Assembly: GCF_021789175.1 (NCBI RefSeq) | Contig: NZ_CP084560.1 | Coordinates: 4,216,001 to 4,280,000, forward strand | DNA from: Arthrobacter sp. FW306-2-2C-D06B | GTDB lineage: Bacteria > Actinomycetota > Actinomycetes > Actinomycetales > Micrococcaceae | DNA length: 64,000 bases | Direction of reading: 5' to 3' | Part shown: positions 1 through 64,000 of the stretch, piece by piece | Layout of the letters: every line of letters begins with the position of its first letter | Numbering within the stretch: the first letter of the stretch is position 1 | Program-made: the position numbers and the translations under genes | The notes under the pieces: generated by a model | What the model was told of the DNA's origin: nothing | Database searches by the model: none | The model's input: only the letters and a program-made list of their open reading frames with translations

Positions 1-546
1 CCTAGGCGCGCCATAAGTAGGTGGCCTTTCCGCGTGAGCGAGGTGCCCGCTAGCCGGTCCCCCCGCCTGTCAGCTCGCCACCTTCATGCCTTACCTTCGA
101 GAAAACCGCCATGCAGGCACTCTCTCTAATTCCCGTATGACCCGCCCGATTGAATGCCCGGTGAAGGCGCCCTAATCGCTACACGCCACGGCGGCTCTGA
201 AACCTAGAGATACGAGCCCGGCCCGACGCCCTTACGAAGGCCACGGTTTTGTCTTGGAAACCCAGTATCCATTGGCCGTGTTCATGGTTGCAGGAGGTTC
301 TTGATGTATCCGTTCAGAGCTGCTGTTCCCATACGGTTAGTCGGAGCCGCACCAGTCCGTCATTGCCGGGTCCGTTGCTCCCCACCGGCCACCTCGCCTC
401 ACGAATTCGGCCAGGGAACCCTGCCGGCGTGGGCCCAGAGCGCCGTTTTGGACGCTCAAAACGGCGTTCATGGGGCCCCACCCCGGCGAGGGCCCCGGCC
501 TGAGCTTGCGAAGGCTGGGAGCCGGTGGGGAGCAATCGATGGAGGT
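1..546. other. Left edge, no credible gene
   Basis: No reading frame here has family-like content. The frames that cross it are antisense to the monooxygenase genes to the right or are short and of odd composition. It is the 3' flank of the minus-strand operon ending at 547 and contains one strong palindrome (427-492, listed separately). A GGAGG-like site precedes an ATG at 304, but the frame that follows runs antisense through three convincing genes and is probably spurious. Confidence 0.5.
427..492. terminator. Nested palindrome downstream of the monooxygenase operon
   Basis: CGCCGTTTTG at 441-450 pairs perfectly with CAAAACGGCG at 457-466 across a 6-nt loop. The flanks (GGGCCC near 431 and GGGGCCCC at 472-479) can extend the stem. 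It lies about 55 bp beyond the stop of the last gene of the minus-strand operon. That position fits transcription termination or mRNA 3'-end protection, but there is no clear U-tract. Confidence 0.45.
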
Positions 547-1944
547 TCAAAGCTGTACCGATTCCAACGCCTCCGAACGCACCGGCGTCGCGAGCCCAAG
601 GTTTTCGCGGAGGGTCGAGCCGGGGTACTCCGTGGGGTACACACCGCGTTCCTGAAGCTCGGGCACCAGATGGTTCACGATGTCGTCCAAGCCCGTGGGG
701 ATGAGCCAGGGCGAAATGTTGAAGCCGTCCACGGCACCCACCCGGGCGTATTCGGCCAGGGTGTCGGCCACGGCTGTGTAGGATCCCGTGAAGGTCGCGT
801 CCACCCTGGAAGTCCGCGAGCTCACGAACTGCCGGATGGACAGGCCCTTCTCCTTGGACTCGGCGCGCCACTGCTCGGCGAGCTGACGGGCCTTGGCACC
901 GTGGAAACCACTGCCACGGGTCTCGGAGGTCTCCTCCACCACCGGATCGATCTCCGGAAGCGGACCATCGGGATCGTAGGCAGACAGCTCCCGGCCCCAG
1001 AACTGTTCGAGATAGGCAACTGCCTGCTGCGGCCCTATCTGCAGACTTCGGACCCACTCCTTCTTTTCGCGCGCTTCCTCGTCGGTCGCCGCGACGATGA
1101 ACTCGCTGGCAGGCATGATCTGGACGTCGTTGGCGCCCCGTCCGGCAGCCAGGGAGCGCGCGACGATATCGGCGCGGAACTCCACGGCGTCGTCGAACTT
1201 CGGGTGCGCCGAGAAGATGACGTCGGCTTGGCGGGCGGCGAAGTCGCGGCCCGCCGGGGAGTCGCCGGCTTGGAACAACACTGGCCTGTACTGGGCGCTG
1301 CGCGGCAACCGGGGCGTGAAGTCCACGGAATAGTGCTGCCCCGAGTGGTGCACGCTCCGGACATGCGATGGAACCGCCCAGGAATCCGCGGAAACGGACG
1401 AGGAAACCGCTCCGTCCTCCCACGAATCCCAGATCCTCTTGGCCGTCTCCACGAAGGCTTCGGCATGGACGTACCGATCGGCGTGGTCCAGATAGCCACC
1501 CCGCCGGAAGTTGGCCCCGGTCCAGGCGTTGTCCGTCGTCACGACGTTCCACGCCGCCCGGCCGCCGGAGAGCAAGTCGAGCGAGGCGAGCCGGTGCGCA
1601 AGGTCTGCGGGATCGTTGTACGTCGTGTTCTGCGTTGCCACGAGCCCGATGATCGACGTCACCGACGCGAGCGCCGCGAGCATCGTCTGCGCGTCCGGCC
1701 TGCCCGCAACATCCAAAGCATGCGGACGGCCGAGGTGTTCACGCAAGCGCAGGCCTTCGCCCAGGAAGAAGGCAGCGAAAAGCCCGCGCTCGGCGGTCTG
1801 GGCGATCCTCCGGAACGACTCAAAATCGGTCTGCGAACCGGATTCGGGCGCCTTCCAGATGGTGCCGGAATTGACGCCCTGGAAGAAGATCCCGAACTGG
1901 ATCTTCCCGCTCGGCTGGAATTTAGCACGGTTGTGCAGTGTCAT
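547..1944 (-). CDS. NtaA/SnaA/DszA-family flavin-dependent monooxygenase
   Basis: 465-residue cytosolic flavin monooxygenase, the usual length for the NtaA/SnaA/DszA/SoxA family of bacterial luciferase-like TIM-barrel enzymes. These use reduced FMN from a partner reductase and O2 to attack C-N or C-S bonds. Visible family features are the N-terminal FQGVN segment, the SLDLLSGGRAAWNVVTT block at residues 121-137 and the C-terminal TLRENLGL segment. The ATG lies 9 nt after the stop of the preceding gene, so it is the last gene of a six-gene operon with an amino-acid ABC importer. In Bacillus a homologous arrangement (YtnJ/CmoJ) acts on N-acetylated S-modified cysteine. The same kind of substrate is inferred here, not shown. 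No flavin reductase is in the operon. Confidence 0.85.
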   Translation of the reverse strand: MTLHNRAKFQPSGKIQFGIFFQGVNSGTIWKAPESGSQTDFESFRRIAQTAERGLFAAFFLGEGLRLREHLGRPHALDVAGRPDAQTMLAALASVTSIIGLVATQNTTYNDPADLAHRLASLDLLSGGRAAWNVVTTDNAWTGANFRRGGYLDHADRYVHAEAFVETAKRIWDSWEDGAVSSSVSADSWAVPSHVRSVHHSGQHYSVDFTPRLPRSAQYRPVLFQAGDSPAGRDFAARQADVIFSAHPKFDDAVEFRADIVARSLAAGRGANDVQIMPASEFIVAATDEEAREKKEWVRSLQIGPQQAVAYLEQFWGRELSAYDPDGPLPEIDPVVEETSETRGSGFHGAKARQLAEQWRAESKEKGLSIRQFVSSRTSRVDATFTGSYTAVADTLAEYARVGAVDGFNISPWLIPTGLDDIVNHLVPELQERGVYPTEYPGSTLRENLGLATPVRSEALESVQL

Positions 1945-1953
1945 GTTCTCTCC

Positions 1954-3105
1954 TCAGTTTTCCGAGCCGACGCTCGCGTACCGGCTCCGCGGCCGTTCAA
2001 GACCCAGCAATTCCCGGAACGTGCCGCCCTGGGCAACAGGCTTAAGCGCCCCGCGGCGCCGAAGCTCGGGCAGCACCAACTGCGCCAGCTCCTCGAGCTC
2101 TGCGTCCAGCACCGCTGGATGCAGCCGAACACCGTCGGCCACCGCAAGCAGCTCCGCCAGGAAATCAACGAGTTCCGCAGCCGTGCCGATGAAGCGCGCT
2201 CGGGAACTGGACCACGGAGTAAAGGCGTCCAGTTCGGCGAGCCGCGCAGAGGCGCTTTGCCCGCGCGAGTCAAGGACGACGTCGAGCTCCGCCACCACCG
2301 CCGGACCGCCCCCAACAACGGCGCCGCCCCCAGCGATAGCCCGACGCACCTCCGCCACCTCCGCGGCGAGCAGCGAAGGGGTCGGAGCGGACGCCAGCAC
2401 CACATCGACGTTCGAAGGAAGCAAGCCAGCCTGCGCAACCACGGGCAACTGCCCCTGCAGCGGACGCGGAATGATCGAGGGTCCCTTCACCGAATACCGG
2501 GTCCCTGCGAAATCCGCTGGCGTCTCGAAGTCGACGTAGTGCAGCTTGTCGACGTCAAGGTACCGCCCGCTGGCCACGTCGCGGATCACCGCGTCGTCCT
2601 CCCAGGAATCCCAGAGCCGCCTGCCCACGTCCACCGACGCCGCGGCCTCCTGCGCCAACGCGGCACCTTCAGCAAAAGAGCGCCCGACGGCGGCAGCCTC
2701 CTCCGCGGAGCCGCTCGCCGCGACGAGCCAACCGGCCCGTCCGCCCGAGACAAGGTCCAGGCTCGCCAGCTGCGTCGAAACGTGGAAGGGCTCGGTGTAA
2801 ACCGTGTCGACTTCCGGGACCAGCACAATCGAACTTGTCACTGGCCCGGCGAAGGCGGCCCGCTGCAAGGCGTTCAGACGGCCGGCAACGTCACGTCCGG
2901 AACTCACCGGCCCATCGGCGAACGTCGCCACATGAAACCCCGCCGACTCCGCCGCCAACACTGTGCTCCGGATCCGCGCACCGTTCAGCAACTCATCCGG
3001 GGCATGCCGGGCTTTGCGCCAGGCGGCTGGGTGGGCGCCGTCGCCGTCGAGCTCCAGGGCCAAGAATCCGGGCCGGCCTGGAGCCGTTTCACTGTGCGTG
3101 GACAA
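1954..3105 (-). CDS. Divergent LLM-class flavin-dependent oxidoreductase
   Basis: About 383 residues. It keeps the NtaA-type block SLDLVSGGRAGW (residues 115-126), a WDSWEDDAV stretch and a FRELLGL C-terminal segment like those of the next gene, so it is a shortened, diverged member of the same family. It lacks the family's typical N-terminal FQG/N strand and has an Ala/Glu-rich middle, so its activity is uncertain. The start is taken as TTG at 3105 because AGGAGGAATC precedes it directly. It overlaps the upstream gene by 17 nt, consistent with coupled translation. It could be a second monooxygenase of the pathway or a non-catalytic paralog. Confidence 0.7.
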   Translation of the reverse strand: MSTHSETAPGRPGFLALELDGDGAHPAAWRKARHAPDELLNGARIRSTVLAAESAGFHVATFADGPVSSGRDVAGRLNALQRAAFAGPVTSSIVLVPEVDTVYTEPFHVSTQLASLDLVSGGRAGWLVAASGSAEEAAAVGRSFAEGAALAQEAAASVDVGRRLWDSWEDDAVIRDVASGRYLDVDKLHYVDFETPADFAGTRYSVKGPSIIPRPLQGQLPVVAQAGLLPSNVDVVLASAPTPSLLAAEVAEVRRAIAGGGAVVGGGPAVVAELDVVLDSRGQSASARLAELDAFTPWSSSRARFIGTAAELVDFLAELLAVADGVRLHPAVLDAELEELAQLVLPELRRRGALKPVAQGGTFRELLGLERPRSRYASVGSEN

Positions 3106-4246
3106 GATTCCTCCTGTGGTTTGCGTGGTCTGCGGTGATGGTTCCCGCGGCGTCAGGTGAGGTGGCGCCGGCGAATTCCGGACGGCCGCCGAAGAGATCC
3201 GCTGGCTCCCACAACGTGGTGGGCGCGGCGGCGCGGACCGCCGGGATGATCTCAAGCGCGAACCGCTCCAGGATCTCCAGTTGCTGTTCGAAGGGCAGCG
3301 TGGTCGGCAAGGAAATGGACTGCAGATCGTGGCCGTAGAGCGAGTGGTAGCTCAGGATCTTGTCGATGACCTGCTCCGGGCTGCCCACCAGTGCGGGACC
3401 TTCAGCCACAGCGTGGTCGATGTCCCGGAACGGCGAATTGTTGCCCGGGACGTTGCGTCCGATCGTCAACGCCTCGTAGACCGGCCCGAACTGGCGCTTG
3501 GCTTCCTGCGTGGTGTCCGCGATGAACACTCCGCCGGCTCCGGAACCCGAGCCGAGGTACTGGTGGCGCGGGTCGTGACCGTGGCGCTCATATTCCTCGC
3601 GGTAGTGGTCGATCAGGATCTTGTAGTTTTCGCGAGGCTGGATAGCGTTGGCGGTGAACAACGGATCCCCCCATTGGGCGGCGAGCGCGGCGGAGGTCAG
3701 GGTTGTAGCCGAGCCGTGCCAAATCCGCGGCGAACCCGCAAACGGTCGTGGCGTCGTCGTCGCTTCGGTCAATTCGGGCCGGAAACGGCCGGACCACGTG
3801 ACGTTATCCTCACGCCACAGCCGCCGCAACAGTCCATATTTGTCGGCAAGCAGCTCCCACTGGTCATCGAGGGAGAGCCCGAACAGAGGGTACTGCAGCA
3901 CTTCGTTGCCTTTGCCGATCACGAGTTCCAGGCGGCCCCGGCTCAATTGGTCGATCGTGGCGTAGTCTTCGGCCACCCGCACGGGATCCACCACGGACAA
4001 AACGGTGACACCGGTTTGGAGCCTGATGCGGCTGGTGACAGCAGCGATCGCGGCGAGGACCGTCGTCGGGGACGAAGAGATGAACTCACCGGCATGCCTC
4101 TCCCCTACCGCGAAACTGTCGAAACCCAGTTCCTCGGCCCGGCGGGCAGTCTGCACCACTTGGTTGAGCCGCTCCGCCGTCGAGACGATTACCCCCGTCA
4201 CCGGGTTCTTCAGGTGCGGAATGATGTCGAGTACCTGGAACTTCAC
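3089..4246 (-). CDS. LLM-class flavin-dependent oxidoreductase (luciferase-like)
   Basis: 385-residue luciferase-like monooxygenase with a TIM-barrel start (residues 1-10), the conserved RAEELGFDSFAVGERH segment near residue 30-45, SRIRLQTGVTVL, and the DQLSRGRLELVIGKG flavin/phosphate-binding segment. The GTG start at 4246 overlaps the stop of the binding-protein gene (GTGA). The long in-frame upstream extension is antisense to that gene's code and is rejected. The context of an amino-acid importer and other monooxygenases resembles Bacillus YtmO. A role in oxidising an imported sulfur or nitrogen compound is inferred. Substrate unknown. Confidence 0.85.
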   Translation of the reverse strand: MKFQVLDIIPHLKNPVTGVIVSTAERLNQVVQTARRAEELGFDSFAVGERHAGEFISSSPTTVLAAIAAVTSRIRLQTGVTVLSVVDPVRVAEDYATIDQLSRGRLELVIGKGNEVLQYPLFGLSLDDQWELLADKYGLLRRLWREDNVTWSGRFRPELTEATTTPRPFAGSPRIWHGSATTLTSAALAAQWGDPLFTANAIQPRENYKILIDHYREEYERHGHDPRHQYLGSGSGAGGVFIADTTQEAKRQFGPVYEALTIGRNVPGNNSPFRDIDHAVAEGPALVGSPEQVIDKILSYHSLYGHDLQSISLPTTLPFEQQLEILERFALEIIPAVRAAAPTTLWEPADLFGGRPEFAGATSPDAAGTITADHANHRRNLVHAQ

Positions 4247-5241
4247 TGTGTTTTCCCTGTCTGGGCACTCCCGAAGTTGGCCTCGGTCACGGTCTTGGAT
4301 TCCGGCAGGGCTTCCTCGCTCAGGCCCCAGCGCGCCAGGACCTTGCCGTAGGAACCGTCCTTGATGGCCGAATTCAAGGCATCCGTGATGGCCGGAGCCA
4401 GGCCGTTGCCTTTGAGGGTGGTAGCCGCGACGAGGGTCTCGGAGGGCCAGCCGGCATTGACCTCGCCCACCACTTTCAGGTCGTTCCGGGTGTTCTCGCG
4501 GTAGGAGACGGACGGGTAGGGCGCGATGTTCAAGTCTGTCCGGCCGGAGGAAAGCGCCAGGATGGTGTCGGCGTCGGAGGAGTAGTACTGCAGTGTTGCC
4601 GGGGCCTTGCCACGGGATTCGAGGTCCTTGTTCCAAGCGAGGAGGATCTTCTCCTGGTTGGTGCCCGAGCCCACCGAGACCTTCAACCCGGAGATGTCGT
4701 CCGCGCCCTTGATGTTGTACGTGGACGATTTCTTGGCCTCGAAGCCCATGTATGCGGCGCGGTATGTGGAGAAGTCGAACAGTTTCACCCGGTCCTTGTT
4801 GATGCCGACGTTCGAGAACACGGCTTCGAAGTCCCCGGACTGCGTCTTGAGCGGCCAGTTCTCCCAGGAGGTGACCTGCACGTCCAGTGCGAGCCCCAGC
4901 TTGTCGGCTACAAGTTGTGCAATGTCCACCTCGACGCCGATCGGGGTCTTGTCATCCGTGGCGTGGAAGGACAGCGGGATGGACCCGGCCGTGGTGGCGA
5001 CCGTCAGTTTGCCGTCCTTGCCGATCGCAGGGGGAACCGCGGCTGCCGCGGCGGGGTCCTTCTGCGCCCGGATGCGGTTTTGCTCGGGCGAGGTGTTGTA
5101 GACGACGCCGTTGCGGGCAGTACTCGGGGATGGGCTGGCCGCGGCAGCCGACGCGCCCGGGTCGGAGCATCCGGCGAGCGCCGGGAGTACGACGGCGGGC
5201 AGCACCGCGAGCGCGAGGAGTTTGGTTTTGATGCGTGGCAT
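4243..5241 (-). CDS. Polar amino-acid type ABC transporter substrate-binding lipoprotein
   Basis: 332 residues. A basic N-terminus and hydrophobic segment end in the lipobox LAGC (Cys25), so it is a lipoprotein on the outer face of the membrane. The mature part has the SBP family-3 pattern, including GVEVDIAQLVADKLG, a FSNVGINKDRVKLFDFSTY segment and GLKVSVGSGTNQE, typical of amino-acid binders. Start 5241 gives a clean signal peptide, and the longer in-frame extension is discarded. It lies 13 nt after the ATPase gene and overlaps the next monooxygenase by 4 nt. Ligand is likely cysteine-, cystine- or methionine-like given the neighbours (inference). Confidence 0.88.
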   Translation of the reverse strand: MPRIKTKLLALAVLPAVVLPALAGCSDPGASAAAASPSPSTARNGVVYNTSPEQNRIRAQKDPAAAAAVPPAIGKDGKLTVATTAGSIPLSFHATDDKTPIGVEVDIAQLVADKLGLALDVQVTSWENWPLKTQSGDFEAVFSNVGINKDRVKLFDFSTYRAAYMGFEAKKSSTYNIKGADDISGLKVSVGSGTNQEKILLAWNKDLESRGKAPATLQYYSSDADTILALSSGRTDLNIAPYPSVSYRENTRNDLKVVGEVNAGWPSETLVAATTLKGNGLAPAITDALNSAIKDGSYGKVLARWGLSEEALPESKTVTEANFGSAQTGKTQ

Positions 5242-5254
5242 TTTCAAAGATTCC

Positions 5255-6049
5255 TCAAATGTTGAAAGCTGGTTCGATGACTTTGGAGAAGAAGCTCCGC
5301 GTCCGCGGTTCGCGGGGGTTCGCGAAGATCTCCTGGGGACTGCCTTGCTCCACGATCTGGCCGTCGTCCATGAAAACCACGGTGTCCGCCACGTCACGGG
5401 CAAAGCCCATTTCGTGCGTGACGATGATCAACGTGGTGCCCGACGTGGCGAGTTCTCGGATGACGTCCAGGACCTCGTTGACCAACTCCGGATCCAGCGC
5501 CGAAGTGGGTTCGTCGAAGAGGAGGATCTTGGGGTCAAGGGCCAGCGCCCGTGCGATGGCAACGCGCTGTTGCTGGCCTCCGGACAATTGCCGTGGATAG
5601 GCATCGGCCCGGTCCTTGAGGCCCACGCGGTCCAGGAGTTCCAGCGCACGCTTGCGCGCTTCGGCCTTGTTCCGGTGGAGGGCGACGACGGGTGCTTCGG
5701 TCACGTTTTCCAGTGCGGTGAGGTGCGGGAACAGGTTGAAGTTCTGGAACACCATGCCGATGTCGGTGCGCTGCTTGAGGATGTCCTTTTCGCGCAGTTC
5801 GTGCAGCTTGTTTCCACGGACCTCGTAGCCCACTAATTGGCCGTCGATGGTGATGTACCCGCCGTCCACCTTTTCCAGGTGGTTGATGGTCCGCAGGAGC
5901 GTGGACTTCCCGGAGCCGGAGGGCCCCACGATCACTGCGACTCCGCCGGGCGGAACCGTTAGGGACACTCCTTTGAGGACTTCCGTGCCCCCAAAAGACT
6001 TGCGGACGTTGGTGATTTCCACGTGGCCGCGGGTTGGCTCTGTACTCAT
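5255..6049 (-). CDS. Amino-acid ABC transporter ATP-binding protein
   Basis: 264-residue ATPase of the polar amino-acid uptake (PAAT) family. Walker A GPSGSGKST is at residues 42-50, the Q-loop at FQNFNLFPH (101-109), signature LSGGQQQR at 155-162, and Walker B ILLFDE at 175-180 followed by the D-loop SALDPE. All catalytic motifs are intact. The ATG overlaps the permease stop by 4 nt (ATGA), and the binding-protein gene follows after 13 nt, so permease, ATPase and lipoprotein form one importer that feeds the downstream monooxygenases. Confidence 0.93.
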   Translation of the reverse strand: MSTEPTRGHVEITNVRKSFGGTEVLKGVSLTVPPGGVAVIVGPSGSGKSTLLRTINHLEKVDGGYITIDGQLVGYEVRGNKLHELREKDILKQRTDIGMVFQNFNLFPHLTALENVTEAPVVALHRNKAEARKRALELLDRVGLKDRADAYPRQLSGGQQQRVAIARALALDPKILLFDEPTSALDPELVNEVLDVIRELATSGTTLIIVTHEMGFARDVADTVVFMDDGQIVEQGSPQEIFANPREPRTRSFFSKVIEPAFNI

Positions 6050-7080
6050 CGGGCGTCCTTCGCTCGGTCAAAATTCACGGCTGCGTGGGTGGAAAAGAAG
6101 TTCCTTGCCTTCTGCAGCGGAGTGAGCGGCAGGTTGCGGACGGCGCCCTTCGAGAAGTGCCGCTCGATGTAGTACTGGAAAACACTCAGGACCGAGGTAA
6201 TCGCCACATACCAGAGGGTCGCCACGAGGAGCAGTGGAAGGACCTGCTGGGTGCGGTTATAGATGACCTGCACGGTGTAGAAGAGCTCGGAGTAGGCCAG
6301 GACGTAGACGATCGAGGTTCCCTTGACCAGGCCGATGATCTCGTTGAAAGCGGTGGGCAGGATGGCCCGCATGGCCTGCGGCAACACGATCCTGGTGGAG
6401 CGTCGCCAGGCCGGAATGCCCAGGGCCGCGGCTGCTTCGAGCTGGCCCTGGTCCACCGAGAGGATGCCGCCGCGGATGATCTCCGCAGAGTACGCCGCCT
6501 GGTTGAGGGTCAGGCCCAGGACGGCGGCTGCGAATTGGCTGATGAGCGTGGTGGTCTGGACCTCGAAGAAGCGGATATCTGTGAAGGGGAGACCTAAGCT
6601 GATTTTCTCGTAGAGATAACCGAGGTTGTACCAAAGCAGCATCTGCACCAACAATGGCGTGGAGCGGAAGATCCAGGAGAACGTCCAGGACACTGAGAGC
6701 AGCAGCGGCGAGGCCGAGAGCCTCATGAGTGCCAGGATGAAGCCGAGGACAAAGCCGAGCGCGCCGGAGATGGCCGTCAGCTTGAGTGTCTCCACCAGGC
6801 CGTTCACCACTGACTGCGCGGTGAACCATTGCGCCACCACACCCCATTCCCAGCGCGGGTTGGTCGCCAGCGACCACGCCACCGCGACGACGCCGAGCGC
6901 CACCAGCACGGTGCCTACCCAGCGCCATGGATGCCGGGCAGGTACCAGCTTGTAGCCGGAGTAGTCGGTTGCTGGCCGGGCGACGGCCGCCGTCGGGCCT
7001 TCTGCGGCGGCGCTGGCTGGCGCCGGTTCCGGTGCAGATTGCTGTGCGGACTGCGCCACTGTGGTTGCTGCTGAACTCAT
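6046..7080 (-). CDS. Amino-acid ABC transporter permease (His/Glu/Gln/Arg type)
   Basis: 344 residues. A roughly 70-residue Ala/Pro-rich cytoplasmic N-terminus precedes several membrane helices. The EAA loop is seen in the stretch EAAAALGIPAWRRSTRIVLPQA near residues 217-238. NGLVETLKLTAISGALG marks the start of the HisM-type domain. A single permease subunit presumably forms a homodimer. First gene of the six-gene operon. It starts 266 bp from the divergently transcribed FAD-binding protein gene, so promoters for both directions lie at 7081-7346. Confidence 0.9.
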   Translation of the reverse strand: MSSAATTVAQSAQQSAPEPAPASAAAEGPTAAVARPATDYSGYKLVPARHPWRWVGTVLVALGVVAVAWSLATNPRWEWGVVAQWFTAQSVVNGLVETLKLTAISGALGFVLGFILALMRLSASPLLLSVSWTFSWIFRSTPLLVQMLLWYNLGYLYEKISLGLPFTDIRFFEVQTTTLISQFAAAVLGLTLNQAAYSAEIIRGGILSVDQGQLEAAAALGIPAWRRSTRIVLPQAMRAILPTAFNEIIGLVKGTSIVYVLAYSELFYTVQVIYNRTQQVLPLLLVATLWYVAITSVLSVFQYYIERHFSKGAVRNLPLTPLQKARNFFSTHAAVNFDRAKDAR

Positions 7081-7346
7081 GCGCCACCTCGCTTCGTAGG
7101 GGTTGTTGGCTATCGGATGGCTGCCAATCTAGGGGCGCCCTCGAAGCGGCTGCAAGGCGGATTTTTGCACTTCTTCATGGGGCTTCATCGCGCTACTCGG
7201 CACTTAACAAGGCGCCATATGAGTCCGTTCTTTGCGTTAGTTGACGCGCCATGTCGCGGGGTGAACGGCCGTTACCCAGGCCTCGACCGAAGCCCCAAAG
7301 CGTCCATAGGCTCGGGTACCACCAGCCACCGCCAACAGGAGTTGCC

Positions 7347-9299
7347 ATGCCGCCCTTAGCCCCCACGATCGTGTTCATTGGCGGTGGTCCGCGCTCTGCC
7401 GGCATCCTCGAACGGCTCGCAGCCAACAAACCGGACCTCTTCGATGGCCCCTTCTCCATCCACGTCGTCGAGCCGTACGAACCCGGTTCCGGGAGGATCT
7501 GGCGCTTTGACCAGAGCCCGGGACTCCTGCTCAACTCCACGGCAGCGGACGTCACGATGTTCACCGACAGTTCCGTGGCCTGCGATGGTCCCTCGGTGGA
7601 CGGTCCGGGCCTCGCCGCATGGGCGGCCGGCGTGCGGGAGGGTTCCATCCGCGACGTTCCGCAGTTGGAGTCCCACCTCCGTGAGCAGCTCCGGACGCTC
7701 ACACCGGCGTCCTTTCCCAGCCGCCAGCTCCAGAGCAAGTACCTCGAGTGGTTCTTCCGCAAGGCCGTCGAGGCACTCGGCCCGGACGTCACGGTGACGG
7801 TCCACCGGGACACGGCCACCGCCGTCGAACATCTTGCTCCAGGGCACGACGGCGGTGCGAAGTACCGCGTGCGGCTCGCCTCCGGTGGGGTCGTGGAGGC
7901 GGACATCGTGGTGTATTCGCTGGGGCACACGGACTCCCGGGCCGATCCGGAGTCCGCGCGTCTGACGGGGTTTGCCGCGCGCCACGGCGGGTTCCACGCG
8001 GCGCCGTCGTACACCACCGACGTCGACTACTCGGCGATAGCCCCCGGCCAGGACGTCCTGGTTTCGGGCATGGGGCTGGCGTTCGTGGACCTGCTGGTGC
8101 TCTTGTTCGAGGGCCGCGGCGGCCGCTTCGAAGACAGGCCCGACGGCGGTCTGGAGTATGTGCCGTCCGGCGCCGAGCCGCGGCTCTGGGCAGGCTCCCG
8201 GCGCGGAGTCCCCTACCACTCCAAGATCTCCTCGACCCTGCGAGGGGAACCCGGGGGCGACCCGCGGTACTTCACTGCCGCCGCCGTGGAATCGCTGCTC
8301 GCCGCTCACGAGGAGCTGGATTTCCGGACCCAGCTATGGCCGCTCATCGCCAAGGACGCCGGCTACGCCTATTACCGCGAGCTCTTCACCGGCTATCCGG
8401 CACGGGTCCACGGCGGCTGGGAAGAGTTTTCGGCGCGCTTCGATGCCCTGGACTGGTACGGCCGCGAACGCGAAGACCTCGTGGCCGCGGCCATCCCGGA
8501 CCCGACCCTCCGGCTCGACCTCGAGGCCCTGGACCAACCATTCAGCGGCTGCGCCTTCGCAGACCATGCCGCCGTGCAAAGATCCGTGGCGGGCTACATC
8601 GAACGCGACCTCAAGCTCCGCACGAGCCCGGACCATTCGGAAACCTTGGCCTTGTTCACGGCCCTGCTCCGCGTCTACATGGAGCTCGGCCGGCTGGTCC
8701 CGCCGGAGCGGCTGAATTCGCGCTCCCAACAAGCGGTGCACGGTTGGTGGCACGGCTTCTTCAGCTTCGTGGATTCCGGACCGCCGCCCCACCGGCTGCG
8801 CGAAATCCTCGCCCTGCACAGGGCCGGGTTGCTGCAGTTCCTCGGCCCCGGCATGTGGGTGCGTCCGGACGAAGCCAGCGGCCGATTCGTGGCCGGTTCC
8901 TTCCAATCGCCCGTAGTGGTGGACGCTGCGGCGTACATCGAGGCCCGGTTGCCGTCGCCGTCGGTCACGCTATCGGCCAACCCCGCGCTGGCGGACCTGC
9001 ACGACGCCGGATGGGGCACCGAACAGTCACTCCTCACCTCGGACGGCCCGCACTCCACCGGTAAGCTGTTGGTCTCGAGTTCGCACGAAGTCCTGGCTTC
9101 CGACGGCGGACGGCAGGCGGGCCTCTTCGCCGTCGGACCCTGGACCTCGGGGTGGGGCGCGGGTGCGTTCGCGCGGCCCGGCACCAACGCTGCACCGTTT
9201 CGCGAGAACGACGCCCTGGCCCGCCGCCTCCTGGCCGAACTCTCCGCCCGTCACCCACGCACCAGCCACCCAACTGACTCGCAGTTGTTGTCGTTTTGA
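7347..9299 (+). CDS. Large FAD/NAD(P)-binding protein
   Basis: 650 residues. The N-terminal nucleotide-binding signature is IVFIGGGPRSAGILERL at residues 8-24, followed by HVVEPYEPGSGRIW, typical of the FAD-NAD(P)-binding domain family (NAD_binding_9). A further GQDVLVSGMGLAFVDLLVLL segment looks like a second dinucleotide fold. The ATG at 7347 has CAGGAG 6 nt upstream, and an earlier in-frame ATG at 7251 lacks one. It is divergent from the transporter-monooxygenase operon and followed by a GNAT gene. It may supply reduced flavin or oxidise an intermediate (inference). Its last codons and stop lie inside a 66-bp dispersed palindrome. Confidence 0.8.
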   Translation: MPPLAPTIVFIGGGPRSAGILERLAANKPDLFDGPFSIHVVEPYEPGSGRIWRFDQSPGLLLNSTAADVTMFTDSSVACDGPSVDGPGLAAWAAGVREGSIRDVPQLESHLREQLRTLTPASFPSRQLQSKYLEWFFRKAVEALGPDVTVTVHRDTATAVEHLAPGHDGGAKYRVRLASGGVVEADIVVYSLGHTDSRADPESARLTGFAARHGGFHAAPSYTTDVDYSAIAPGQDVLVSGMGLAFVDLLVLLFEGRGGRFEDRPDGGLEYVPSGAEPRLWAGSRRGVPYHSKISSTLRGEPGGDPRYFTAAAVESLLAAHEELDFRTQLWPLIAKDAGYAYYRELFTGYPARVHGGWEEFSARFDALDWYGREREDLVAAAIPDPTLRLDLEALDQPFSGCAFADHAAVQRSVAGYIERDLKLRTSPDHSETLALFTALLRVYMELGRLVPPERLNSRSQQAVHGWWHGFFSFVDSGPPPHRLREILALHRAGLLQFLGPGMWVRPDEASGRFVAGSFQSPVVVDAAAYIEARLPSPSVTLSANPALADLHDAGWGTEQSLLTSDGPHSTGKLLVSSSHEVLASDGGRQAGLFAVGPWTSGWGAGAFARPGTNAAPFRENDALARRLLAELSARHPRTSHPTDSQLLSF

Positions 9300-9334
9300 C
9301 GCCTCATAACGACAACAAATGCGAGTCAGTTGGG
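9269..9334. repeat. 66-bp dispersed palindrome, copy 1
   Basis: Left arm CCCAACTGACTCGC (9269-9282) matches right arm GCGAGTCAGTTGGG (9321-9334) perfectly. The inner arms GTTGTCGTT and AACGACAAC also pair, giving a hairpin with a small central loop. The same 66-bp element occurs at 50093-50158 and 61917-61982. This copy overlaps the 3' end of the FAD-binding protein gene, so the last residues of that protein are repeat-encoded. Confidence 0.85.
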
Positions 9335-9355
9335 GAAATTCACGAAAGGCATGAC

Positions 9356-9877
9356 ATGACAACAACGCCAACCCTGCCGTCGTCGGGCCTTTCCGTCCTG
9401 ACGCTGCCCATGTGCGATCCCCGGGTCAAGCCCCTCCTGGACGAACTCGCCGTCGAATACACCACGCGCTATGGCGACCTCTTCGGCACGGGTGGCGCGG
9501 CCGAAGAGCTCAACAGGTACCCGGCCGGCGAGTTTGCCGCGCCCCACGGTGCCCTCCTCATCCTGCAGGAGAACGGCGAAACCGTGGCGGGCGGGGCATT
9601 CCGCCGCTACGACTCCCGTACGGCGGAGCTCAAGCGGATTTGGACGCATTCGGCCCACCGCCGTCGTGGGCTGGCCCGCGTGGTCCTCAGGGAACTGGAG
9701 GCCGAGGCGTCCCGACGCGGCTACCGAAGGATCTACCTCACCACCGGTCCGCGGCAGCCCGAAGCCAAGAACCTGTACCTGGCCACTGGCTACACCCCGC
9801 TGTTCGACGTCGACGCGGATCCGGAAGAGATCAAGCACTTGGCGTTCACGAAGGACCTTGCACCCACTGAGGCGTGA
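9356..9877 (+). CDS. GNAT-family N-acetyltransferase
   Basis: 173 residues with the GNAT fold. RRYDSRTAELKRIWTH is beta-4, HRRRGLARVVL the acetyl-CoA pyrophosphate loop, and GYRRIYLTTGPRQPEAKNLYLATGY the C-terminal half. ATG 9356 follows GAAAGG by 6 nt; an ATG at 9351 is followed at once by a stop. It sits beside a monooxygenase and amino-acid importer operon, as in Bacillus sna/ytm clusters, where N-acetylation of the S-modified cysteine is the first step. The same role is inferred here. Substrate not determinable from sequence. Confidence 0.82.
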   Translation: MTTTPTLPSSGLSVLTLPMCDPRVKPLLDELAVEYTTRYGDLFGTGGAAEELNRYPAGEFAAPHGALLILQENGETVAGGAFRRYDSRTAELKRIWTHSAHRRRGLARVVLRELEAEASRRGYRRIYLTTGPRQPEAKNLYLATGYTPLFDVDADPEEIKHLAFTKDLAPTEA

Positions 9878-9928
9878 GGTCTCGGGCCTTTCGGGCGCGC
9901 AAAGGGCAGAGATCTCACCCCTCGATTG

Positions 9929-10507
9929 CTACCCCTCGGCCTGGCGCGCGGCGGCTTCGATCCGGGCCCGGTGATCGGCCCATCCTTCGGGCGTTCTCTG
10001 AGACAAATTCAGGTCCCCGGGGCCTTTCCCGGCTGAGCCGTCGATAAGCTCACGAAGTATGTCGGCATGCCCCAAGTGCTGGGCTGTCTCGACGCTCATG
10101 TGCACCAAGATCTGATGGAGCGTCACATGGCGGCGTTCTTCGGGCCACCACGGCACTTCCCCGGGGGCGTCGAGTGGGAGCGACTCGATGGTTGCATCGC
10201 TGTGCTCGGCCGAGAACCGGTGCAGTTCGATGATCTCGTCCCTGCTCTCTTCCGGGGGAACCCACAGGTCCGCGTCGGCTTCGGCATCGTCGGCGAACCA
10301 CGGTAAGTCCCGGCCGCTGGGCCGGCCAAAGACTTCCCCGAAGTACCCCAGCTCCACGCTGGCCACATGCTTGACCAGTCCCAGGAGGTTGGTTCCGGTG
10401 GGGGTCATGGGCCGGCGGACGTCGTACTCGTCGAGTCCGTCAAGCTTGGCGAGGAGCTCGCCGCGACGGGCGCGCAGGTATTTGAGCAGAATCCCTTTGT
10501 CATCCAT
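9929..10507 (-). CDS. DinB-family (DUF664) protein
   Basis: 192 residues of the DinB/DUF664 helical-bundle superfamily. The opening YLRARRGELLAKLDGL and LLGLVKHVASVELGYFGEVFG are typical, with a conserved histidine in VKHVA and further histidines in EHS and HILVHMSVETAQHLGHAD-like positions that could form the usual His3 metal site. Family members are often metal-dependent thiol transferases (mycothiol or bacillithiol dependent), which fits an actinobacterium, but no substrate is evident. It converges on the acetyltransferase gene. Confidence 0.85.
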   Translation of the reverse strand: MDDKGILLKYLRARRGELLAKLDGLDEYDVRRPMTPTGTNLLGLVKHVASVELGYFGEVFGRPSGRDLPWFADDAEADADLWVPPEESRDEIIELHRFSAEHSDATIESLPLDAPGEVPWWPEERRHVTLHQILVHMSVETAQHLGHADILRELIDGSAGKGPGDLNLSQRTPEGWADHRARIEAAARQAEG

Positions 10508-10551
10508 CCGGGCACTATACCGTTGCCGTCGCGAGTGTGTACCGTCTGTGC

Positions 10552-11109
10552 ATGGCGAAACTGATCTACGCAGGGATCATGTCCCTGGACGGCTACACCG
10601 CCGATGCAGAAGGAAAGTTCGACTGGAGCATGCCGGACGAAGAAGTGCACGCCTTCGTCAACGACCTTGAGCGGCCCATCGGCACGTACCTCTATGGCAG
10701 GCGAATGTACGAAGTCATGTCCGCATGGGAGGACATGTCCCTTTCCGAGGAGCCACCCGTCATGCGGGACTACGCCGAGATCTGGCGTGCTGCGGACAAG
10801 ATCGTGTATTCCACGAGTTTGGAGAGTCTGTCCACCGCAAAGACACGGCTTGAGCGGGAGTTCGACGCCGGAGCCATCCGCGCGCTGAAAGAGTCGTCAG
10901 AGCAGGACATGTCCATTGGTGGCACGGTTCTAGCCGCCCAGGCCATCAAAGCCGGACTGGTGGATGAGTTCTGTCTCTTCCTCACGCCGGTGGTGGTTGG
11001 AGGCGGCAAACAATTCCTCCCCGACGGCGTGGGCCTGGCCCTTGAGCTGTTGGACGAACGTCGCTTTGGCAACGGCGTCGTCTACCTCAGGTACGCCAAA
11101 CGATCGTAA
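10552..11109 (+). CDS. Dihydrofolate reductase-like / RibD C-terminal domain protein
   Basis: 185 residues of the RibD C-terminal/DHFR-like fold. KLIYAGIMSLDGYTADAEGKFDW at the N-terminus, GRRMYEVM (the GRxTYE-like element), and the C-terminal LVDEFCLFLTPVVVGGGKQFLPDG segment match the family. Probably an NADPH-dependent reductase of unknown substrate. These stand-alone proteins are common in actinobacteria. ATG 10552 is preferred over an in-frame upstream ATG. It is divergent from the DinB-like gene with a short 44-bp intergenic region. Confidence 0.85.
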   Translation: MAKLIYAGIMSLDGYTADAEGKFDWSMPDEEVHAFVNDLERPIGTYLYGRRMYEVMSAWEDMSLSEEPPVMRDYAEIWRAADKIVYSTSLESLSTAKTRLEREFDAGAIRALKESSEQDMSIGGTVLAAQAIKAGLVDEFCLFLTPVVVGGGKQFLPDGVGLALELLDERRFGNGVVYLRYAKRS

Positions 11110-11158
11110 GCAGTCAGGCAAATTTTTCCGCCAAACTGCGTCCCTGCACCACTAGGCT

Positions 11159-12856
11159 ATGCGCATGGCCAAGAAAACCACAGCTGAAAAACTTGCCACG
11201 ATCCAGCAGGGATACACCCTCGACGGGCCCACGATCGAGCTGGGTGCCGCCATCGTCGACGGTGAAGTCCATAAAGAAGCGCAAGTCCGGTTGCCGCTGT
11301 CCATGATGAACCGGCACGGCCTGGTTGCCGGTGCCACGGGCACCGGCAAGACGGTCACCCTGCACATGATGGCAGAACAGCTCTCCACTGCCGGAGTCCC
11401 CGTGTTCTTGGCGGACATCAAAGGAGACCTTTCAGGACTCGCCACCGCCGCGACTGCCAGCGAAAAACTCACGGCCCGCACCGCGAGCCTCGGCCAACAG
11501 TGGGTGGGCAAGGCTTTTCCTGTCGAGTTTCTCTCGCTGGGCGGGGATGGCAACGGCGTTCCCGTCCGCGCAACGATCACCTCGTTCGGCCCGATCCTGC
11601 TTTCGCGCATCATGGAGCTCAACGACACCCAAGAATCCAGCCTGCAGCTGATCTTCCATTTCGCCGACCAGAAAAAACTCGAACTGATCGACCTCAAAGA
11701 CCTGCGGGCAGTCATCCAGTTCCTGACCTCGGATGAGGGCAAGGCTGAACTCGAGGACCTCGGCGGACTATCCAAGGCCACGGCCGGCGTCATCCTGCGC
11801 GAGCTCGTGAATCTCGAGGCCCAAGGCATGGAGAAGTTCTTCGGCGAGCCGGAATTCGATACCGCGGAACTTCTCCGAACGGCCCCGGACGGCCGCGGTG
11901 TGATCAGTTGCCTCGAATTGCCGACGCTCCAGACCAAACCCATGCTGTTCTCGACGTTCCTCATGTGGCTGCTTGCCGACCTGTTCGAAGATCTGCCCGA
12001 GGCGGGAGACCTGGACAAGCCCAAGCTGGTGTTCTTCCTCGACGAGGCCCACCTGCTCTTCACCGGCGCATCCAAGGCCTTCCTCGAAGCCATCACCACC
12101 ACGGTACGGCTCATCCGGTCCAAGGGGGTCGGGATATTCTTCGTCACGCAGACGCCCAGGGATGTTCCTGCCGCCGTCCTCGGCCAGCTTGCCAACCGGG
12201 TCCAGCACGCCCTGCGCGCGTTCACCCCGGAGGATGCCAAAGCCCTCAAGGCCACCGTGTCCACGTTCCCCGTAAGCGATTACGACCTTGCGGAAACCCT
12301 GACCTCCGCCGGTATCGGCGAAGCGGTCATCACCGTCATGAACGAAAGGGGCGCGCCCACCCCCGTGGCGCTGACGAAGCTGCGTGCCCCGGAATCGGTG
12401 ATGGGACCCAGCACGGACGAGCTGATCGGCGGCACCATCGCGGCTTCCCCGCTGCTTCCGAAATACGGCACGGCCGTGGACAACATTTCAGCCTACGAGA
12501 AACTCAGCGGTAAAGCCGCCGCACCCTCCACTGGAGAAGCGGCCCCCGGTCGGCCGCCGGCACTTGACCCCCATGCCGTTGATGCAGAGGCCCGCAGGAT
12601 CGAGGAAGAAATCCTTGGCCGTCCCAGCAGTCGTCCACTGCCAGGCTCCGCGCCCATAGAGTGGCCGTCCGCACCGGTACCTGCCAACGCACCGGCACCT
12701 GCGCCGCAGCAAGACGGGATGATGGGCGACCTCGCAGGCGTCCTGGGTGGTGCGCTCGGCGGCGGAATGAAGAGCATGGCGCGGTCCCTCGGTACGCAGC
12801 TCGGCCGGGAACTACTCCGCGGAGTGTTCGGAACCTCATCGCGCCGGCGACGCTAA
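11159..12856 (+). CDS. HerA-like DUF853 ATPase
   Basis: 565 residues. Walker A GATGTGKT at 58-65, Walker B KLVFFLDEAHLLF near 288-300, and a RLIRSKGVGIFFVTQTPRDVP sensor region after it. This is the DUF853/HerA-FtsK-type hexameric ATPase family (YjgR-like). The last 100 residues are Pro/Ala rich and end in a Gly-rich stretch and basic tail (GTSSRRRR). No nuclease partner (NurA) is adjacent, so a DNA-end-processing role is not supported by context. The start could also be the ATG at 11165. Confidence 0.85.
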   Translation: MRMAKKTTAEKLATIQQGYTLDGPTIELGAAIVDGEVHKEAQVRLPLSMMNRHGLVAGATGTGKTVTLHMMAEQLSTAGVPVFLADIKGDLSGLATAATASEKLTARTASLGQQWVGKAFPVEFLSLGGDGNGVPVRATITSFGPILLSRIMELNDTQESSLQLIFHFADQKKLELIDLKDLRAVIQFLTSDEGKAELEDLGGLSKATAGVILRELVNLEAQGMEKFFGEPEFDTAELLRTAPDGRGVISCLELPTLQTKPMLFSTFLMWLLADLFEDLPEAGDLDKPKLVFFLDEAHLLFTGASKAFLEAITTTVRLIRSKGVGIFFVTQTPRDVPAAVLGQLANRVQHALRAFTPEDAKALKATVSTFPVSDYDLAETLTSAGIGEAVITVMNERGAPTPVALTKLRAPESVMGPSTDELIGGTIAASPLLPKYGTAVDNISAYEKLSGKAAAPSTGEAAPGRPPALDPHAVDAEARRIEEEILGRPSSRPLPGSAPIEWPSAPVPANAPAPAPQQDGMMGDLAGVLGGALGGGMKSMARSLGTQLGRELLRGVFGTSSRRRR

Positions 12857-12882
12857 AACGGAGCTGCCGCCCGCCGTCGGGC

Positions 12883-12922
12883 CCTTCCCTCAAGGCATGT
12901 TCAGCCGTCACGTGAGGGAAGG
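12883..12922. terminator. Inverted repeat after the DUF853 gene
   Basis: CCTTCCCTC (12883-12891) can pair with GAGGGAAGG (12914-12922) across a 22-nt loop, just beyond the stop at 12856. It may act as a terminator or a structured 5' leader of the next gene. There is no T-tract, so this is tentative. Confidence 0.3.
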
Positions 12923-12962
12923 ATGCCGGTGTATCGCTGAACCGGCGGGTAACGTAAAGGGC

Positions 12963-13961
12963 GTGCAGTTGAGTCAAGCGTTGGTCAAGACCGCGGCCGG
13001 GTGGCTGCTCGGTCTGATGCTTGCTGTGGCCGCGGCGGTCGTTTCGATCAACCTGGTGAGCAACTCCATAGCCAGCCCGCAGCAGCAAGTTCGAGATTAC
13101 CTCTCTGCCCTGCAGAAGGGGCACGGCGGGGAAGCCCTCGGGCTCCTGCACGCGTCCGTGCCCAACGCCAATGCGGCCATGCTGGACGGTACCGCCCTGC
13201 AGACGGCGGCGTCGAAGATCACCGATATCAAGCTCGGCAACGCCGAATCCCGTGGCGGCAACCGGGTGACGGTCCCCATGGACTACCAGATCGACGGCAA
13301 GGCCCTGCACTCGGACTTCCTGCTGGAACGGACGGGCACCGAGTGGCTGTTCTTCGGAAAGTGGTCATTCGTGCCGTCATCCTTGCCGACCATTGAGGTC
13401 ACCGTGGTGAACGCCAACGAGGCGAACCTGAACGGCGTCCCGGTGAACTTGCCCAACGGCCGCAACAGCTTTGCCGTTTTCTACCCCGGCCAGTACGAAG
13501 CCAGCCTCGCCGGCAAATACTTCTCTGCGCCGACTACCAGCACCTCGGTGACTACCGGCGCCCTGCCTCAGGCACCCCTCAACCTTCTGACAAAGCCTAC
13601 GGACGCCATGATCAAGGTGGTGAGCGACAAGGTCAAGGAATTCCTGGACACCTGCGCCGCTGACGCCACCAAGCAACAAAAGCTCCAGCCCGACTGCCCG
13701 TTCTACCACGTGACCAACAGCCGGGTGGTGGATGGCACCATCAAATGGCAGATCACGGAGTATCCCAAGGTCAGCATCGACCCCTTTAACGGCCAGTGGG
13801 TTGTGGCGCCCCTCAACGGCAAAGCCAAGGTAACAGCCCGCGAAATCGACCTCTTCAGCGGGCAAGTGGGCGACCTCAGCGCCGTTCACGACTTCAGCTT
13901 CACCACCCGGCTGGACATAGGCGCGGACACCATCACGGTCACGCCGCTGGTGAGCTTCTAG
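12963..13961 (+). CDS. Single-pass membrane-anchored protein, function unknown
   Basis: About 332 residues. One N-terminal membrane helix (WLLGLMLAVAAAVVSINLV, roughly residues 12-30) is followed by an extracytoplasmic part containing VRDYLSALQKGHGGEALGLL, a pattern like NTF2-type or DUF4878-type lipoprotein-like domains, and later an immunoglobulin-like EVTVVNANEANLNGVPVNL segment. The start is ambiguous: GTG 12963 is taken, but TTG 12969 is better spaced from AAAGGG. It resembles surface proteins of unknown role in actinobacteria. It converges with the thioredoxin-NHL gene. Confidence 0.7.
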   Translation: MQLSQALVKTAAGWLLGLMLAVAAAVVSINLVSNSIASPQQQVRDYLSALQKGHGGEALGLLHASVPNANAAMLDGTALQTAASKITDIKLGNAESRGGNRVTVPMDYQIDGKALHSDFLLERTGTEWLFFGKWSFVPSSLPTIEVTVVNANEANLNGVPVNLPNGRNSFAVFYPGQYEASLAGKYFSAPTTSTSVTTGALPQAPLNLLTKPTDAMIKVVSDKVKEFLDTCAADATKQQKLQPDCPFYHVTNSRVVDGTIKWQITEYPKVSIDPFNGQWVVAPLNGKAKVTAREIDLFSGQVGDLSAVHDFSFTTRLDIGADTITVTPLVSF

Positions 13962-14017
13962 CTTCGACGGCGGCCCGCGCCCCAGCGTGACGCGGCTCAA
14001 GCCGCGCCAGCACCTGC

Positions 14018-15991
14018 CTAGTCCATCCCGCGCAGGTCAAGCACCAGCTCGGAGTCGCCGTCGGCCTGCAGGACCACGGGGATGCCCCAGTCCTGCTGGT
14101 AGAGGTGGCACGCGGCGTGATCGGGGATTTCGCCGTCATCGGTCTCCGGGCCATCGCACGCAGCCGCGCGTGCCGTGATGTGGAGGATCCCCTCAGGCAC
14201 GTCGGCAGACAGCTCAAGGGTCCGCAGCAGCCCCACGGACGTGCCACCACCCGAAAGCAGCAGCTCGGGCGGGGTCGACGAAATCTTCAGCTGGGTCGGG
14301 TCGCCCCAGCGGTCGTCGAGCTTCTGGCCGGTCGGGGCCGTGAAGCGCACGATGAGCTCCAGGTTCCCTGGCGCCACTGGACTCTTGGGCCGCTGCGTCT
14401 GGGATGCGCCCTCGTCCACCTGCTGGGCTTCCTTGGGGATGGGAACCAGGACCAGTTGATGCTTGTTGGATTCGACGACCACCAGGAGCGGTTCGCCGCC
14501 TTCCGGGTAGACCACGACGACGTCGCTCGGCTCGGCGAGCCCCCGCGCCAAGGTGGACACTGCCTTTGTCGCGGGGTCGTAGCGCCGCACGGCACCGTTG
14601 TAGGTGTCGGCGATGGCGACCGAGCCATCTGGGAGCACTGTGACACCCAGGGGGTGCTGCAGGCGGGCCGCCGTGGCCTCGCCGTCCCGGAAACCGAAAT
14701 CGAACAGGCCCTTGCCCACGGCAGACTCAACGGTCACGCCAGTTTCGCCAAGGACCAGGCGCCGCAACGCCGAGGTCTCGGAGTCGGCCACCCAGATGTT
14801 GTCGTCCGCATCCACGGCCAGGCCGGAAGGCTGGGCGAACCAGGCTTCCTCGGCGGGTCCGTCAAGCAAACCTTCAAGGCCCGATCCGGCCAGGATGGAT
14901 ACCTCGCCGCTGAGAGGCTCGAAGGCAAAGATCTGGTGTGTGCCGGCCATTGCGATGACGATCCGCTGGAGCTTCTCGCTCCACACGACGTCCCACGGCG
15001 AGGACAGGGACACTCCGGCCCCGACACCCAGTACCCCGACGTCGACCGCGTCGGCCGCGAAGTCAGCCGGACCGGCGTCGTGGTGTTCAGCCCAAACGCC
15101 GGCACCGCTTTCCGTCACCCGGGCAGGGCCGGCGTCGAGCAAGCGCTGAACGCCGTTGCCGGCAACTGTCTGCACATAACCCGAGCTGAGCGTGACGCCG
15201 CGGAGGCGGTGGTTCACGGTATCCGCGACCACTGCTTCGTACCCAAGCTGCCATGCCAGCGACGACGGGAGGACCGCCACGCCCTGCGGCTCGTTGAACT
15301 GGGCAATTTCCGCCGCGCCGTCGAGGTACCCCTTGGTTCCGGAGCCGATGACACGCTCCACAGTCTCGAGGTCAGGACGAAGTTCCACCAAACGGTGGTG
15401 GCCGGAATCGACGACCAGGTAGTTGCCGTTGTCCAGCTGGGTCGCCTTGCCGGGAAAGCGCAGGGTGCCCGACGTCGGGACCGGAGCGACGTAGGGGCCG
15501 TCACCACGGTGGAGGGTCCCCTTGGCTTCGTGCTCGGCCACCAGCTCCTCGAGGAGCACCGCAAGGCCGTCTGCGTGGCCCTCACCGGAAAGGTGCGCCA
15601 CGATGTATCCCTCAGGATCCACAACCACCAGCGTCGGCCAGGCGCGGGCCGTGTAGGCCTTCCACGTGGCGAGCTCGGGGTCGTCCAGAACGGGGTGGTG
15701 GATTTCGTAGCGCTCCACAGCGGATGCGAGGGCCACGGGGTCGGCCTCGTGCTCGAACTTGGGAGAGTGCACGCCCACGGTGACCAGGACGTCGGAGTAT
15801 TTTTCCTCGAGCGGGCGCAGCTCATCCAGGACATGCAGGCAGTTGATGCAGCAGAACGTCCAGAAGTCCAGCAGCACGATCTTGCCGCGCAGCGCTTCCA
15901 AGTCCAGGGTCTTGCCACCGGTGTTGAGCCAGCCACGGCCCACGAGTTCAGAGGCGCGGACACGCAGTTGGGTGCGTACGGATTCGCTCAT
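14018..15991 (-). CDS. Thioredoxin-like / NHL-repeat protein (NHLRC2-like)
   Basis: 657 residues. An N-terminal TlpA/AhpC-type thioredoxin fold carries FWTFCCINC, with the redox pair Cys48-x-x-Cys51 plus an extra Cys47, followed by ARAWPTLVVVDPEGYIVAHLSGEGH. From about residue 170 a beta-propeller with NHL repeats follows (for example GLAVDADDNIWVADSETSALRRL and GVTVLPDGSVAIADTYNGAVRRYD). No signal peptide, so cytosolic. The start overlaps the stop of the upstream CopD-CtaG gene (TGATG), suggesting an operon. A redox role linked to copper or oxidase assembly is possible but only contextual. Confidence 0.88.
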   Translation of the reverse strand: MSESVRTQLRVRASELVGRGWLNTGGKTLDLEALRGKIVLLDFWTFCCINCLHVLDELRPLEEKYSDVLVTVGVHSPKFEHEADPVALASAVERYEIHHPVLDDPELATWKAYTARAWPTLVVVDPEGYIVAHLSGEGHADGLAVLLEELVAEHEAKGTLHRGDGPYVAPVPTSGTLRFPGKATQLDNGNYLVVDSGHHRLVELRPDLETVERVIGSGTKGYLDGAAEIAQFNEPQGVAVLPSSLAWQLGYEAVVADTVNHRLRGVTLSSGYVQTVAGNGVQRLLDAGPARVTESGAGVWAEHHDAGPADFAADAVDVGVLGVGAGVSLSSPWDVVWSEKLQRIVIAMAGTHQIFAFEPLSGEVSILAGSGLEGLLDGPAEEAWFAQPSGLAVDADDNIWVADSETSALRRLVLGETGVTVESAVGKGLFDFGFRDGEATAARLQHPLGVTVLPDGSVAIADTYNGAVRRYDPATKAVSTLARGLAEPSDVVVVYPEGGEPLLVVVESNKHQLVLVPIPKEAQQVDEGASQTQRPKSPVAPGNLELIVRFTAPTGQKLDDRWGDPTQLKISSTPPELLLSGGGTSVGLLRTLELSADVPEGILHITARAAACDGPETDDGEIPDHAACHLYQQDWGIPVVLQADGDSELVLDLRGMD

Positions 15992-18156
15992 CAGCGTCCT
16001 TCCAGGTTGGTCTTGCTTTCGGGCTGCTTGACGTCCCGATCAATCAGTTTCGCATCGCGGTCTGCAAGCCGCGCAAACATATCGTTGTAAGCATTAAGGT
16101 CGGCGTCGTTATTCCTGTCCGCCGCCCGGTCGGTGCGTTTGGTCTCCCGCTCATCCGAACGCGACCACATGACCGCGACGCCGATCGCCACCAGCAAGGT
16201 GGGAACTTCGCCGATTCCCCAGGCCACGGCACCGCCTGTCTGCTGGTCCAGCAGCGCCGATTGGCCCCAGGTCCGGCCGAGGTTGCCGAAGTAGTCGGCT
16301 GCGAGAAGCCCGGTGCCTCCCATGATGGACACGCCGAAGAATGCGTGGAAGCCCATCGTGGCGAGCAAGAGGAGCAAACGCATGGGGTAGGGCGCCCGTC
16401 GGGGCAGCGGGTCGGTGCCGATCATGGTGAGGACAAAGATGTAGCCGGTCAGCAGGAAGTGCAGGTTCATCAGCTCATGCCCGACGTGCTCACGCATCGC
16501 CCAGCCGAAGGCGTCCGAGAAGTAGAACAGAACGATCGAACCGGCAAAGTTCGCGGCGGCAAACAGTGGGTGCGTCACCACCTGGGAGAACTTCGAGTGA
16601 ACAAACACCAGGAGCCACTCACGAAGGCCACGGGAGCCGTCCCCGCGCGACCCTTCGCCGCGTGACGGCAGGGCCCGCAATGCCAAGGTCACCGGCGAAC
16701 CCAGGACCAGGAACAGGGGCGCCACCATCGTCAATGCCATATGGTCCACCATGTGCGCGGAGAACAGTATGCGGCCGTAGACCGACGGCGGTCCGGACGT
16801 GATGTAGGTCAGGACCAGCAGGCCGATCATCCAGTTCACGGCACGGAACCAGGACCAGGAGTCGCCGCGGCGGCGGACCTTGACCACGCCAAGGATGTAG
16901 CTCGCCGCGCCGAAGAGGGCCACGGCCACCCAAAGCCAGTCGAAGCGCCACTCGGTCAACCAGCGGGCGGGCGTCAGTTCAGGCGGCAGCTCGTAACCGG
17001 ACAGGATAAAGGCCGGCGAGGCGTCCGGCGCGTAGGTGGTGGGCAGCGGCGGCGCCGAACTGGCCAGCGCGACGGCGAGTCCCGACGTCGCGCCCATCAC
17101 CAGAAGTTCAACCAACACCAGCTGCCACAGCACGCGACGCGTGGTCATCGACTTGCGGCCCAGCTGCGGAATCACCCACTGGCGGTGCATGAACCCGATA
17201 CCGCCGAGGACAATCGTGGCCAGCGCTTTTGCCAGGATGATCTGCCCGTAGGGGGTGCCGACCAAAGCCGAAAAGCTTGTGACGCGGATGCTCGCGTTAA
17301 CGACGCCCGACGCGAAGACGAGGACGAAGGCAAAGCCGGCCAACGCGGAGAACCGGCGGAGGGTCTGCTCCGTAATGTCCTTGGTACCTGTTGCCTTGGA
17401 ACCCCGCAGGAGGCTCGAGAGGACCGCAAGCATGATGATGCCGCCCACCCAGGTGGATACGCCCACTAAGTGAAGGCCAAGCGAATTGATGGCGCCCTCA
17501 TGGTCGCTGGAACTCGCGGAGTGGCCGATCAGTGCGCTCGGCACCAGTCCGCCCAGGGCCAGGACAAGCGTCAAAGCGAGTCCCGCCAACGAGCGGACGC
17601 CGAACAACGCCGTCGTGACAATCGCGGCGATGATCGTCACCGCGAGCCACGCCTGGCCCGTCTGGATGTCCGTCATGAAGTAGACGAGAGAAGCGGTGAA
17701 CTGCGCGTCCCCGGAGAGGCTCTGCCCGGCCACGTCCGCGTACGTCAGCACAAGGACCGCGACGGCGGAGAGAGTCCAGGCTGCGCCTGCTGCTGCCGCT
17801 ACTGCCAAGGCGCGCGTGAATGCGGGGTGCTCTGGGGCGTCGTCGCCCTTGGATCGGGATATGTGCTTGGGAAGGATCACGACGGCGAAGATCAGTCCGC
17901 CGATCACAGTCGCCAAGGACACGTTGTGAATCGATTTGGCGACGGGCAGGCCCCAGCGGACCAAGGCGCCCGGGTCAGAGACCTGCCGCGCGGCTGAAGC
18001 GCCGGAGAAGATCAGAGCACCCGCGAGAGCCAGGAAGAGCGCAGCGAAGCCCGCAAGCTGCCACGGCAAGGAGATCCCTTCCACGGCAGCGCCTGCCTTG
18101 GTTCCCGGCTTGGAAGCGGGCGAAGGGGCAGTGGCGGGAGTTTTGGCGGATGGCAC
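15991..18156 (-). CDS. CopD / cytochrome c oxidase assembly (CtaG) fusion membrane protein
   Basis: 721 residues with many membrane helices. The N-terminal part, after a short basic cytosolic segment, is a CopD copper-uptake domain (helices with GHSASSSDHEG and LHLVGVSTWVGGIIML). The C-terminal part is caa3-type CtaG (RILFSAHMVDHMALTMVAPLFLVLGSPVTLALRALP, and ELMNLHFLLTGYIF). Several conserved His and Met residues could bind copper. The last 50 residues are highly charged. The family is typical of actinobacteria and probably delivers copper to the terminal oxidase. It is first in a two-gene operon. Confidence 0.9.
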   Translation of the reverse strand: MPSAKTPATAPSPASKPGTKAGAAVEGISLPWQLAGFAALFLALAGALIFSGASAARQVSDPGALVRWGLPVAKSIHNVSLATVIGGLIFAVVILPKHISRSKGDDAPEHPAFTRALAVAAAAGAAWTLSAVAVLVLTYADVAGQSLSGDAQFTASLVYFMTDIQTGQAWLAVTIIAAIVTTALFGVRSLAGLALTLVLALGGLVPSALIGHSASSSDHEGAINSLGLHLVGVSTWVGGIIMLAVLSSLLRGSKATGTKDITEQTLRRFSALAGFAFVLVFASGVVNASIRVTSFSALVGTPYGQIILAKALATIVLGGIGFMHRQWVIPQLGRKSMTTRRVLWQLVLVELLVMGATSGLAVALASSAPPLPTTYAPDASPAFILSGYELPPELTPARWLTEWRFDWLWVAVALFGAASYILGVVKVRRRGDSWSWFRAVNWMIGLLVLTYITSGPPSVYGRILFSAHMVDHMALTMVAPLFLVLGSPVTLALRALPSRGEGSRGDGSRGLREWLLVFVHSKFSQVVTHPLFAAANFAGSIVLFYFSDAFGWAMREHVGHELMNLHFLLTGYIFVLTMIGTDPLPRRAPYPMRLLLLLATMGFHAFFGVSIMGGTGLLAADYFGNLGRTWGQSALLDQQTGGAVAWGIGEVPTLLVAIGVAVMWSRSDERETKRTDRAADRNNDADLNAYNDMFARLADRDAKLIDRDVKQPESKTNLEGR

Positions 18157-18209
18157 CTATCCATTGTCCGCTAACGTCGGCGGCGCGGCGAATCGGGCGG
18201 ATTAAAGCA

Positions 18210-18239
18210 GAAAGGCGGCAACCCGCAGATTGCCGCCTT
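18210..18239. terminator. Hairpin terminator downstream of HU
   Basis: AAAGGCGGCAA (18210-18220) pairs perfectly with TTGCCGCCTTT (18229-18239) across an 8-nt loop. It lies between the HU stop codon (18263) and the divergent CopD-CtaG start (18156). The flanking A/T residues of the stem give a modest U-tract. Likely ends the HU transcript. Confidence 0.75.
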
Positions 18240-18262
18240 TCCTAGGCGTTCGCCGAAGTGTC

Positions 18263-18547
18263 CTACTTCTTGGCGACGGCTGCCTTCAGCTTGGAGCCGG
18301 CGGTCAGCTTGACGCTGTGGCCAGCGGCGATCTGGATGGTCTCGCCGGTCTGCGGGTTGCGGCCCGTGCGGGCGGCGCGGTCGGTGCGCTCGATGGCGAG
18401 CCAGCCCGGAATGGTGATCTTCTCGCCAGCGGCGACGGAAGTCTCGAAAACTTCGAACAGGGCATCGAGCACGGAGTTGACTGCAGCCTGGCTGGTGCCA
18501 GCCTTGCCAGCTACCTCGGAAACCAGTTCGCTACGGTTCTTAGCCAT
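18263..18547 (-). CDS. hup: HU-family DNA-binding protein
   Basis: 94 residues, standard HU length. MAKNRSELVSEVAGKAGTSQ helix pair, GEKITIPGWLAIE, the beta-arm core AARTGRNPQTGETIQIAA, and a lysine-containing C-terminus KLKAAVAKK. It binds and bends DNA as a dimer and compacts the nucleoid. The ATG at 18547 has a consensus AGGAGG; the 15-residue upstream extension is not used. The gene lies alone, with an ordered 32-bp repeat array starting about 190 bp upstream of its start. Confidence 0.97.
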   Translation of the reverse strand: MAKNRSELVSEVAGKAGTSQAAVNSVLDALFEVFETSVAAGEKITIPGWLAIERTDRAARTGRNPQTGETIQIAAGHSVKLTAGSKLKAAVAKK

Positions 18548-18738
18548 TTGTGTCCTCCTGGACTTTACGATTTTGGAGCTCACACACGGCATGTGTGCGA
18601 GCCACTGTTCGAAAACTTACCAGCTTGGGACGGCCCGGCCAGCAAATTCCGCGTGTTTCCGCGCTTTTTTGACCAAATTCACCCTATTTCGGGCGCTTTT
18701 GGGGGTCAATTCCGCCGCGGGCGAACTCCCCGGCTCCG
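18548..18738. promoter_or_regulatory. HU upstream region
   Basis: Contains the HU ribosome-binding site (AGGAGG just upstream of 18547) and an A/T-richer stretch at about 18640-18700 that probably holds the promoter. No reading frame is convincing. The repeat array begins directly beyond it. Confidence 0.4.
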
Positions 18739-19044
18739 GACGCTAGCTCACATATGGGGGGTCCTGACCGGACGCGAGCTCACATATCCCGGGCCCTAGC
18801 CGGACGCCCGCTCACATATCCCGGGCCCTAGCCGGACGCCCGCTCACATATCCCGGGCCCTAGCCGGACGCCCGCTCACATATCCCGGGCCCTAGCCGGA
18901 CGCCCGCTCACATATCCCGGGCCCTAGCCGGACGCCCGCTCACATATCCCGGGCCCTAGCCGGACGCCCGCTCACATATCCCGGGCTCTAGCAGGACGCC
19001 TGCTCACATATCCCGGGCTCTAGCCGGACGCCTGCTCACTTCTG
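18739..19044. repeat. 32-bp tandem array A, ten units
   Basis: Ten successive units begin at 18739, 18771, 18803, 18835, 18867, 18899, 18931, 18963, 18995 and 19027, each exactly 32 bp apart. The unit starts with GACGCCCGCTCACATAT and continues TCCCGGGCCCTAGCC. The central units are identical, while the two at each end carry substitutions. A degenerate inverted core (ATACGTGAGCCGGGGTC) is at 19084-19100. The same core with 32-bp spacing occurs in three other intergenic regions of the window. It lies between the HU gene and the rRNA operon terminator. Confidence 0.95.
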
Positions 19045-19169
19045 CTGAGGGCGGGGGAGGCCTGGGGTCCGTGGAAACCGTTCATACGTGAGCCGGGGTC
19101 TGCCAAAGGGGCCGGATATCTGGGCGGGGGTTTTGGGGGTGGGGGTGTGTTGTGGGTGTTTAAATGGGT

Positions 19170-19199
19170 CGGGCCCCGGCACGTGTGTGTCGGGGCCCG
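19170..19199 (-). terminator. rRNA operon terminator
   Basis: CGGGCCCCG (19170-19178) pairs with CGGGGCCCG (19191-19199), directly beyond the 3' end of 5S rRNA in the direction of rRNA transcription. The minus strand then reads into an A/T-rich ATTTAAAC stretch. Strong GC stem, probably the operon terminator. Confidence 0.7.
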
Positions 19200-19212
19200 G
19201 CCGTTAATGGTT

Positions 19213-19331
19213 GTCCGGCGGTGTCCTACTCTCCCACACCCTCCCGGGTGCAGTACCATCGGCGCTGTGGGTCTTAGCTTCCGGGTTCGGAATGGGACCG
19301 GGCGTTTCCCCCACGCTATGACCGCCGTAAC
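19213..19331 (-). rRNA. rrf: 5S ribosomal RNA
   Basis: The minus strand reads GTTACGGCGGTCATAGCG at the 5' end, has the conserved CCCATTCCGAAC loop, and ends with complementary CCGCCGGAC, giving the terminal helix. About 119 nt. The ends are estimated from the helix and may be off by a few bases. Confidence 0.95.
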
Positions 19332-19473
19332 CTTGTTACCCGTCCCCGCACGGGTGCGGGGTGGGAAGACTGGTGGTTACAACTGTGGTGTTGTTATTCA
19401 GTTGTGGTTTGTTCCGGAACGGGTTGTTGTTCGGGAACCACATAGTGGACGCAAGCAGTGATCGTGTTTGTGT

Positions 19474-24692
<5,219 letters not shown>

Positions 24693-25346
24693 AAGTAAAA
24701 CAAAAACAGACACAACCACAACCACCGGAAATAACGGCAGAACGGCTGCACAAAATTTGAAACCAGCTGTAAAAAACCAGCCCCGCACCACGGAGGTGAC
24801 ACAGGACCAGCCAAAACAACCAATTTAATAAAAAATCGGTATCAACAAACTTGGCACACTATTGAGTTCTCAAACAACAGACACACCCGGCACCACCCAC
24901 ACCCCAAAGGGCCCAGACTCGCTCCGGAGCAACTTCCCAAACTTACCAGAACTGCCAAGATCAAGCAAATCAGCGTTTCCGCGATTCACTGCTCAACAGG
25001 GGTCCCCACCCATCCACAGCACGCTAACCAGCACGCCATTTCCAGGCCGTTTATCAGAGGGGGTCGGTCGCTATCTTTCCGCATCAGCGGCGGCGACTCG
25101 AACTACTTTACACACCCCCAAGACCCGGCGCAAATCACGCCTCAGGCGAGCAAGAACCGCGGTAATCCGGGACAGGACAGCCGGTTGCACGCAAAAAGAA
25201 GCCGCCGGCGTCGTAAATCGGCCCTGTGTGCTGCACCACTTAATCGCAAAGCAAAGAGACCCCCACGGCAAAACCCGGAACCGGCGCCTTAAACGCAAGA
25301 AGGGCCGGCAACCCAAACGGTTGCCGACCCTTCTAGTGCTTCTGGA
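24693..25346 (-). promoter_or_regulatory. rrnP: rRNA operon leader and promoter region
   Basis: About 650 bp without a convincing gene. A candidate promoter on the minus strand has -35 TTGCGC (25133-25128), a 17-bp spacer, and -10 TAAAGT (25110-25105). The leader carries the motif TTGTTTGAGAACTCAATAG (complement of about 24859-24877), the conserved actinobacterial rrn antitermination/processing element, which is echoed in the 16S-23S and 23S-5S spacers. Confidence 0.55.
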
Positions 25347-25652
25347 TTACCAGGAAGACTTGGTGATGCCCGGGAGCTCACCACGGTGAGCCATGTCGCG
25401 GAAGCGGACACGGGAGATACCGAACTTCTGGAAGGTACCGCGCGGGCGGCCGTCGATGATGTCGCGGTTACGCAGACGGATCGGCGAGGCGTTGCGGGGC
25501 AGCTTCTGCAGGCCGAGGCGAGCCTCTTCGCGTGCTTCGTCAGTCGCGTTGGCGTCAACCAGGGTCTTCTTCAGTTCGAGACGCTTGGCAGCGTAACGCT
25601 CAACGATGACCTTGCGCTGCTCGTTGCGAGCAATCTTGGACTTCTTAGCCAT
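25347..25652 (-). CDS. rpsN: Ribosomal protein S14, zinc-independent form
   Basis: 101 residues, the long S14 type without cysteines, so it needs no zinc ribbon. [14 protein letters not shown] opening and the C-terminal [22 protein letters not shown] are diagnostic. It binds 16S rRNA in the 30S head. It follows rpmG with a 2-nt gap and is last in an rpmB-rpmG-rpsN operon. In actinobacteria such cysteine-free paralogs are often Zur-repressed zinc-sparing copies, but no clear Zur operator was found upstream. Confidence 0.97.
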
Positions 25653-25654
25653 GT

Positions 25655-25822
25655 TTAGCGCTCCTCTCGGAATTCGACGTGCTGGCGGATCTTGGGGTCG
25701 TACTTCTTCAGGACCAGGCGGTCCGGGTCGTTACGACGGTTCTTGCGGGTTACGTAGGTGTAACCGGTTCCCGCAGTCGACTTCAGCTTGATGATCGGAC
25801 GTACGTCCTTGTCTTTTGCCAC
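25655..25822 (-). CDS. rpmG: Ribosomal protein L33, cysteine-free
   Basis: 55 residues: [20 protein letters not shown] at the start and a [20 protein letters not shown] core identify L33. No cysteines, so the zinc-independent type. GTG start at 25822 overlaps the rpmB stop codon by one base (TAGTG), showing tight coupling. Confidence 0.96.
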
Positions 25823-26058
25823 TAGAGCTTCACCCCACGAGCCAGAACTTCGGCGACGACTGCGTCGATGCCGCGAACGTCGATGGTCTTGATGCCCTTG
25901 GCCGACAGGGTCAGCGTGACATTACGGCGCAGGGACGGAACCCAGTAGCGCTTCTTCTGGATGTTGGGGTCGAACCGACGCTTGTTGCGGCGGTGCGAGT
26001 GCGAAATGCTGTGTCCAAAGCCCGGCTCGGCTCCGGTCACCTGGCAGTTTGCTGCCAT
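25822..26058 (-). CDS. rpmB: Ribosomal protein L28
   Basis: 78 residues. [33 protein letters not shown] and [16 protein letters not shown] are L28 features. Only one cysteine (Cys5) remains of the zinc-binding CxxC pattern, so it is of the zinc-independent type. ATG 26058 is preceded by AGGAGAG; the longer upstream frame is not used. First gene of the three-gene ribosomal operon. Confidence 0.96.
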
Positions 26059-26486
26059 GACGACTCTCCTAAAAAATAAAATGAAACGGCCAGCAGAGTT
26101 CCTGCTTCCCGTGCAATAGGCGACGTCCGCAACCAGTCCACACCGTTTTCGGTAGTTCCCGCGGGCTGGATCCCTCGGCTGAAACCAGCCAAAGATCACC
26201 GCTGCGGCGAAGGTAGTGGGTCCGGACAACAGGCCGGAATACTGGGCGAATACTGGAATGCACGCAACTTGAGCCCCTAACTACCGGCCCGCGGATCTCC
26301 TGTTGTTGCCAACAGTCACCGCCAACCGGAGCAATTGCACACGCTCCGCGCCACCTAGCGCCTAATAAGTCTAGGGGCTGGGGGAAATTAAGACCAATCG
26401 GGTGTATAAGAACCAAGTGATCAACTCATAAGCGGGGGCAAGGCCCTTCACAGGAGAACGAAAGGTTGAGAGTTCAATCTTGAGAC
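26059..26486. other. Divergent intergenic region between rpmB and the ferric-reductase-like gene
   Basis: About 430 bp without a supportable gene. It must hold the promoter of the rpmB operon and that of the gene at 26487. No AT-rich Zur-type palindrome and no IdeR-like TTAGG box were seen by eye. The stretch next to rpmB is A/T-rich (TTTTATTTTTTAGG read on the minus strand), which may be an untranslated leader. Confidence 0.4.
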
Positions 26487-27956
26487 ATGAAGTCACAACT
26501 CCTCGCCTCCCCAGGCCAACGTGTGGGTATGTCCCCGGGTCAGCCTCCAGCGCCCGCTGGGCGTAAATCCACCAAGGGAAGGTTCGCTGCGCAGCATCGC
26601 CGACGCATGTTCCGGACGGACATGCTCACCGTTGCGCTGTGGGCTTCCCTCGCAGCGGCCTTGGCGTTGTGGCTCGCCGACGGCGGGATGTCGTCCGTCG
26701 GGAACCTCACCCAAGCGGTTACCGCCGTCGGGATCCTGGCCGGGCTTGCCGGCATGGATCTGGTCTTCCTGATGCTTCTCCTCGCGGCACGCCTGCCGTT
26801 CGTGGACGGCGCGGTGGGACACGACAGGGCGTTGGAGTTCCACCGGAAGCTAGGCAAACCGGCGCTCTACCTGTTGCTGGCGCACGGACTTCTCCTGGCG
26901 ACCGGCTACGGCATGGCCGAAGGCCTGAATCCCGTGAGCGAGGCTGTCGCGCTCTGGACGCTGGTACCCGATATGTGGCTGGCATTCGTATCCATGGCAT
27001 TGTTCATTGCCGTGGTGGTCACCTCGCTTGTGGCTGTTCGGCGCCGCTTTCCCTACGAATTCTGGTACTTCGTCCACCTGCTCACGTATTTGGCGGTGGC
27101 GGTAGCCCTTCCGCACCAGTTCAGTGTGGGCGGTTTGTTCGCCGAAGGAACCTGGCAGCGCTGGTACTGGCTGCTGCTCTACATTGGATCAGGCTCGGCG
27201 CTGGCTTGGTTCCGTATTGCCCAACCGGTGATAGCCACCTACCGGCACCAGCTGACGGTGCGGCGCGTGGTGCCCCTTGCGCCCGGCGTCTTCAGCATCG
27301 AAATGAGCGGCCTGCGATTGAACGAATTGTCGGGAAACGGCGGCCGGTTCTTCGTGTGGCGCTTCCTCGCTCCCGGCATGTGGTGGCAGGCGCATCCGTT
27401 CAGCTTGTCCGCGGAACCACAGGTGGGGAAATCGTCGCGGCAACCCACCTTGAGGATCACTGTCCGGAATCTGGGTGCAGGCTCGGCCCGCTTGGCTTCG
27501 CTCAAACCAGGAACCAAGGTAGCCATCGAAGGCCCCTACGGTGTCTTCAGCTCGGCGGCCCGCAGCCGGGAACACGTCGTCATGATCGGCGCAGGAATCG
27601 GAATCACGCCCCTCCGTGCCCTCCTGGAATCCACGCCCTTCGGGCCCGGCCAGGCGACCGTCTTGTTGCGCGGCAGCAGCACGGAAGAGCTATTCCTTGG
27701 CGACGAGATCCTGGAATTGTGCCGGAAGCGCGGTGCCACGCTCTTCCACCTGACCGGCCCGCGGTCGGCGAATCCTCAAAGCGCCTGGCTGCCTGCCTCT
27801 GCCGGCACCTCGCAGTTGCGGGACTTCGTTCCGGACATCACTGATGCGGATGTCTACATCTGCGGCCCTTCCGCTTGGGCCCGCCAGGTGCTGGCCGAGG
27901 CGAAAAGGTCCGGCGTGCGGGAGGAGCAACTCCACTACGAAAGGTTTGACTGGTGA
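26487..27956 (+). CDS. Ferric-reductase-like transmembrane / ferredoxin-NADP reductase-type protein
   Basis: 489 residues. About six N-terminal helices (45-230) form a ferric-reductase-like haem domain with histidines such as LLAHGLLL and YFVHLLTY. Then comes an FAD-binding FR-type domain (WQAHPFSLSAEP near 305) and a NAD-binding domain beginning GAGIGITPLRALLE near 368 and ending DVYICGPSAWARQVL. It should move electrons from NAD(P)H across the membrane. It overlaps the FMN-binding protein gene by 4 nt (GTGA) and shares an operon with ApbE. The start is uncertain because no strong RBS precedes 26487. Confidence 0.9.
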   Translation: MKSQLLASPGQRVGMSPGQPPAPAGRKSTKGRFAAQHRRRMFRTDMLTVALWASLAAALALWLADGGMSSVGNLTQAVTAVGILAGLAGMDLVFLMLLLAARLPFVDGAVGHDRALEFHRKLGKPALYLLLAHGLLLATGYGMAEGLNPVSEAVALWTLVPDMWLAFVSMALFIAVVVTSLVAVRRRFPYEFWYFVHLLTYLAVAVALPHQFSVGGLFAEGTWQRWYWLLLYIGSGSALAWFRIAQPVIATYRHQLTVRRVVPLAPGVFSIEMSGLRLNELSGNGGRFFVWRFLAPGMWWQAHPFSLSAEPQVGKSSRQPTLRITVRNLGAGSARLASLKPGTKVAIEGPYGVFSSAARSREHVVMIGAGIGITPLRALLESTPFGPGQATVLLRGSSTEELFLGDEILELCRKRGATLFHLTGPRSANPQSAWLPASAGTSQLRDFVPDITDADVYICGPSAWARQVLAEAKRSGVREEQLHYERFDW

Positions 27957-28519
27957 GACTCAGGGCAGGAATTTCAGCAGCGCTAGCGTCGGCGGCCATC
28001 CTCCTCGTCGGTTGGCAGGCGGGCGCGCACGTGGCGGAATCGAACGCATCGGCGGTCACGACCTCCTCAGCCGGAACCGCCGGCGGAACCGCCCCCAGTA
28101 CGGGCTCGACGGCGAATGGAACCACCGGGAGCAGCGCTTCCGGATCGTCCTCGGGAACCGGAGCAGGCTCGAGTTCCGGCACAGGCTCCACTTCCGGCAC
28201 GGGCTCGAGTTCCAGCTCCACCCTGGGAGCCACGGCCAAGGCGGGCGGCACCTACGCAGGAACGGCAGTGGAGACGCGCTTCGGAACAGTCCAGGTCCAG
28301 GTAACCATCAAGGCCGGCGTCATCACGGATGTCACAGCCCTGCATCTGACTGACCAAGAGCAACGATCCGTCCAGATCAGCGCCAGGGCTGCACCCCTTC
28401 TGCGATCCGAAGTGCTGAGCGCCCAATCGGCGAACGTGCAGACCATTGGCGGCGCCACCTTTACCAGCGAGGCCTATCTGACATCGCTCCAGGCGGCCCT
28501 CGATGCAGCCCATTTCTAA
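27953..28519 (+). CDS. Exported FMN-binding domain protein (flavinylation substrate)
   Basis: 188 residues. An N-terminal hydrophobic segment (residues 5-25) acts as signal or anchor. About 55 residues of Ser/Gly/Thr-rich low-complexity linker follow, then an FMN-binding domain (GTYAGTAVETRFGTVQVQVTI onwards). The sequence TIGGATFTS at 164-172 fits the ApbE target motif, with Thr169 the likely covalent FMN site. The next gene encodes ApbE, and the preceding one a membrane electron donor, so this is probably an extracellular flavin electron carrier. The GTG start overlaps the previous stop. Confidence 0.87.
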   Translation: MRLRAGISAALASAAILLVGWQAGAHVAESNASAVTTSSAGTAGGTAPSTGSTANGTTGSSASGSSSGTGAGSSSGTGSTSGTGSSSSSTLGATAKAGGTYAGTAVETRFGTVQVQVTIKAGVITDVTALHLTDQEQRSVQISARAAPLLRSEVLSAQSANVQTIGGATFTSEAYLTSLQAALDAAHF

Positions 28520-29354
28520 GCCCAACGCGCGCGGACCGGGCAGTGCGGAGCCCCGCCTTCCTTCCCGCACGTTCACGAGCATGGGCACCGTGGTGAGCAT
28601 CGCAATCCCACGTGCTCCAGGGACGGCCCCCCAAGCTGCGGTAGAAGAGCTCGAGGCGGCAACCGCCGTCGTCGAGCAGTTGTTCAACGCCTTGGACCGG
28701 ACGTTTAGTCTCTACCGTCCCGACTCGGAGGCAAGTGCGATGGCGCGCGGCGAGCTGGCCCTGAAGGACGCATCTACGGACATGCGACGGCTGTATGTCG
28801 AGGCGGCCGAATGGCGCAACCTCACCGAAGGTGCGTTCACGGCGGAACGGCCCGACGGCGTCGTGGACTTGGCGGGGATCGTCAAGGCACATGCCATCCG
28901 GGAAGCCGGAACGTCGTTGCTCGCACTCGGCCTGAAGGATTGGTGCCTCAATGCCGGCGGGGACGTCCTGGTACACGGTTCGCCGACGCCGGGCAGCGTG
29001 CAGTCGTGGCTCGCAGGGATCGTTGACCCGCAGGATCGGACGACGGTTCTGACCGCGTTTCCGCTCAGTGACGCGTGCAAGCAGGCGCTCGCGACCTCAG
29101 GAACCAGCGAACGCGGCCACCACATTTGGTCAGCCGGCCTCCCGGCGACGCGGGACAAGGGCTTCCGCCAGGTTTCGGTGGCAGCTGCCGACATCATCAC
29201 GGCCGATGTACTGGCCACGGCCATCATGGCCGGCGGCCTAGGGGCCCTCACGCTGGCGACCTCCCACTGGGACGTGGACGTGCTCGCTGTGAAGAACGAC
29301 GGCGGACTGCTTGCGACACCGGGTTTCCGGAACGTTGCTGCCCGGAACAGTTAG
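28503..29354 (+). CDS. apbE: FAD:protein FMN transferase
   Basis: 283 residues of ApbE. FTSMGTVVSIAIP at the start, FSLYRPDSEASAMARGE, DLAGIVKAHAIREAG, the CLNAGGDVLVHG core and ADIITADVLATAIMAGG metal-binding region are all recognisable. It transfers FMN from FAD to a threonine of the FMN-binding protein encoded just upstream, which it overlaps by 17 nt. No obvious lipobox. Its stop overlaps the convergent SGNH gene by 4 nt. Confidence 0.93.
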   Translation: MQPISKPNARGPGSAEPRLPSRTFTSMGTVVSIAIPRAPGTAPQAAVEELEAATAVVEQLFNALDRTFSLYRPDSEASAMARGELALKDASTDMRRLYVEAAEWRNLTEGAFTAERPDGVVDLAGIVKAHAIREAGTSLLALGLKDWCLNAGGDVLVHGSPTPGSVQSWLAGIVDPQDRTTVLTAFPLSDACKQALATSGTSERGHHIWSAGLPATRDKGFRQVSVAAADIITADVLATAIMAGGLGALTLATSHWDVDVLAVKNDGGLLATPGFRNVAARNS

Positions 29355-30112
29355 GGACGGGTGAGCTGGGGGTACTTCGGGCTGAGGCCATCACCTGAGG
29401 ACTTGCCCGTAACGCGGCGGACGACCCACGGTGCGGCGTGTTCACGGGCCCAACGCGCGTTGGCCCGCAACGCTTCCACCCGCGCAAGCTGTGGTTGTGT
29501 GACGGGAGGCGGGACCTCGAGGGAACCTTCGTGCTCCAGGACCGCCAGGACCCGGTTGGCCATGTTGATATGACCAGCAGTGGACATGTGCATCCGGTCC
29601 TGCGCCCACATATGCCAGTCGTGGTATTCGCTGAAGCGCCAGTAGTCCACCACCAAAGCACCGTGGTTTTCGGCGATTTCCCGCAGCAACTCGTTATAGA
29701 TCGCGGTGCGTCCGCGCATGGTGCCGAAAACCTTGGAACTGCGGGCGTCGAAACCCGTAAAGAGAAGCAACGTAGCGCCAGTGGCACTTAGTTTCTCAAT
29801 ACCGGCTTCGTAGTCCTCCATGAGCCTGTCGATATCGACCTTGGGGCGGAAGATGTCGTTTGCTCCCGCGTACAGGGTCACCAGCGTTGGTTGAAGCGCG
29901 ACGGCGGCGTCCACCTGTTCTGCCATGACTTGCCGGAGCTTCTTGCCACGGATGGCCAAATTGGCGTAGCCGAAATTGTCGTTGCTTCGGGCCAGCTGCT
30001 GGGCAACGAGGTCCGCCCATCCCCTGACTCCGTTAGGTCGCGAGGGGTCGGCGTCGCCAAGTCCTTCGGTGAACGAGTCACCCAATGCCACATACCGGGC
30101 AGAAAAATCCAT
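29351..30112 (-). CDS. SGNH/GDSL hydrolase (paralog 1)
   Basis: 253 residues with all four SGNH blocks: GDSFTEG (catalytic Ser), NLAIRG (Gly), GAND (Asn), and DRMHMSTAGH (Asp and His). An esterase or lipase of unknown substrate, without a signal peptide, so cytosolic. Two further paralogs with the same FVALGDSFTEG opening and MHMS ending are at 31916-33627. Confidence 0.92.
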   Translation of the reverse strand: MDFSARYVALGDSFTEGLGDADPSRPNGVRGWADLVAQQLARSNDNFGYANLAIRGKKLRQVMAEQVDAAVALQPTLVTLYAGANDIFRPKVDIDRLMEDYEAGIEKLSATGATLLLFTGFDARSSKVFGTMRGRTAIYNELLREIAENHGALVVDYWRFSEYHDWHMWAQDRMHMSTAGHINMANRVLAVLEHEGSLEVPPPVTQPQLARVEALRANARWAREHAAPWVVRRVTGKSSGDGLSPKYPQLTRP

Positions 30113-30206
30113 GGCGCCAGTCTTTCATCAGTGCGGGGCGGCCGTCACGCGCGGCGCCGGATGCGCAGCGTACGGCGACCGTGTTTGCCGGCTCAGCGGG
30201 CGCGGC

Positions 30207-30686
30207 TCAGTGTTCGCGCAGGATCCAGTGATCGTCGTCCAGGCGGGCCACGATCTTCTCGCCGATCCGCGCGAGGTCCGCAACGTCGTCGTCGGTCATG
30301 GCGTCCAGCATCAACGCGCGGACGGCATCCACATGCCCCGGGGCGAGGGACACGATGGTGTCCATGCCGGCCTCCGTCAGGTGCGCCACGGTGACACGGG
30401 CATCACCCGGATGGGCCTCGCGCTCCACCCAACCGCGTCCTTGGAGCTTGGTGACAACGTGCGACAACCTGGACAAGGAAGCGCTGGTGCGGGCGGCAAG
30501 CTCACTCATGGGCAGGAAACGCCCCTCCGCTTCGGACAGCATGGCGAGCACGTTGTAGTCGAACAGCGACAATTTGCCGGCCGCCTGCAGTTGGGTGTCC
30601 AGGGCTGCCGGCAGCAGGGTGTTGATGCTCAAGAGGGCCAGCCAGGCACGGCGTTCGTCGGCGTTGAGCCAGCGCGGTTCGGTCAT
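30207..30686 (-). CDS. MarR-family transcriptional regulator
   Basis: 159 residues with winged-helix layout: LSLFDYNVLAMLSEAEGRFLPMSELAARTSASLSRLSHVVTKLQGRGWVEREAHPGDARVTVAHLTEAG is the MarR DNA-binding region. Divergent from a flavin/F420-type NADP oxidoreductase gene at 30808, with palindromic operator-like sites between them. It probably represses that gene and its own expression. The inducer is unknown. Confidence 0.9.
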   Translation of the reverse strand: MTEPRWLNADERRAWLALLSINTLLPAALDTQLQAAGKLSLFDYNVLAMLSEAEGRFLPMSELAARTSASLSRLSHVVTKLQGRGWVEREAHPGDARVTVAHLTEAGMDTIVSLAPGHVDAVRALMLDAMTDDDVADLARIGEKIVARLDDDHWILREH

Positions 30687-30713
30687 GGATTCATCTTAGA
30701 AGGAAATTAATGC

Positions 30714-30759
30714 TTGACACTTCAACTTAAGGCCGTTATTGTTTTAGTTGAAGCTTCAA
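30714..30759 (+). promoter_or_regulatory. Promoter with MarR-like operator
   Basis: -35 TTGACA (30714-30719), 17-bp spacer, -10 TATTGT (30737-30742) for the plus-strand oxidoreductase gene. The spacer holds CTTCAACTT, and just downstream is the perfect palindrome TTGAAGCTTCAA (30748-30759). These half-sites flank the -10 element, a layout typical of MarR repression. Confidence 0.75.
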
Positions 30760-30807
30760 GTAAATGAATGTAACCCGATCATGAGCACTCAAGCAAAGGA
30801 AACAACA

Positions 30808-31440
30808 ATGGCTGCCATCACCATCATCGGCACCGGCAACATGGCGTCCGGCATTGCGGCCCGCGCGGCCGTGGCAGGCAAGAGCGTCCAGATCCTCAGC
30901 CGCGATGCAAGCTCTGCTGCTGCGCTTGCGGCAACGGTCAACGGAACTTCCGGCATCACCGGATCCCCCGTGGAAGGCAGCATCGTGGTGCTGGCCGCTC
31001 CGTTCGACGCCTCCAAAGCAGTCCTTAGTTCCTATGGCTCAGCGCTCAACGGCAAGACCATCGTGGACATCTCCAACCCCGTGAACTTCGAAACCTTCGA
31101 TTCCCTCACTGTCCCCGCCGGAACCTCGGCGGCCGAAGAACTCCAGGCCCTGGCCCCGGGTGCGTCGGTGGTCAAGGCGTTCAACACCGTCTTCGCGGCC
31201 ACGCTCGCGGACGGCGAAGTGGACGGCCAGACCCTCGATGTGCTGGTCGCGGGCGACGACGCCGAGGCGACTGCCGCCGTCGTCGACTTCGTCAAAGGTG
31301 CTGGCCTGCGCCCGGTCAACGTCGGCCCGCTGCGCCGCTCGCGTGAGCTCGAAGCCTTCCAGTTGCTCGTCATGACGCTGCAGGTCAGCGACGCCCACCC
31401 CGACTACAACTGGAACTCCGCGGTCAAGCTCCTGCCGTAG
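30808..31440 (+). CDS. F420-dependent NADP reductase-like dinucleotide-binding protein
   Basis: 210 residues. ITIIGTGNMASGIAARA is a Rossmann GxGxxA nucleotide-binding start. VVLAAPFDA, IVDISNPVNF, and VVKAFNTVFAA match the NADPH-dependent F420 reductase / YdfG-like family (NAD-binding F420 oxidoreductase). ATG 30808 has AAAGGA 7 nt upstream; an upstream ATG at 30781 lacks one. Probably a redox enzyme controlled by the divergent MarR protein. It may use NADP only. Confidence 0.86.
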   Translation: MAAITIIGTGNMASGIAARAAVAGKSVQILSRDASSAAALAATVNGTSGITGSPVEGSIVVLAAPFDASKAVLSSYGSALNGKTIVDISNPVNFETFDSLTVPAGTSAAEELQALAPGASVVKAFNTVFAATLADGEVDGQTLDVLVAGDDAEATAAVVDFVKGAGLRPVNVGPLRRSRELEAFQLLVMTLQVSDAHPDYNWNSAVKLLP

Positions 31441-31454
31441 TTCATTGCGCTCTC

Positions 31455-31482
31455 GGAGGGCGGCCCGTTTTGGCCGCCCTCC
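31455..31482 (+). terminator. Rho-independent-type hairpin
   Basis: GGAGGGCGGCC (31455-31465) pairs perfectly with GGCCGCCCTCC (31472-31482) across CGTTTT. It sits 15 nt after the oxidoreductase stop and before the YciI-like gene. Confidence 0.8.
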
Positions 31483-31501
31483 GCGTTGTAGGCTGGGCGG
31501 C

Positions 31502-31786
31502 ATGTTCGTGGTTTCGCTGACCTACAAAGTTCCCGACGAGATCGTCGATTTCCACCGCCCAGCACACATGGATTGGGTCAAAGAAGCGTTCGACGCCGGC
31601 ACTTTCGTTGCGTCCGGACGTCGCGTTCCGGCCATCGGGGGCGTGCTATTGTCCAACGTCGACCGTGCAACGCTGGACGCTTCCCTGGCTACGGATCCGT
31701 TCTACATCAACGGGGTGGCCGACTTCGAGATCATCGAATTCACGGTCACCACGGCGTCCACGGGTTTCGAAAACCTGTTGGACTAG
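31502..31786 (+). CDS. YciI-family protein
   Basis: 94 residues: MFVVSLTYKVPDEIVDFHRPAHMDWVKEAFDAGTFVASGRRVP has the YciI ferredoxin-like fold signature with the conserved His of HRPAH and Asp of MDW. NGVADFEIIEFTVT matches the C-terminal strand. Small cytosolic protein; a catalytic His-Asp dyad is proposed for the family, but no reaction is known here. Confidence 0.88.
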   Translation: MFVVSLTYKVPDEIVDFHRPAHMDWVKEAFDAGTFVASGRRVPAIGGVLLSNVDRATLDASLATDPFYINGVADFEIIEFTVTTASTGFENLLD

Positions 31787-31804
31787 TCAGGTTGGGGGCG
31801 TATG

Positions 31805-31909
31805 GGGCGTCACGCAGAGCACATTTTTGGCGCCTCGACTCGGCGAAAACCCCGGAAATTCGCGGCTTCGATGCCCGTCCGCAGCCAAAAAGTTGTCAGG
31901 CGTGACGCT
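31805..31909. repeat. Short element with imperfect terminal inverted repeats
   Basis: GGCGTCACGC...TTTTTGG (31806-31830) matches, imperfectly, the reverse complement of CCAAAAA...GCGTGACGCT (31885-31909). About 25-bp arms flank a 55-bp interior. It lies between two convergent genes and could be a terminator region or a small non-autonomous element. Confidence 0.35.
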
Positions 31910-31915
31910 GACGCT

Positions 31916-32734
31916 TCAAATCCGGACCGGTTCAGGGTAAGTCCCCAAGCGCTCCGGCAAGACGACCGGCATCAGGGCCGGCCACCGCGCGCTCAGGTGA
32001 TCGCCGCTCGAAACTCCCCTGAGACGACGCGAAAGCCAGGGTGCCACATCGCGCCGAAGCCACGCGGCGTCGTCGGCCATTATGGCGGCGCGGCTCCGCG
32101 GTTGCAGCGGCCCAAGCACCGGTGAACCCAGCGAGTGCGGGGCGCCCAACACCTCCAAGACCTTCTTGGCCATGTATTCGTGTCCGATGCCGGACATGTG
32201 CAGCCGGTCGGGAGCCCACATGCGGCGGTCCTGGTACTTTTCGAAGCACCAATGGTCCACCAGAAGTGTTCCGTAGGCTGCGGAAATGCGCCGGATGTGT
32301 TTGTTGAAGACGGCCGTGCGCAGCTTAAGCGGCTCCAACACCGGCGAGAGCGGCACGTTGTACTCGGTGAACAGCAGGACTTGGGCACCAGTTTGCGCGA
32401 TCCGGGCAACGGCGTCCTCGAACCCGCGGACCAGCAGGCGCATGTCCAGTCGTGCGCCGAGGAGATCGTTGCCTCCGGCGTGGAAACTGACGAGCGTGGG
32501 AGCCATCGCGAGCGCCGGCTCAAGTTGTTCAACGACGATCTGCCTGAGCCGACGGCCGCGGAGGGCCAGATTGGCGTACTGCGTCTGGGGCCGGTGCCTG
32601 GACAGTTCCTCAGCCACACGGTCGGCCCAGCCGCGGCAGTCGTTGGGGAGGCGAAGGTCGGTGTCGCCGACGCCTTCGGTGAAGGAATCTCCGACCGCGA
32701 CGAATCGCAGCGGTGTATGTGTGGCCATGGTCAT
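31916..32734 (-). CDS. SGNH/GDSL hydrolase (paralog 2)
   Basis: 272 residues. GDSFTEGVGD (Ser), NLALRGRRLRQ (Gly), GGNDLL (Asn), and DRLHMSGIGH (Asp, His) are all present. No signal peptide. The start at ATG 32734 overlaps the stop of the upstream paralog (ATGA); ATG 32728 is an alternative spaced better from the G-rich RBS. Cotranscribed with paralog 3. Confidence 0.9.
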   Translation of the reverse strand: MTMATHTPLRFVAVGDSFTEGVGDTDLRLPNDCRGWADRVAEELSRHRPQTQYANLALRGRRLRQIVVEQLEPALAMAPTLVSFHAGGNDLLGARLDMRLLVRGFEDAVARIAQTGAQVLLFTEYNVPLSPVLEPLKLRTAVFNKHIRRISAAYGTLLVDHWCFEKYQDRRMWAPDRLHMSGIGHEYMAKKVLEVLGAPHSLGSPVLGPLQPRSRAAIMADDAAWLRRDVAPWLSRRLRGVSSGDHLSARWPALMPVVLPERLGTYPEPVRI

Positions 32735-33627
32735 GTCCCCCCGTTGTTTTGGGCTGTTCCTCGCGCCTTGCTTCCCGAGTCGGTGGCAGCTGCCGCGGCT
32801 TGGCGTTCTGCGAGCTTCCGAAGCCCGGCCTTCCGCGGCACCTTCACGGGCTCCGGCCAGCGTGGGCCCAGGCTGTCGCCGAGCGTGACGCCGCGAAGCT
32901 TCCGGCCGAACAAGGGCACGACCCAGTCGTTCACCCAGCGGCGCTGGCGACGTTCCCAGTCGCGAAGCTTGAGCCGCTGTGGCGGTTCCCAGTCCTTGGG
33001 CGAGAACTTGTGGGGTACGCCGAGGTGGTCCAGGACCTGCGACGCCATGTATTTGTGTCCAGCCTTGGACATGTGGAGGCGGTCTGAGGCCCACATCCGG
33101 CGGTCGTGGTAGGCGTCAAGGCACCAATAGTCCACCAGCACGGCCCCGTACTTGGCGGCCAGTTCGCGGACGCGTTCGTTGTACAGGGCGTTCCGCTTCT
33201 TGAAGGGTTCCAGCACGGCCGAGACCTTGACGTCGTACCCCGTGAACAAGACCAACGTGGCTCCCGTGGCTGCGAGGCGGGCCACGAGCCTTTCGTACTC
33301 GGCCATGAGGATGTCCATGTCCGTGCCGAAATCCAGGATGTCGTTGCCACCTGCGTAAAGCGTGATGAGCGTCGGTTCCATGGCCAGTGCCCGGCCCAAC
33401 TGTTCCTCAACGACATGCCGGAGGCGCTTGCTCCGCACGGCAAGATTCGCATACTCCCAGCCAGGTTCGGCCTTGGCGAGTTTCTCGGCAACGCGGTCGG
33501 CCCAGCCCCGGACGCCGTTCGGCAGGGCCTCGTTCCGGTCCCCCACGCCCTCGGTGAAGGAATCGCCCAAGGCAACAAACCGCCGTCGTCCGTTCTGGTC
33601 AGCATGAAGCACGTTCCCAGCCACCAC
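32731..33627 (-). CDS. SGNH/GDSL hydrolase (paralog 3)
   Basis: 298 residues, with the four catalytic blocks GDSFTEGVGD, NLAVRSKRLRH, GGNDIL, and DRLHMSKAGH. Its C-terminal 40 residues are basic and Ala-rich. It is very similar to the genes at 31916 and 29351, indicating gene duplication. Lies just downstream of repeat array B on the minus strand. Confidence 0.92.
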   Translation of the reverse strand: MVAGNVLHADQNGRRRFVALGDSFTEGVGDRNEALPNGVRGWADRVAEKLAKAEPGWEYANLAVRSKRLRHVVEEQLGRALAMEPTLITLYAGGNDILDFGTDMDILMAEYERLVARLAATGATLVLFTGYDVKVSAVLEPFKKRNALYNERVRELAAKYGAVLVDYWCLDAYHDRRMWASDRLHMSKAGHKYMASQVLDHLGVPHKFSPKDWEPPQRLKLRDWERRQRRWVNDWVVPLFGRKLRGVTLGDSLGPRWPEPVKVPRKAGLRKLAERQAAAAATDSGSKARGTAQNNGGT

Positions 33628-33676
33628 GCCAGCGTAGCCCCGCCCGGTTGCCCCCCGGCAAAGCCCAGGTTAATTC

Positions 33677-33835
33677 GACGCCCGCTCACCTATGAGCCAT
33701 TTTGACCGAACGCCCGCTCACCTATGGCGTGTTTCGGGCAAACGCCCGCTCACATGAGGTGAGCGGGCGTTCCGGCTTTTGGCTGTATACGTGAGCGAGC
33801 GTCAGGGAAAGTGACGATATACGTGAGCGGGCGTC
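33677..33835. repeat. 32-bp array B, three direct and three inverted cores
   Basis: Core starts at 33677, 33709 and 33741 (32-bp spacing, GACGCCCGCTCACCTAT or close). The third joins an inverted copy through CGCCCGCTCAC ATGAG GTGAGCGGGCG, a perfect hairpin at 33743-33769. Inverted cores end at 33771, 33803 and 33835, again at 32-bp spacing. It fills the gap between the siderophore-interacting protein gene and the SGNH gene. Confidence 0.95.
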
Positions 33836-33847
33836 GCCAGGGGCGAC

Positions 33848-34957
33848 CTAGAGTTCGGCTTTCCCCTTGCGCCAGTAGCCCATGAACGCCACCTGCTTCC
33901 GGTCGATCCCCACATCCCTGACGAGATATCGGCGCAGCTCCTTGACGACCCCGGCCTCCCCTGCGATCCAGGCGTAGAACGGCAAGGCGCCGGCAGGAAG
34001 GCCCGGGTTACGGCTCGCTTCGATCGCGGCCGTGTCCATGCGCAGCGGGGTGTCCCACAAGATGTCCTGGTCCACATTGACGTCTTCGGGCTCAGGGCCG
34101 GCGGCGCCGTCGAGCGAGATGATGCCCACCCAACCGGGGACGGGTACAGCTCCGCGGACGGCTTCCTTCAGCGGCTCGCCGTGGGGCCGGGACCGGCCGA
34201 GGGCCGCGCCACGCGCGAGCCACGTGATTTCAATGTCGGCGTCTGTGGCGAGGTCCTGGAAATCGCCGGCCTCGGGTACTTCGAGGAAGGCATGGCCGGT
34301 GATTCCCGCAGGCAAGGATTCCAGGATCGCGCTGATCGCGGGGACCGACGTTTCGTCGCCGGCAAGGAGGACCCGCTGCGCCAAGCCGGGACGCCATTCG
34401 ATGCCGGAGTATGTCTCTGCGGTGACGCAGTGGGCTGCCCGGTTGTTGGGCCCGATGATGGTGATGGAATCCCCGGGTTTCGCGCCGAGCGCCCAGTTGG
34501 CCGCGGGCCCGCCCGTCGGGTAAGCCGAACCGCCGTCGACGTCGGACCCCGCCGCGCCACCGCCGTCGGTGCCGCCGTCGGTGTCGCCGAAGTGCATCAC
34601 GAAGTCGACGTCGATCTCCGGATAGACGGCGTCGAGCCTCTCGTTCCGCACGGTGTAGGTCCGCATCGAACCGCGTACCGCGGGGTCCATCGCCAACCAC
34701 TCTCGGTACCAACCGGCGTCGCACGTATTGAAGGCGGGCAAGGGCAGCGGGCGACCGTCGGCATCGAGCGAGGGAATCATGAGTTTGATACGCAAGTCCA
34801 GGGTGTTCCCTGAAACACCGAATCCGCGCAGGCAATATCCCCCGAACGTGATGCGGCGGAAATTGGGTCCGAGATCCTCGACGGCGGTGATGGTGACGTC
34901 GAAGGCGAGGGTCATCGGCTCCGTGATGGCGTTTCGCACACCTGTGTCTGCGTTCAT
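33848..34957 (-). CDS. Siderophore-interacting protein (FAD-binding ferric-siderophore reductase)
   Basis: 369 residues, longer than the usual 250-280. N-terminal FAD-binding beta-barrel with RRITFGGYCLRGFG and the VRNERLDAVYPEIDVDFVMH segment. A low-complexity Gly/Asp/Thr insert of about 30 residues is at about 120-150 (DTDGGTDGGG), then GDSITIIGPNN, VLLAGDETSVPAISAILESLP, and the C-terminal FYAWIAGEAGVVKELRRYLV. It reduces Fe(III)-siderophores to release iron. It overlaps the ATPase gene by 4 nt. Confidence 0.92.
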   Translation of the reverse strand: MNADTGVRNAITEPMTLAFDVTITAVEDLGPNFRRITFGGYCLRGFGVSGNTLDLRIKLMIPSLDADGRPLPLPAFNTCDAGWYREWLAMDPAVRGSMRTYTVRNERLDAVYPEIDVDFVMHFGDTDGGTDGGGAAGSDVDGGSAYPTGGPAANWALGAKPGDSITIIGPNNRAAHCVTAETYSGIEWRPGLAQRVLLAGDETSVPAISAILESLPAGITGHAFLEVPEAGDFQDLATDADIEITWLARGAALGRSRPHGEPLKEAVRGAVPVPGWVGIISLDGAAGPEPEDVNVDQDILWDTPLRMDTAAIEASRNPGLPAGALPFYAWIAGEAGVVKELRRYLVRDVGIDRKQVAFMGYWRKGKAEL

Positions 34958-35793
34958 GAGGCGAACTCCAATTCGATGCGTGTTGAGGGAGCGGCGGTGT
35001 GGTGCCGGCCGATCGGGAGAATGAGCGGGGTGCCGGAAATTGGATCTGGAACCACCCGGGACTCCAGGCCAAAGACGTCGCGGACCAAGTCCTCGGTGAG
35101 CACTACAAGCGCGGGCCCCTCGGCGACGATTGCCCCGGACTTCATCGCGATGACGTGGTCCGCGTATCGCGCTGCCAGGTTGAGGTCGTGCAGCACGATT
35201 GCCACGGTGGTTCCGCGGTTGCGGTTGAGATCGGTCACCAGATCCAACACCTCCACTTGGTGTGCCAAGTCGAGGTAGGTGGTGGGTTCGTCGAGCAGCA
35301 GGACGTCCGTCTCCTGCGCAAGGGCCATGGCGATCCACACTCTCTGTCGTTGGCCGCCGGACAGTTCATCGACGTTCCGTTCAGCCAACTCCAACGTTGC
35401 GGTGGATTCGAGCGCGCGCTGAACGGCCAGATCATGCACAGACCGGTCACCAGTCCTCCAGCTGCGGAAGAATCCTTGGTGCGGATAGCGTCCGCGGCCC
35501 ACGAGCTCGCGGACGGTGATGCCATCCGGGGCAAGGGGGTGCTGCGGAAGTAGGCCGAGCGTGCGGGCGAGTTCACGGGCCGGGCGGGAGTGGATGTCCT
35601 TGCCATCCAAGGTGACGACGCCGGCGCTCGGCTTCAGGAGCCTCGACAGCCCTCGGAGCAACGTGGATTTTCCGCAGGCGTTGGCACCCACGATCATGGT
35701 CACTTTGCCTTCGGGGATCTGCGTCGAGAGTCCTTCGACCACCCGTCGTTGCTCGTATTGGAGCGTCAAGCCGTGTGCGCTCAGTTGTGCCAT
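34954..35793 (-). CDS. fepC: Iron-siderophore ABC transporter ATP-binding protein
   Basis: 279 residues of the FepC/FecE type. Walker A GANACGKST at 36-44, Q-loop LLPQHPLAPDG, LSGGQRQRVWIAMALAQ signature, and Walker B DVLLLDEPTTYLD. It powers the two FecCD-type permeases encoded upstream. ATGA overlap with the siderophore-interacting protein gene and 1 nt from the permease gene. Confidence 0.94.
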   Translation of the reverse strand: MAQLSAHGLTLQYEQRRVVEGLSTQIPEGKVTMIVGANACGKSTLLRGLSRLLKPSAGVVTLDGKDIHSRPARELARTLGLLPQHPLAPDGITVRELVGRGRYPHQGFFRSWRTGDRSVHDLAVQRALESTATLELAERNVDELSGGQRQRVWIAMALAQETDVLLLDEPTTYLDLAHQVEVLDLVTDLNRNRGTTVAIVLHDLNLAARYADHVIAMKSGAIVAEGPALVVLTEDLVRDVFGLESRVVPDPISGTPLILPIGRHHTAAPSTRIELEFAS

Positions 35794-35794
35794 G

Positions 35795-36847
35795 TCAGGC
35801 TTCCTTTCGATTGGACGTGACCAGGAGCCACAACAGGAATGGAGCGCCGAGGGCGCCGGTAATGACGCCGACCGGCAGGACGGTGCCGCCCAGAATCAGG
35901 GGCGCCACGTTGTATGCGAAGTAGTCGGCCGCCAGGACAATGAGGGCGCCAGTGAACGCCGACGCCGGCAGGCTGGGCCGCCCGACCATCCGTCGGGCGA
36001 TCGGCCCGGCAAGGAATGCGACGAACGCAACCGGCCCGGCAGCCGCCGTCGCCACTGCTGCGAGCCCGACGGCGGTAATCACCAGCCCGAAACGCACGGC
36101 GTTCACGCGGATTCCCAGTCCGGCCGCGGCATCGTCCCCGAGTTCGAGCATGCGCAGCGGTCCCGCGAGGATGGCCAGTGCGGGAACAAGGACTGCGAGC
36201 GAGGCGAGGAGGACGCCCACACGCTCCCAATTGGCCGAATTCAAGGAACCGTTGAGCCAAATGAGGGCCTCGGAGGCTGTCCGGATGTCCGCCCGGGTCA
36301 TAAGGAAGTTCACCACTGCCGCCAATGCGGCGGCGATACCAACGCCGGCGAGGATCAGGCGGTTGCCTGCCGCATTCCCGCGCCGGCTGCCCGACCCGCC
36401 ACCTGAACCGCTGCTGCCTCGCGAAATGGCGTAAATGAGGAGCGCGACGCCGATCGCCCCGGCGAGCGCAGCGGCGCACACAGCGGCACCGGACGCGCCG
36501 AACACGACAATGGCCAGGACCGCCGCAGCACTCGCCCCGTAACTGATGCCGATAACGTCGGGGCTTGCGAGCGGGTTGCGGAGCATGGTCTGGAAGAGCC
36601 CGCCGGAGAGGCCGAAGGCCACTCCGATCAGGATTCCCAGCACGGCCCGGGGCAGTTTGTTTTCCATGACGATGAAGTTTGCGCCGGGGATCTTCTCGCC
36701 GCCTGTCAGGTGGGCAGCGAGGATCCTGAAGAAATCGGGGATGGTGACCGTGTAGCTGCCAAGGAGCACGGTCACCGCAAAGAGGACAACGACGCCGGCG
36801 CCCAGGAGCGCGGTCATGCTGCGGGGCTTCCGCCGCGTGACGCTCAC
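35795..36847 (-). CDS. FecCD-family iron-siderophore permease 2
   Basis: 350 residues, about ten helices. PRAVLGILIGVAFGLSGGLFQTMLRNPLASPDVIGISYGASAAAVLAI is the FecCD coupling region. A roughly 17-residue Gly/Ser-rich insert (near residue 140) is unusual. GTG start at 36847 overlaps the upstream permease stop by 4 nt. It forms a heterodimeric channel with the next upstream gene product. Confidence 0.92.
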   Translation of the reverse strand: MSVTRRKPRSMTALLGAGVVVLFAVTVLLGSYTVTIPDFFRILAAHLTGGEKIPGANFIVMENKLPRAVLGILIGVAFGLSGGLFQTMLRNPLASPDVIGISYGASAAAVLAIVVFGASGAAVCAAALAGAIGVALLIYAISRGSSGSGGGSGSRRGNAAGNRLILAGVGIAAALAAVVNFLMTRADIRTASEALIWLNGSLNSANWERVGVLLASLAVLVPALAILAGPLRMLELGDDAAAGLGIRVNAVRFGLVITAVGLAAVATAAAGPVAFVAFLAGPIARRMVGRPSLPASAFTGALIVLAADYFAYNVAPLILGGTVLPVGVITGALGAPFLLWLLVTSNRKEA

Positions 36848-37941
36848 AGTGAGGCCCCCTTGCCCCGGCGGACGAGCCACACGAAGACGGGAGCCCCGAC
36901 GATGGCCGTCATGATGCCGGCGGGGACTTCGCCGGGCAGCAGCGCCACCCGGCCGACCACGTCCGAAACAATAAGGAGGGCCGGTGCGAGAACCATCGAG
37001 AACGGCAGGATCCAGCGGTAGTCCGGGCCGGTAAAGAAACGCACTGCGTGTGGAACAACGAGCCCGACGAATCCGATGGGACCGGCCAGCGCGGTGGCTG
37101 ATCCGCACAGCAGCACGATGCCGAGCGCGGCCACGCCCCTGGCCAGGGCCACGTTCTGGCCGAGTCCGCGGGCAACGTCGTCGCCGAGCGCCAGGCTGTT
37201 GAGGATCCGGCCGCTGCCCAGGACGATCAACGCCCCCAGCAGCAGGAAAGGCAGGCCGGTCAGGATCACGGACCAGTCGCGGCCGGCAATTCCGCCGACC
37301 TGCCAGAAACGGAAGCGATCCAGCGTGTCCTGGCTCGAAACCAGGATGACATTCATCAACGAGTAAAGCCCCGCACTCAGCGCCGCCCCCGCCAAAGCGA
37401 GCTTCACCGGCGTCGCACCGTCCCGTCCCATCGAAGCGATCAGGTAGACGACGACGGCGACCGCGGCGGCGCCGACGAAGGCGAACCAGATGTAGCCGCT
37501 CGCCCCTGAGATACCGAAAAGGTAGATACCCGCGACGACGGCCAGTGCCGCCCCCGCGTTGACGCCTATGATGCCCGGGTCAGCCAAGGGGTTGCGGGAG
37601 ACGCCCTGCATTGCGGCGCCGGCAAGGCCAAGCGCAGCCCCGGCCACCAAACCGAGCACGGTCCGTGGAATGCGGGTGTGGACCACGGCGTGGTTGCCGT
37701 CGTCGGGATTGAACCGCGTGAGTGCCTGCCACACAGTTTCAAGGGACATGCCCCGCGCGCCGATCGCGAGCGAGGCTGCGCAGACAAGCACAAGAACCAC
37801 GACGGCGGCCAACAGCCAAGCGGCCTTCGCGCGAACTGGCAGGTGTTGCCCCTTGGAGGCGCGTTGAGGGTCACCGGTTGCCAGTTCGCGCGCGGTTCCG
37901 CCCACGGAAGGTGGGCCCGCCGTCGTCGTACTCTGTGTCAT
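36844..37941 (-). CDS. FecCD-family iron-siderophore permease 1
   Basis: 365 residues. PRTVLGLVAGAALGLAGAAMQGVSRNPLADPGIIGVNAGAALAVVAG is the diagnostic element. A roughly 38-residue polar N-terminus precedes the first helix. First permease of the operon, 13 nt after the binding-protein gene's stop. Confidence 0.93.
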   Translation of the reverse strand: MTQSTTTAGPPSVGGTARELATGDPQRASKGQHLPVRAKAAWLLAAVVVLVLVCAASLAIGARGMSLETVWQALTRFNPDDGNHAVVHTRIPRTVLGLVAGAALGLAGAAMQGVSRNPLADPGIIGVNAGAALAVVAGIYLFGISGASGYIWFAFVGAAAVAVVVYLIASMGRDGATPVKLALAGAALSAGLYSLMNVILVSSQDTLDRFRFWQVGGIAGRDWSVILTGLPFLLLGALIVLGSGRILNSLALGDDVARGLGQNVALARGVAALGIVLLCGSATALAGPIGFVGLVVPHAVRFFTGPDYRWILPFSMVLAPALLIVSDVVGRVALLPGEVPAGIMTAIVGAPVFVWLVRRGKGASL

Positions 37942-37954
37942 GTCAGGCGTGTCG

Positions 37955-39025
37955 CTACTTCGCTGCCGCGTCGGCGCCCTTGGCCAGCTGGGGCAGGAAC
38001 ATGTCCAGCGCCCACGGCAGGCTCAGGGGCGAGGATGCGGAGATCGCCAGGGTGAGGGTGTTGTCGGAGCCGGCAACAAGGGCGCCCTTCTTGATCGCCG
38101 GAATCTGGCCCAGCAGGGGGTCCTGCTTGATCTGGTCCGTAGTCTTGGAATCCGGCACCCAGGTCACGAAGACGTCCGAGGAAAGTTCGTTGGCCTTTTC
38201 AGCGGACCACGGAACGAAGAATTCCTTGGAGCCCTTGCTGGCTTTCTCCACCACGGGAGCAAGCTTCATGCCGATTTCGGACAGGAAACGCGGACGGTTG
38301 TCGTTGGCTGTGTAGACGTTGACGCCGTCGCCCTTCGCAGGCTCGAGGTTGCCGTAGATGAAGGTCTTGCCGGCGAGCTGCGGGAAGGCGTCAACCTTGC
38401 TTTTGATCGTCGCCTCGGTGTCCGAGACGAGCTTTGCCGCCTCTGAGTCCTTCCCCAAGGCCGTGCCGATGATCGTGGTTGCTTCCTGCCATGGCGTGCC
38501 GTACGCGAGCTCGGGCTGCGCCACCACCGGGGCAATTTCCGAGAGCTTCTTGTAGTCGGCTTCGGTCAAGCCCGAGTAGGCGGCAAGGATGACGTCCGGT
38601 GCCAGCTTGGCGATCTCCGTGAAGTTGATCCCGTCCGCCTCGGAGAACTGGGCCGGGGCCTTGGCGGTGCCGAAGCCGGCGCCCAACTTCTCAAGCGCGG
38701 CGTCCTTCCAGGGAGTGGAGCCCTTGTCGTTGTTGCCCCAGGCAACCTTCGGAACACCGACCGGCACGACGCCGAGAGCCAAGGCGACGTCGTCGTTGAC
38801 CCACGAGACAGTCACCACGCGCTGCGGTTGCGCCTTGATGGTGGTCTCGCCGAAGACGTTCTTGAGAGTGACCGGGAAGTGGCCGCTCGAGGCCGGGGAC
38901 ATCGCGGAACTGGCGGTGGTTGAGCCGGTCGAGCAAGCGGTGAGGGACAGTGCGACGGCGGCAAAGGCTGCGGTCGCTACACCTGCGGTCTTCAGCAGGG
39001 CACGGCGTGAGGGGCGGGAAGCCAC
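37955..39025 (-). CDS. Iron-siderophore ABC transporter substrate-binding lipoprotein
   Basis: 356 residues. The N-terminus has a twin-arginine-like PSRRALLK (RR at 7-8) and lipobox LTAC (Cys31), so it is an exported lipoprotein, possibly via Tat. Features of the FecB/FhuD family: RVVTVSWVNDDVALALGVVPVGVP and LAPDVILAAYSGLTEADYKKLSEIAPVV. First gene of the iron operon, with an IdeR-like box just upstream. Confidence 0.93.
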   Translation of the reverse strand: MASRPSRRALLKTAGVATAAFAAVALSLTACSTGSTTASSAMSPASSGHFPVTLKNVFGETTIKAQPQRVVTVSWVNDDVALALGVVPVGVPKVAWGNNDKGSTPWKDAALEKLGAGFGTAKAPAQFSEADGINFTEIAKLAPDVILAAYSGLTEADYKKLSEIAPVVAQPELAYGTPWQEATTIIGTALGKDSEAAKLVSDTEATIKSKVDAFPQLAGKTFIYGNLEPAKGDGVNVYTANDNRPRFLSEIGMKLAPVVEKASKGSKEFFVPWSAEKANELSSDVFVTWVPDSKTTDQIKQDPLLGQIPAIKKGALVAGSDNTLTLAISASSPLSLPWALDMFLPQLAKGADAAAK

Positions 39026-39055
39026 GGGACTCCTTAGGTAAGTGATGCAAACCTA

Positions 39056-39074
39056 AGTAAGGCTAGCCTACCCT
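39056..39074 (-). promoter_or_regulatory. IdeR/DtxR-type iron box
   Basis: The minus strand reads GGGTAGGCTAGCCTTACTT, close to the consensus TTAGGTTAGGCTAACCTAA with the perfect centre AGGCTAGCCT. It ends 30 bp upstream of the siderophore-binding lipoprotein start, so the operon is probably repressed by iron-loaded IdeR/DtxR. Confidence 0.8.
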
Positions 39075-39130
39075 TTGGATAATTACGAAACGTTTGTGTC
39101 GCGTAATTAATCCGCCGTTCTGGTGCCCCC

Positions 39131-39257
39131 GACGCTCGCTCACCTATGTGGCACTTTCGGCGGACGCTCGCTCACCTATCGGGCACTCTCGGCGGACGCT
39201 CGCTCACCTATATGGCACTTTCGGCCGACGCGCGCTCAACTCTAGTGAGCGAGCGTC
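39131..39257. repeat. 32-bp array C, four direct and one inverted core
   Basis: Cores begin at 39131, 39163, 39195 and 39227 (GACGCTCGCTCACCTAT and variants) at exactly 32-bp steps, with spacers resembling GGCACTTTCGGC. The last forms a hairpin with an inverted core ending at 39257. Lies between the iron-box promoter and a possible small gene. Confidence 0.95.
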
Positions 39258-39314
39258 GGGCCCGCGGGACTTCAACGCACGGTATTTTGGACACCGAGGA
39301 CGGCGTTTGCAAAG

Positions 39315-39491
39315 ATGACAGAGCCGGTTGATTCAACGGACCGCGCCAAGGCCGCGAAAGCGGCGAAGATCGAGAGGATGAGCATGCGCACTGCACACGT
39401 TGGCGCTGCCATGGTTGGCGAGGTGGCCGTGTTGGCCTACTTGGCATCCCCCTCCGCGTCGGCCATCCCGCTCGGCGGCCAGGAAAACTAA
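39315..39491 (+). CDS. Possible small protein, 58 residues
   Basis: ATG to TAA frame of 58 residues: MTEPVDSTDRAKAAKAAKIE, then a hydrophobic stretch AAMVGEVAVLAYLASPSASA. The N-terminus is Lys/Ala rich and the rest might be a short membrane helix. The RBS is weak and no family is recognised. It could equally be noncoding. It fills part of the 344-bp gap before the FBP gene. Confidence 0.3.
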   Translation: MTEPVDSTDRAKAAKAAKIERMSMRTAHVGAAMVGEVAVLAYLASPSASAIPLGGQEN

Positions 39492-39601
39492 CCCCGCCGC
39501 CCCGCACAGAAGCACGCGAAGAGTTCCTTTGCTGTGCCTTCGGATCGCAGACGCCAGCGTCCTTCCTCTTCGGAGCCCAAACGATCTGAAAGAACTGCGC
39601 C

Positions 39602-40096
39602 GTGCAGAAAATAACCGCCCAACAAATCCGTTCCTCATTCATCAATGCGAGCCGCTCGGAGGCCGCCAAACTCAACCTCCCGAAGGACTTCGATTCCCTC
39701 GACTGGGACAAGCTCGAATTCCTTGGCTGGCGAGACGAAAAGATGCCGATGCGGGGATATCTCGTCCTCCCGAACGGCGGCTCCCTCACTGGCATCATGC
39801 TGCGTGCGCCGGAGGGAGGCTCCGGCAAGAAGCGCTCTGTACTTTGCGAGCTGTGCCGTGACGTGTTTTCCAAAGACGATGTCTATCTTTGGGTTGCCAA
39901 GCGCGCGGGCCAATCGGGGCGCGACGGCAATACCGTCGGGACGTTGATCTGTGCCGAATTCGGCTGCTGCGCCAACGTCCGCAAGGAGCCCCCGGCGAAT
40001 GAGATCAATCCGGACCCGGCCGCCGTCGTCGTTCGCCAAATCGCCGGACTGCAGTCCCGGACCGCCCAGTTCCTGGGCCGGGTCCAAGGAACGTAG
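39602..40096 (+). CDS. FBP-domain protein (elongation factor G-binding-like)
   Basis: 164 residues. MQKITAQQIRSSFINASRSE, KLEFLGWRDEKMPMRGYLVLP, and a C-terminal treble-clef zinc finger with CELC and LICAEFGCCANVR are the FBP C-terminal domain hallmarks. Relatives of FusB/FusC bind EF-G and help release it from ribosomes, giving fusidic-acid tolerance in staphylococci. In actinobacteria the role is unproven. GTG start. Convergent with jetC, with array D between them. Confidence 0.85.
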   Translation: MQKITAQQIRSSFINASRSEAAKLNLPKDFDSLDWDKLEFLGWRDEKMPMRGYLVLPNGGSLTGIMLRAPEGGSGKKRSVLCELCRDVFSKDDVYLWVAKRAGQSGRDGNTVGTLICAEFGCCANVRKEPPANEINPDPAAVVVRQIAGLQSRTAQFLGRVQGT

Positions 40097-40110
40097 ACGC
40101 CGCGGCGGCA

Positions 40111-40205
40111 AACGCTCGCTCACCTTTGGGGGCAAAACCGCCGACGCCGGCTCACGTCAAGTGAGCGAGCGTCGGCCGAAAGTGCCACACAAGTGAGCGG
40201 GCGTC
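40111..40205. repeat. 32-bp array D, two direct and two inverted cores
   Basis: Cores at 40111 and 40143 (ACGCTCGCTCACCTTT, GACGCCGGCTCACGTC), then inverted cores ending at 40173 and 40205, all in 32-bp register. The centre forms a hairpin (CGGCTCAC ... GTGAGCGA). It lies between the convergent FBP gene and jetC, with the jetC stop 4 bp away. Confidence 0.93.
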
Positions 40206-40209
40206 GGGG

Positions 40210-43200
40210 CTAGCGGAGCACGATGTCCACCGGGTTGGCTTCGGAACGCCATCCGCCGGGTACGCCCGGGCCGCCGATAACGGGAGCAGTGAGCACGCCG
40301 GAGCGGTTGGTTCGTTTGTCGCGCAGGATTTCGGTGACCGATCCTAGGTGCCGGGAGAGGTCGATGACGTTTTCGGGCGCAGCCAGCAACAACTGGAAGC
40401 CGAACTCGTGCAGGGCCTTGATTCCTGCGCCGGCGAATTCCTCCGATGCCAGGACGAACGCTTCGTCCATCATCACCGTTCCGTAGGTGGTGAAACCCTG
40501 CTCGGCGATGCCCAACTGATAGCTCAGGGCCGCAGCCATGATGAACGCCGTGAATCGCTGCCGCTCTCCACCGGACATAGAGCCGGTGTCCGCGTGCATG
40601 TACACCTCGGTCCTCTTGCCACCCCGAGGGCCGCGGACAGAACGGTGCTCCTTGCACTGGATGAAGAGATGCCCGCGGACATCCAGCACCTCGGCTCGCC
40701 ACCGCCGGTCCTCGGGGGTTTGCGAACCGAGTCGTTTGACCAGCGTTTCGAGCGACTTATAGCGGTTGGTGAGTTCGACGTCGTCGTCCGCCGCGGTCGG
40801 GGCACCGGCGCCCGCAACTGCGCCAGCGGCGCGGGACGGTCGCGTGTGGCGCGTCTTCAACGCGTTGTGGATGGCGTCCTTGAACTGCTTAGCGGTGGCC
40901 GGGAGCGTCTGTTTGATGTCGAGTTCCAGGAAGCTGCCCTCGTGGAAATTGACCTCGGACAGGATGCCGTTGAGGGGGAGGATACGGCTCGTGATGGCGC
41001 GGCGTTCCTCGTCGAGCAAGTGGAGCAAGGTGCTGAACGATTCGTGCGTGCGCTGGTTGAAGAACTGCCGGAATTCGGCTTCCTGCGCGGGCAACCCTTC
41101 GCTGACGATCTGGTGGTAGCGGGACTCGAACTCCCCTGCAGCACCGATCGAGGTGCCGTGGTCCGCGGAAATGGCAGTGCCCCATTCGCGTACGAATCCT
41201 TCGAACATGCGTGTCAGCCGCTCGGCCAACGCCTGCCCGCGCGATTCGGCAGCGTGCAGTTCCGCCAGGAGCTTGCTCCGGACTTCGGCAGCGAGGGTAT
41301 CGAGTTCGTGGAGCTCGCCCACCTCGCCGAATGCGCTGAAGTAGGGTTCGAGGGCAGTCGCGGTAGTGCCCGACGGCGGCGCCTCGTCAAGGCGGTTGCG
41401 CGCGGCATCCAGGAGGGCATCAGCCGTGGTCATCTGGTGGTCGAGCGTCTTGTACTCGCTCTGCAACACCGCCGCCGACCCTGTGGAGGACTGGTGCTTT
41501 TCGCGCACGGCCTCGATGTTTGCACGCAAAGGTTCCAGATCGGCCTGCGCAGCCAAGGCATCCTTGAGCCGCTGTTCGATCCTCGCGAGTTCCTCCAAGG
41601 CTACCGCTGCGGAGACCTGTTCCCAGCCACGTTCGTCGTCGGCGATGCGGCGCAATGCTTCAAGCTGGCGCGTCATGCCTTGGTGGGAATCCTCGCGGCT
41701 TTGGGCGAGTTCGGCGGCCTTCAACAGCTCGTTTTCGAGCTCGCCCACCTTCGCGGCCACGAGCTCCAGCTTGGAAGCATTGTCGAAACCGAGAACGTAG
41801 TCCTGGCGGCTCGTGAAGCGATCATCCTTCTCGACCGTGTGCCTGTTGCGCTTGACCACGCCGCCCAGGCTCAGTCCTTTGTCCAGCTTGGCGAGCTCGT
41901 CCGGGTCTTCGACGCACGGGTAGGCGAAATCGAGGGCGATCCGCTCGCGGATCCACTCACCGGCGTCGGCGTTCGCCCCCAGGGTGAGGATTTCCAGCTT
42001 CGTCAACAGGTCGCCGTCGGACACGTCCTCCACAGCCAAAGCGCCGCCTGCGAGCGGCTTGGAAACATCCACCGCCCGAAGGGCGCCACGGACAGTGTTG
42101 TCATTCAGGTAGCGCGTGACGGCGGCAAAATGCTCACCGGGAACCAGCAACGTCGTGGCGAGATTCCGCAAGGCGCGCTCGGCCGCGGGCCGCCACTGTT
42201 CCTCCCCCTCGGCGAGGTCGATCAGCTCGCCTCCAAAGGGCATGCGGTCCTCGGGAACGCCCGTGGCTGCCGCGATTGCGGCGCGGTTTTCAATGCTCGA
42301 CGGCGGCAGCAACGACTTGCGCGTCTTCAGCGAAACGAGCTCCTGCTGGGCTGCGGCGAGTTCGCGTTTCTTGGTGGCGTGGCCGTCGAAAGCTTCGAAG
42401 CGGAGTTCCCGCAGCGCCTCGGAATCGTCCTTGAGTTCGGCGGAGCGGCTCGCTGCCTGCTCGTGGGCCTGCTCCCACCCCTCAGCCGTCCACTCAAGGT
42501 TGAGTCCGGCGTCGGCCAATGCTTGGCGGGCCGCCTCCTCCACTTGCTGCCGGAGCTTGAGGCCGACCCGGGCATTTTCAAGCGACTGCTCGATCGCCGA
42601 AATCGCGTTACCGCCCTGGTTGTTGTAATCCGATTCGAGCTGGCGAAGCTCCTTGGCGAGCGCGTCCCGGACGCCTCGCTCAGCGCTGAGCTCCTTGGCT
42701 TTCGCCTGGGCAAGGTCCTTGAAGCGGGCCAAGGTCTTGGCATGGACCGTGACCGAGAGCTGCTGCTTGTAGGCGTCGAATTCCTCGCCGCTGAGCTCCC
42801 GGAGCCGGTTGGCCTCCAGCAGCGACTGGGCATACTCCTTGTTCATCCCGGGCACGGGTGCGAGCTGATCGCGCTGCTGGCGGACGTCCTCCAGCCGTTG
42901 CCTGATGGACATAAGGTTGCTGAATTCCTCGACGACGTCGTCGGCGGCAGTCAGTGTCGCGGGCGCGTCGAGCACCTGGTCCCGGAAGAATGTGTTGACG
43001 CTGCCGCCAAGCCCCTTACCGGCCTGGATCACACGCAAAAGCGGAAGCGCCTGGTCCGAGTTGATGCCAAGAAGCCGGCGGAAACGCTCCGCAAAAGCCT
43101 TGTGGACATCGAAGATCTGGGCGTCCGGGAAGATGGTCTCCAGCGCGCCCTTGGTGAAGCGCTTCTCCGCGATGCCCTCGATCGCTCCGAGATCCAGGGG

Positions 43201-43674
43201 CTTGTTGTCAATCACGTAGAACCGGCCGACGCTGGACTCCGTGCCGTTTTTAGGCAGGTCAAAGAGGGCCGAAATAGTGATCTTGGTGCCGGCCGCGTTG
43301 TCGAATGTCAGCGCGACGGCGGACCAGGTGGCACCGGGGCGCTGGAAGGCACTCGCCGAGCCGTCGCCCACGGCCTTGTCGCCCACTTTTCCACGCATGT
43401 ACGTAAACGTGGTCCTCTTGTCCTCCACTGCCCCGCCAGCCCGCTGCGCCGCAGCCTCGTTGGAGCGCGGACGGGCATCGAAGACGCGGAGCATGGCATC
43501 GAACAACGTCGACTTGCCGACGCCCGAATTGCCCGTAAGCAGCGTGCCGTTGCGGTCCACGTGCATCGTGTGGGCGCCATGGAACGTGCCCCAGTTGACC
43601 ACCTGGACCAAGGCAAGGCGCATCTGGCCCGGGTTGGTGAGTTCGCCGATCGGAAGCATGGTTGCAATGGTCAT
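40210..43674 (-). CDS. jetC: JetC/MksB-like SMC-type ATPase
   Basis: 1154 residues. Walker [10 protein letters not shown] (48-56), a long coiled-coil middle (Glu/Lys/Arg/Gln-rich stretches from about 280 to 900), and near the C-terminus the signature [21 protein letters not shown] with Walker [14 protein letters not shown]. This is an SMC/MukB-like DNA motor. Its ATG overlaps the jetB stop by 4 nt. In Wadjet, JetA, B and C form a loop-extruding condensin that recognises plasmids, and JetD cuts them. No JetD follows. Key ATPase residues are intact. Confidence 0.9.
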
Positions 43675-44726
43675 TTGGCTGCCTCACTCTCGAACGAAAC
43701 CCCATTGGAGCTGTGGTCACCTGTCGCGACGCCACCGGACACATGCTCTGCATGCTCGCTCGTTCCTCGCTTAGACGCATGCTGCCGCATGTCCCCGTCG
43801 TCGCCGCTGCGGTCGGTCACCGGATCCTCGCCGTCCTCGACGTCGGAGTCAGCGTCGCCGTTGGAGTTGGAGTCATCGCCGTCGTCGTCCGCGTCTGGTA
43901 GTTCGATGAGGGGTTCGGTGCCTGATTCGTCGGCTGCTACTGCGATCAGTGCTTCGATTTGGGCTGGGATGTCGCCGATGTTTTCGAAGGGGAGGGCTAG
44001 GGGGAGCGCCCGGGAGATCGCGAAGGTGTCTTCGATGCCCGTGGCCAGGAGGAGTTGGCGGGCCAGGAGTTTGGTGATTGCGCGATTCACGACGTCGGTA
44101 TCGCGGAGGGCGTCTTGTTGGCCGGACGGCTGGTAGTGCGCCACGAGTTCAGCAATTTCTTCGCGAGTGATCACCGGGTCGGTCTGGGCCGTGACGTGGC
44201 GGTCGAGGAGGAGCCTCAGGCGCAGAAGCACGATGGTTTCCACCCGGCTCAACGCGCGTTGCTGGCGAAGGATGCTCGAGCGGGCGCTTCCTCCGATGGC
44301 TTCGGGATCGACGGGTCGGAGCACCGCGATCTTGCGTTCGTGGTCCAGTTGCAGGTTCAGGAAGAGCTCGGAAAGCCGGCTGCGGAGAATCACTTGGTTG
44401 TCCAGGAGGGTCGTCCAGAGCTTTTCGTCGCGGCCGCCGTCGACATAAGGGCCCTTGAGCAGCCGCACGAGGGCCTGGCGGACCTTCATGGGCAAGACGC
44501 CGGTGTCGGCCGGGAACAGCGCCGCGCCGTCGACGAACGTGTCGCGGGGCGTGACCCGGAACGGATCCTGATGGACATGTCCATTCTCCGCCGCCGATGA
44601 CGCCGCAGGTTCCGCGGTCCCGGAATGCGCATGTCCATCCTGCGAAGCCTCCGACTGGACATGCTGCGTTATGTCCACTCCTTGCTCCGAAGAGGGGGCA
44701 TGCTCGGTGAGGTGGGCGTCAGTCAT
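43671..44726 (-). CDS. jetB: JetB/MksE-like (DUF4194) protein
   Basis: 351 residues. The central DUF4194 core, from about residue 60 to 260, has [30 protein letters not shown] and a [17 protein letters not shown] segment. The N-terminal 55 residues and last 85 are low complexity, Asp/Ser-rich with repeated histidines (QHVQSE, GHAHSG, NGHVHQD). It is the kleisin-adaptor type partner of JetC. It overlaps jetA by 8 nt. The tails are longer than expected for the family. Confidence 0.87.
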
Positions 44727-46176
44727 CGGAATCCTTAGTCAGCGTCACGAGCGGCAGGTACGCGGTGCGTGTGCTGCCATCGATTTGTTCGAAGTCGATG
44801 TTTTCCCAGGCTGCCCGGTCGAACGCCGCACCGCCGTGCAGCGCTTCGGACAGGAGGGCCCGGACAGTGTTGATGTGCCGTTCTTCCTCAGGGAGGTTCG
44901 CCCAGGCCCCCGCCAATGTGGAGGCGCCCGCCATTGCCGAGCGGACGACGTCGGGCCTTGCCTTCGCGGAGCGCAGCGAACGCACGCGGTCCGAATCGCT
45001 GAAGGCGATGGGGTCGGCGAGCTTTGGAGGCGCGGCAAACTCATCGGGGTCGAAGAGCTTGACCATGGCGAGTGATTCGAATCCCGCATTGAACAACACC
45101 GGTCCGCGGACCAGGCCGGAACGGTCGCGTTCGTAGGGCATGGAGCGGATAGCCTGTTCGGCTTCTCGCAGGACCTGCCGCAGCCGGACGGACTGGCGGA
45201 TGTCGTCGCTCTGGATGTAGTTGTTCAGGCTTTCGGACAGCCGGCCGTAGATGCGCTGGATCTGGCTGTGCTGGGTACGCAGTTCCGCCACGAGGTTCTT
45301 GAGGGTTTCCCGGTCCTCATGGCTGAGGTCGTCCGCGAATTGGCGGCTCAGCACGTCACCGATCGCTGAACGGAAGCGCAACTGTTGCTGCGGGTCCTCA
45401 AGGAACGCCGTGAAGGAACGGAACGTGCGGCCTTCGGGGCTCTGCCGCAAGCGTTTGTCCGCCTCCAGGACCTGCGCCATGGTGGCACCCTTGCTGAGCG
45501 ATTCTTCGATGATCTGGTTGCGGAGCTCGCCTACCAGTTCTTCGATGCGGTCACGCATCTTCTTGTAGTCGGCAGGCAGGCTCGCCGCAAGGTCCAGGAT
45601 GTTGCCCGCTGCTTCGACGGCTTCCTCATCGTCCAAGAGACCGTCGAAGTCGCCGGAACTTATGTCCTCGATCAGCTGCTGGCGCTCCTGGATCTCCTCC
45701 TCGAGGGATTCCAGACGGGCGCTTTGATCGGGGTTCGTCTCGTTGGCGAGCTTTTCGACGTCGCCCAACAGCGTTCCGAGCCGGGAACCGTTGAGGGTGG
45801 AGCGTTCGCTGGAGAGGCTATCGAGGAAAGCCAGGACGCGCGCGGCGGCCTCTGTGATTTCGTAGACGATCTGGCCGGACTGGCTGCGTCGGGTCAGGAA
45901 CTGCTTGCGGGTCCATTCGTCGGCAAAGGCCTTGCCACTCCCCTGCCCGCCCAGCCCGGGATCCTGCCTACGGAGCTGCTCAAGGAAAGCGTCGACGTCG
46001 GCATGGAACTCTTCGAGCGGAAGCTGCGGCCTTGTCCGGGTGAAGGATGCCTGGAGCACCGCGATGACCCAAGGAGCCGAGCGTGTGAGGGCCCACGCGG
46101 GCCCTTTGGTCAGGACTTCGAGGTCTCTGAGCCGAGCACTGATGGCATCGGCTGAGGACATTGCTGAACGGGACAC
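44719..46176 (-). CDS. jetA: JetA/MksF-like (DUF3375) protein
   Basis: 485 residues of DUF3375. [12 protein letters not shown] near residue 34, then mostly helical sequence with coiled-coil-like regions ([21 protein letters not shown]). It is the kleisin-like subunit of the JetABC/MksBEF complex. First gene of the operon, with promoters at 46177-46421 shared with a divergent membrane-protein gene. Start could also be at 46161. Confidence 0.87.
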
Positions 46177-46421
46177 TTACTCTCCTTCAGCTGCCGCGAA
46201 ACCTTCTGGCAGCGGAAATCCCGAAAACTGCCCCGTACAAGGTTAACGCAGGGTGCGCCGCAACCCTTCCGTGATCTACCTGCCGGTATGGTTTCGATCG
46301 CGTATCAACGGCCTCGGCGCCGGTGTCGTTGCTGGCCGAATCGCCGATGCCGCCCTTAGTGTCGACACCAACGACGTCGACGCTCCGACGTCGGCTTTGG
46401 CAGCGTTGCGGAGGGGACCCA

Positions 46422-46724
46422 ATGCAGTTCGACTTGACGACGTTAGACAGCAGCACCTATGTCTTCGCGGGAACACTAATCCTTGGCCTGGTTCTGGCAG
46501 CCTTCATCGCGGTAGCGGCCATGGCCGCCCTTGCGTTGCTCGGAGCCGGGAGCCTCGCCTGGTACACCGTGAAGAACGTGCTGGGCGGGCTGGTACACGG
46601 CATCAATTTTGCGTGGGACCAACTGGTCCACCAGGCCGGAAAAGTGGAACTGCCGGTGGAATTCCCGGCGCAAACCGCCCCTAGCACAGGTACCTACCCG
46701 CGGGTAGCATTGAGGGACAGCTGA
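46422..46724 (+). CDS. Small membrane protein, unknown
   Basis: 100 residues. One long hydrophobic segment (residues 11-42: VFAGTLILGLVLAAFIAVAA followed by MAALALLGAGSL), probably one or two helices, then a polar C-terminus. ATG 46422 has a strong GGAGGGG RBS. No family recognised. Divergent from jetA. Confidence 0.7.
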   Translation: MQFDLTTLDSSTYVFAGTLILGLVLAAFIAVAAMAALALLGAGSLAWYTVKNVLGGLVHGINFAWDQLVHQAGKVELPVEFPAQTAPSTGTYPRVALRDS

Positions 46725-46788
46725 AGGGTCCCCCACCCGAGGCGGATCCTGGGCTCGAACCGGCACAACCGGCAAGAGGAGTCCTCCC

Positions 46789-48741
46789 ATGACCTCCGCC
46801 ACTGATAACAAGAGCAACGGCGTCACGGCCGCAGAAGCCCGCGCCGTCGCCGAGGCCGCCCGCGACACCGAATGGAACCGTCCGAGTTTCGCCAAGGGAC
46901 TGTATCTGGGAGACTTCGATCTCGGGCTGATCCATCCCTGGCCCCAGCCGAGAGCCGAAGACGTCGAGCGCGGCGAAGAGTTCATGGCGAAGCTGGCGGA
47001 GTTCTGCGGCACCATGAACGGCCGAACCATCGAACGCGATGCAAAGATCCCGGACGAATACCTCGCCGGCCTCACCGAACTAGGCGTGTTCGGCATGAAG
47101 ATTCCGCGCGAGTACGGCGGTTTGGGCCTGTCGCTGGTCTATTACGGCAGGGCGCTGGCACTGCTGGGGTCAGTCCACCCGAGCCTTGGCGCGCTGCTGT
47201 CGGCCCACCAGTCCATCGGCGTCCCGGAACCGGTCAAAGTCTTCGGCACTCCGGAACAAAAGCAGGAGTACTTGCCGCGTTGCGCGGCCGGTGCCATCAC
47301 CGCCTTCCTGTTGACAGAGCCCGACGTCGGCAGCGACCCTGCGCGGATGGGCTCCACCGCAGTGCCAAGCGACGACGGCGAGTCTTACCTTTTGGACGGC
47401 GTGAAACTTTGGACCACCAACGGCGTGATCGCCGAATTGGTAGTGGTCATGGCGGTGGTGCCTGCGCGCACCAACCCGGATGGAACGGTAGAAAAGGGCG
47501 GAATCACGGCGTTCGTCGTGGAAATGGACTCTCCCGGCATCACGGTGGAGAACCGCAACGCCTTCATGGGTCTGCGCGGCATCGAGAACGGCGTGACCCG
47601 GTTCCACCAAGTCCGCGTACCGGCGGCCAGCCGGCTGGGCCGCGAAGGCCAGGGACTCAAGATCGCGCTCACCACTCTTAACACCGGCCGACTCTCCATA
47701 CCCGGGCTGTGCGTGGCGGCAGGCAAGTGGTCGTTGAAGATCGCACGCGAATGGTCCAACGCCCGCACCCAGTGGGGCCGGCCGGTCGGAAAACATGAGG
47801 CAGTCGGCAAGAAGATCGCCTTCATCGCCGCCACCACTTTTGCCCTCGAAGCTGTTTTTGAACTCTCTGCCGAGATGGCCGATGCCGGCCAGAAAGATGT
47901 GAGGATCGAAGCCGCGCTGGCCAAGCTTTGGTCCACTGAACTCAGCTACACGGTAGCTGATGAGTTAGTCCAGATCCGAGGTGGCCGTGGCTTTGAGACG
48001 GCGGATTCATTGGAAGCCCGCGGAGAGCGCGCGGTGGCCGCCGAGCAATTGCTGAGGGACATGCGCATCAACCGGATCTTCGAAGGCTCGTCGGAGATCA
48101 TGCGCCTGCTCATCGCCCGCGAAGCCGTCGATGCCCACCTTTCGGCGGCGGGCGAGCTCGCCTCCGCGGACGCAACCCTGCAGGAGAAGGCGCGTGCCGC
48201 CGTCGGCGCCTCTGGTTTCTACGCCAAATGGCTACCCAAGCTTGTGGCCGGAGCCGGCATGGACCCCCGGTCCTACAGTGAGTTCGGGCGCCTCGCTAAG
48301 CAGCTGAGGTATGTGGAGCGGGCTTCACGCCGACTCGCCCGCCAGACGTTCTACGGCATGGGCCGCTGGCAGGCGAGGCTTGAATACAAACAAGCGTTCC
48401 TCGGCAGGATCGTCGACATCGGGGCCGAGTTGTTTGCCATGGCGGCGTGCTGCTCAAGGGCAGAGATGCTGCTGCAGACCGCACCTGAGCAAGGCGCGGG
48501 TGCGTATGAGCTTGCCGAGGCCTACTGCGAGCAGGCCCGGATTCGCGTGGACGGATACTTCGATCAGCTGTGGCGGAACACCGACGACGTCGATCACGAG
48601 TTGTCATCGAACGTCCTCGCGGGCGACTACGCCTGGCTTGAGGCCGGAATCCTGGACCAATCCGAAGGAACGGGTCCCTGGATTGCCGACGCCACCCCAG
48701 GTGCGTCGTCGAAGGAGAGCCTGCACCGGAAGTACCGCTAG
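46789..48741 (+). CDS. Acyl-CoA dehydrogenase family protein
   Basis: 650 residues, of the long (VLCAD/ACAD9-like) type. ACAD core with LTEPDVGSDPARMGSTA (FAD/substrate-binding), KLWTTNG, GITAFVVEMDSPGI, and GRGFETADSLEARGERAVAAEQLLRDMRINRIFEGSSEIMR. A C-terminal extension of about 200 residues makes extra helices. It oxidises acyl-CoA with electrons to ETF. It follows the small membrane-protein gene but has its own RBS and spacing. Partial overlap with ychJ at the 3' end. Confidence 0.92.
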   Translation: MTSATDNKSNGVTAAEARAVAEAARDTEWNRPSFAKGLYLGDFDLGLIHPWPQPRAEDVERGEEFMAKLAEFCGTMNGRTIERDAKIPDEYLAGLTELGVFGMKIPREYGGLGLSLVYYGRALALLGSVHPSLGALLSAHQSIGVPEPVKVFGTPEQKQEYLPRCAAGAITAFLLTEPDVGSDPARMGSTAVPSDDGESYLLDGVKLWTTNGVIAELVVVMAVVPARTNPDGTVEKGGITAFVVEMDSPGITVENRNAFMGLRGIENGVTRFHQVRVPAASRLGREGQGLKIALTTLNTGRLSIPGLCVAAGKWSLKIAREWSNARTQWGRPVGKHEAVGKKIAFIAATTFALEAVFELSAEMADAGQKDVRIEAALAKLWSTELSYTVADELVQIRGGRGFETADSLEARGERAVAAEQLLRDMRINRIFEGSSEIMRLLIAREAVDAHLSAAGELASADATLQEKARAAVGASGFYAKWLPKLVAGAGMDPRSYSEFGRLAKQLRYVERASRRLARQTFYGMGRWQARLEYKQAFLGRIVDIGAELFAMAACCSRAEMLLQTAPEQGAGAYELAEAYCEQARIRVDGYFDQLWRNTDDVDHELSSNVLAGDYAWLEAGILDQSEGTGPWIADATPGASSKESLHRKYR

Positions 48742-49142
48742 CCGACATCGCCGTCGAGGTAGTACCAGCGCCGGTCGATCCGCACGAAGCGACTGTTTTC
48801 GCGCTGGACTCCGCGTTCGCCGTCGGAACGGTAGTGTGCCGCGAACTCGACCGTCCCTTCGGCGTCCAAGGGGCCGCCTCGGAGAGTAGCCACGATGTCC
48901 AGCCGGCGCCATTCGATGTCCGGGTCCAGCTCCAGCGCGGCAGGCCTGGTATCCGGGTGCCACGTTCGCAGAAGGTAATCGGTGTCACGGACCACAAAGG
49001 CCGAGTAACGCGAACGCATGAGCTGCTCTGCCGTGGGCGCGTCGGTGTCTCCGCGGTGGAAGCGTCCACAGCAGTCGGTGTACTGCTCTCCTGACAAACA
49101 AGGGCAAGCGCCTAGTCGGAGGCGGGCCGGATCGAGTGGCAT
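48738..49142 (-). CDS. YchJ-family protein (UPF0225)
   Basis: 134 residues. The cysteine-rich start CPCLSGEQYTDCC is the SEC-C-like zinc motif, followed by RSRYSAFVVRDTDYLLRTWHP and the C-terminal RWYYLDGDVG of YchJ. Function unknown; metal binding likely. Convergent and overlapping by 4 nt with the acyl-CoA dehydrogenase gene. Confidence 0.93.
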   Translation of the reverse strand: MPLDPARLRLGACPCLSGEQYTDCCGRFHRGDTDAPTAEQLMRSRYSAFVVRDTDYLLRTWHPDTRPAALELDPDIEWRRLDIVATLRGGPLDAEGTVEFAAHYRSDGERGVQRENSRFVRIDRRWYYLDGDVG

Positions 49143-49334
49143 TGAAGCCCTATCTGGAAGAGAAGGTGAGAGCTAGGCAACAAATTCTGTCACAGCAGAT
49201 AACAGCTTCGAAACAACCTCGGCGAGGCGGAGTTTGGCGGATGATTCATTAACATTTCGCCCTTAGGCTAGATGACATGCCCGCAGACCAACGGTTGCGG
49301 CGTTCACCCCACAACTCTGGCTCGAGGAGGCTAC

Positions 49335-50081
49335 GTGGAGGATCCAACAACACTTGGCCTCAATCTGACTTTTTTTGGAACGCTCGGGTTGGCTTTGCTG
49401 ATGTTCCTTGGTTTGGCCTTCCTGATGGTTGTCACCTTGGTGCTGGCCGGCGTCGCGAAGCTGGTTTGGATCATCCTGCTCGCGATGGTGGGGATCTTCC
49501 CGAAACGCGAGGTCCTGCCGGTGGTGCACTTGCCCGCGCGGCCTCGGCGCGCCCCCGCCCCGTCGTCGGATTCCGAGGAATCGACGACGGTGGAAGACGC
49601 TTTGTTGGGCGCGGAGCCATCCGTTGCCCGGAAACCGCGTCCTGGAATCGTTCGGACCGTCAGGTTGCTGGGGTCGGCGTCGTTGGCTGCTGTGCGGAAC
49701 TTCCCGTGGAAGTCGCTCGTGGACCCTCGGGCCTGGCCTAAGCCCGCCCAGGTCAAGGCCGGAATCGCAGCCACAGCCACCGCCGTAGCCACAACACAGG
49801 CCAAGGAACATCCCTTTGTGGTTGCGGTGAAGCAGGATCCTCCGGTCCTGAACAGCCAGTGGGCTGCCGCGGTCGCCGAGGCTGATGCCAGGGCCGCAGC
49901 ACGCGAGGCTGAGCGGGCGCAAGAAGCGCCAGCTTCTGTCCAGGAATCCGACGAAGGGAACGCCGCGGAGTCGCCCAGGACTGCCGCGCCTGCCCGTGAA
50001 CACCGGGGAGACCCCCATGGCGGCAAGGCTGTCTCTTCCGGCCGCGTGACTGCCTCTTCCGGGGCCCGGCCCCGGGCATAG
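49335..50081 (+). CDS. Membrane protein, unknown, with Ala-rich C-terminus
   Basis: 248 residues. GTG 49335 follows GAGGAGG and starts a protein with two hydrophobic helices (LTFFGTLGLALLMFLGLAFL and VVTLVLAGVAKLVWIILLAMV) and a long polar, Ala/Glu/Pro-rich C-terminal half. No family recognised. Confidence 0.6.
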   Translation: MEDPTTLGLNLTFFGTLGLALLMFLGLAFLMVVTLVLAGVAKLVWIILLAMVGIFPKREVLPVVHLPARPRRAPAPSSDSEESTTVEDALLGAEPSVARKPRPGIVRTVRLLGSASLAAVRNFPWKSLVDPRAWPKPAQVKAGIAATATAVATTQAKEHPFVVAVKQDPPVLNSQWAAAVAEADARAAAREAERAQEAPASVQESDEGNAAESPRTAAPAREHRGDPHGGKAVSSGRVTASSGARPRA

Positions 50082-50092
50082 CGTCCGCAGCG

Positions 50093-50158
50093 CCCAACTG
50101 ACTCGCATTTGTTGTCGTTTTGACGCCCGATAACGACATCTACTGCGAGCTAGTTGGG
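50093..50158. repeat. 66-bp dispersed palindrome, copy 2
   Basis: Left arm CCCAACTGACTCGCATTTG and right arm GCGAGCTAGTTGGG, 66 bp overall, same length and layout as copies 1 and 3. Between two convergent genes. Confidence 0.85.
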
Positions 50159-50171
50159 GCCGCGCCGAAGC

Positions 50172-50663
50172 TCAGGCGGCCAGTTGCCTGAACCCTGCCC
50201 CGTGGTAGATAAGGGGTTCAGCGTCGTGGTTGATCTCCACGGACTTCACTTCGAGGACGACGATCGCGTGGTCGCCCGCGGGCGTTTCGGAGACCACTTC
50301 GCACTCAAGCACGAGCGCCGCGCCGTCGATCAACACCGCACCTGCGTCGCTCGTTGAGGTCGCAAGGCCAGCGAATCGGTCCTGCGTCCGCGAGGAGAGC
50401 TGCAGGCACACGGCCTCCTGGCCCTGGGCCAAGATGGAAACACCCAGGCGAGGGGCGCGCCGGAGCTTGGGCCAAGTGGTGGAGGAGTTCTGCACCGCAA
50501 ACATGACCAGCGGTGGTTCGAGCGAGACTCCCACTGTGAAGCTCGATGCCACCAGGGCCTCCGGTACGAAGCCGACCATGGCACTGAAGGCCGCCACGCC
50601 TGAGGGAAATTGCGCGAACGCCTGCTTGATCGAAGCGGCTCCATCCACCGTTACCTGGGTCAT
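50172..50663 (-). CDS. Flavin reductase family protein
   Basis: 163 residues. FPSGVAAFSAMVGFVPEALVASSFTVGVSLEPPLVMFAVQNSSTTWPKLR is the flavin-reductase (HpaC/DIM6-NTAB) core. It would supply reduced FMN to a monooxygenase; it is far (45 kb) from the LLM operon, but could serve it or others. Divergent from the aldo/keto reductase. Confidence 0.9.
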   Translation of the reverse strand: MTQVTVDGAASIKQAFAQFPSGVAAFSAMVGFVPEALVASSFTVGVSLEPPLVMFAVQNSSTTWPKLRRAPRLGVSILAQGQEAVCLQLSSRTQDRFAGLATSTSDAGAVLIDGAALVLECEVVSETPAGDHAIVVLEVKSVEINHDAEPLIYHGAGFRQLAA

Positions 50664-50908
50664 GGCGGGTTCCTTTCTCTGTAGTTTCGTGCCTGCCTTT
50701 CTACTAATTCACTGGATGCCGATAACGGCAATATTTGTGTATTCGCGTGTCGATTCAAGTCAATTCTTAATTCGTCATGCGTTGTTTTCATTACCCCGCA
50801 ATACGAAAAGCGAAGAATTTGTACGTTTTTCGAGTGCCGCGGCCACGACATGTGTAGCGTCGTGTCAATCCATTGCACAGCCTTGATTCTTCACGGAGGA
50901 AGCCGGAG

Positions 50909-51943
50909 ATGAGCCTCAGCGAGCTTCGAACCCTGGGACGCACAGGCGCCCTGATCAGTCCCCTTACCCTGGGAACCCTTAACCTTGGGACAGGCTCGGC
51001 GCCCACGGGCGCCGAAGAAAGCATCCGCATTGTCCATGCGGCCCTCGACGCCGGCATCACGAGCGTCGATACCGCTGACATCTATTCCCAGGGCGAGGCA
51101 GAGGCTATTGTGGGCCGGGCCCTCCATGGCAGGCGGGATGACGTTTTCCTTTCCACCAAGTTCCACGGACAAATGGGGCCGAATCCCGCGCACGCAGGCA
51201 ATTCCCGGCGTTGGATCATGAAAGCCGTGGAAGGTAGCCTGCACCGCTTGCAGACGGACAGGATCGATCTTTACCAGGCGCACCGTCCGGACTACAACAC
51301 CGACGTCCTGGAAACCATCACTGCCCTCAACGACCTCATCCGGCAGGGCAAGATCCTCTACTACGGAACGTCGGTATTCACGCCGTCGCAGCTTGTGGAG
51401 GCACAGTGGATCGCCACCACGAACCACCTCATACCGCCGGTGGTGGATCAGGTGCCCTACTCCTTGCTGGTCCGCGCGAACGAGCGCGACGTCTTCGCGA
51501 TCACGCAGCAGTACAACCTTGGCGTGCTCAGCTATGGACCGCTCGACGGCGGCTGGCTCTCCGGGAACTATCGCGTGGGAGTCGCCCAGCCCGCAAGCTC
51601 CCGCGCGTCGGCCGTTCCCGGGCGCTTCGACGTCTCGGCACCTTTCAACAGGAACAAACTCCTCGCAGCCGATGCCTTGGCCCGCGTCGCCGAGCGGCAC
51701 GGACTCACCCTCATCCAGCTTGCTGTCGGCTTCGCCCTGAATCATCCGGCCGTCAGCAGCGTGCTTATCGGTCCACGGACGGAGGACCATCTGGTCGACT
51801 ACCTCAAGGCCGCGGATGTTGTCCTCAACGAAGCAGTCCTGGATGCCATTGACGAGATCGTGGCACCCGGCACCAACTTCCTGGAGCGGGACGCAGGCAC
51901 GGTCGTACCGCACCTTGAATACGCGGAACTTCGACGCCGGTAA
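50909..51943 (+). CDS. Aldo/keto reductase
   Basis: 344 residues. TLGTLNLGTG, DTADIYSQGEAE (catalytic Asp and Tyr), STKFHGQ (Lys), YQAHRPD (His), and GVLSYGPLDGGWLSGNY give the full AKR tetrad and fold. ATG 50909 after GGAGG. NADPH-dependent carbonyl reductase of unknown substrate. The upstream 245 bp includes AT-rich sequence that probably contains promoters for both divergent genes. Confidence 0.92.
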   Translation: MSLSELRTLGRTGALISPLTLGTLNLGTGSAPTGAEESIRIVHAALDAGITSVDTADIYSQGEAEAIVGRALHGRRDDVFLSTKFHGQMGPNPAHAGNSRRWIMKAVEGSLHRLQTDRIDLYQAHRPDYNTDVLETITALNDLIRQGKILYYGTSVFTPSQLVEAQWIATTNHLIPPVVDQVPYSLLVRANERDVFAITQQYNLGVLSYGPLDGGWLSGNYRVGVAQPASSRASAVPGRFDVSAPFNRNKLLAADALARVAERHGLTLIQLAVGFALNHPAVSSVLIGPRTEDHLVDYLKAADVVLNEAVLDAIDEIVAPGTNFLERDAGTVVPHLEYAELRRR

Positions 51944-51997
51944 TCGGCTTCGCGGAGGACAGCCCAGGCCGCGCGCCGACTATACTCGTTCGCAATC

Positions 51998-52393
51998 ATG
52001 ACTAGCCTTCCGACTTCCGCCCAAACATCAAAAACCGGCAATGTGCGCATTGACGCCTGGCTCTGGGCTATCCGCGCTTACAAGACCCGTTCCGCAGCGA
52101 CGACCGCTTGCAGGGCGGGACACGTGCGAATCAACGGGAACCCGGTCAAGGCCTCCCAATCCGTGATTATCGGCGACACGATCCGTGTCCGGCAGCCTGG
52201 CTTCGAGCGCATCCTTGAGGTCCGCAGGCTCATTGCAAAGAGGGTAGGGGCCGAAGCTGCGTCCCACTGCTTTACCGACCACACTCCGGAGCGTCCCGCC
52301 GCGCCCGCCCTCGGGCTGCCGCAGCGCGATCGCGGCGCAGGACGGCCCACCAAGAAGGACCGGCGCGATATGCAGAAGCTGAAGGGACAGTAG
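51998..52393 (+). CDS. S4-domain RNA-binding protein, Hsp15-like
   Basis: 131 residues. VRIDAWLWAIRAYKTRSAATTACRAGHVRINGNPVKASQSVIIGDTIRV is an S4 domain of the Hsp15 type, followed by a basic tail (RPTKKDRRDMQKLKG). In Escherichia coli Hsp15 binds stalled 50S subunits carrying peptidyl-tRNA. Single gene between AKR and the UDG-like gene. Confidence 0.92.
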   Translation: MTSLPTSAQTSKTGNVRIDAWLWAIRAYKTRSAATTACRAGHVRINGNPVKASQSVIIGDTIRVRQPGFERILEVRRLIAKRVGAEAASHCFTDHTPERPAAPALGLPQRDRGAGRPTKKDRRDMQKLKGQ

Positions 52394-52533
52394 CCCGCGG
52401 AGAGGCGGGACGGGAAGCTCGCTGCAAGGCCCGGCGTCGGGCAGTTTTGTCCCTCGGCTCTGCAGGAGCGTGAGCGACGCGTAAAGTGACAAGAGACGCC
52501 GATTCTGGACGCCGCGCTGCCGAAGGAGAGAAC

Positions 52534-53151
52534 GTGACCATTGACTGGGACGAAAAAAGGGCTTTGCTACAGGAGCCCAACATTGCTGCCGTGACGCAGC
52601 TGTGCGACGAACTGATGGCCAAAAGGCCCGGTTCCACCGTGCCTTACATCGATCCGGTGCATGACGAAGATGAGTGCCGGATCGTCACCCTCCAGACCAG
52701 CCCGGGGCGGGCTCCCACCTCGGGTTTCGTATCGCACCTCAACGACGACGACGCTGCCCGACGTGCGCAGCTGATCTATGACTCAGCCGACTTGGACGTC
52801 CGCTATGTGATGCCGTGGAACTGCTACCCCTGGGTCCGCGACCCGGAACTGCCGCCGGCACTGAGCGCACAGGAGAAGACCGACGGGCTCCGCCCATTCC
52901 GCCAGTTCCTCAAGATCAATAAGCGGGTTTCCGCCGTCGTCGCCCACGGCGCAGAGGCCGCCGCCTTCCTGGCACTCTTCGAGAAGACCTACCACTCGCC
53001 GCTCCGGCAGCACGGGATCAAGGTCTACAAGGCGAGCGCGCTCGGTGGACGGGCATTTGCCTTGTCCGAGGCGAAGCAGCAGGAACTCCTCGCCAAGAAC
53101 ATCGAAACGTACAGGGACGCGATGCAGCGGGCAGGGATCCAGCACCTCTAG
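52534..53151 (+). CDS. Uracil-DNA glycosylase-like superfamily protein
   Basis: 205 residues. The VMPWNCYPW segment resembles the UDG substrate-binding motif, and VVAHGAEAAAFL a later one. PYIDPVHDEDECRIVTLQTSPGRAPTSG forms the front. Activity is uncertain because the classical catalytic motif is not clear. GTG 52534 with AAGGAG RBS. Confidence 0.6.
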   Translation: MTIDWDEKRALLQEPNIAAVTQLCDELMAKRPGSTVPYIDPVHDEDECRIVTLQTSPGRAPTSGFVSHLNDDDAARRAQLIYDSADLDVRYVMPWNCYPWVRDPELPPALSAQEKTDGLRPFRQFLKINKRVSAVVAHGAEAAAFLALFEKTYHSPLRQHGIKVYKASALGGRAFALSEAKQQELLAKNIETYRDAMQRAGIQHL

Positions 53152-53159
53152 CTAAGCCA

Positions 53160-54176
53160 TTACGCGCCTGTAACGGCACGAAGGACCTCCCGTGCGGTGT
53201 CTTCCCATTGCGGCAACCCCCTGCTGGCTGCCTCGGCTGCTGCGCGCCATCCCTCCCGCAGGGTAGGGTCGCCAAGCCACCTCCGCAGGAGCTTCTCCAA
53301 CGATCCGATTCCTGCGGTGAGATCGATCGCTTCACCGGCACCATGGGCGCCGAGCGCTTCGACGGCGCCGGTTCCCTTGCGGACCACAGCCGGTATGCCG
53401 TGCGCCAGGGACTCCTGAACCACCATGCCGAAAGACTCCGAGTGTGAGATCAACAGACTGAGATCAGCACGGAGCCACTGCTCCTCCAAGGCCGGGCCGT
53501 TAAGCTCACCTGTGGATTCCACCCGCTTTTCAAGTCCATTCCGGAGGATACGCTCCCGCACGGCGGCGGCGTACAAGGGGTCTGCTTTTGTGGACCCCAC
53601 AAGTGCCGCGGTCCACGCCAGATCCTTGATCCGGGCCAGCGCGTCGACAAAGAAGATCTGGTCCTTATTGGGGAGCAGGGCGCCCACCATGATGAAATGC
53701 TGTGCGGCTGTGGCTCGTGGACTCGGGCGTGTTTTCGAAGGGCGATCCACACCAGGGGTCGCCAAGTGCACGTTGCCCAGGCCCAATCTTCCGGCCGCTT
53801 CGGCAGTACGGGAGCCAGTGCAGAGAAGACCCGTCGCGGCGCGGAGCGCGCTCGTTTCCACTGGTTTCTTTCCGGAAGGGGGCATGTGGAGCAACACCCA
53901 GACCCGGTACCCTGTAGCGGTTGCTGTCTCGATTTCCATAGGCGCGCCCGTGGCGATCAGGCCATCGACAATGTGGATGGCCTGATCGCCTCCGGAAAGT
54001 GCATCGGCAAAGCCGCTCCGGTCTCCCGCATTTCCCGTAGGCCAGTCGCCGTCGAGCGTGCAGACCGAAACCTCTGCGCCCTCCGCGCGGAGTGCTTCAG
54101 CCAGCCTCGCGTTGTAGATGTTTCCCCCGGATCGATGGCGCACATTTGCGGGCAAAATCATGTGGATCTCGACCAC
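53160..54176 (-). CDS. Glycosyltransferase family 4 protein
   Basis: 338 residues. HRSGGNIYNARLAEALRAEGAEVSV near the N-terminus, FIMVGALLPNKDQIFFVDALAR (start of the nucleotide-sugar domain), and SHSESFGMVVQESLAHGIPAVV (the E(x7)E motif region). GT-B fold, retaining, probably uses a nucleotide sugar. GTG 54176 with GGAGG upstream; the longer frame is not used. Confidence 0.9.
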   Translation of the reverse strand: MVEIHMILPANVRHRSGGNIYNARLAEALRAEGAEVSVCTLDGDWPTGNAGDRSGFADALSGGDQAIHIVDGLIATGAPMEIETATATGYRVWVLLHMPPSGKKPVETSALRAATGLLCTGSRTAEAAGRLGLGNVHLATPGVDRPSKTRPSPRATAAQHFIMVGALLPNKDQIFFVDALARIKDLAWTAALVGSTKADPLYAAAVRERILRNGLEKRVESTGELNGPALEEQWLRADLSLLISHSESFGMVVQESLAHGIPAVVRKGTGAVEALGAHGAGEAIDLTAGIGSLEKLLRRWLGDPTLREGWRAAAEAASRGLPQWEDTAREVLRAVTGA

Positions 54177-54308
54177 GGGTAGTCCTCCATCACGCTGTTC
54201 GTTTGGCCTTAAGGTCCTCAGACCATGGTGTTGACCATATAGCCCGTCCAGCTTGCGTGGAAGGCGAACTACATGCCCGGCGCCGCGCATCGGCGGTAGA
54301 TTGTGGGC

Positions 54309-54815
54309 ATGGGACAGACTTCTTCAGACGGTCGGGATGTGCTCGCTGGTCGGCTCTTGGAGGTCGCGGAGTTCACCCACGCGCACTGGTTTTTCGGCAA
54401 CCTCTACGAGGCCATCGTCAAAATCCCGGACCGGGTCGCGGCCTCGGAAGCGAGCCGCGAACTCCCTCGAACCCCCTTCGGAGCGGGAAGCCCCGGGCGC
54501 TACTACGCGCCGATCGCGCCGCTCAATGCCCCCGCCGCCGTCGCCGCCCTCATCAGCGGATGGAGGCATTCCGACAGCAGGGCTTGGTTGATAGCGGGTG
54601 CCGCCAGCTCGGCCACGGGTGCTGCCGCTACGGCGTACCTGCTGCGATCCATCAACCCCAAGCTGTTCTTCAGCCCCCAGCCGCTCGACGAGGAGCGCCG
54701 CAAGCCGCTGTTGAAGCGGTGGTACAGGGTCCACGCCCTCAGGCTCACAGCCAGCGCGGTTGCCTTGGCCGCCATCCACCAGGCCCGGACGATCCGGCTG
54801 AGAAGCCGCGGATAG
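54309..54815 (+). CDS. DUF1772-like membrane protein
   Basis: 168 residues. HWFFGNLYEAIVKIPDR at the start, two or more hydrophobic stretches, and RSINPKLFFSPQPLDEERRKPLLKRWYRVHALRL, which resembles the DUF1772 signature. Function unknown. Divergent from the glycosyltransferase and converging on the 2H phosphoesterase gene. Confidence 0.7.
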   Translation: MGQTSSDGRDVLAGRLLEVAEFTHAHWFFGNLYEAIVKIPDRVAASEASRELPRTPFGAGSPGRYYAPIAPLNAPAAVAALISGWRHSDSRAWLIAGAASSATGAAATAYLLRSINPKLFFSPQPLDEERRKPLLKRWYRVHALRLTASAVALAAIHQARTIRLRSRG

Positions 54816-54818
54816 ACC

Positions 54819-55442
54819 TCAGCCGGGACCGCTATCCCGGAGGGTTTGGCGGTTCCTGATCCGCGATTCGCCGAAATCAACTCCCACCCGGCCAATCTCC
54901 CAAGGCCCGCGGCCCCTGTACATTGGCCTGCCCACAGCCACATGGGGTACCCAGCGAGGAGAGCGGAATCCAAGGGCAGGGGAGCTGAGGATGAAGTCGT
55001 CGATGTTGTCGACAAGCAGTTCATCCAGGAGTTCGTGAAGGGCGTGCACGAGGGAGACCTGATAGTCGCGCACCGACGCGGGGATATCCACTTCCAGTCC
55101 GCACACTCCGCCCCCGCCCAGGACGATCAGCCTTTCGGAACTGCCGGAAAAGGCCTCCAGCAGAGGCAGCGCCTCAAGCCACGCAACAGTCCTGAGCTGG
55201 GCGGACTCGACACCGGTGTTGCCTTTGGTCCAAGCGGCCACATCCCGGCAAAAGTCCTCGAAGACACCCAGGTGCAACAGTGTCATGTGCAATCCCCGCG
55301 GCCTGCGCAAGGCAAACACGTAGCGCGCCAACTCCTCATAGTCCGAGGGGCCCGCTCCGATACCGAGGACCGGCACCTCGACCGTTATGGGCGGTGCTGT
55401 CTGTGTCGTTGAATCCCATCCCCCGCGCGGACGGTTGGCCAT
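54819..55442 (-). CDS. 2H phosphoesterase-family protein (2'-5' RNA ligase-like)
   Basis: 207 residues. Two H-x-[TS/A]-like motifs: HMTLLHLG and HVAVGRP, as in 2H phosphoesterases. RNA-end or cyclic-phosphate activity is possible, but the second motif has Ala in place of Thr/Ser. Start at 55442. Confidence 0.72.
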   Translation of the reverse strand: MANRPRGGWDSTTQTAPPITVEVPVLGIGAGPSDYEELARYVFALRRPRGLHMTLLHLGVFEDFCRDVAAWTKGNTGVESAQLRTVAWLEALPLLEAFSGSSERLIVLGGGGVCGLEVDIPASVRDYQVSLVHALHELLDELLVDNIDDFILSSPALGFRSPRWVPHVAVGRPMYRGRGPWEIGRVGVDFGESRIRNRQTLRDSGPG

Positions 55443-55504
55443 GGGAGCAATTATGCTCCGGCAGCAGTTGGTTCGCCGCACGAATGCCGGTTCGATCGAC
55501 TGGC

Positions 55505-56656
55505 CTATTGAGTGTCTCTCAGTATCTGAGGCAGGAATCCCATCTGGTCGAGGCGCCACGTCAGCAACGGGGTCAACTCACTCGGCACCAGGCGGAGGCG
55601 GTATGTCCTCCTACCGTCGCCAATAGGCTCGATAACGCCTCGATCGAGGAGCTTCCGGATGTTCTGGCTACGGGTTGCAGCCGAGCCCGGGAAAGCCGAT
55701 TCAAGGTCCGCGGCTTTCGCCTCCCCCTTCTTCGCGACGATGAACAGTGCACTTGCTTCATTCACCGTAAACCTCGCTGTCTGCAGTCCTCTTCGCAAAG
55801 CGGGCAGTAGAAGTTCTTCTGTTACGAAACCCTGGGTCCCCAACATCGAAAGTTTCCTCATGTCAGCCAAGAGTCCCTCCAGAACATAGGTAGACCACCG
55901 GACGAGCGCCGCAGGCTCTAGCGAATCCGCGTCCTCGAGACGTTCGTAGTAGAGACTTCTGTTCTGGCCAAACACTGCAGTAGGGTTCAGCCCGCGGTAG
56001 CCAGCGGCGTCAGAGAACCCGTGTCGCCTCATCGCCGCATACGTGAGGAGTCTTCCAACGCGCCCATTTCCGTTCCCAAATGGATGAATCCATACGAAGC
56101 GGTGGTGGGCTAAAGCGATCTTCAGCAGTTCAAAGTTCTGCTCGACATCTGCATTGATGAAATCCAGGAGTGAAGTCATGTCACTGTGGACATCACCCGG
56201 AGCGGGCGGGCGGTGGGCGGATCCGCTGATGGTGACATCGCTCAGCCGGTATGCGCCAGGCGTACGATCGCCCTCACGCTCCAGCCCTTCAACCGATATT
56301 CGATGGATTTCCCGAACAAGTCCGTGTGTCAGCGTGGTTCCCGGGCTCACCGTTGCATCGACGAAGGCCGTTGCTTGTTGCAGCTGGACGATCTCTTTAA
56401 CGCCATCATTTTGCTGCACGTCGCCATAGCGATCGGCCCGTTCCACGCCCGCCACGGCGTCGACAATCGATGTGCGGTTTCCCTCGATACGCGCGCTCAT
56501 GATGTTCGACATCAGTTGGAAGAGGTCCTTTAACTGCGAAAAGATCGCAGGATGAGTCGTTCCGTCACCCATGTCACTACGTATCCGTTCTAGCTCAATG
56601 ATGGCCTTGGCCAACGGAGAACTGAACAGGAAGTCGGGAAATTCGATGGGCTTCAT
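55505..56656 (-). CDS. Fic-domain AMPylase-type protein
   Basis: 383 residues. The Fic catalytic motif HPFGNGNGRVGR is complete at 191-202. The N-terminal inhibitory helix SARIEGN at 54-60 carries the ATP-blocking Glu58, so it is a class II-type self-inhibited Fic protein. The C-terminal part has a winged-helix appearance (RSQNIRKLLDRGVIEPIGDGRRTYRL near 330-360). Its substrate is unknown. Codon use and GC look lower than in neighbouring genes. Start 56656 chosen over upstream ATGs. Confidence 0.88.
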   Translation of the reverse strand: MKPIEFPDFLFSSPLAKAIIELERIRSDMGDGTTHPAIFSQLKDLFQLMSNIMSARIEGNRTSIVDAVAGVERADRYGDVQQNDGVKEIVQLQQATAFVDATVSPGTTLTHGLVREIHRISVEGLEREGDRTPGAYRLSDVTISGSAHRPPAPGDVHSDMTSLLDFINADVEQNFELLKIALAHHRFVWIHPFGNGNGRVGRLLTYAAMRRHGFSDAAGYRGLNPTAVFGQNRSLYYERLEDADSLEPAALVRWSTYVLEGLLADMRKLSMLGTQGFVTEELLLPALRRGLQTARFTVNEASALFIVAKKGEAKAADLESAFPGSAATRSQNIRKLLDRGVIEPIGDGRRTYRLRLVPSELTPLLTWRLDQMGFLPQILRDTQ

Positions 56657-56837
56657 CGCATCAGGATTTTCGCCAGGGTATTCATAACAATTAAGACTAT
56701 GCCCCGCCATGCCCCTAGAAATCAACCAACTCTCCGCCATGAGGGCACCAGACAATTAAATCTGGGGCATTCAGCATTTAAGTCGAGAGCTCAAGCCAAC
56801 ATTGACACCACCCTGTGACCCGTGCCATATTCGTAGG

Positions 56838-57644
56838 GTGAACCTGTCAGACAGCCGGACAGCCGGACAGGCCGCCACTGGACAGCCAGCCATCAGCCAG
56901 AAAGCTGCGGCTGGCCAGCGCACCGCCACAAGCGGCGCCGTCCCCCGGCCGGCCCAAGCGCCCAGGCCATCAAGCCCCCGGCCCCTCGCCCGCTTCAGTG
57001 CCGCGGAAGCCGTGTTCAGCGCCGTCCGCAAGGACATTGAAGACGGAACCGTGGAAGTGGGGGCCAAACTCAGCTCCGAAGCCACCTTGGCTGCGCAGTA
57101 CGGAGTGAGCCGCTCGGTCGTCCGTGAGGCGCTCCGCTCGTGCACTGCGCTCGGGCTGACGGTCACCAAGACCGGCAAAGGGACGTTCGTCGTCGCGGAC
57201 CGGGTGGCCAATGACCTCACACTCGGCCAGTACTCGGCACGGGACCTCAACGAGGCACGCCCGCATATCGAAGTCCCGGCTGCAGGCCTCGCGGCGAAGC
57301 GCCGCAGTCCGGAAGACCTTGAACACCTCAAGGAAATCGTGGATTCAATGGCAGCCGAGACCGACCCTGAGACCTGGGTCAGCCTCGACGCCAGTTTCCA
57401 TTCTGCCATTGCCCGCGCAAGCGGCAACAAGGTGTTCGAAAGCGTTGTCGCAGACATACGCGAAGCCCTGGCCCATCAATCCGAAACCTTGAACATGGTG
57501 GCCGACCGCCAGCATGTTTCAGACGATGAACACCTCCGCATCGTCGAAGCCATCGAAGCCGGCGACGCCCCCGCCGCCGAAGCCGCAATGGCAGACCATC
57601 TCAGCGCCGTCAGCGTTGCGTTGGACACCATCCTCAGCAAATGA
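56838..57644 (+). CDS. GntR/FadR-family regulator of asparagine utilisation
   Basis: 268 residues. A disordered Ala/Gln/Pro-rich N-terminus of about 50 residues precedes the winged helix (AVRKDIEDGTVEVGAKLSSEATLAAQYGVSRSVVREALRSCTALGL) and an FCD ligand-binding domain. GTG start 56838. Upstream of asparaginase, aspartase and permease genes, so probably their regulator. Confidence 0.88.
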   Translation: MNLSDSRTAGQAATGQPAISQKAAAGQRTATSGAVPRPAQAPRPSSPRPLARFSAAEAVFSAVRKDIEDGTVEVGAKLSSEATLAAQYGVSRSVVREALRSCTALGLTVTKTGKGTFVVADRVANDLTLGQYSARDLNEARPHIEVPAAGLAAKRRSPEDLEHLKEIVDSMAAETDPETWVSLDASFHSAIARASGNKVFESVVADIREALAHQSETLNMVADRQHVSDDEHLRIVEAIEAGDAPAAEAAMADHLSAVSVALDTILSK

Positions 57645-57664
57645 TCCACCAACTGAAGGAAGTC

Positions 57665-58699
57665 ATGCCCACCCCGCATGCAACGCACGGTGCTCTGCAC
57701 GAAAGCGCCGCCACCACCCCGGCAGCAGCCATTCCAAGCACCCCACGCCACGTCCCCCTCGCGGAACAGACCCGCGACGGCTTGGTCGAGAGCATCCACT
57801 ACGGCTCCCTTATCGCCGTCGGGCCGGACGGCGAAACGCTCCTCGAAGCGGGCGAGCCCGACGCCGCGTTCTACCCACGATCCTCCCTCAAACCGCTGCA
57901 GGCGGTCGCGATGGTCCGCGCAGGCCTCAAGCTTCCGGAGAACCTCCTCGCCCTCACCGCCGCAAGCCACTCCGGTGCCGCAATGCACCTCGACGGTGCC
58001 GCACGCATCCTCGAGATGCACGGCCTGGACAAAGGCGCGTTGGAAAACAGCACCGACCTCCCCTACGGCAACGCCGAACGCGAAGCATGGCTCCGCAGCG
58101 GCGGCGAGCCCACCCAGCTCGCACAGAACTGTTCCGGCAAGCACGCATCCATGGCCGCCACGTGCGTGATCAACGGCTGGCCGGTCCAGGGTTACCTGCA
58201 CCCCGAGCATCCGCTCCAAGTGCTCGTGAAGGACACCATCACCGAGCTCACGGGCGAAGACGCCGCGGCCATCAGCACGGACGGTTGCGGCACCCCGCTC
58301 TTTGCCCACAGCCTGCACGGCATGGCCCGGGCCTATGCCCGCATGGCCGCGGCCGACAACACTGAAGCGGAGGGCCAAGTGGCCCACGCCATGCGCGCCT
58401 TCCCCGAAATGGTGGCCGGCGAGGGTCGCGATGTCACAGCGATCATGCGCGCAGTTCCCGGACTGCTTGCCAAGGACGGTTTCGAAGGCCTCCAGCTCGT
58501 CGGCCTGCGCAACGGCACCGGCGTCGCCATCAAAATCTCCGACGGCGGCGACCGCGCCCGCATGCCCGTCACCGTCCGCGTCCTTGAGGAACTAGGGCTC
58601 GACGGCGGCCAGCTCGCCACGCTCGCCAGTGCGCCCGTGTTGGGCGGCGGCCACCCTGTTGGCGTGCTGCGAGCCGCGAACTTCCTCGCATCCAACTGA
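57665..58699 (+). CDS. Asparaginase (AnsA-II type)
   Basis: 344 residues of the asparaginase II (DUF1223-independent, bacterial ArsC-independent thermolabile) family as judged from SIHYGSLIAVGPDG, FYPRSSLKPLQAVAMVRAG, ALTAASHSGAAMHLDGAARIL, NCSGKHASMAATC, and STDGCGTPLFAHSLHGMARAYARM. It would hydrolyse L-asparagine to aspartate and ammonia. ATG 57665 after AAGGA. It follows the GntR gene by 20 nt. Confidence 0.88.
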   Translation: MPTPHATHGALHESAATTPAAAIPSTPRHVPLAEQTRDGLVESIHYGSLIAVGPDGETLLEAGEPDAAFYPRSSLKPLQAVAMVRAGLKLPENLLALTAASHSGAAMHLDGAARILEMHGLDKGALENSTDLPYGNAEREAWLRSGGEPTQLAQNCSGKHASMAATCVINGWPVQGYLHPEHPLQVLVKDTITELTGEDAAAISTDGCGTPLFAHSLHGMARAYARMAAADNTEAEGQVAHAMRAFPEMVAGEGRDVTAIMRAVPGLLAKDGFEGLQLVGLRNGTGVAIKISDGGDRARMPVTVRVLEELGLDGGQLATLASAPVLGGGHPVGVLRAANFLASN

Positions 58700-58755
58700 C
58701 TTCGACTGAGTCCAACTGACGCAGTCAAACAAGCACAAAAGACCAAAGGACAGCA

Positions 58756-60180
<1,425 letters not shown>

Positions 60181-60203
60181 GCTGAGCCGCGCTGAACGTC
60201 CGA

Positions 60204-60231
60204 CGACGGCGGCCCTCACCAGCCGCCGTCG
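60204..60231 (+). terminator. Hairpin between aspA and the permease gene
   Basis: CGACGGCGG (60204-60212) pairs with CCGCCGTCG (60223-60231), 24 nt after the aspA stop. It may attenuate or end transcription, but the permease gene still looks like part of the cluster. Confidence 0.5.
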
Positions 60232-60304
60232 GGCATGAACGCGCGAAAAGACAGGCCGGACGGCGAGATCCGGACACCCAACAGGACACCCCCTAAGGAT
60301 TCCC

Positions 60305-61822
60305 ATGACCAATGCACCCATCACGGACCACACGGTCCCGCCACAGGCGCACGCCACTGAAAAGCTCCTCCACGCCGAGGACAAGGGCTATCACAAGAGC
60401 CTGAAGCCGCGTCAGATCCAGATGATCGCGATCGGCGGTGCCATCGGCACCGGCCTGTTCCTGGGTGCCGGCGGCCGCCTCAACGCTGCGGGCCCCTCCC
60501 TCGTCATCGCGTACGCGGTCTGCGGCTTCTTTGCCTTCCTGATCCTGCGCGCCCTCGGCGAACTCGTGCTGCACCGCCCGTCGTCGGGCTCCTTTGTCTC
60601 CTACGCCCGCGAATTCTTCGGCGAGAAGGCTGCGTTTGTCTCCGGCTGGTTCTACTGGATCAACTGGGCCACCACCACTATCGTGGACATCACCGCCGCG
60701 GCCCTCTACATGAACTTCTTCGGCAAATACGTCCCCTGGATGGGCGTTGTTCCGCAGTGGGCATGGGCCTTGATCGCCTTGGTCGTCGTTCTGAGCCTGA
60801 ACCTGGTTTCCGTCAAGGTGTTCGGCGAAATGGAGTTCTACTTCGCGCTCATCAAGGTGGCTGCTCTTGCGGCCTTCCTCGTGGTGGGCACCTTCTTCGT
60901 CATCTTCGGCACGCCGGTACCGGGCCAGGAGGTCGGCTTCAGCCTCCTCACGGATCACGGCGGCATCTTCCCCAACGGCCTGCTGCCGATGATCATCCTC
61001 ATGCAGGGTGTGCTGTTCGCGTACGCTTCGATCGAGCTCGTAGGAACGGCGGCAGGTGAGACCGAGAACCCCGAGAAGATCATGCCCAAGGCCATCAACT
61101 CCGTGGTCTTCCGCATCGCTGTCTTCTATGTCGGCTCCGTCATCCTGCTGGCCCTGCTGCTTCCGTACACCTCGTACGAGAAGGGCGTCAGTCCGTTCGT
61201 GACGTTCTTCGGCCACATCGGGATCCAGGGCGTTGACGTGATCATGAACCTCGTGGTCCTCACGGCTGCGCTGTCCTCGCTGAACGCCGGGCTGTACTCC
61301 ACCGGCCGCATCCTGCGCTCCATGTCCGTGGCCGGTTCGGCTCCGAAGTTCGCCCAGCGCATGAACAAGGCCGGTGTCCCCTATGGCGGCATCGCCATCA
61401 CGGCCGGCGTCTCGTTGCTCGGTGTTCCGCTGAACTACCTCGTCCCTGCTCAAGCATTCGAAATCGTGCTCAACGTCGCCTCCGTGGGCATCATCGTCAC
61501 CTGGGCAACGATTGTCCTGTGCCAGATGCAGCTCAAGCGCTGGGCGGACAAAGGCTGGCTGAAGCGTCCGTCCTTCCGGATGTTCGGCGCCCCCTACACC
61601 GGCTACCTTTCGCTGCTGTTCCTGGTGGGTGTGCTGGTGATGGTGTTCATCGACTCCCCGCTCACCATGCTGGTCACGGCAATTGCCTGCGCCCTCATGG
61701 TGGTCGGCTGGTACCTGTGCCGCAAGCAGATCCACGAGCTCGCCGCAGCCCGCGACGGTTTCACCGGCAGTTCCCCCGTGATCGCCAACCTGCCGGTTGC
61801 CGGTGCCGAGGACAGGATCTAG
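60305..61822 (+). CDS. Amino-acid permease (AnsP-like)
   Basis: 505 residues, about 12 helices. [22 protein letters not shown] is the AAT-family opening, followed by [26 protein letters not shown]. The context of asparaginase and aspartase supports L-asparagine or aspartate uptake. ATG 60305 is 124 bp after aspA. Confidence 0.9.
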
Positions 61823-61855
61823 ACCTTTCAGCGCTCGCCCAAAAACTAAGTGCCC

Positions 61856-61904
61856 GACGGCGGCACCCGGGGTTCCGTTCGCGCGGAACCCGGGTGCCGC
61901 CGTC
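61856..61904 (+). terminator. Long hairpin after the permease gene
   Basis: GACGGCGGCACCCGGG (61856 on) and its complement ending at 61904 form a stem of about 21 bp with a one-base bulge and a short loop, 34 nt beyond the stop. Strong terminator candidate; no T-tract on the plus strand. Confidence 0.7.
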
Positions 61905-61916
61905 GTGCGTTGGGTG

Positions 61917-61982
61917 CCCAACTGACTCGCATTTGTTGTCGTTTTGGGGCCCCATAACGACAACAAATGCGAGCTAGTTGGG
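61917..61982. repeat. 66-bp dispersed palindrome, copy 3
   Basis: CCCAACTGACTCGCATTTG at the left and its near-complement ending GCGAGCTAGTTGGG at the right, 66 bp, with a short central loop including GGGGCCCC. The most symmetric of the three copies, just upstream of the FadR gene. Confidence 0.87.
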
Positions 61983-62019
61983 TGCCAGACATCGGATCAT
62001 TCGCCGTTAGGATGTAGCC

Positions 62020-62691
62020 ATGGCTGTCACAGATGAAGCGATCAGCAAGATCAAGGACATGCTGATCCGCGGCGAACTCAAGGCCGGGGACCGCCTCCCG
62101 CCGGAGAAGGAACTGAGCGAGCGGCTCGGCCTCTCGCGAAGCTCCCTGCGCGAAGCCGTCAAGGCCCTCGAACTCATCCGGGTCCTGGACGTGCGGCGTG
62201 GGGACGGCACGTACGTCACCAGCCTTGACGCTAAGTTGCTCAACGAGGCCGTGGCGTTCGTCGTTGATCTTCATCAGGACCGTTCCATCCTGGAACTCTT
62301 TGAGGTCCGGCGAATCCTGGAGCCCGCCACCGCGTTCATCGCCACAGGCAAGATGACCCCGACGGCGCTCACGGCCCTGCGCGCCACGATGGACGGGATC
62401 GACGAGAACACCGACGTCGAAGAACTCGTGGCCCACGACCTCGAATTCCACGGCATCATCACCCAAGCCGCCGGAAATGACTACCTCGCCGGCCTGCTTG
62501 AGGCCCTCTCCAGCAGCACCGTCCGCGCCCGCATTTGGCGCGGCTTGACCCAGGAAAAGGCCGTTGCGCACACGCTCGCGGAGCACAAGGCCATCGCGGA
62601 CGCCTTGGAACGCGGCGACGCCGAGCTGGTCCGGGCGCTCGTGACTGTCCACATCAGCGGCGTCGAGAGCTGGCTACGCCAAGCGCTCTAG
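62020..62691 (+). CDS. FadR/GntR-family regulator
   Basis: 223 residues. Winged helix KIKDMLIRGELKAGDRLPPEKELSERLGLSRSSLREAVKALELIRVLDVRRGDGTYV, then an FCD domain (ELFEVRRILEPATAFIA). The 3' end overlaps the convergent amidohydrolase gene by 4 nt. Likely regulator of the sugar catabolic genes to its right. Confidence 0.92.
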   Translation: MAVTDEAISKIKDMLIRGELKAGDRLPPEKELSERLGLSRSSLREAVKALELIRVLDVRRGDGTYVTSLDAKLLNEAVAFVVDLHQDRSILELFEVRRILEPATAFIATGKMTPTALTALRATMDGIDENTDVEELVAHDLEFHGIITQAAGNDYLAGLLEALSSSTVRARIWRGLTQEKAVAHTLAEHKAIADALERGDAELVRALVTVHISGVESWLRQAL

Positions 62692-63539
62692 TTTGCGCCG
62701 ATTCCTCGCTCATGAAGCCCGTACGTCCGCACGGCGGTTCCCTCAAGGAACTCCTCCCGCTCGGCCGAAGTCAGCTCCTCGGCCAGTTCCAGCAGCACCT
62801 CCAAGGTGCGGCCGTACGGAGCACCCAAGGTACTGACGGGCCAATCGCCACCGAACATGAGCCGTCCAGGACCGAAGGCATCCATCGCCTCGTCCCAGAG
62901 CGGACGCAAGGCCTCCGCTGTGTACGGGACGCCCGGCAAGTGCAGGCCTGACACCTTGGCCACGGTGTTGGGCAGCTCGGCAAAGGCCCGGAAATCCGCA
63001 CGCCACACGTCCATCGCCGCTGCATCGGCCAGCGGCGGCTTCCCGAGATGGTCCAGCACAACCGTCAGCTCCGGGAGGTCCCGGGCCAGCTGAACCGTAC
63101 GCCCGAGGTGCCGCGGAAAGGCGTCCGGGACGTCGAAGGCCAATCGGTGGCTGGCTAGCATGCTCAAAGAATCGCGGACCGCGGGCAATTCGAGGAAATC
63201 GTCCCGAGGATCGTCGTGGACCAAGTGCCGGACACCCCTGAACGCGGGGTTCCGGACGAACCGTTGCAGTTCTTTCTCCGCTTCGGACGGCTTGTCGAGG
63301 GGAATCCAGCCGACGACGCCGAGTACCCAGGAGTTACGGTCGGCGACACCGAGCATGGACTCTGTATCCGCGAGGGTGTCGTCAGCCTGGACGAGCACTG
63401 CTCCCCCGACGCTCGCCCCGTCCAGGTTTTCCCGGGCCTCGGCTTCGCCGTAGCTGCGGAACAGTTCGCCGTATTGCGGGCCAAGCCACGCATAAGCCCC
63501 CGGCCCGAGCTCCCACAGGTGCAGGTGGGAATCAATCAC
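62688..63539 (-). CDS. Amidohydrolase-2 family protein (fuconolactonase-like)
   Basis: 283 residues. VIDSHLHLW at the N-terminus is the metal-binding motif, with VVLDHLGKP and MFGGDWPVS later in the chain. TIM-barrel hydrolase close to L-fuconolactonase/2-pyrone-4,6-dicarboxylate lactonase types. GTG 63539 overlaps the upstream gene's stop by 4 nt, so it is cotranscribed with an aldo/keto reductase, supporting an L-fucose-type lactone pathway (inference). Confidence 0.85.
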   Translation of the reverse strand: MIDSHLHLWELGPGAYAWLGPQYGELFRSYGEAEARENLDGASVGGAVLVQADDTLADTESMLGVADRNSWVLGVVGWIPLDKPSEAEKELQRFVRNPAFRGVRHLVHDDPRDDFLELPAVRDSLSMLASHRLAFDVPDAFPRHLGRTVQLARDLPELTVVLDHLGKPPLADAAAMDVWRADFRAFAELPNTVAKVSGLHLPGVPYTAEALRPLWDEAMDAFGPGRLMFGGDWPVSTLGAPYGRTLEVLLELAEELTSAEREEFLEGTAVRTYGLHERGIGAN

Positions 63540-64000
63540 CCGGGCACTCCTGCCAAATCCGCCCACAGCTCTTCCGGCACTGTCTCATTCATCCGCGCTG
63601 CGTTGGTGGACACTTGCTCCGGGCTGCTCGCCCCCACCGTCACGTTCACCACGGCGGGGTGTCGCAGGCTGAACTGGAGTGCCGCCGTCGGGAGCTCCAC
63701 CCCGAAGCCCCGGCACACGCCGGCGAGCGCCCGCGCACGCTCCACCAGCGCCCGCGGGGCACGCGCATAGTTGTAGTGCGCGTTCTCGGGGACCTCGGGC
63801 CGTGCCAGCAGGCCCGAGTTGAACACGCCCACGTTCACGACGCCGGTGCCGCGCGCCACGCAGCGGTCAAGGAGCGGAACACCGGGCTGCTCAAGCAAGG
63901 TGTACCGGCCGGCAAGCATCACCAGGTCCAGATCCGCGGCTTCGACGCATTCGAGCGCGGCTTCCGCCGAGTTCGTCCCGACGCCGATCGCCTTCACCAT
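63536..64000 (-). CDS. Aldo/keto reductase, C-terminal part (cut by window edge)
   Basis: About 154 residues of the C-terminal half of an AKR: SIG-like VKAIGVGTN, LEQPGVPLLDRCVARGTGVVNVGVFNSGLL, and LQFSLRHPAVVNVTVGASSPEQV. The N-terminal half with the catalytic residues lies beyond the window. With the amidohydrolase downstream it may be an L-fucose (or similar aldose) 1-dehydrogenase. Confidence 0.85.
   Translation of the reverse strand: MVKAIGVGTNSAEAALECVEAADLDLVMLAGRYTLLEQPGVPLLDRCVARGTGVVNVGVFNSGLLARPEVPENAHYNYARAPRALVERARALAGVCRGFGVELPTAALQFSLRHPAVVNVTVGASSPEQVSTNAARMNETVPEELWADLAGVPG

Follow-up and report, generated by a model that had tools for sequence, protein, structure and literature searches.

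The window is a stretch of 64,000 nucleotides covering positions 4216001-4280000 of the complete 4,564,406-bp chromosome of Arthrobacter sp. FW306-2-2C-D06B (G000). It contains an HU-type gene, named from its protein, at 18263-18592 and a 5S rRNA gene at 19213-19329, both on the minus strand. These are the neighbours given by an earlier note on this DNA for the tandem array that lies between them. The ten cores of the array start at 18739, 18771 and so on to 19027, each step being exactly 32 bp as the note had described. Tandem Repeats Finder reported 18736-19043 with a period of 32, 9.5 copies and 95%. Compared with GACGCYCGCTCACMTAT, six cores had no mismatches, two had one, one had two and one had three. 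Across the window 24 matches to GACGCYCGCTCACMTAT were found at up to three mismatches compared with 0.55 expected, a number reached in 0 of 100 shuffles. The five central units (18803-18962) are identical, in agreement with the recent homogenization proposed in the note. The note had extended the array to 19100. The plus-strand array is real, but the array proper stops at 19043 and the remainder holds only a degenerate reverse copy. The spacers inside the array are near-identical, and the array was correctly kept apart from CRISPRs, which have unique spacers. In the window, and likewise in the other genomes displayed, a terminator-like hairpin was seen by eye between the 5S gene and the array. 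The note had missed both the inverted-pair architecture and three other family elements that the window contains (Table 1).

Table 1. Repeat features of the window (positions are those of the window)
Feature	Position	Strand	Basis
Ten-unit 32-bp array (17-bp core GACGCYCGCTCACATAT and 15-bp spacer)	18736..19043	+	Core matches, Tandem Repeats Finder
Degenerate opposite-orientation core with 3 mismatches that closes the rRNA end of the array	19084..19100	-	Core matches; also seen from the 5S side
Second element: three + units, tight palindrome at 33741-33771, three - units	33677..33835		Core matches, hairpin fold
Third element: four + units (last degenerate), one - unit	39131..39257		Core matches, Tandem Repeats Finder
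Fourth element: palindrome with two + units and two - units around it, convergent genes either side	40111..40205		Core matches, gene context
Inverted pair of second repeat family (CGCATTTGTTGTCG), 1 mismatch each	9280..9323		Motif search
Lone copy of second repeat family (CGCATTTGTTGTCG)	50104..50121	+	Motif search
Inverted pair of second repeat family (CGCATTTGTTGTCG)	61928..61971		Motif search

Geometry and spread of the repeat family

The 17-bp core pattern occurs 133 times in this genome and the same pattern read backwards 0 times. The scanned stretches comprise about 0.5 Mb around the 100 of these 133 places that were listed, together with the window, and contain at least 57 elements of the family. 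Same-strand core steps there were 32 bp in 194 cases, 33 bp in 8 and 31 bp in 4. Where plus cores are followed by minus cores the commonest spacing is 18 bp, giving a 31-bp palindrome. Measured between unit centers, the spacing at 68 of 100 distinct plus to minus switches of own and related loci was a multiple of 32 or off by at most 1 bp (exact at 51), so that a single 32-bp lattice mostly spans the whole element. The lattice being mostly kept across the orientation switch is as expected of a DNA-level binding platform.

The unit consensus reads GACGCYCGCTCAC.TAT, and the loose spacer after it has T at positions 25-27. The consensus unit is not palindromic and a pairing excess was found at the plus to minus center only. 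With the kinship of rows uncontrolled, complementary changes were present in the palindrome arms at 30 of 109 deviating positions (27.5%) compared with 8.1% in shuffles. One palindrome center folds as a strong hairpin (z -5.45). A long fold-back of whole arrays was rejected as spacers and outer cores had no pairing excess. A+T is in excess at unit positions 15-17 and 25-27. The third harmonic of this rhythm (13%) was reached by 2642 of 20000 column permutations and was not significant, and no clean 10.7-bp periodicity was found.

Tandem pairs of a relaxed core were found in 159 of 198 genus genomes, with 0 for the reversed-pattern control. The strict two-copy pattern, found in 46 of the 198, is too strict for a genus count. 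An alternative 'type B' dialect, GCCCCATCAGTT, was rejected, being present in 1 of 198 genomes. In the family sample the strict pattern was found in 9 of 295 genomes, own genus included, and in 2 of 32 genera. At order level 6 of 297 matched, including three own-genus genomes and pairs off the 32-bp step, and the control gave 1 match. A wider scan found at least 119 stretches and, among the matches listed, all titles were Arthrobacter or Paenarthrobacter. A search of complete Micrococcaceae genomes for the core at 32-bp periodicity had been suggested in the earlier note. The core is present across the genus at 32-bp steps, and is thus neither randomly spaced elsewhere nor confined to one strain. 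The strict two-copy pattern was found in 0 stretches of viral contigs, and neither plasmids searched with one array nor phages searched with another element gave a match. A phage or plasmid origin was rejected on these searches.

The same gene gaps hold elements in related species. At related loci with flanks 90% identical, the ten core positions were 92% identical and the spacers 62%, the units having been selected for possessing a core and the repeat alignment being noisy (61 of the 237 units compared contain a gap). Copy number varies between arrays and some are homogenized, as neutral minisatellites growing by slippage with no partner would also be. This explanation is highly improbable given that the core is conserved while spacers diverge, that the change of orientation mostly leaves the lattice intact, and that one gene family is bracketed by the repeats, as described below.

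An empty site was identified by comparing own position 154533 with Hiyo8; empty sites were ragged, a point against the partner protein proposed below. Seemingly decayed 32-bp units lie behind rRNA operons at two loci of G028 (L203 and L204), where the cores are degenerate and the spacing is partly kept. Comparison with G000:C1:490320-491219 shows that in Arthrobacter sp. MI7-26 (L097) the segment enclosed by two convergent arrays is flipped with respect to the DNA around it, as expected of recombination between arrays.

Gene context of the elements

Context was tallied for the 57 elements that have two or more good cores, using a simple gene finder (455 genes) with rRNA operons added. Codirectional gene gaps held 29 elements, convergent gaps 22 and divergent gaps 6. 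Convergent gaps were enriched relative to other gene pairs of the same stretches (odds ratio 4.4, p=6e-6). Gene 3' ends adjoining elements lay within 30 bp in 46 of 73 cases and overlapped the element in 13 of 73, while 5 of 41 adjoining 5' ends lay within 30 bp. The median distance was 18 bp to 3' ends and 86 bp to 5' ends. An array follows five of five 5S genes at 97-112 bp. Single-orientation arrays were sense over antisense by 19:4, mostly by construction for convergent genes; of the 11 informative codirectional cases 8 were sense and 3 were not. Below 4.045 Mb, 35 of 53 elements are in the chromosome half centered on the first base, where a dnaA-like gene starts (read by eye). A replication-polar signal was rejected as no strand bias by replichore was found (right 71 plus and 63 minus, left 76 plus and 72 minus). 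Behind one rRNA operon (L040:4393-4704) a remnant labeled as an IS256-like transposase from its protein reading lies between plus and minus arrays.

The positions behind rRNA operons and between convergent genes are those at which positive supercoils would pile up, and the arrays could be topological elements like the BIMEs of E. coli that attract DNA gyrase there. Enrichment of E. coli gyrase sites is reported after rRNA operons and within BIME-2 (PMC6379681), and enrichment of M. tuberculosis gyrase between convergent genes (PMC5433769). A phased G+C variation of about 10 bp would be expected of a BIME-like gyrase site, and that no clean 10.7-bp A+T rhythm was found may speak against this explanation. 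Gyrase is also a general enzyme, whereas the cores are lineage-specific dialects. A gyrase role is unlikely overall.

The nearness to 3' ends also suits a bidirectional transcript 3'-end element, in which the palindrome would form a hairpin in the transcript and the C-rich units would let Rho load. The 3' ends that overlap elements, the strong hairpin and the complementary arm changes agree with this, though paired arms can also come from related rows or quasi-palindrome correction. The T-run at unit positions 24-27 precedes the palindrome, whereas in an intrinsic terminator it directly follows the hairpin; the earlier note had likewise set the array apart from known terminators. With six elements between divergent genes, a terminator-like hairpin already present between the 5S gene and the array, and a sense bias that 8 of 11 arrays do not establish, this explanation is very unlikely.

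The earlier note had proposed a binding array for an architectural protein, possibly HU. The phasing and the lattice mostly kept across the orientation switch agree with the first part of this. The HU link, which has adjacency in the window in its favor, was unsupported. At least 57 elements occur in the scanned stretches, all five 5S genes carry arrays, and the HU-rRNA gap holds no array of this core in four relatives (G006, G028, G010 and G054). An HU docking platform was rejected on these empty gaps and is almost certainly not the explanation. The gap of G051 contains ten cores, though its flanks are 96-99% identical to those of the array-less G054. As one more dispersed copy with nothing special about it, the array next to HU would have grown to ten units and been tolerated behind an rRNA terminator. 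The gene most consistently bracketed by the repeats is not HU but that of a DUF559 protein.

A DUF559 gene and its private repeats

The candidate partner gene (G000:C1:3402573-3403533) lies outside the window and encodes 319 amino acids, with a predicted winged-helix start and a predicted DUF559/Vsr-like nuclease domain. The predicted fold and the conserved acidic and His residues are those of a Vsr/DUF559 nuclease; the overall model is poor, which was counted against a nuclease partner. A weak match to AbiEi_4, below the cut-off, covers residues 13-46. A survey of array-bracketed genes yielded 12 families with bracketing in one organism or more, and the DUF559 gene ranked first (3 of 4 organisms).

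Relatives of the protein were found at E<=1e-10 in 197 of 198 genus genomes, and the flanks of the best match were therefore fetched in 40 genomes, chosen as high scorers plus genomes with and without strict arrays. At least two plus cores before the gene and at least two minus cores after it were present in 33 of these 40 chosen genomes. Two cores on a given strand occurred in 16 of 400 random array-free pieces. A best lag of 31-33 was obtained for 38 of the 40 flanks upstream of the gene and for 28 of the 40 downstream, compared with 15 of 200 random pieces. Of the 19 genomes without a strict pair 16 were still bracketed, mostly by the dialect GACGCTCTCTCAC, which was then found widely in the genus by the relaxed pattern. 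The arrays flanking the gene are in the local core dialect. Residues 102, 112, 162 and 193 of the protein track the dialect, relatedness being uncorrected. The upstream neighbors formed clusters of 26, 8, 4, 1 and 1, with at least three kinds of neighbor, so the association of array and gene holds beside different neighbors, as with a moving gene or paralogs. Clustering was by nucleotide similarity and may split diverged copies of one neighbor. Counted against a partnership were 34 array-bearing genomes with no ortholog-level match and the 7 of 40 genes unbracketed by core count. Also counted against it was genome G119, which has array pairs (2 forward, 4 reverse) yet no family gene at E<=1e-10.

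The sequence TGTGGATAA, which we take to be a DnaA-box-like 9-mer, was present within 140 bp before the aligned start of the DUF559 gene in 37 of 40 orthologs (L239-L278), at 47-49 bp in 33 of them. TGTGGA was present in 31 of 45 family flanks. Expression of the gene may be tied to replication initiation.

Seven DUF559-family genes are present in this genome. Relatives down to approximately 30% identity, and relatives in other families of the order, were also compared, and many share one repeat in both flanks, each its own. Random Arthrobacter genes, which are not a matched control for the order-level genomes, set a 99% level that shared flanking repeats exceeded at 17 of 25 loci of the order and in 10 of 15 further copies. 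Among the paralogs of this genome half had no shared repeats above control, which was counted against a partnership. The best case is the paralog at G000:C1:3769012, flanked by inverted pairs of CGCATTTGTTGTCG. This motif has 60 exact copies genome-wide (31 forward, 29 reverse) and 20 exact pairs 30 bp apart, with 0 for the control. A third motif, ATCGATTGCTNNGTA, occurs at 8 places (control 0), two of which flank gene 365012 and one of which precedes gene 4148831.

Some family genes are closely preceded by a long inverted repeat. The flanking repeats could be operators for self-repression by an AbiEi-like protein, the dispersed arrays then being a regulon or decoys and not spread elements. 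AbiEi antitoxins of type IV toxin-antitoxin systems are reported to bind inverted repeats and to autoregulate through them (PMC7319586). An operator predicts repeats before the gene only, whereas opposite-orientation arrays also follow it in 33 of 40 genomes, and the dispersed elements lie nearer to 3' than to 5' ends. The DUF559 protein also differs from AbiEi antitoxins in carrying its own predicted nuclease domain. The operator explanation retains a small but real chance.

Known repeat systems and a proposed mechanism

The family resembles REPIN/RAYT systems in its inverted pairs, which are dispersed outside genes and lie mostly near their 3' ends, in its lineage-specific types, in having more than one repeat type per genome, and in a dedicated enzyme gene flanked by repeats in inverted orientation (33 of 40 chosen genomes), the enzyme being of another family. 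The RAYT domain (Y1_Tnp, PF01797) was found in 0 of 20 genomes compared with 5 of 14 control genomes, and RAYT-driven REPs were rejected. No GTAG tetranucleotide is present in the 32-position unit consensus. The arrays thus work like a REPIN/RAYT system but are not a member, PF01797 not being found and the unit having no tag. They differ also in the predicted winged-helix and Vsr/DUF559 enzyme and in units forming 32-bp direct arrays. The present enzyme differs from Vsr-like homing endonucleases such as I-Bth0305I in being a fusion with a predicted winged-helix domain and in the repeats on either side of its gene; no intron or intein setting was noticed.

CGTC-tagged REPs are mostly found between convergent and codirectional genes and are reported to lack a dedicated transposase (PMC3733652). 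The same report gives each unit as a hairpin with an 8-9 bp stem and a 4-5 nt loop, and head-to-tail pairs as negligible. The present family is similar in placement, and the complement of its core ends in CGTC. Unlike in those REPs, its unit is not palindromic and forms no such unit hairpin, and head-to-tail steps dominate (194 exact 32-bp same-strand steps).

The favored explanation is that a partner protein, for which a winged-helix domain and a nuclease domain of the Vsr/homing type are predicted, probably binds the repeat family, maintains it and spreads it. To the observed lattice, palindrome, location, conservation, bracketing, dialects and private repeats this adds binding, cutting and mobility, which we infer. 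The N-terminal domain would recognize one 32-bp unit, equal to three helical turns, and neighboring copies of the protein would align along the same DNA face. Nicks or cuts at or beside the repeats would be made by the nuclease domain, and repair would then copy, lengthen and homogenize the arrays.

A broader proposal is made more tentatively, at somewhat less than even confidence. Micrococcales may hold an unrecognized class of repeats and nucleases, in which each winged-helix/Vsr-like nuclease gene copies a private 30-32-bp inverted-repeat alphabet. This could be a second REPIN/RAYT-like invention, made from a homing-type nuclease, of which one lineage in Arthrobacter grew into arrays phased with the helix, placed after rRNA operons and the ends of genes. 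In the open-access papers searched, no literature was found linking DUF559 proteins to dispersed repeats or describing the 32-bp repeat. REP-like repeats are common and, to our knowledge, no class apart from GTAG/RAYT has been assigned an enzyme. If the proposal is true, orphan repeat families would be accounted for by a second, unrelated enzyme and DUF559 proteins would gain a role. The arrays and their genes would then be a co-evolving system of protein and DNA dialects whose specificity would be readable from genomes.
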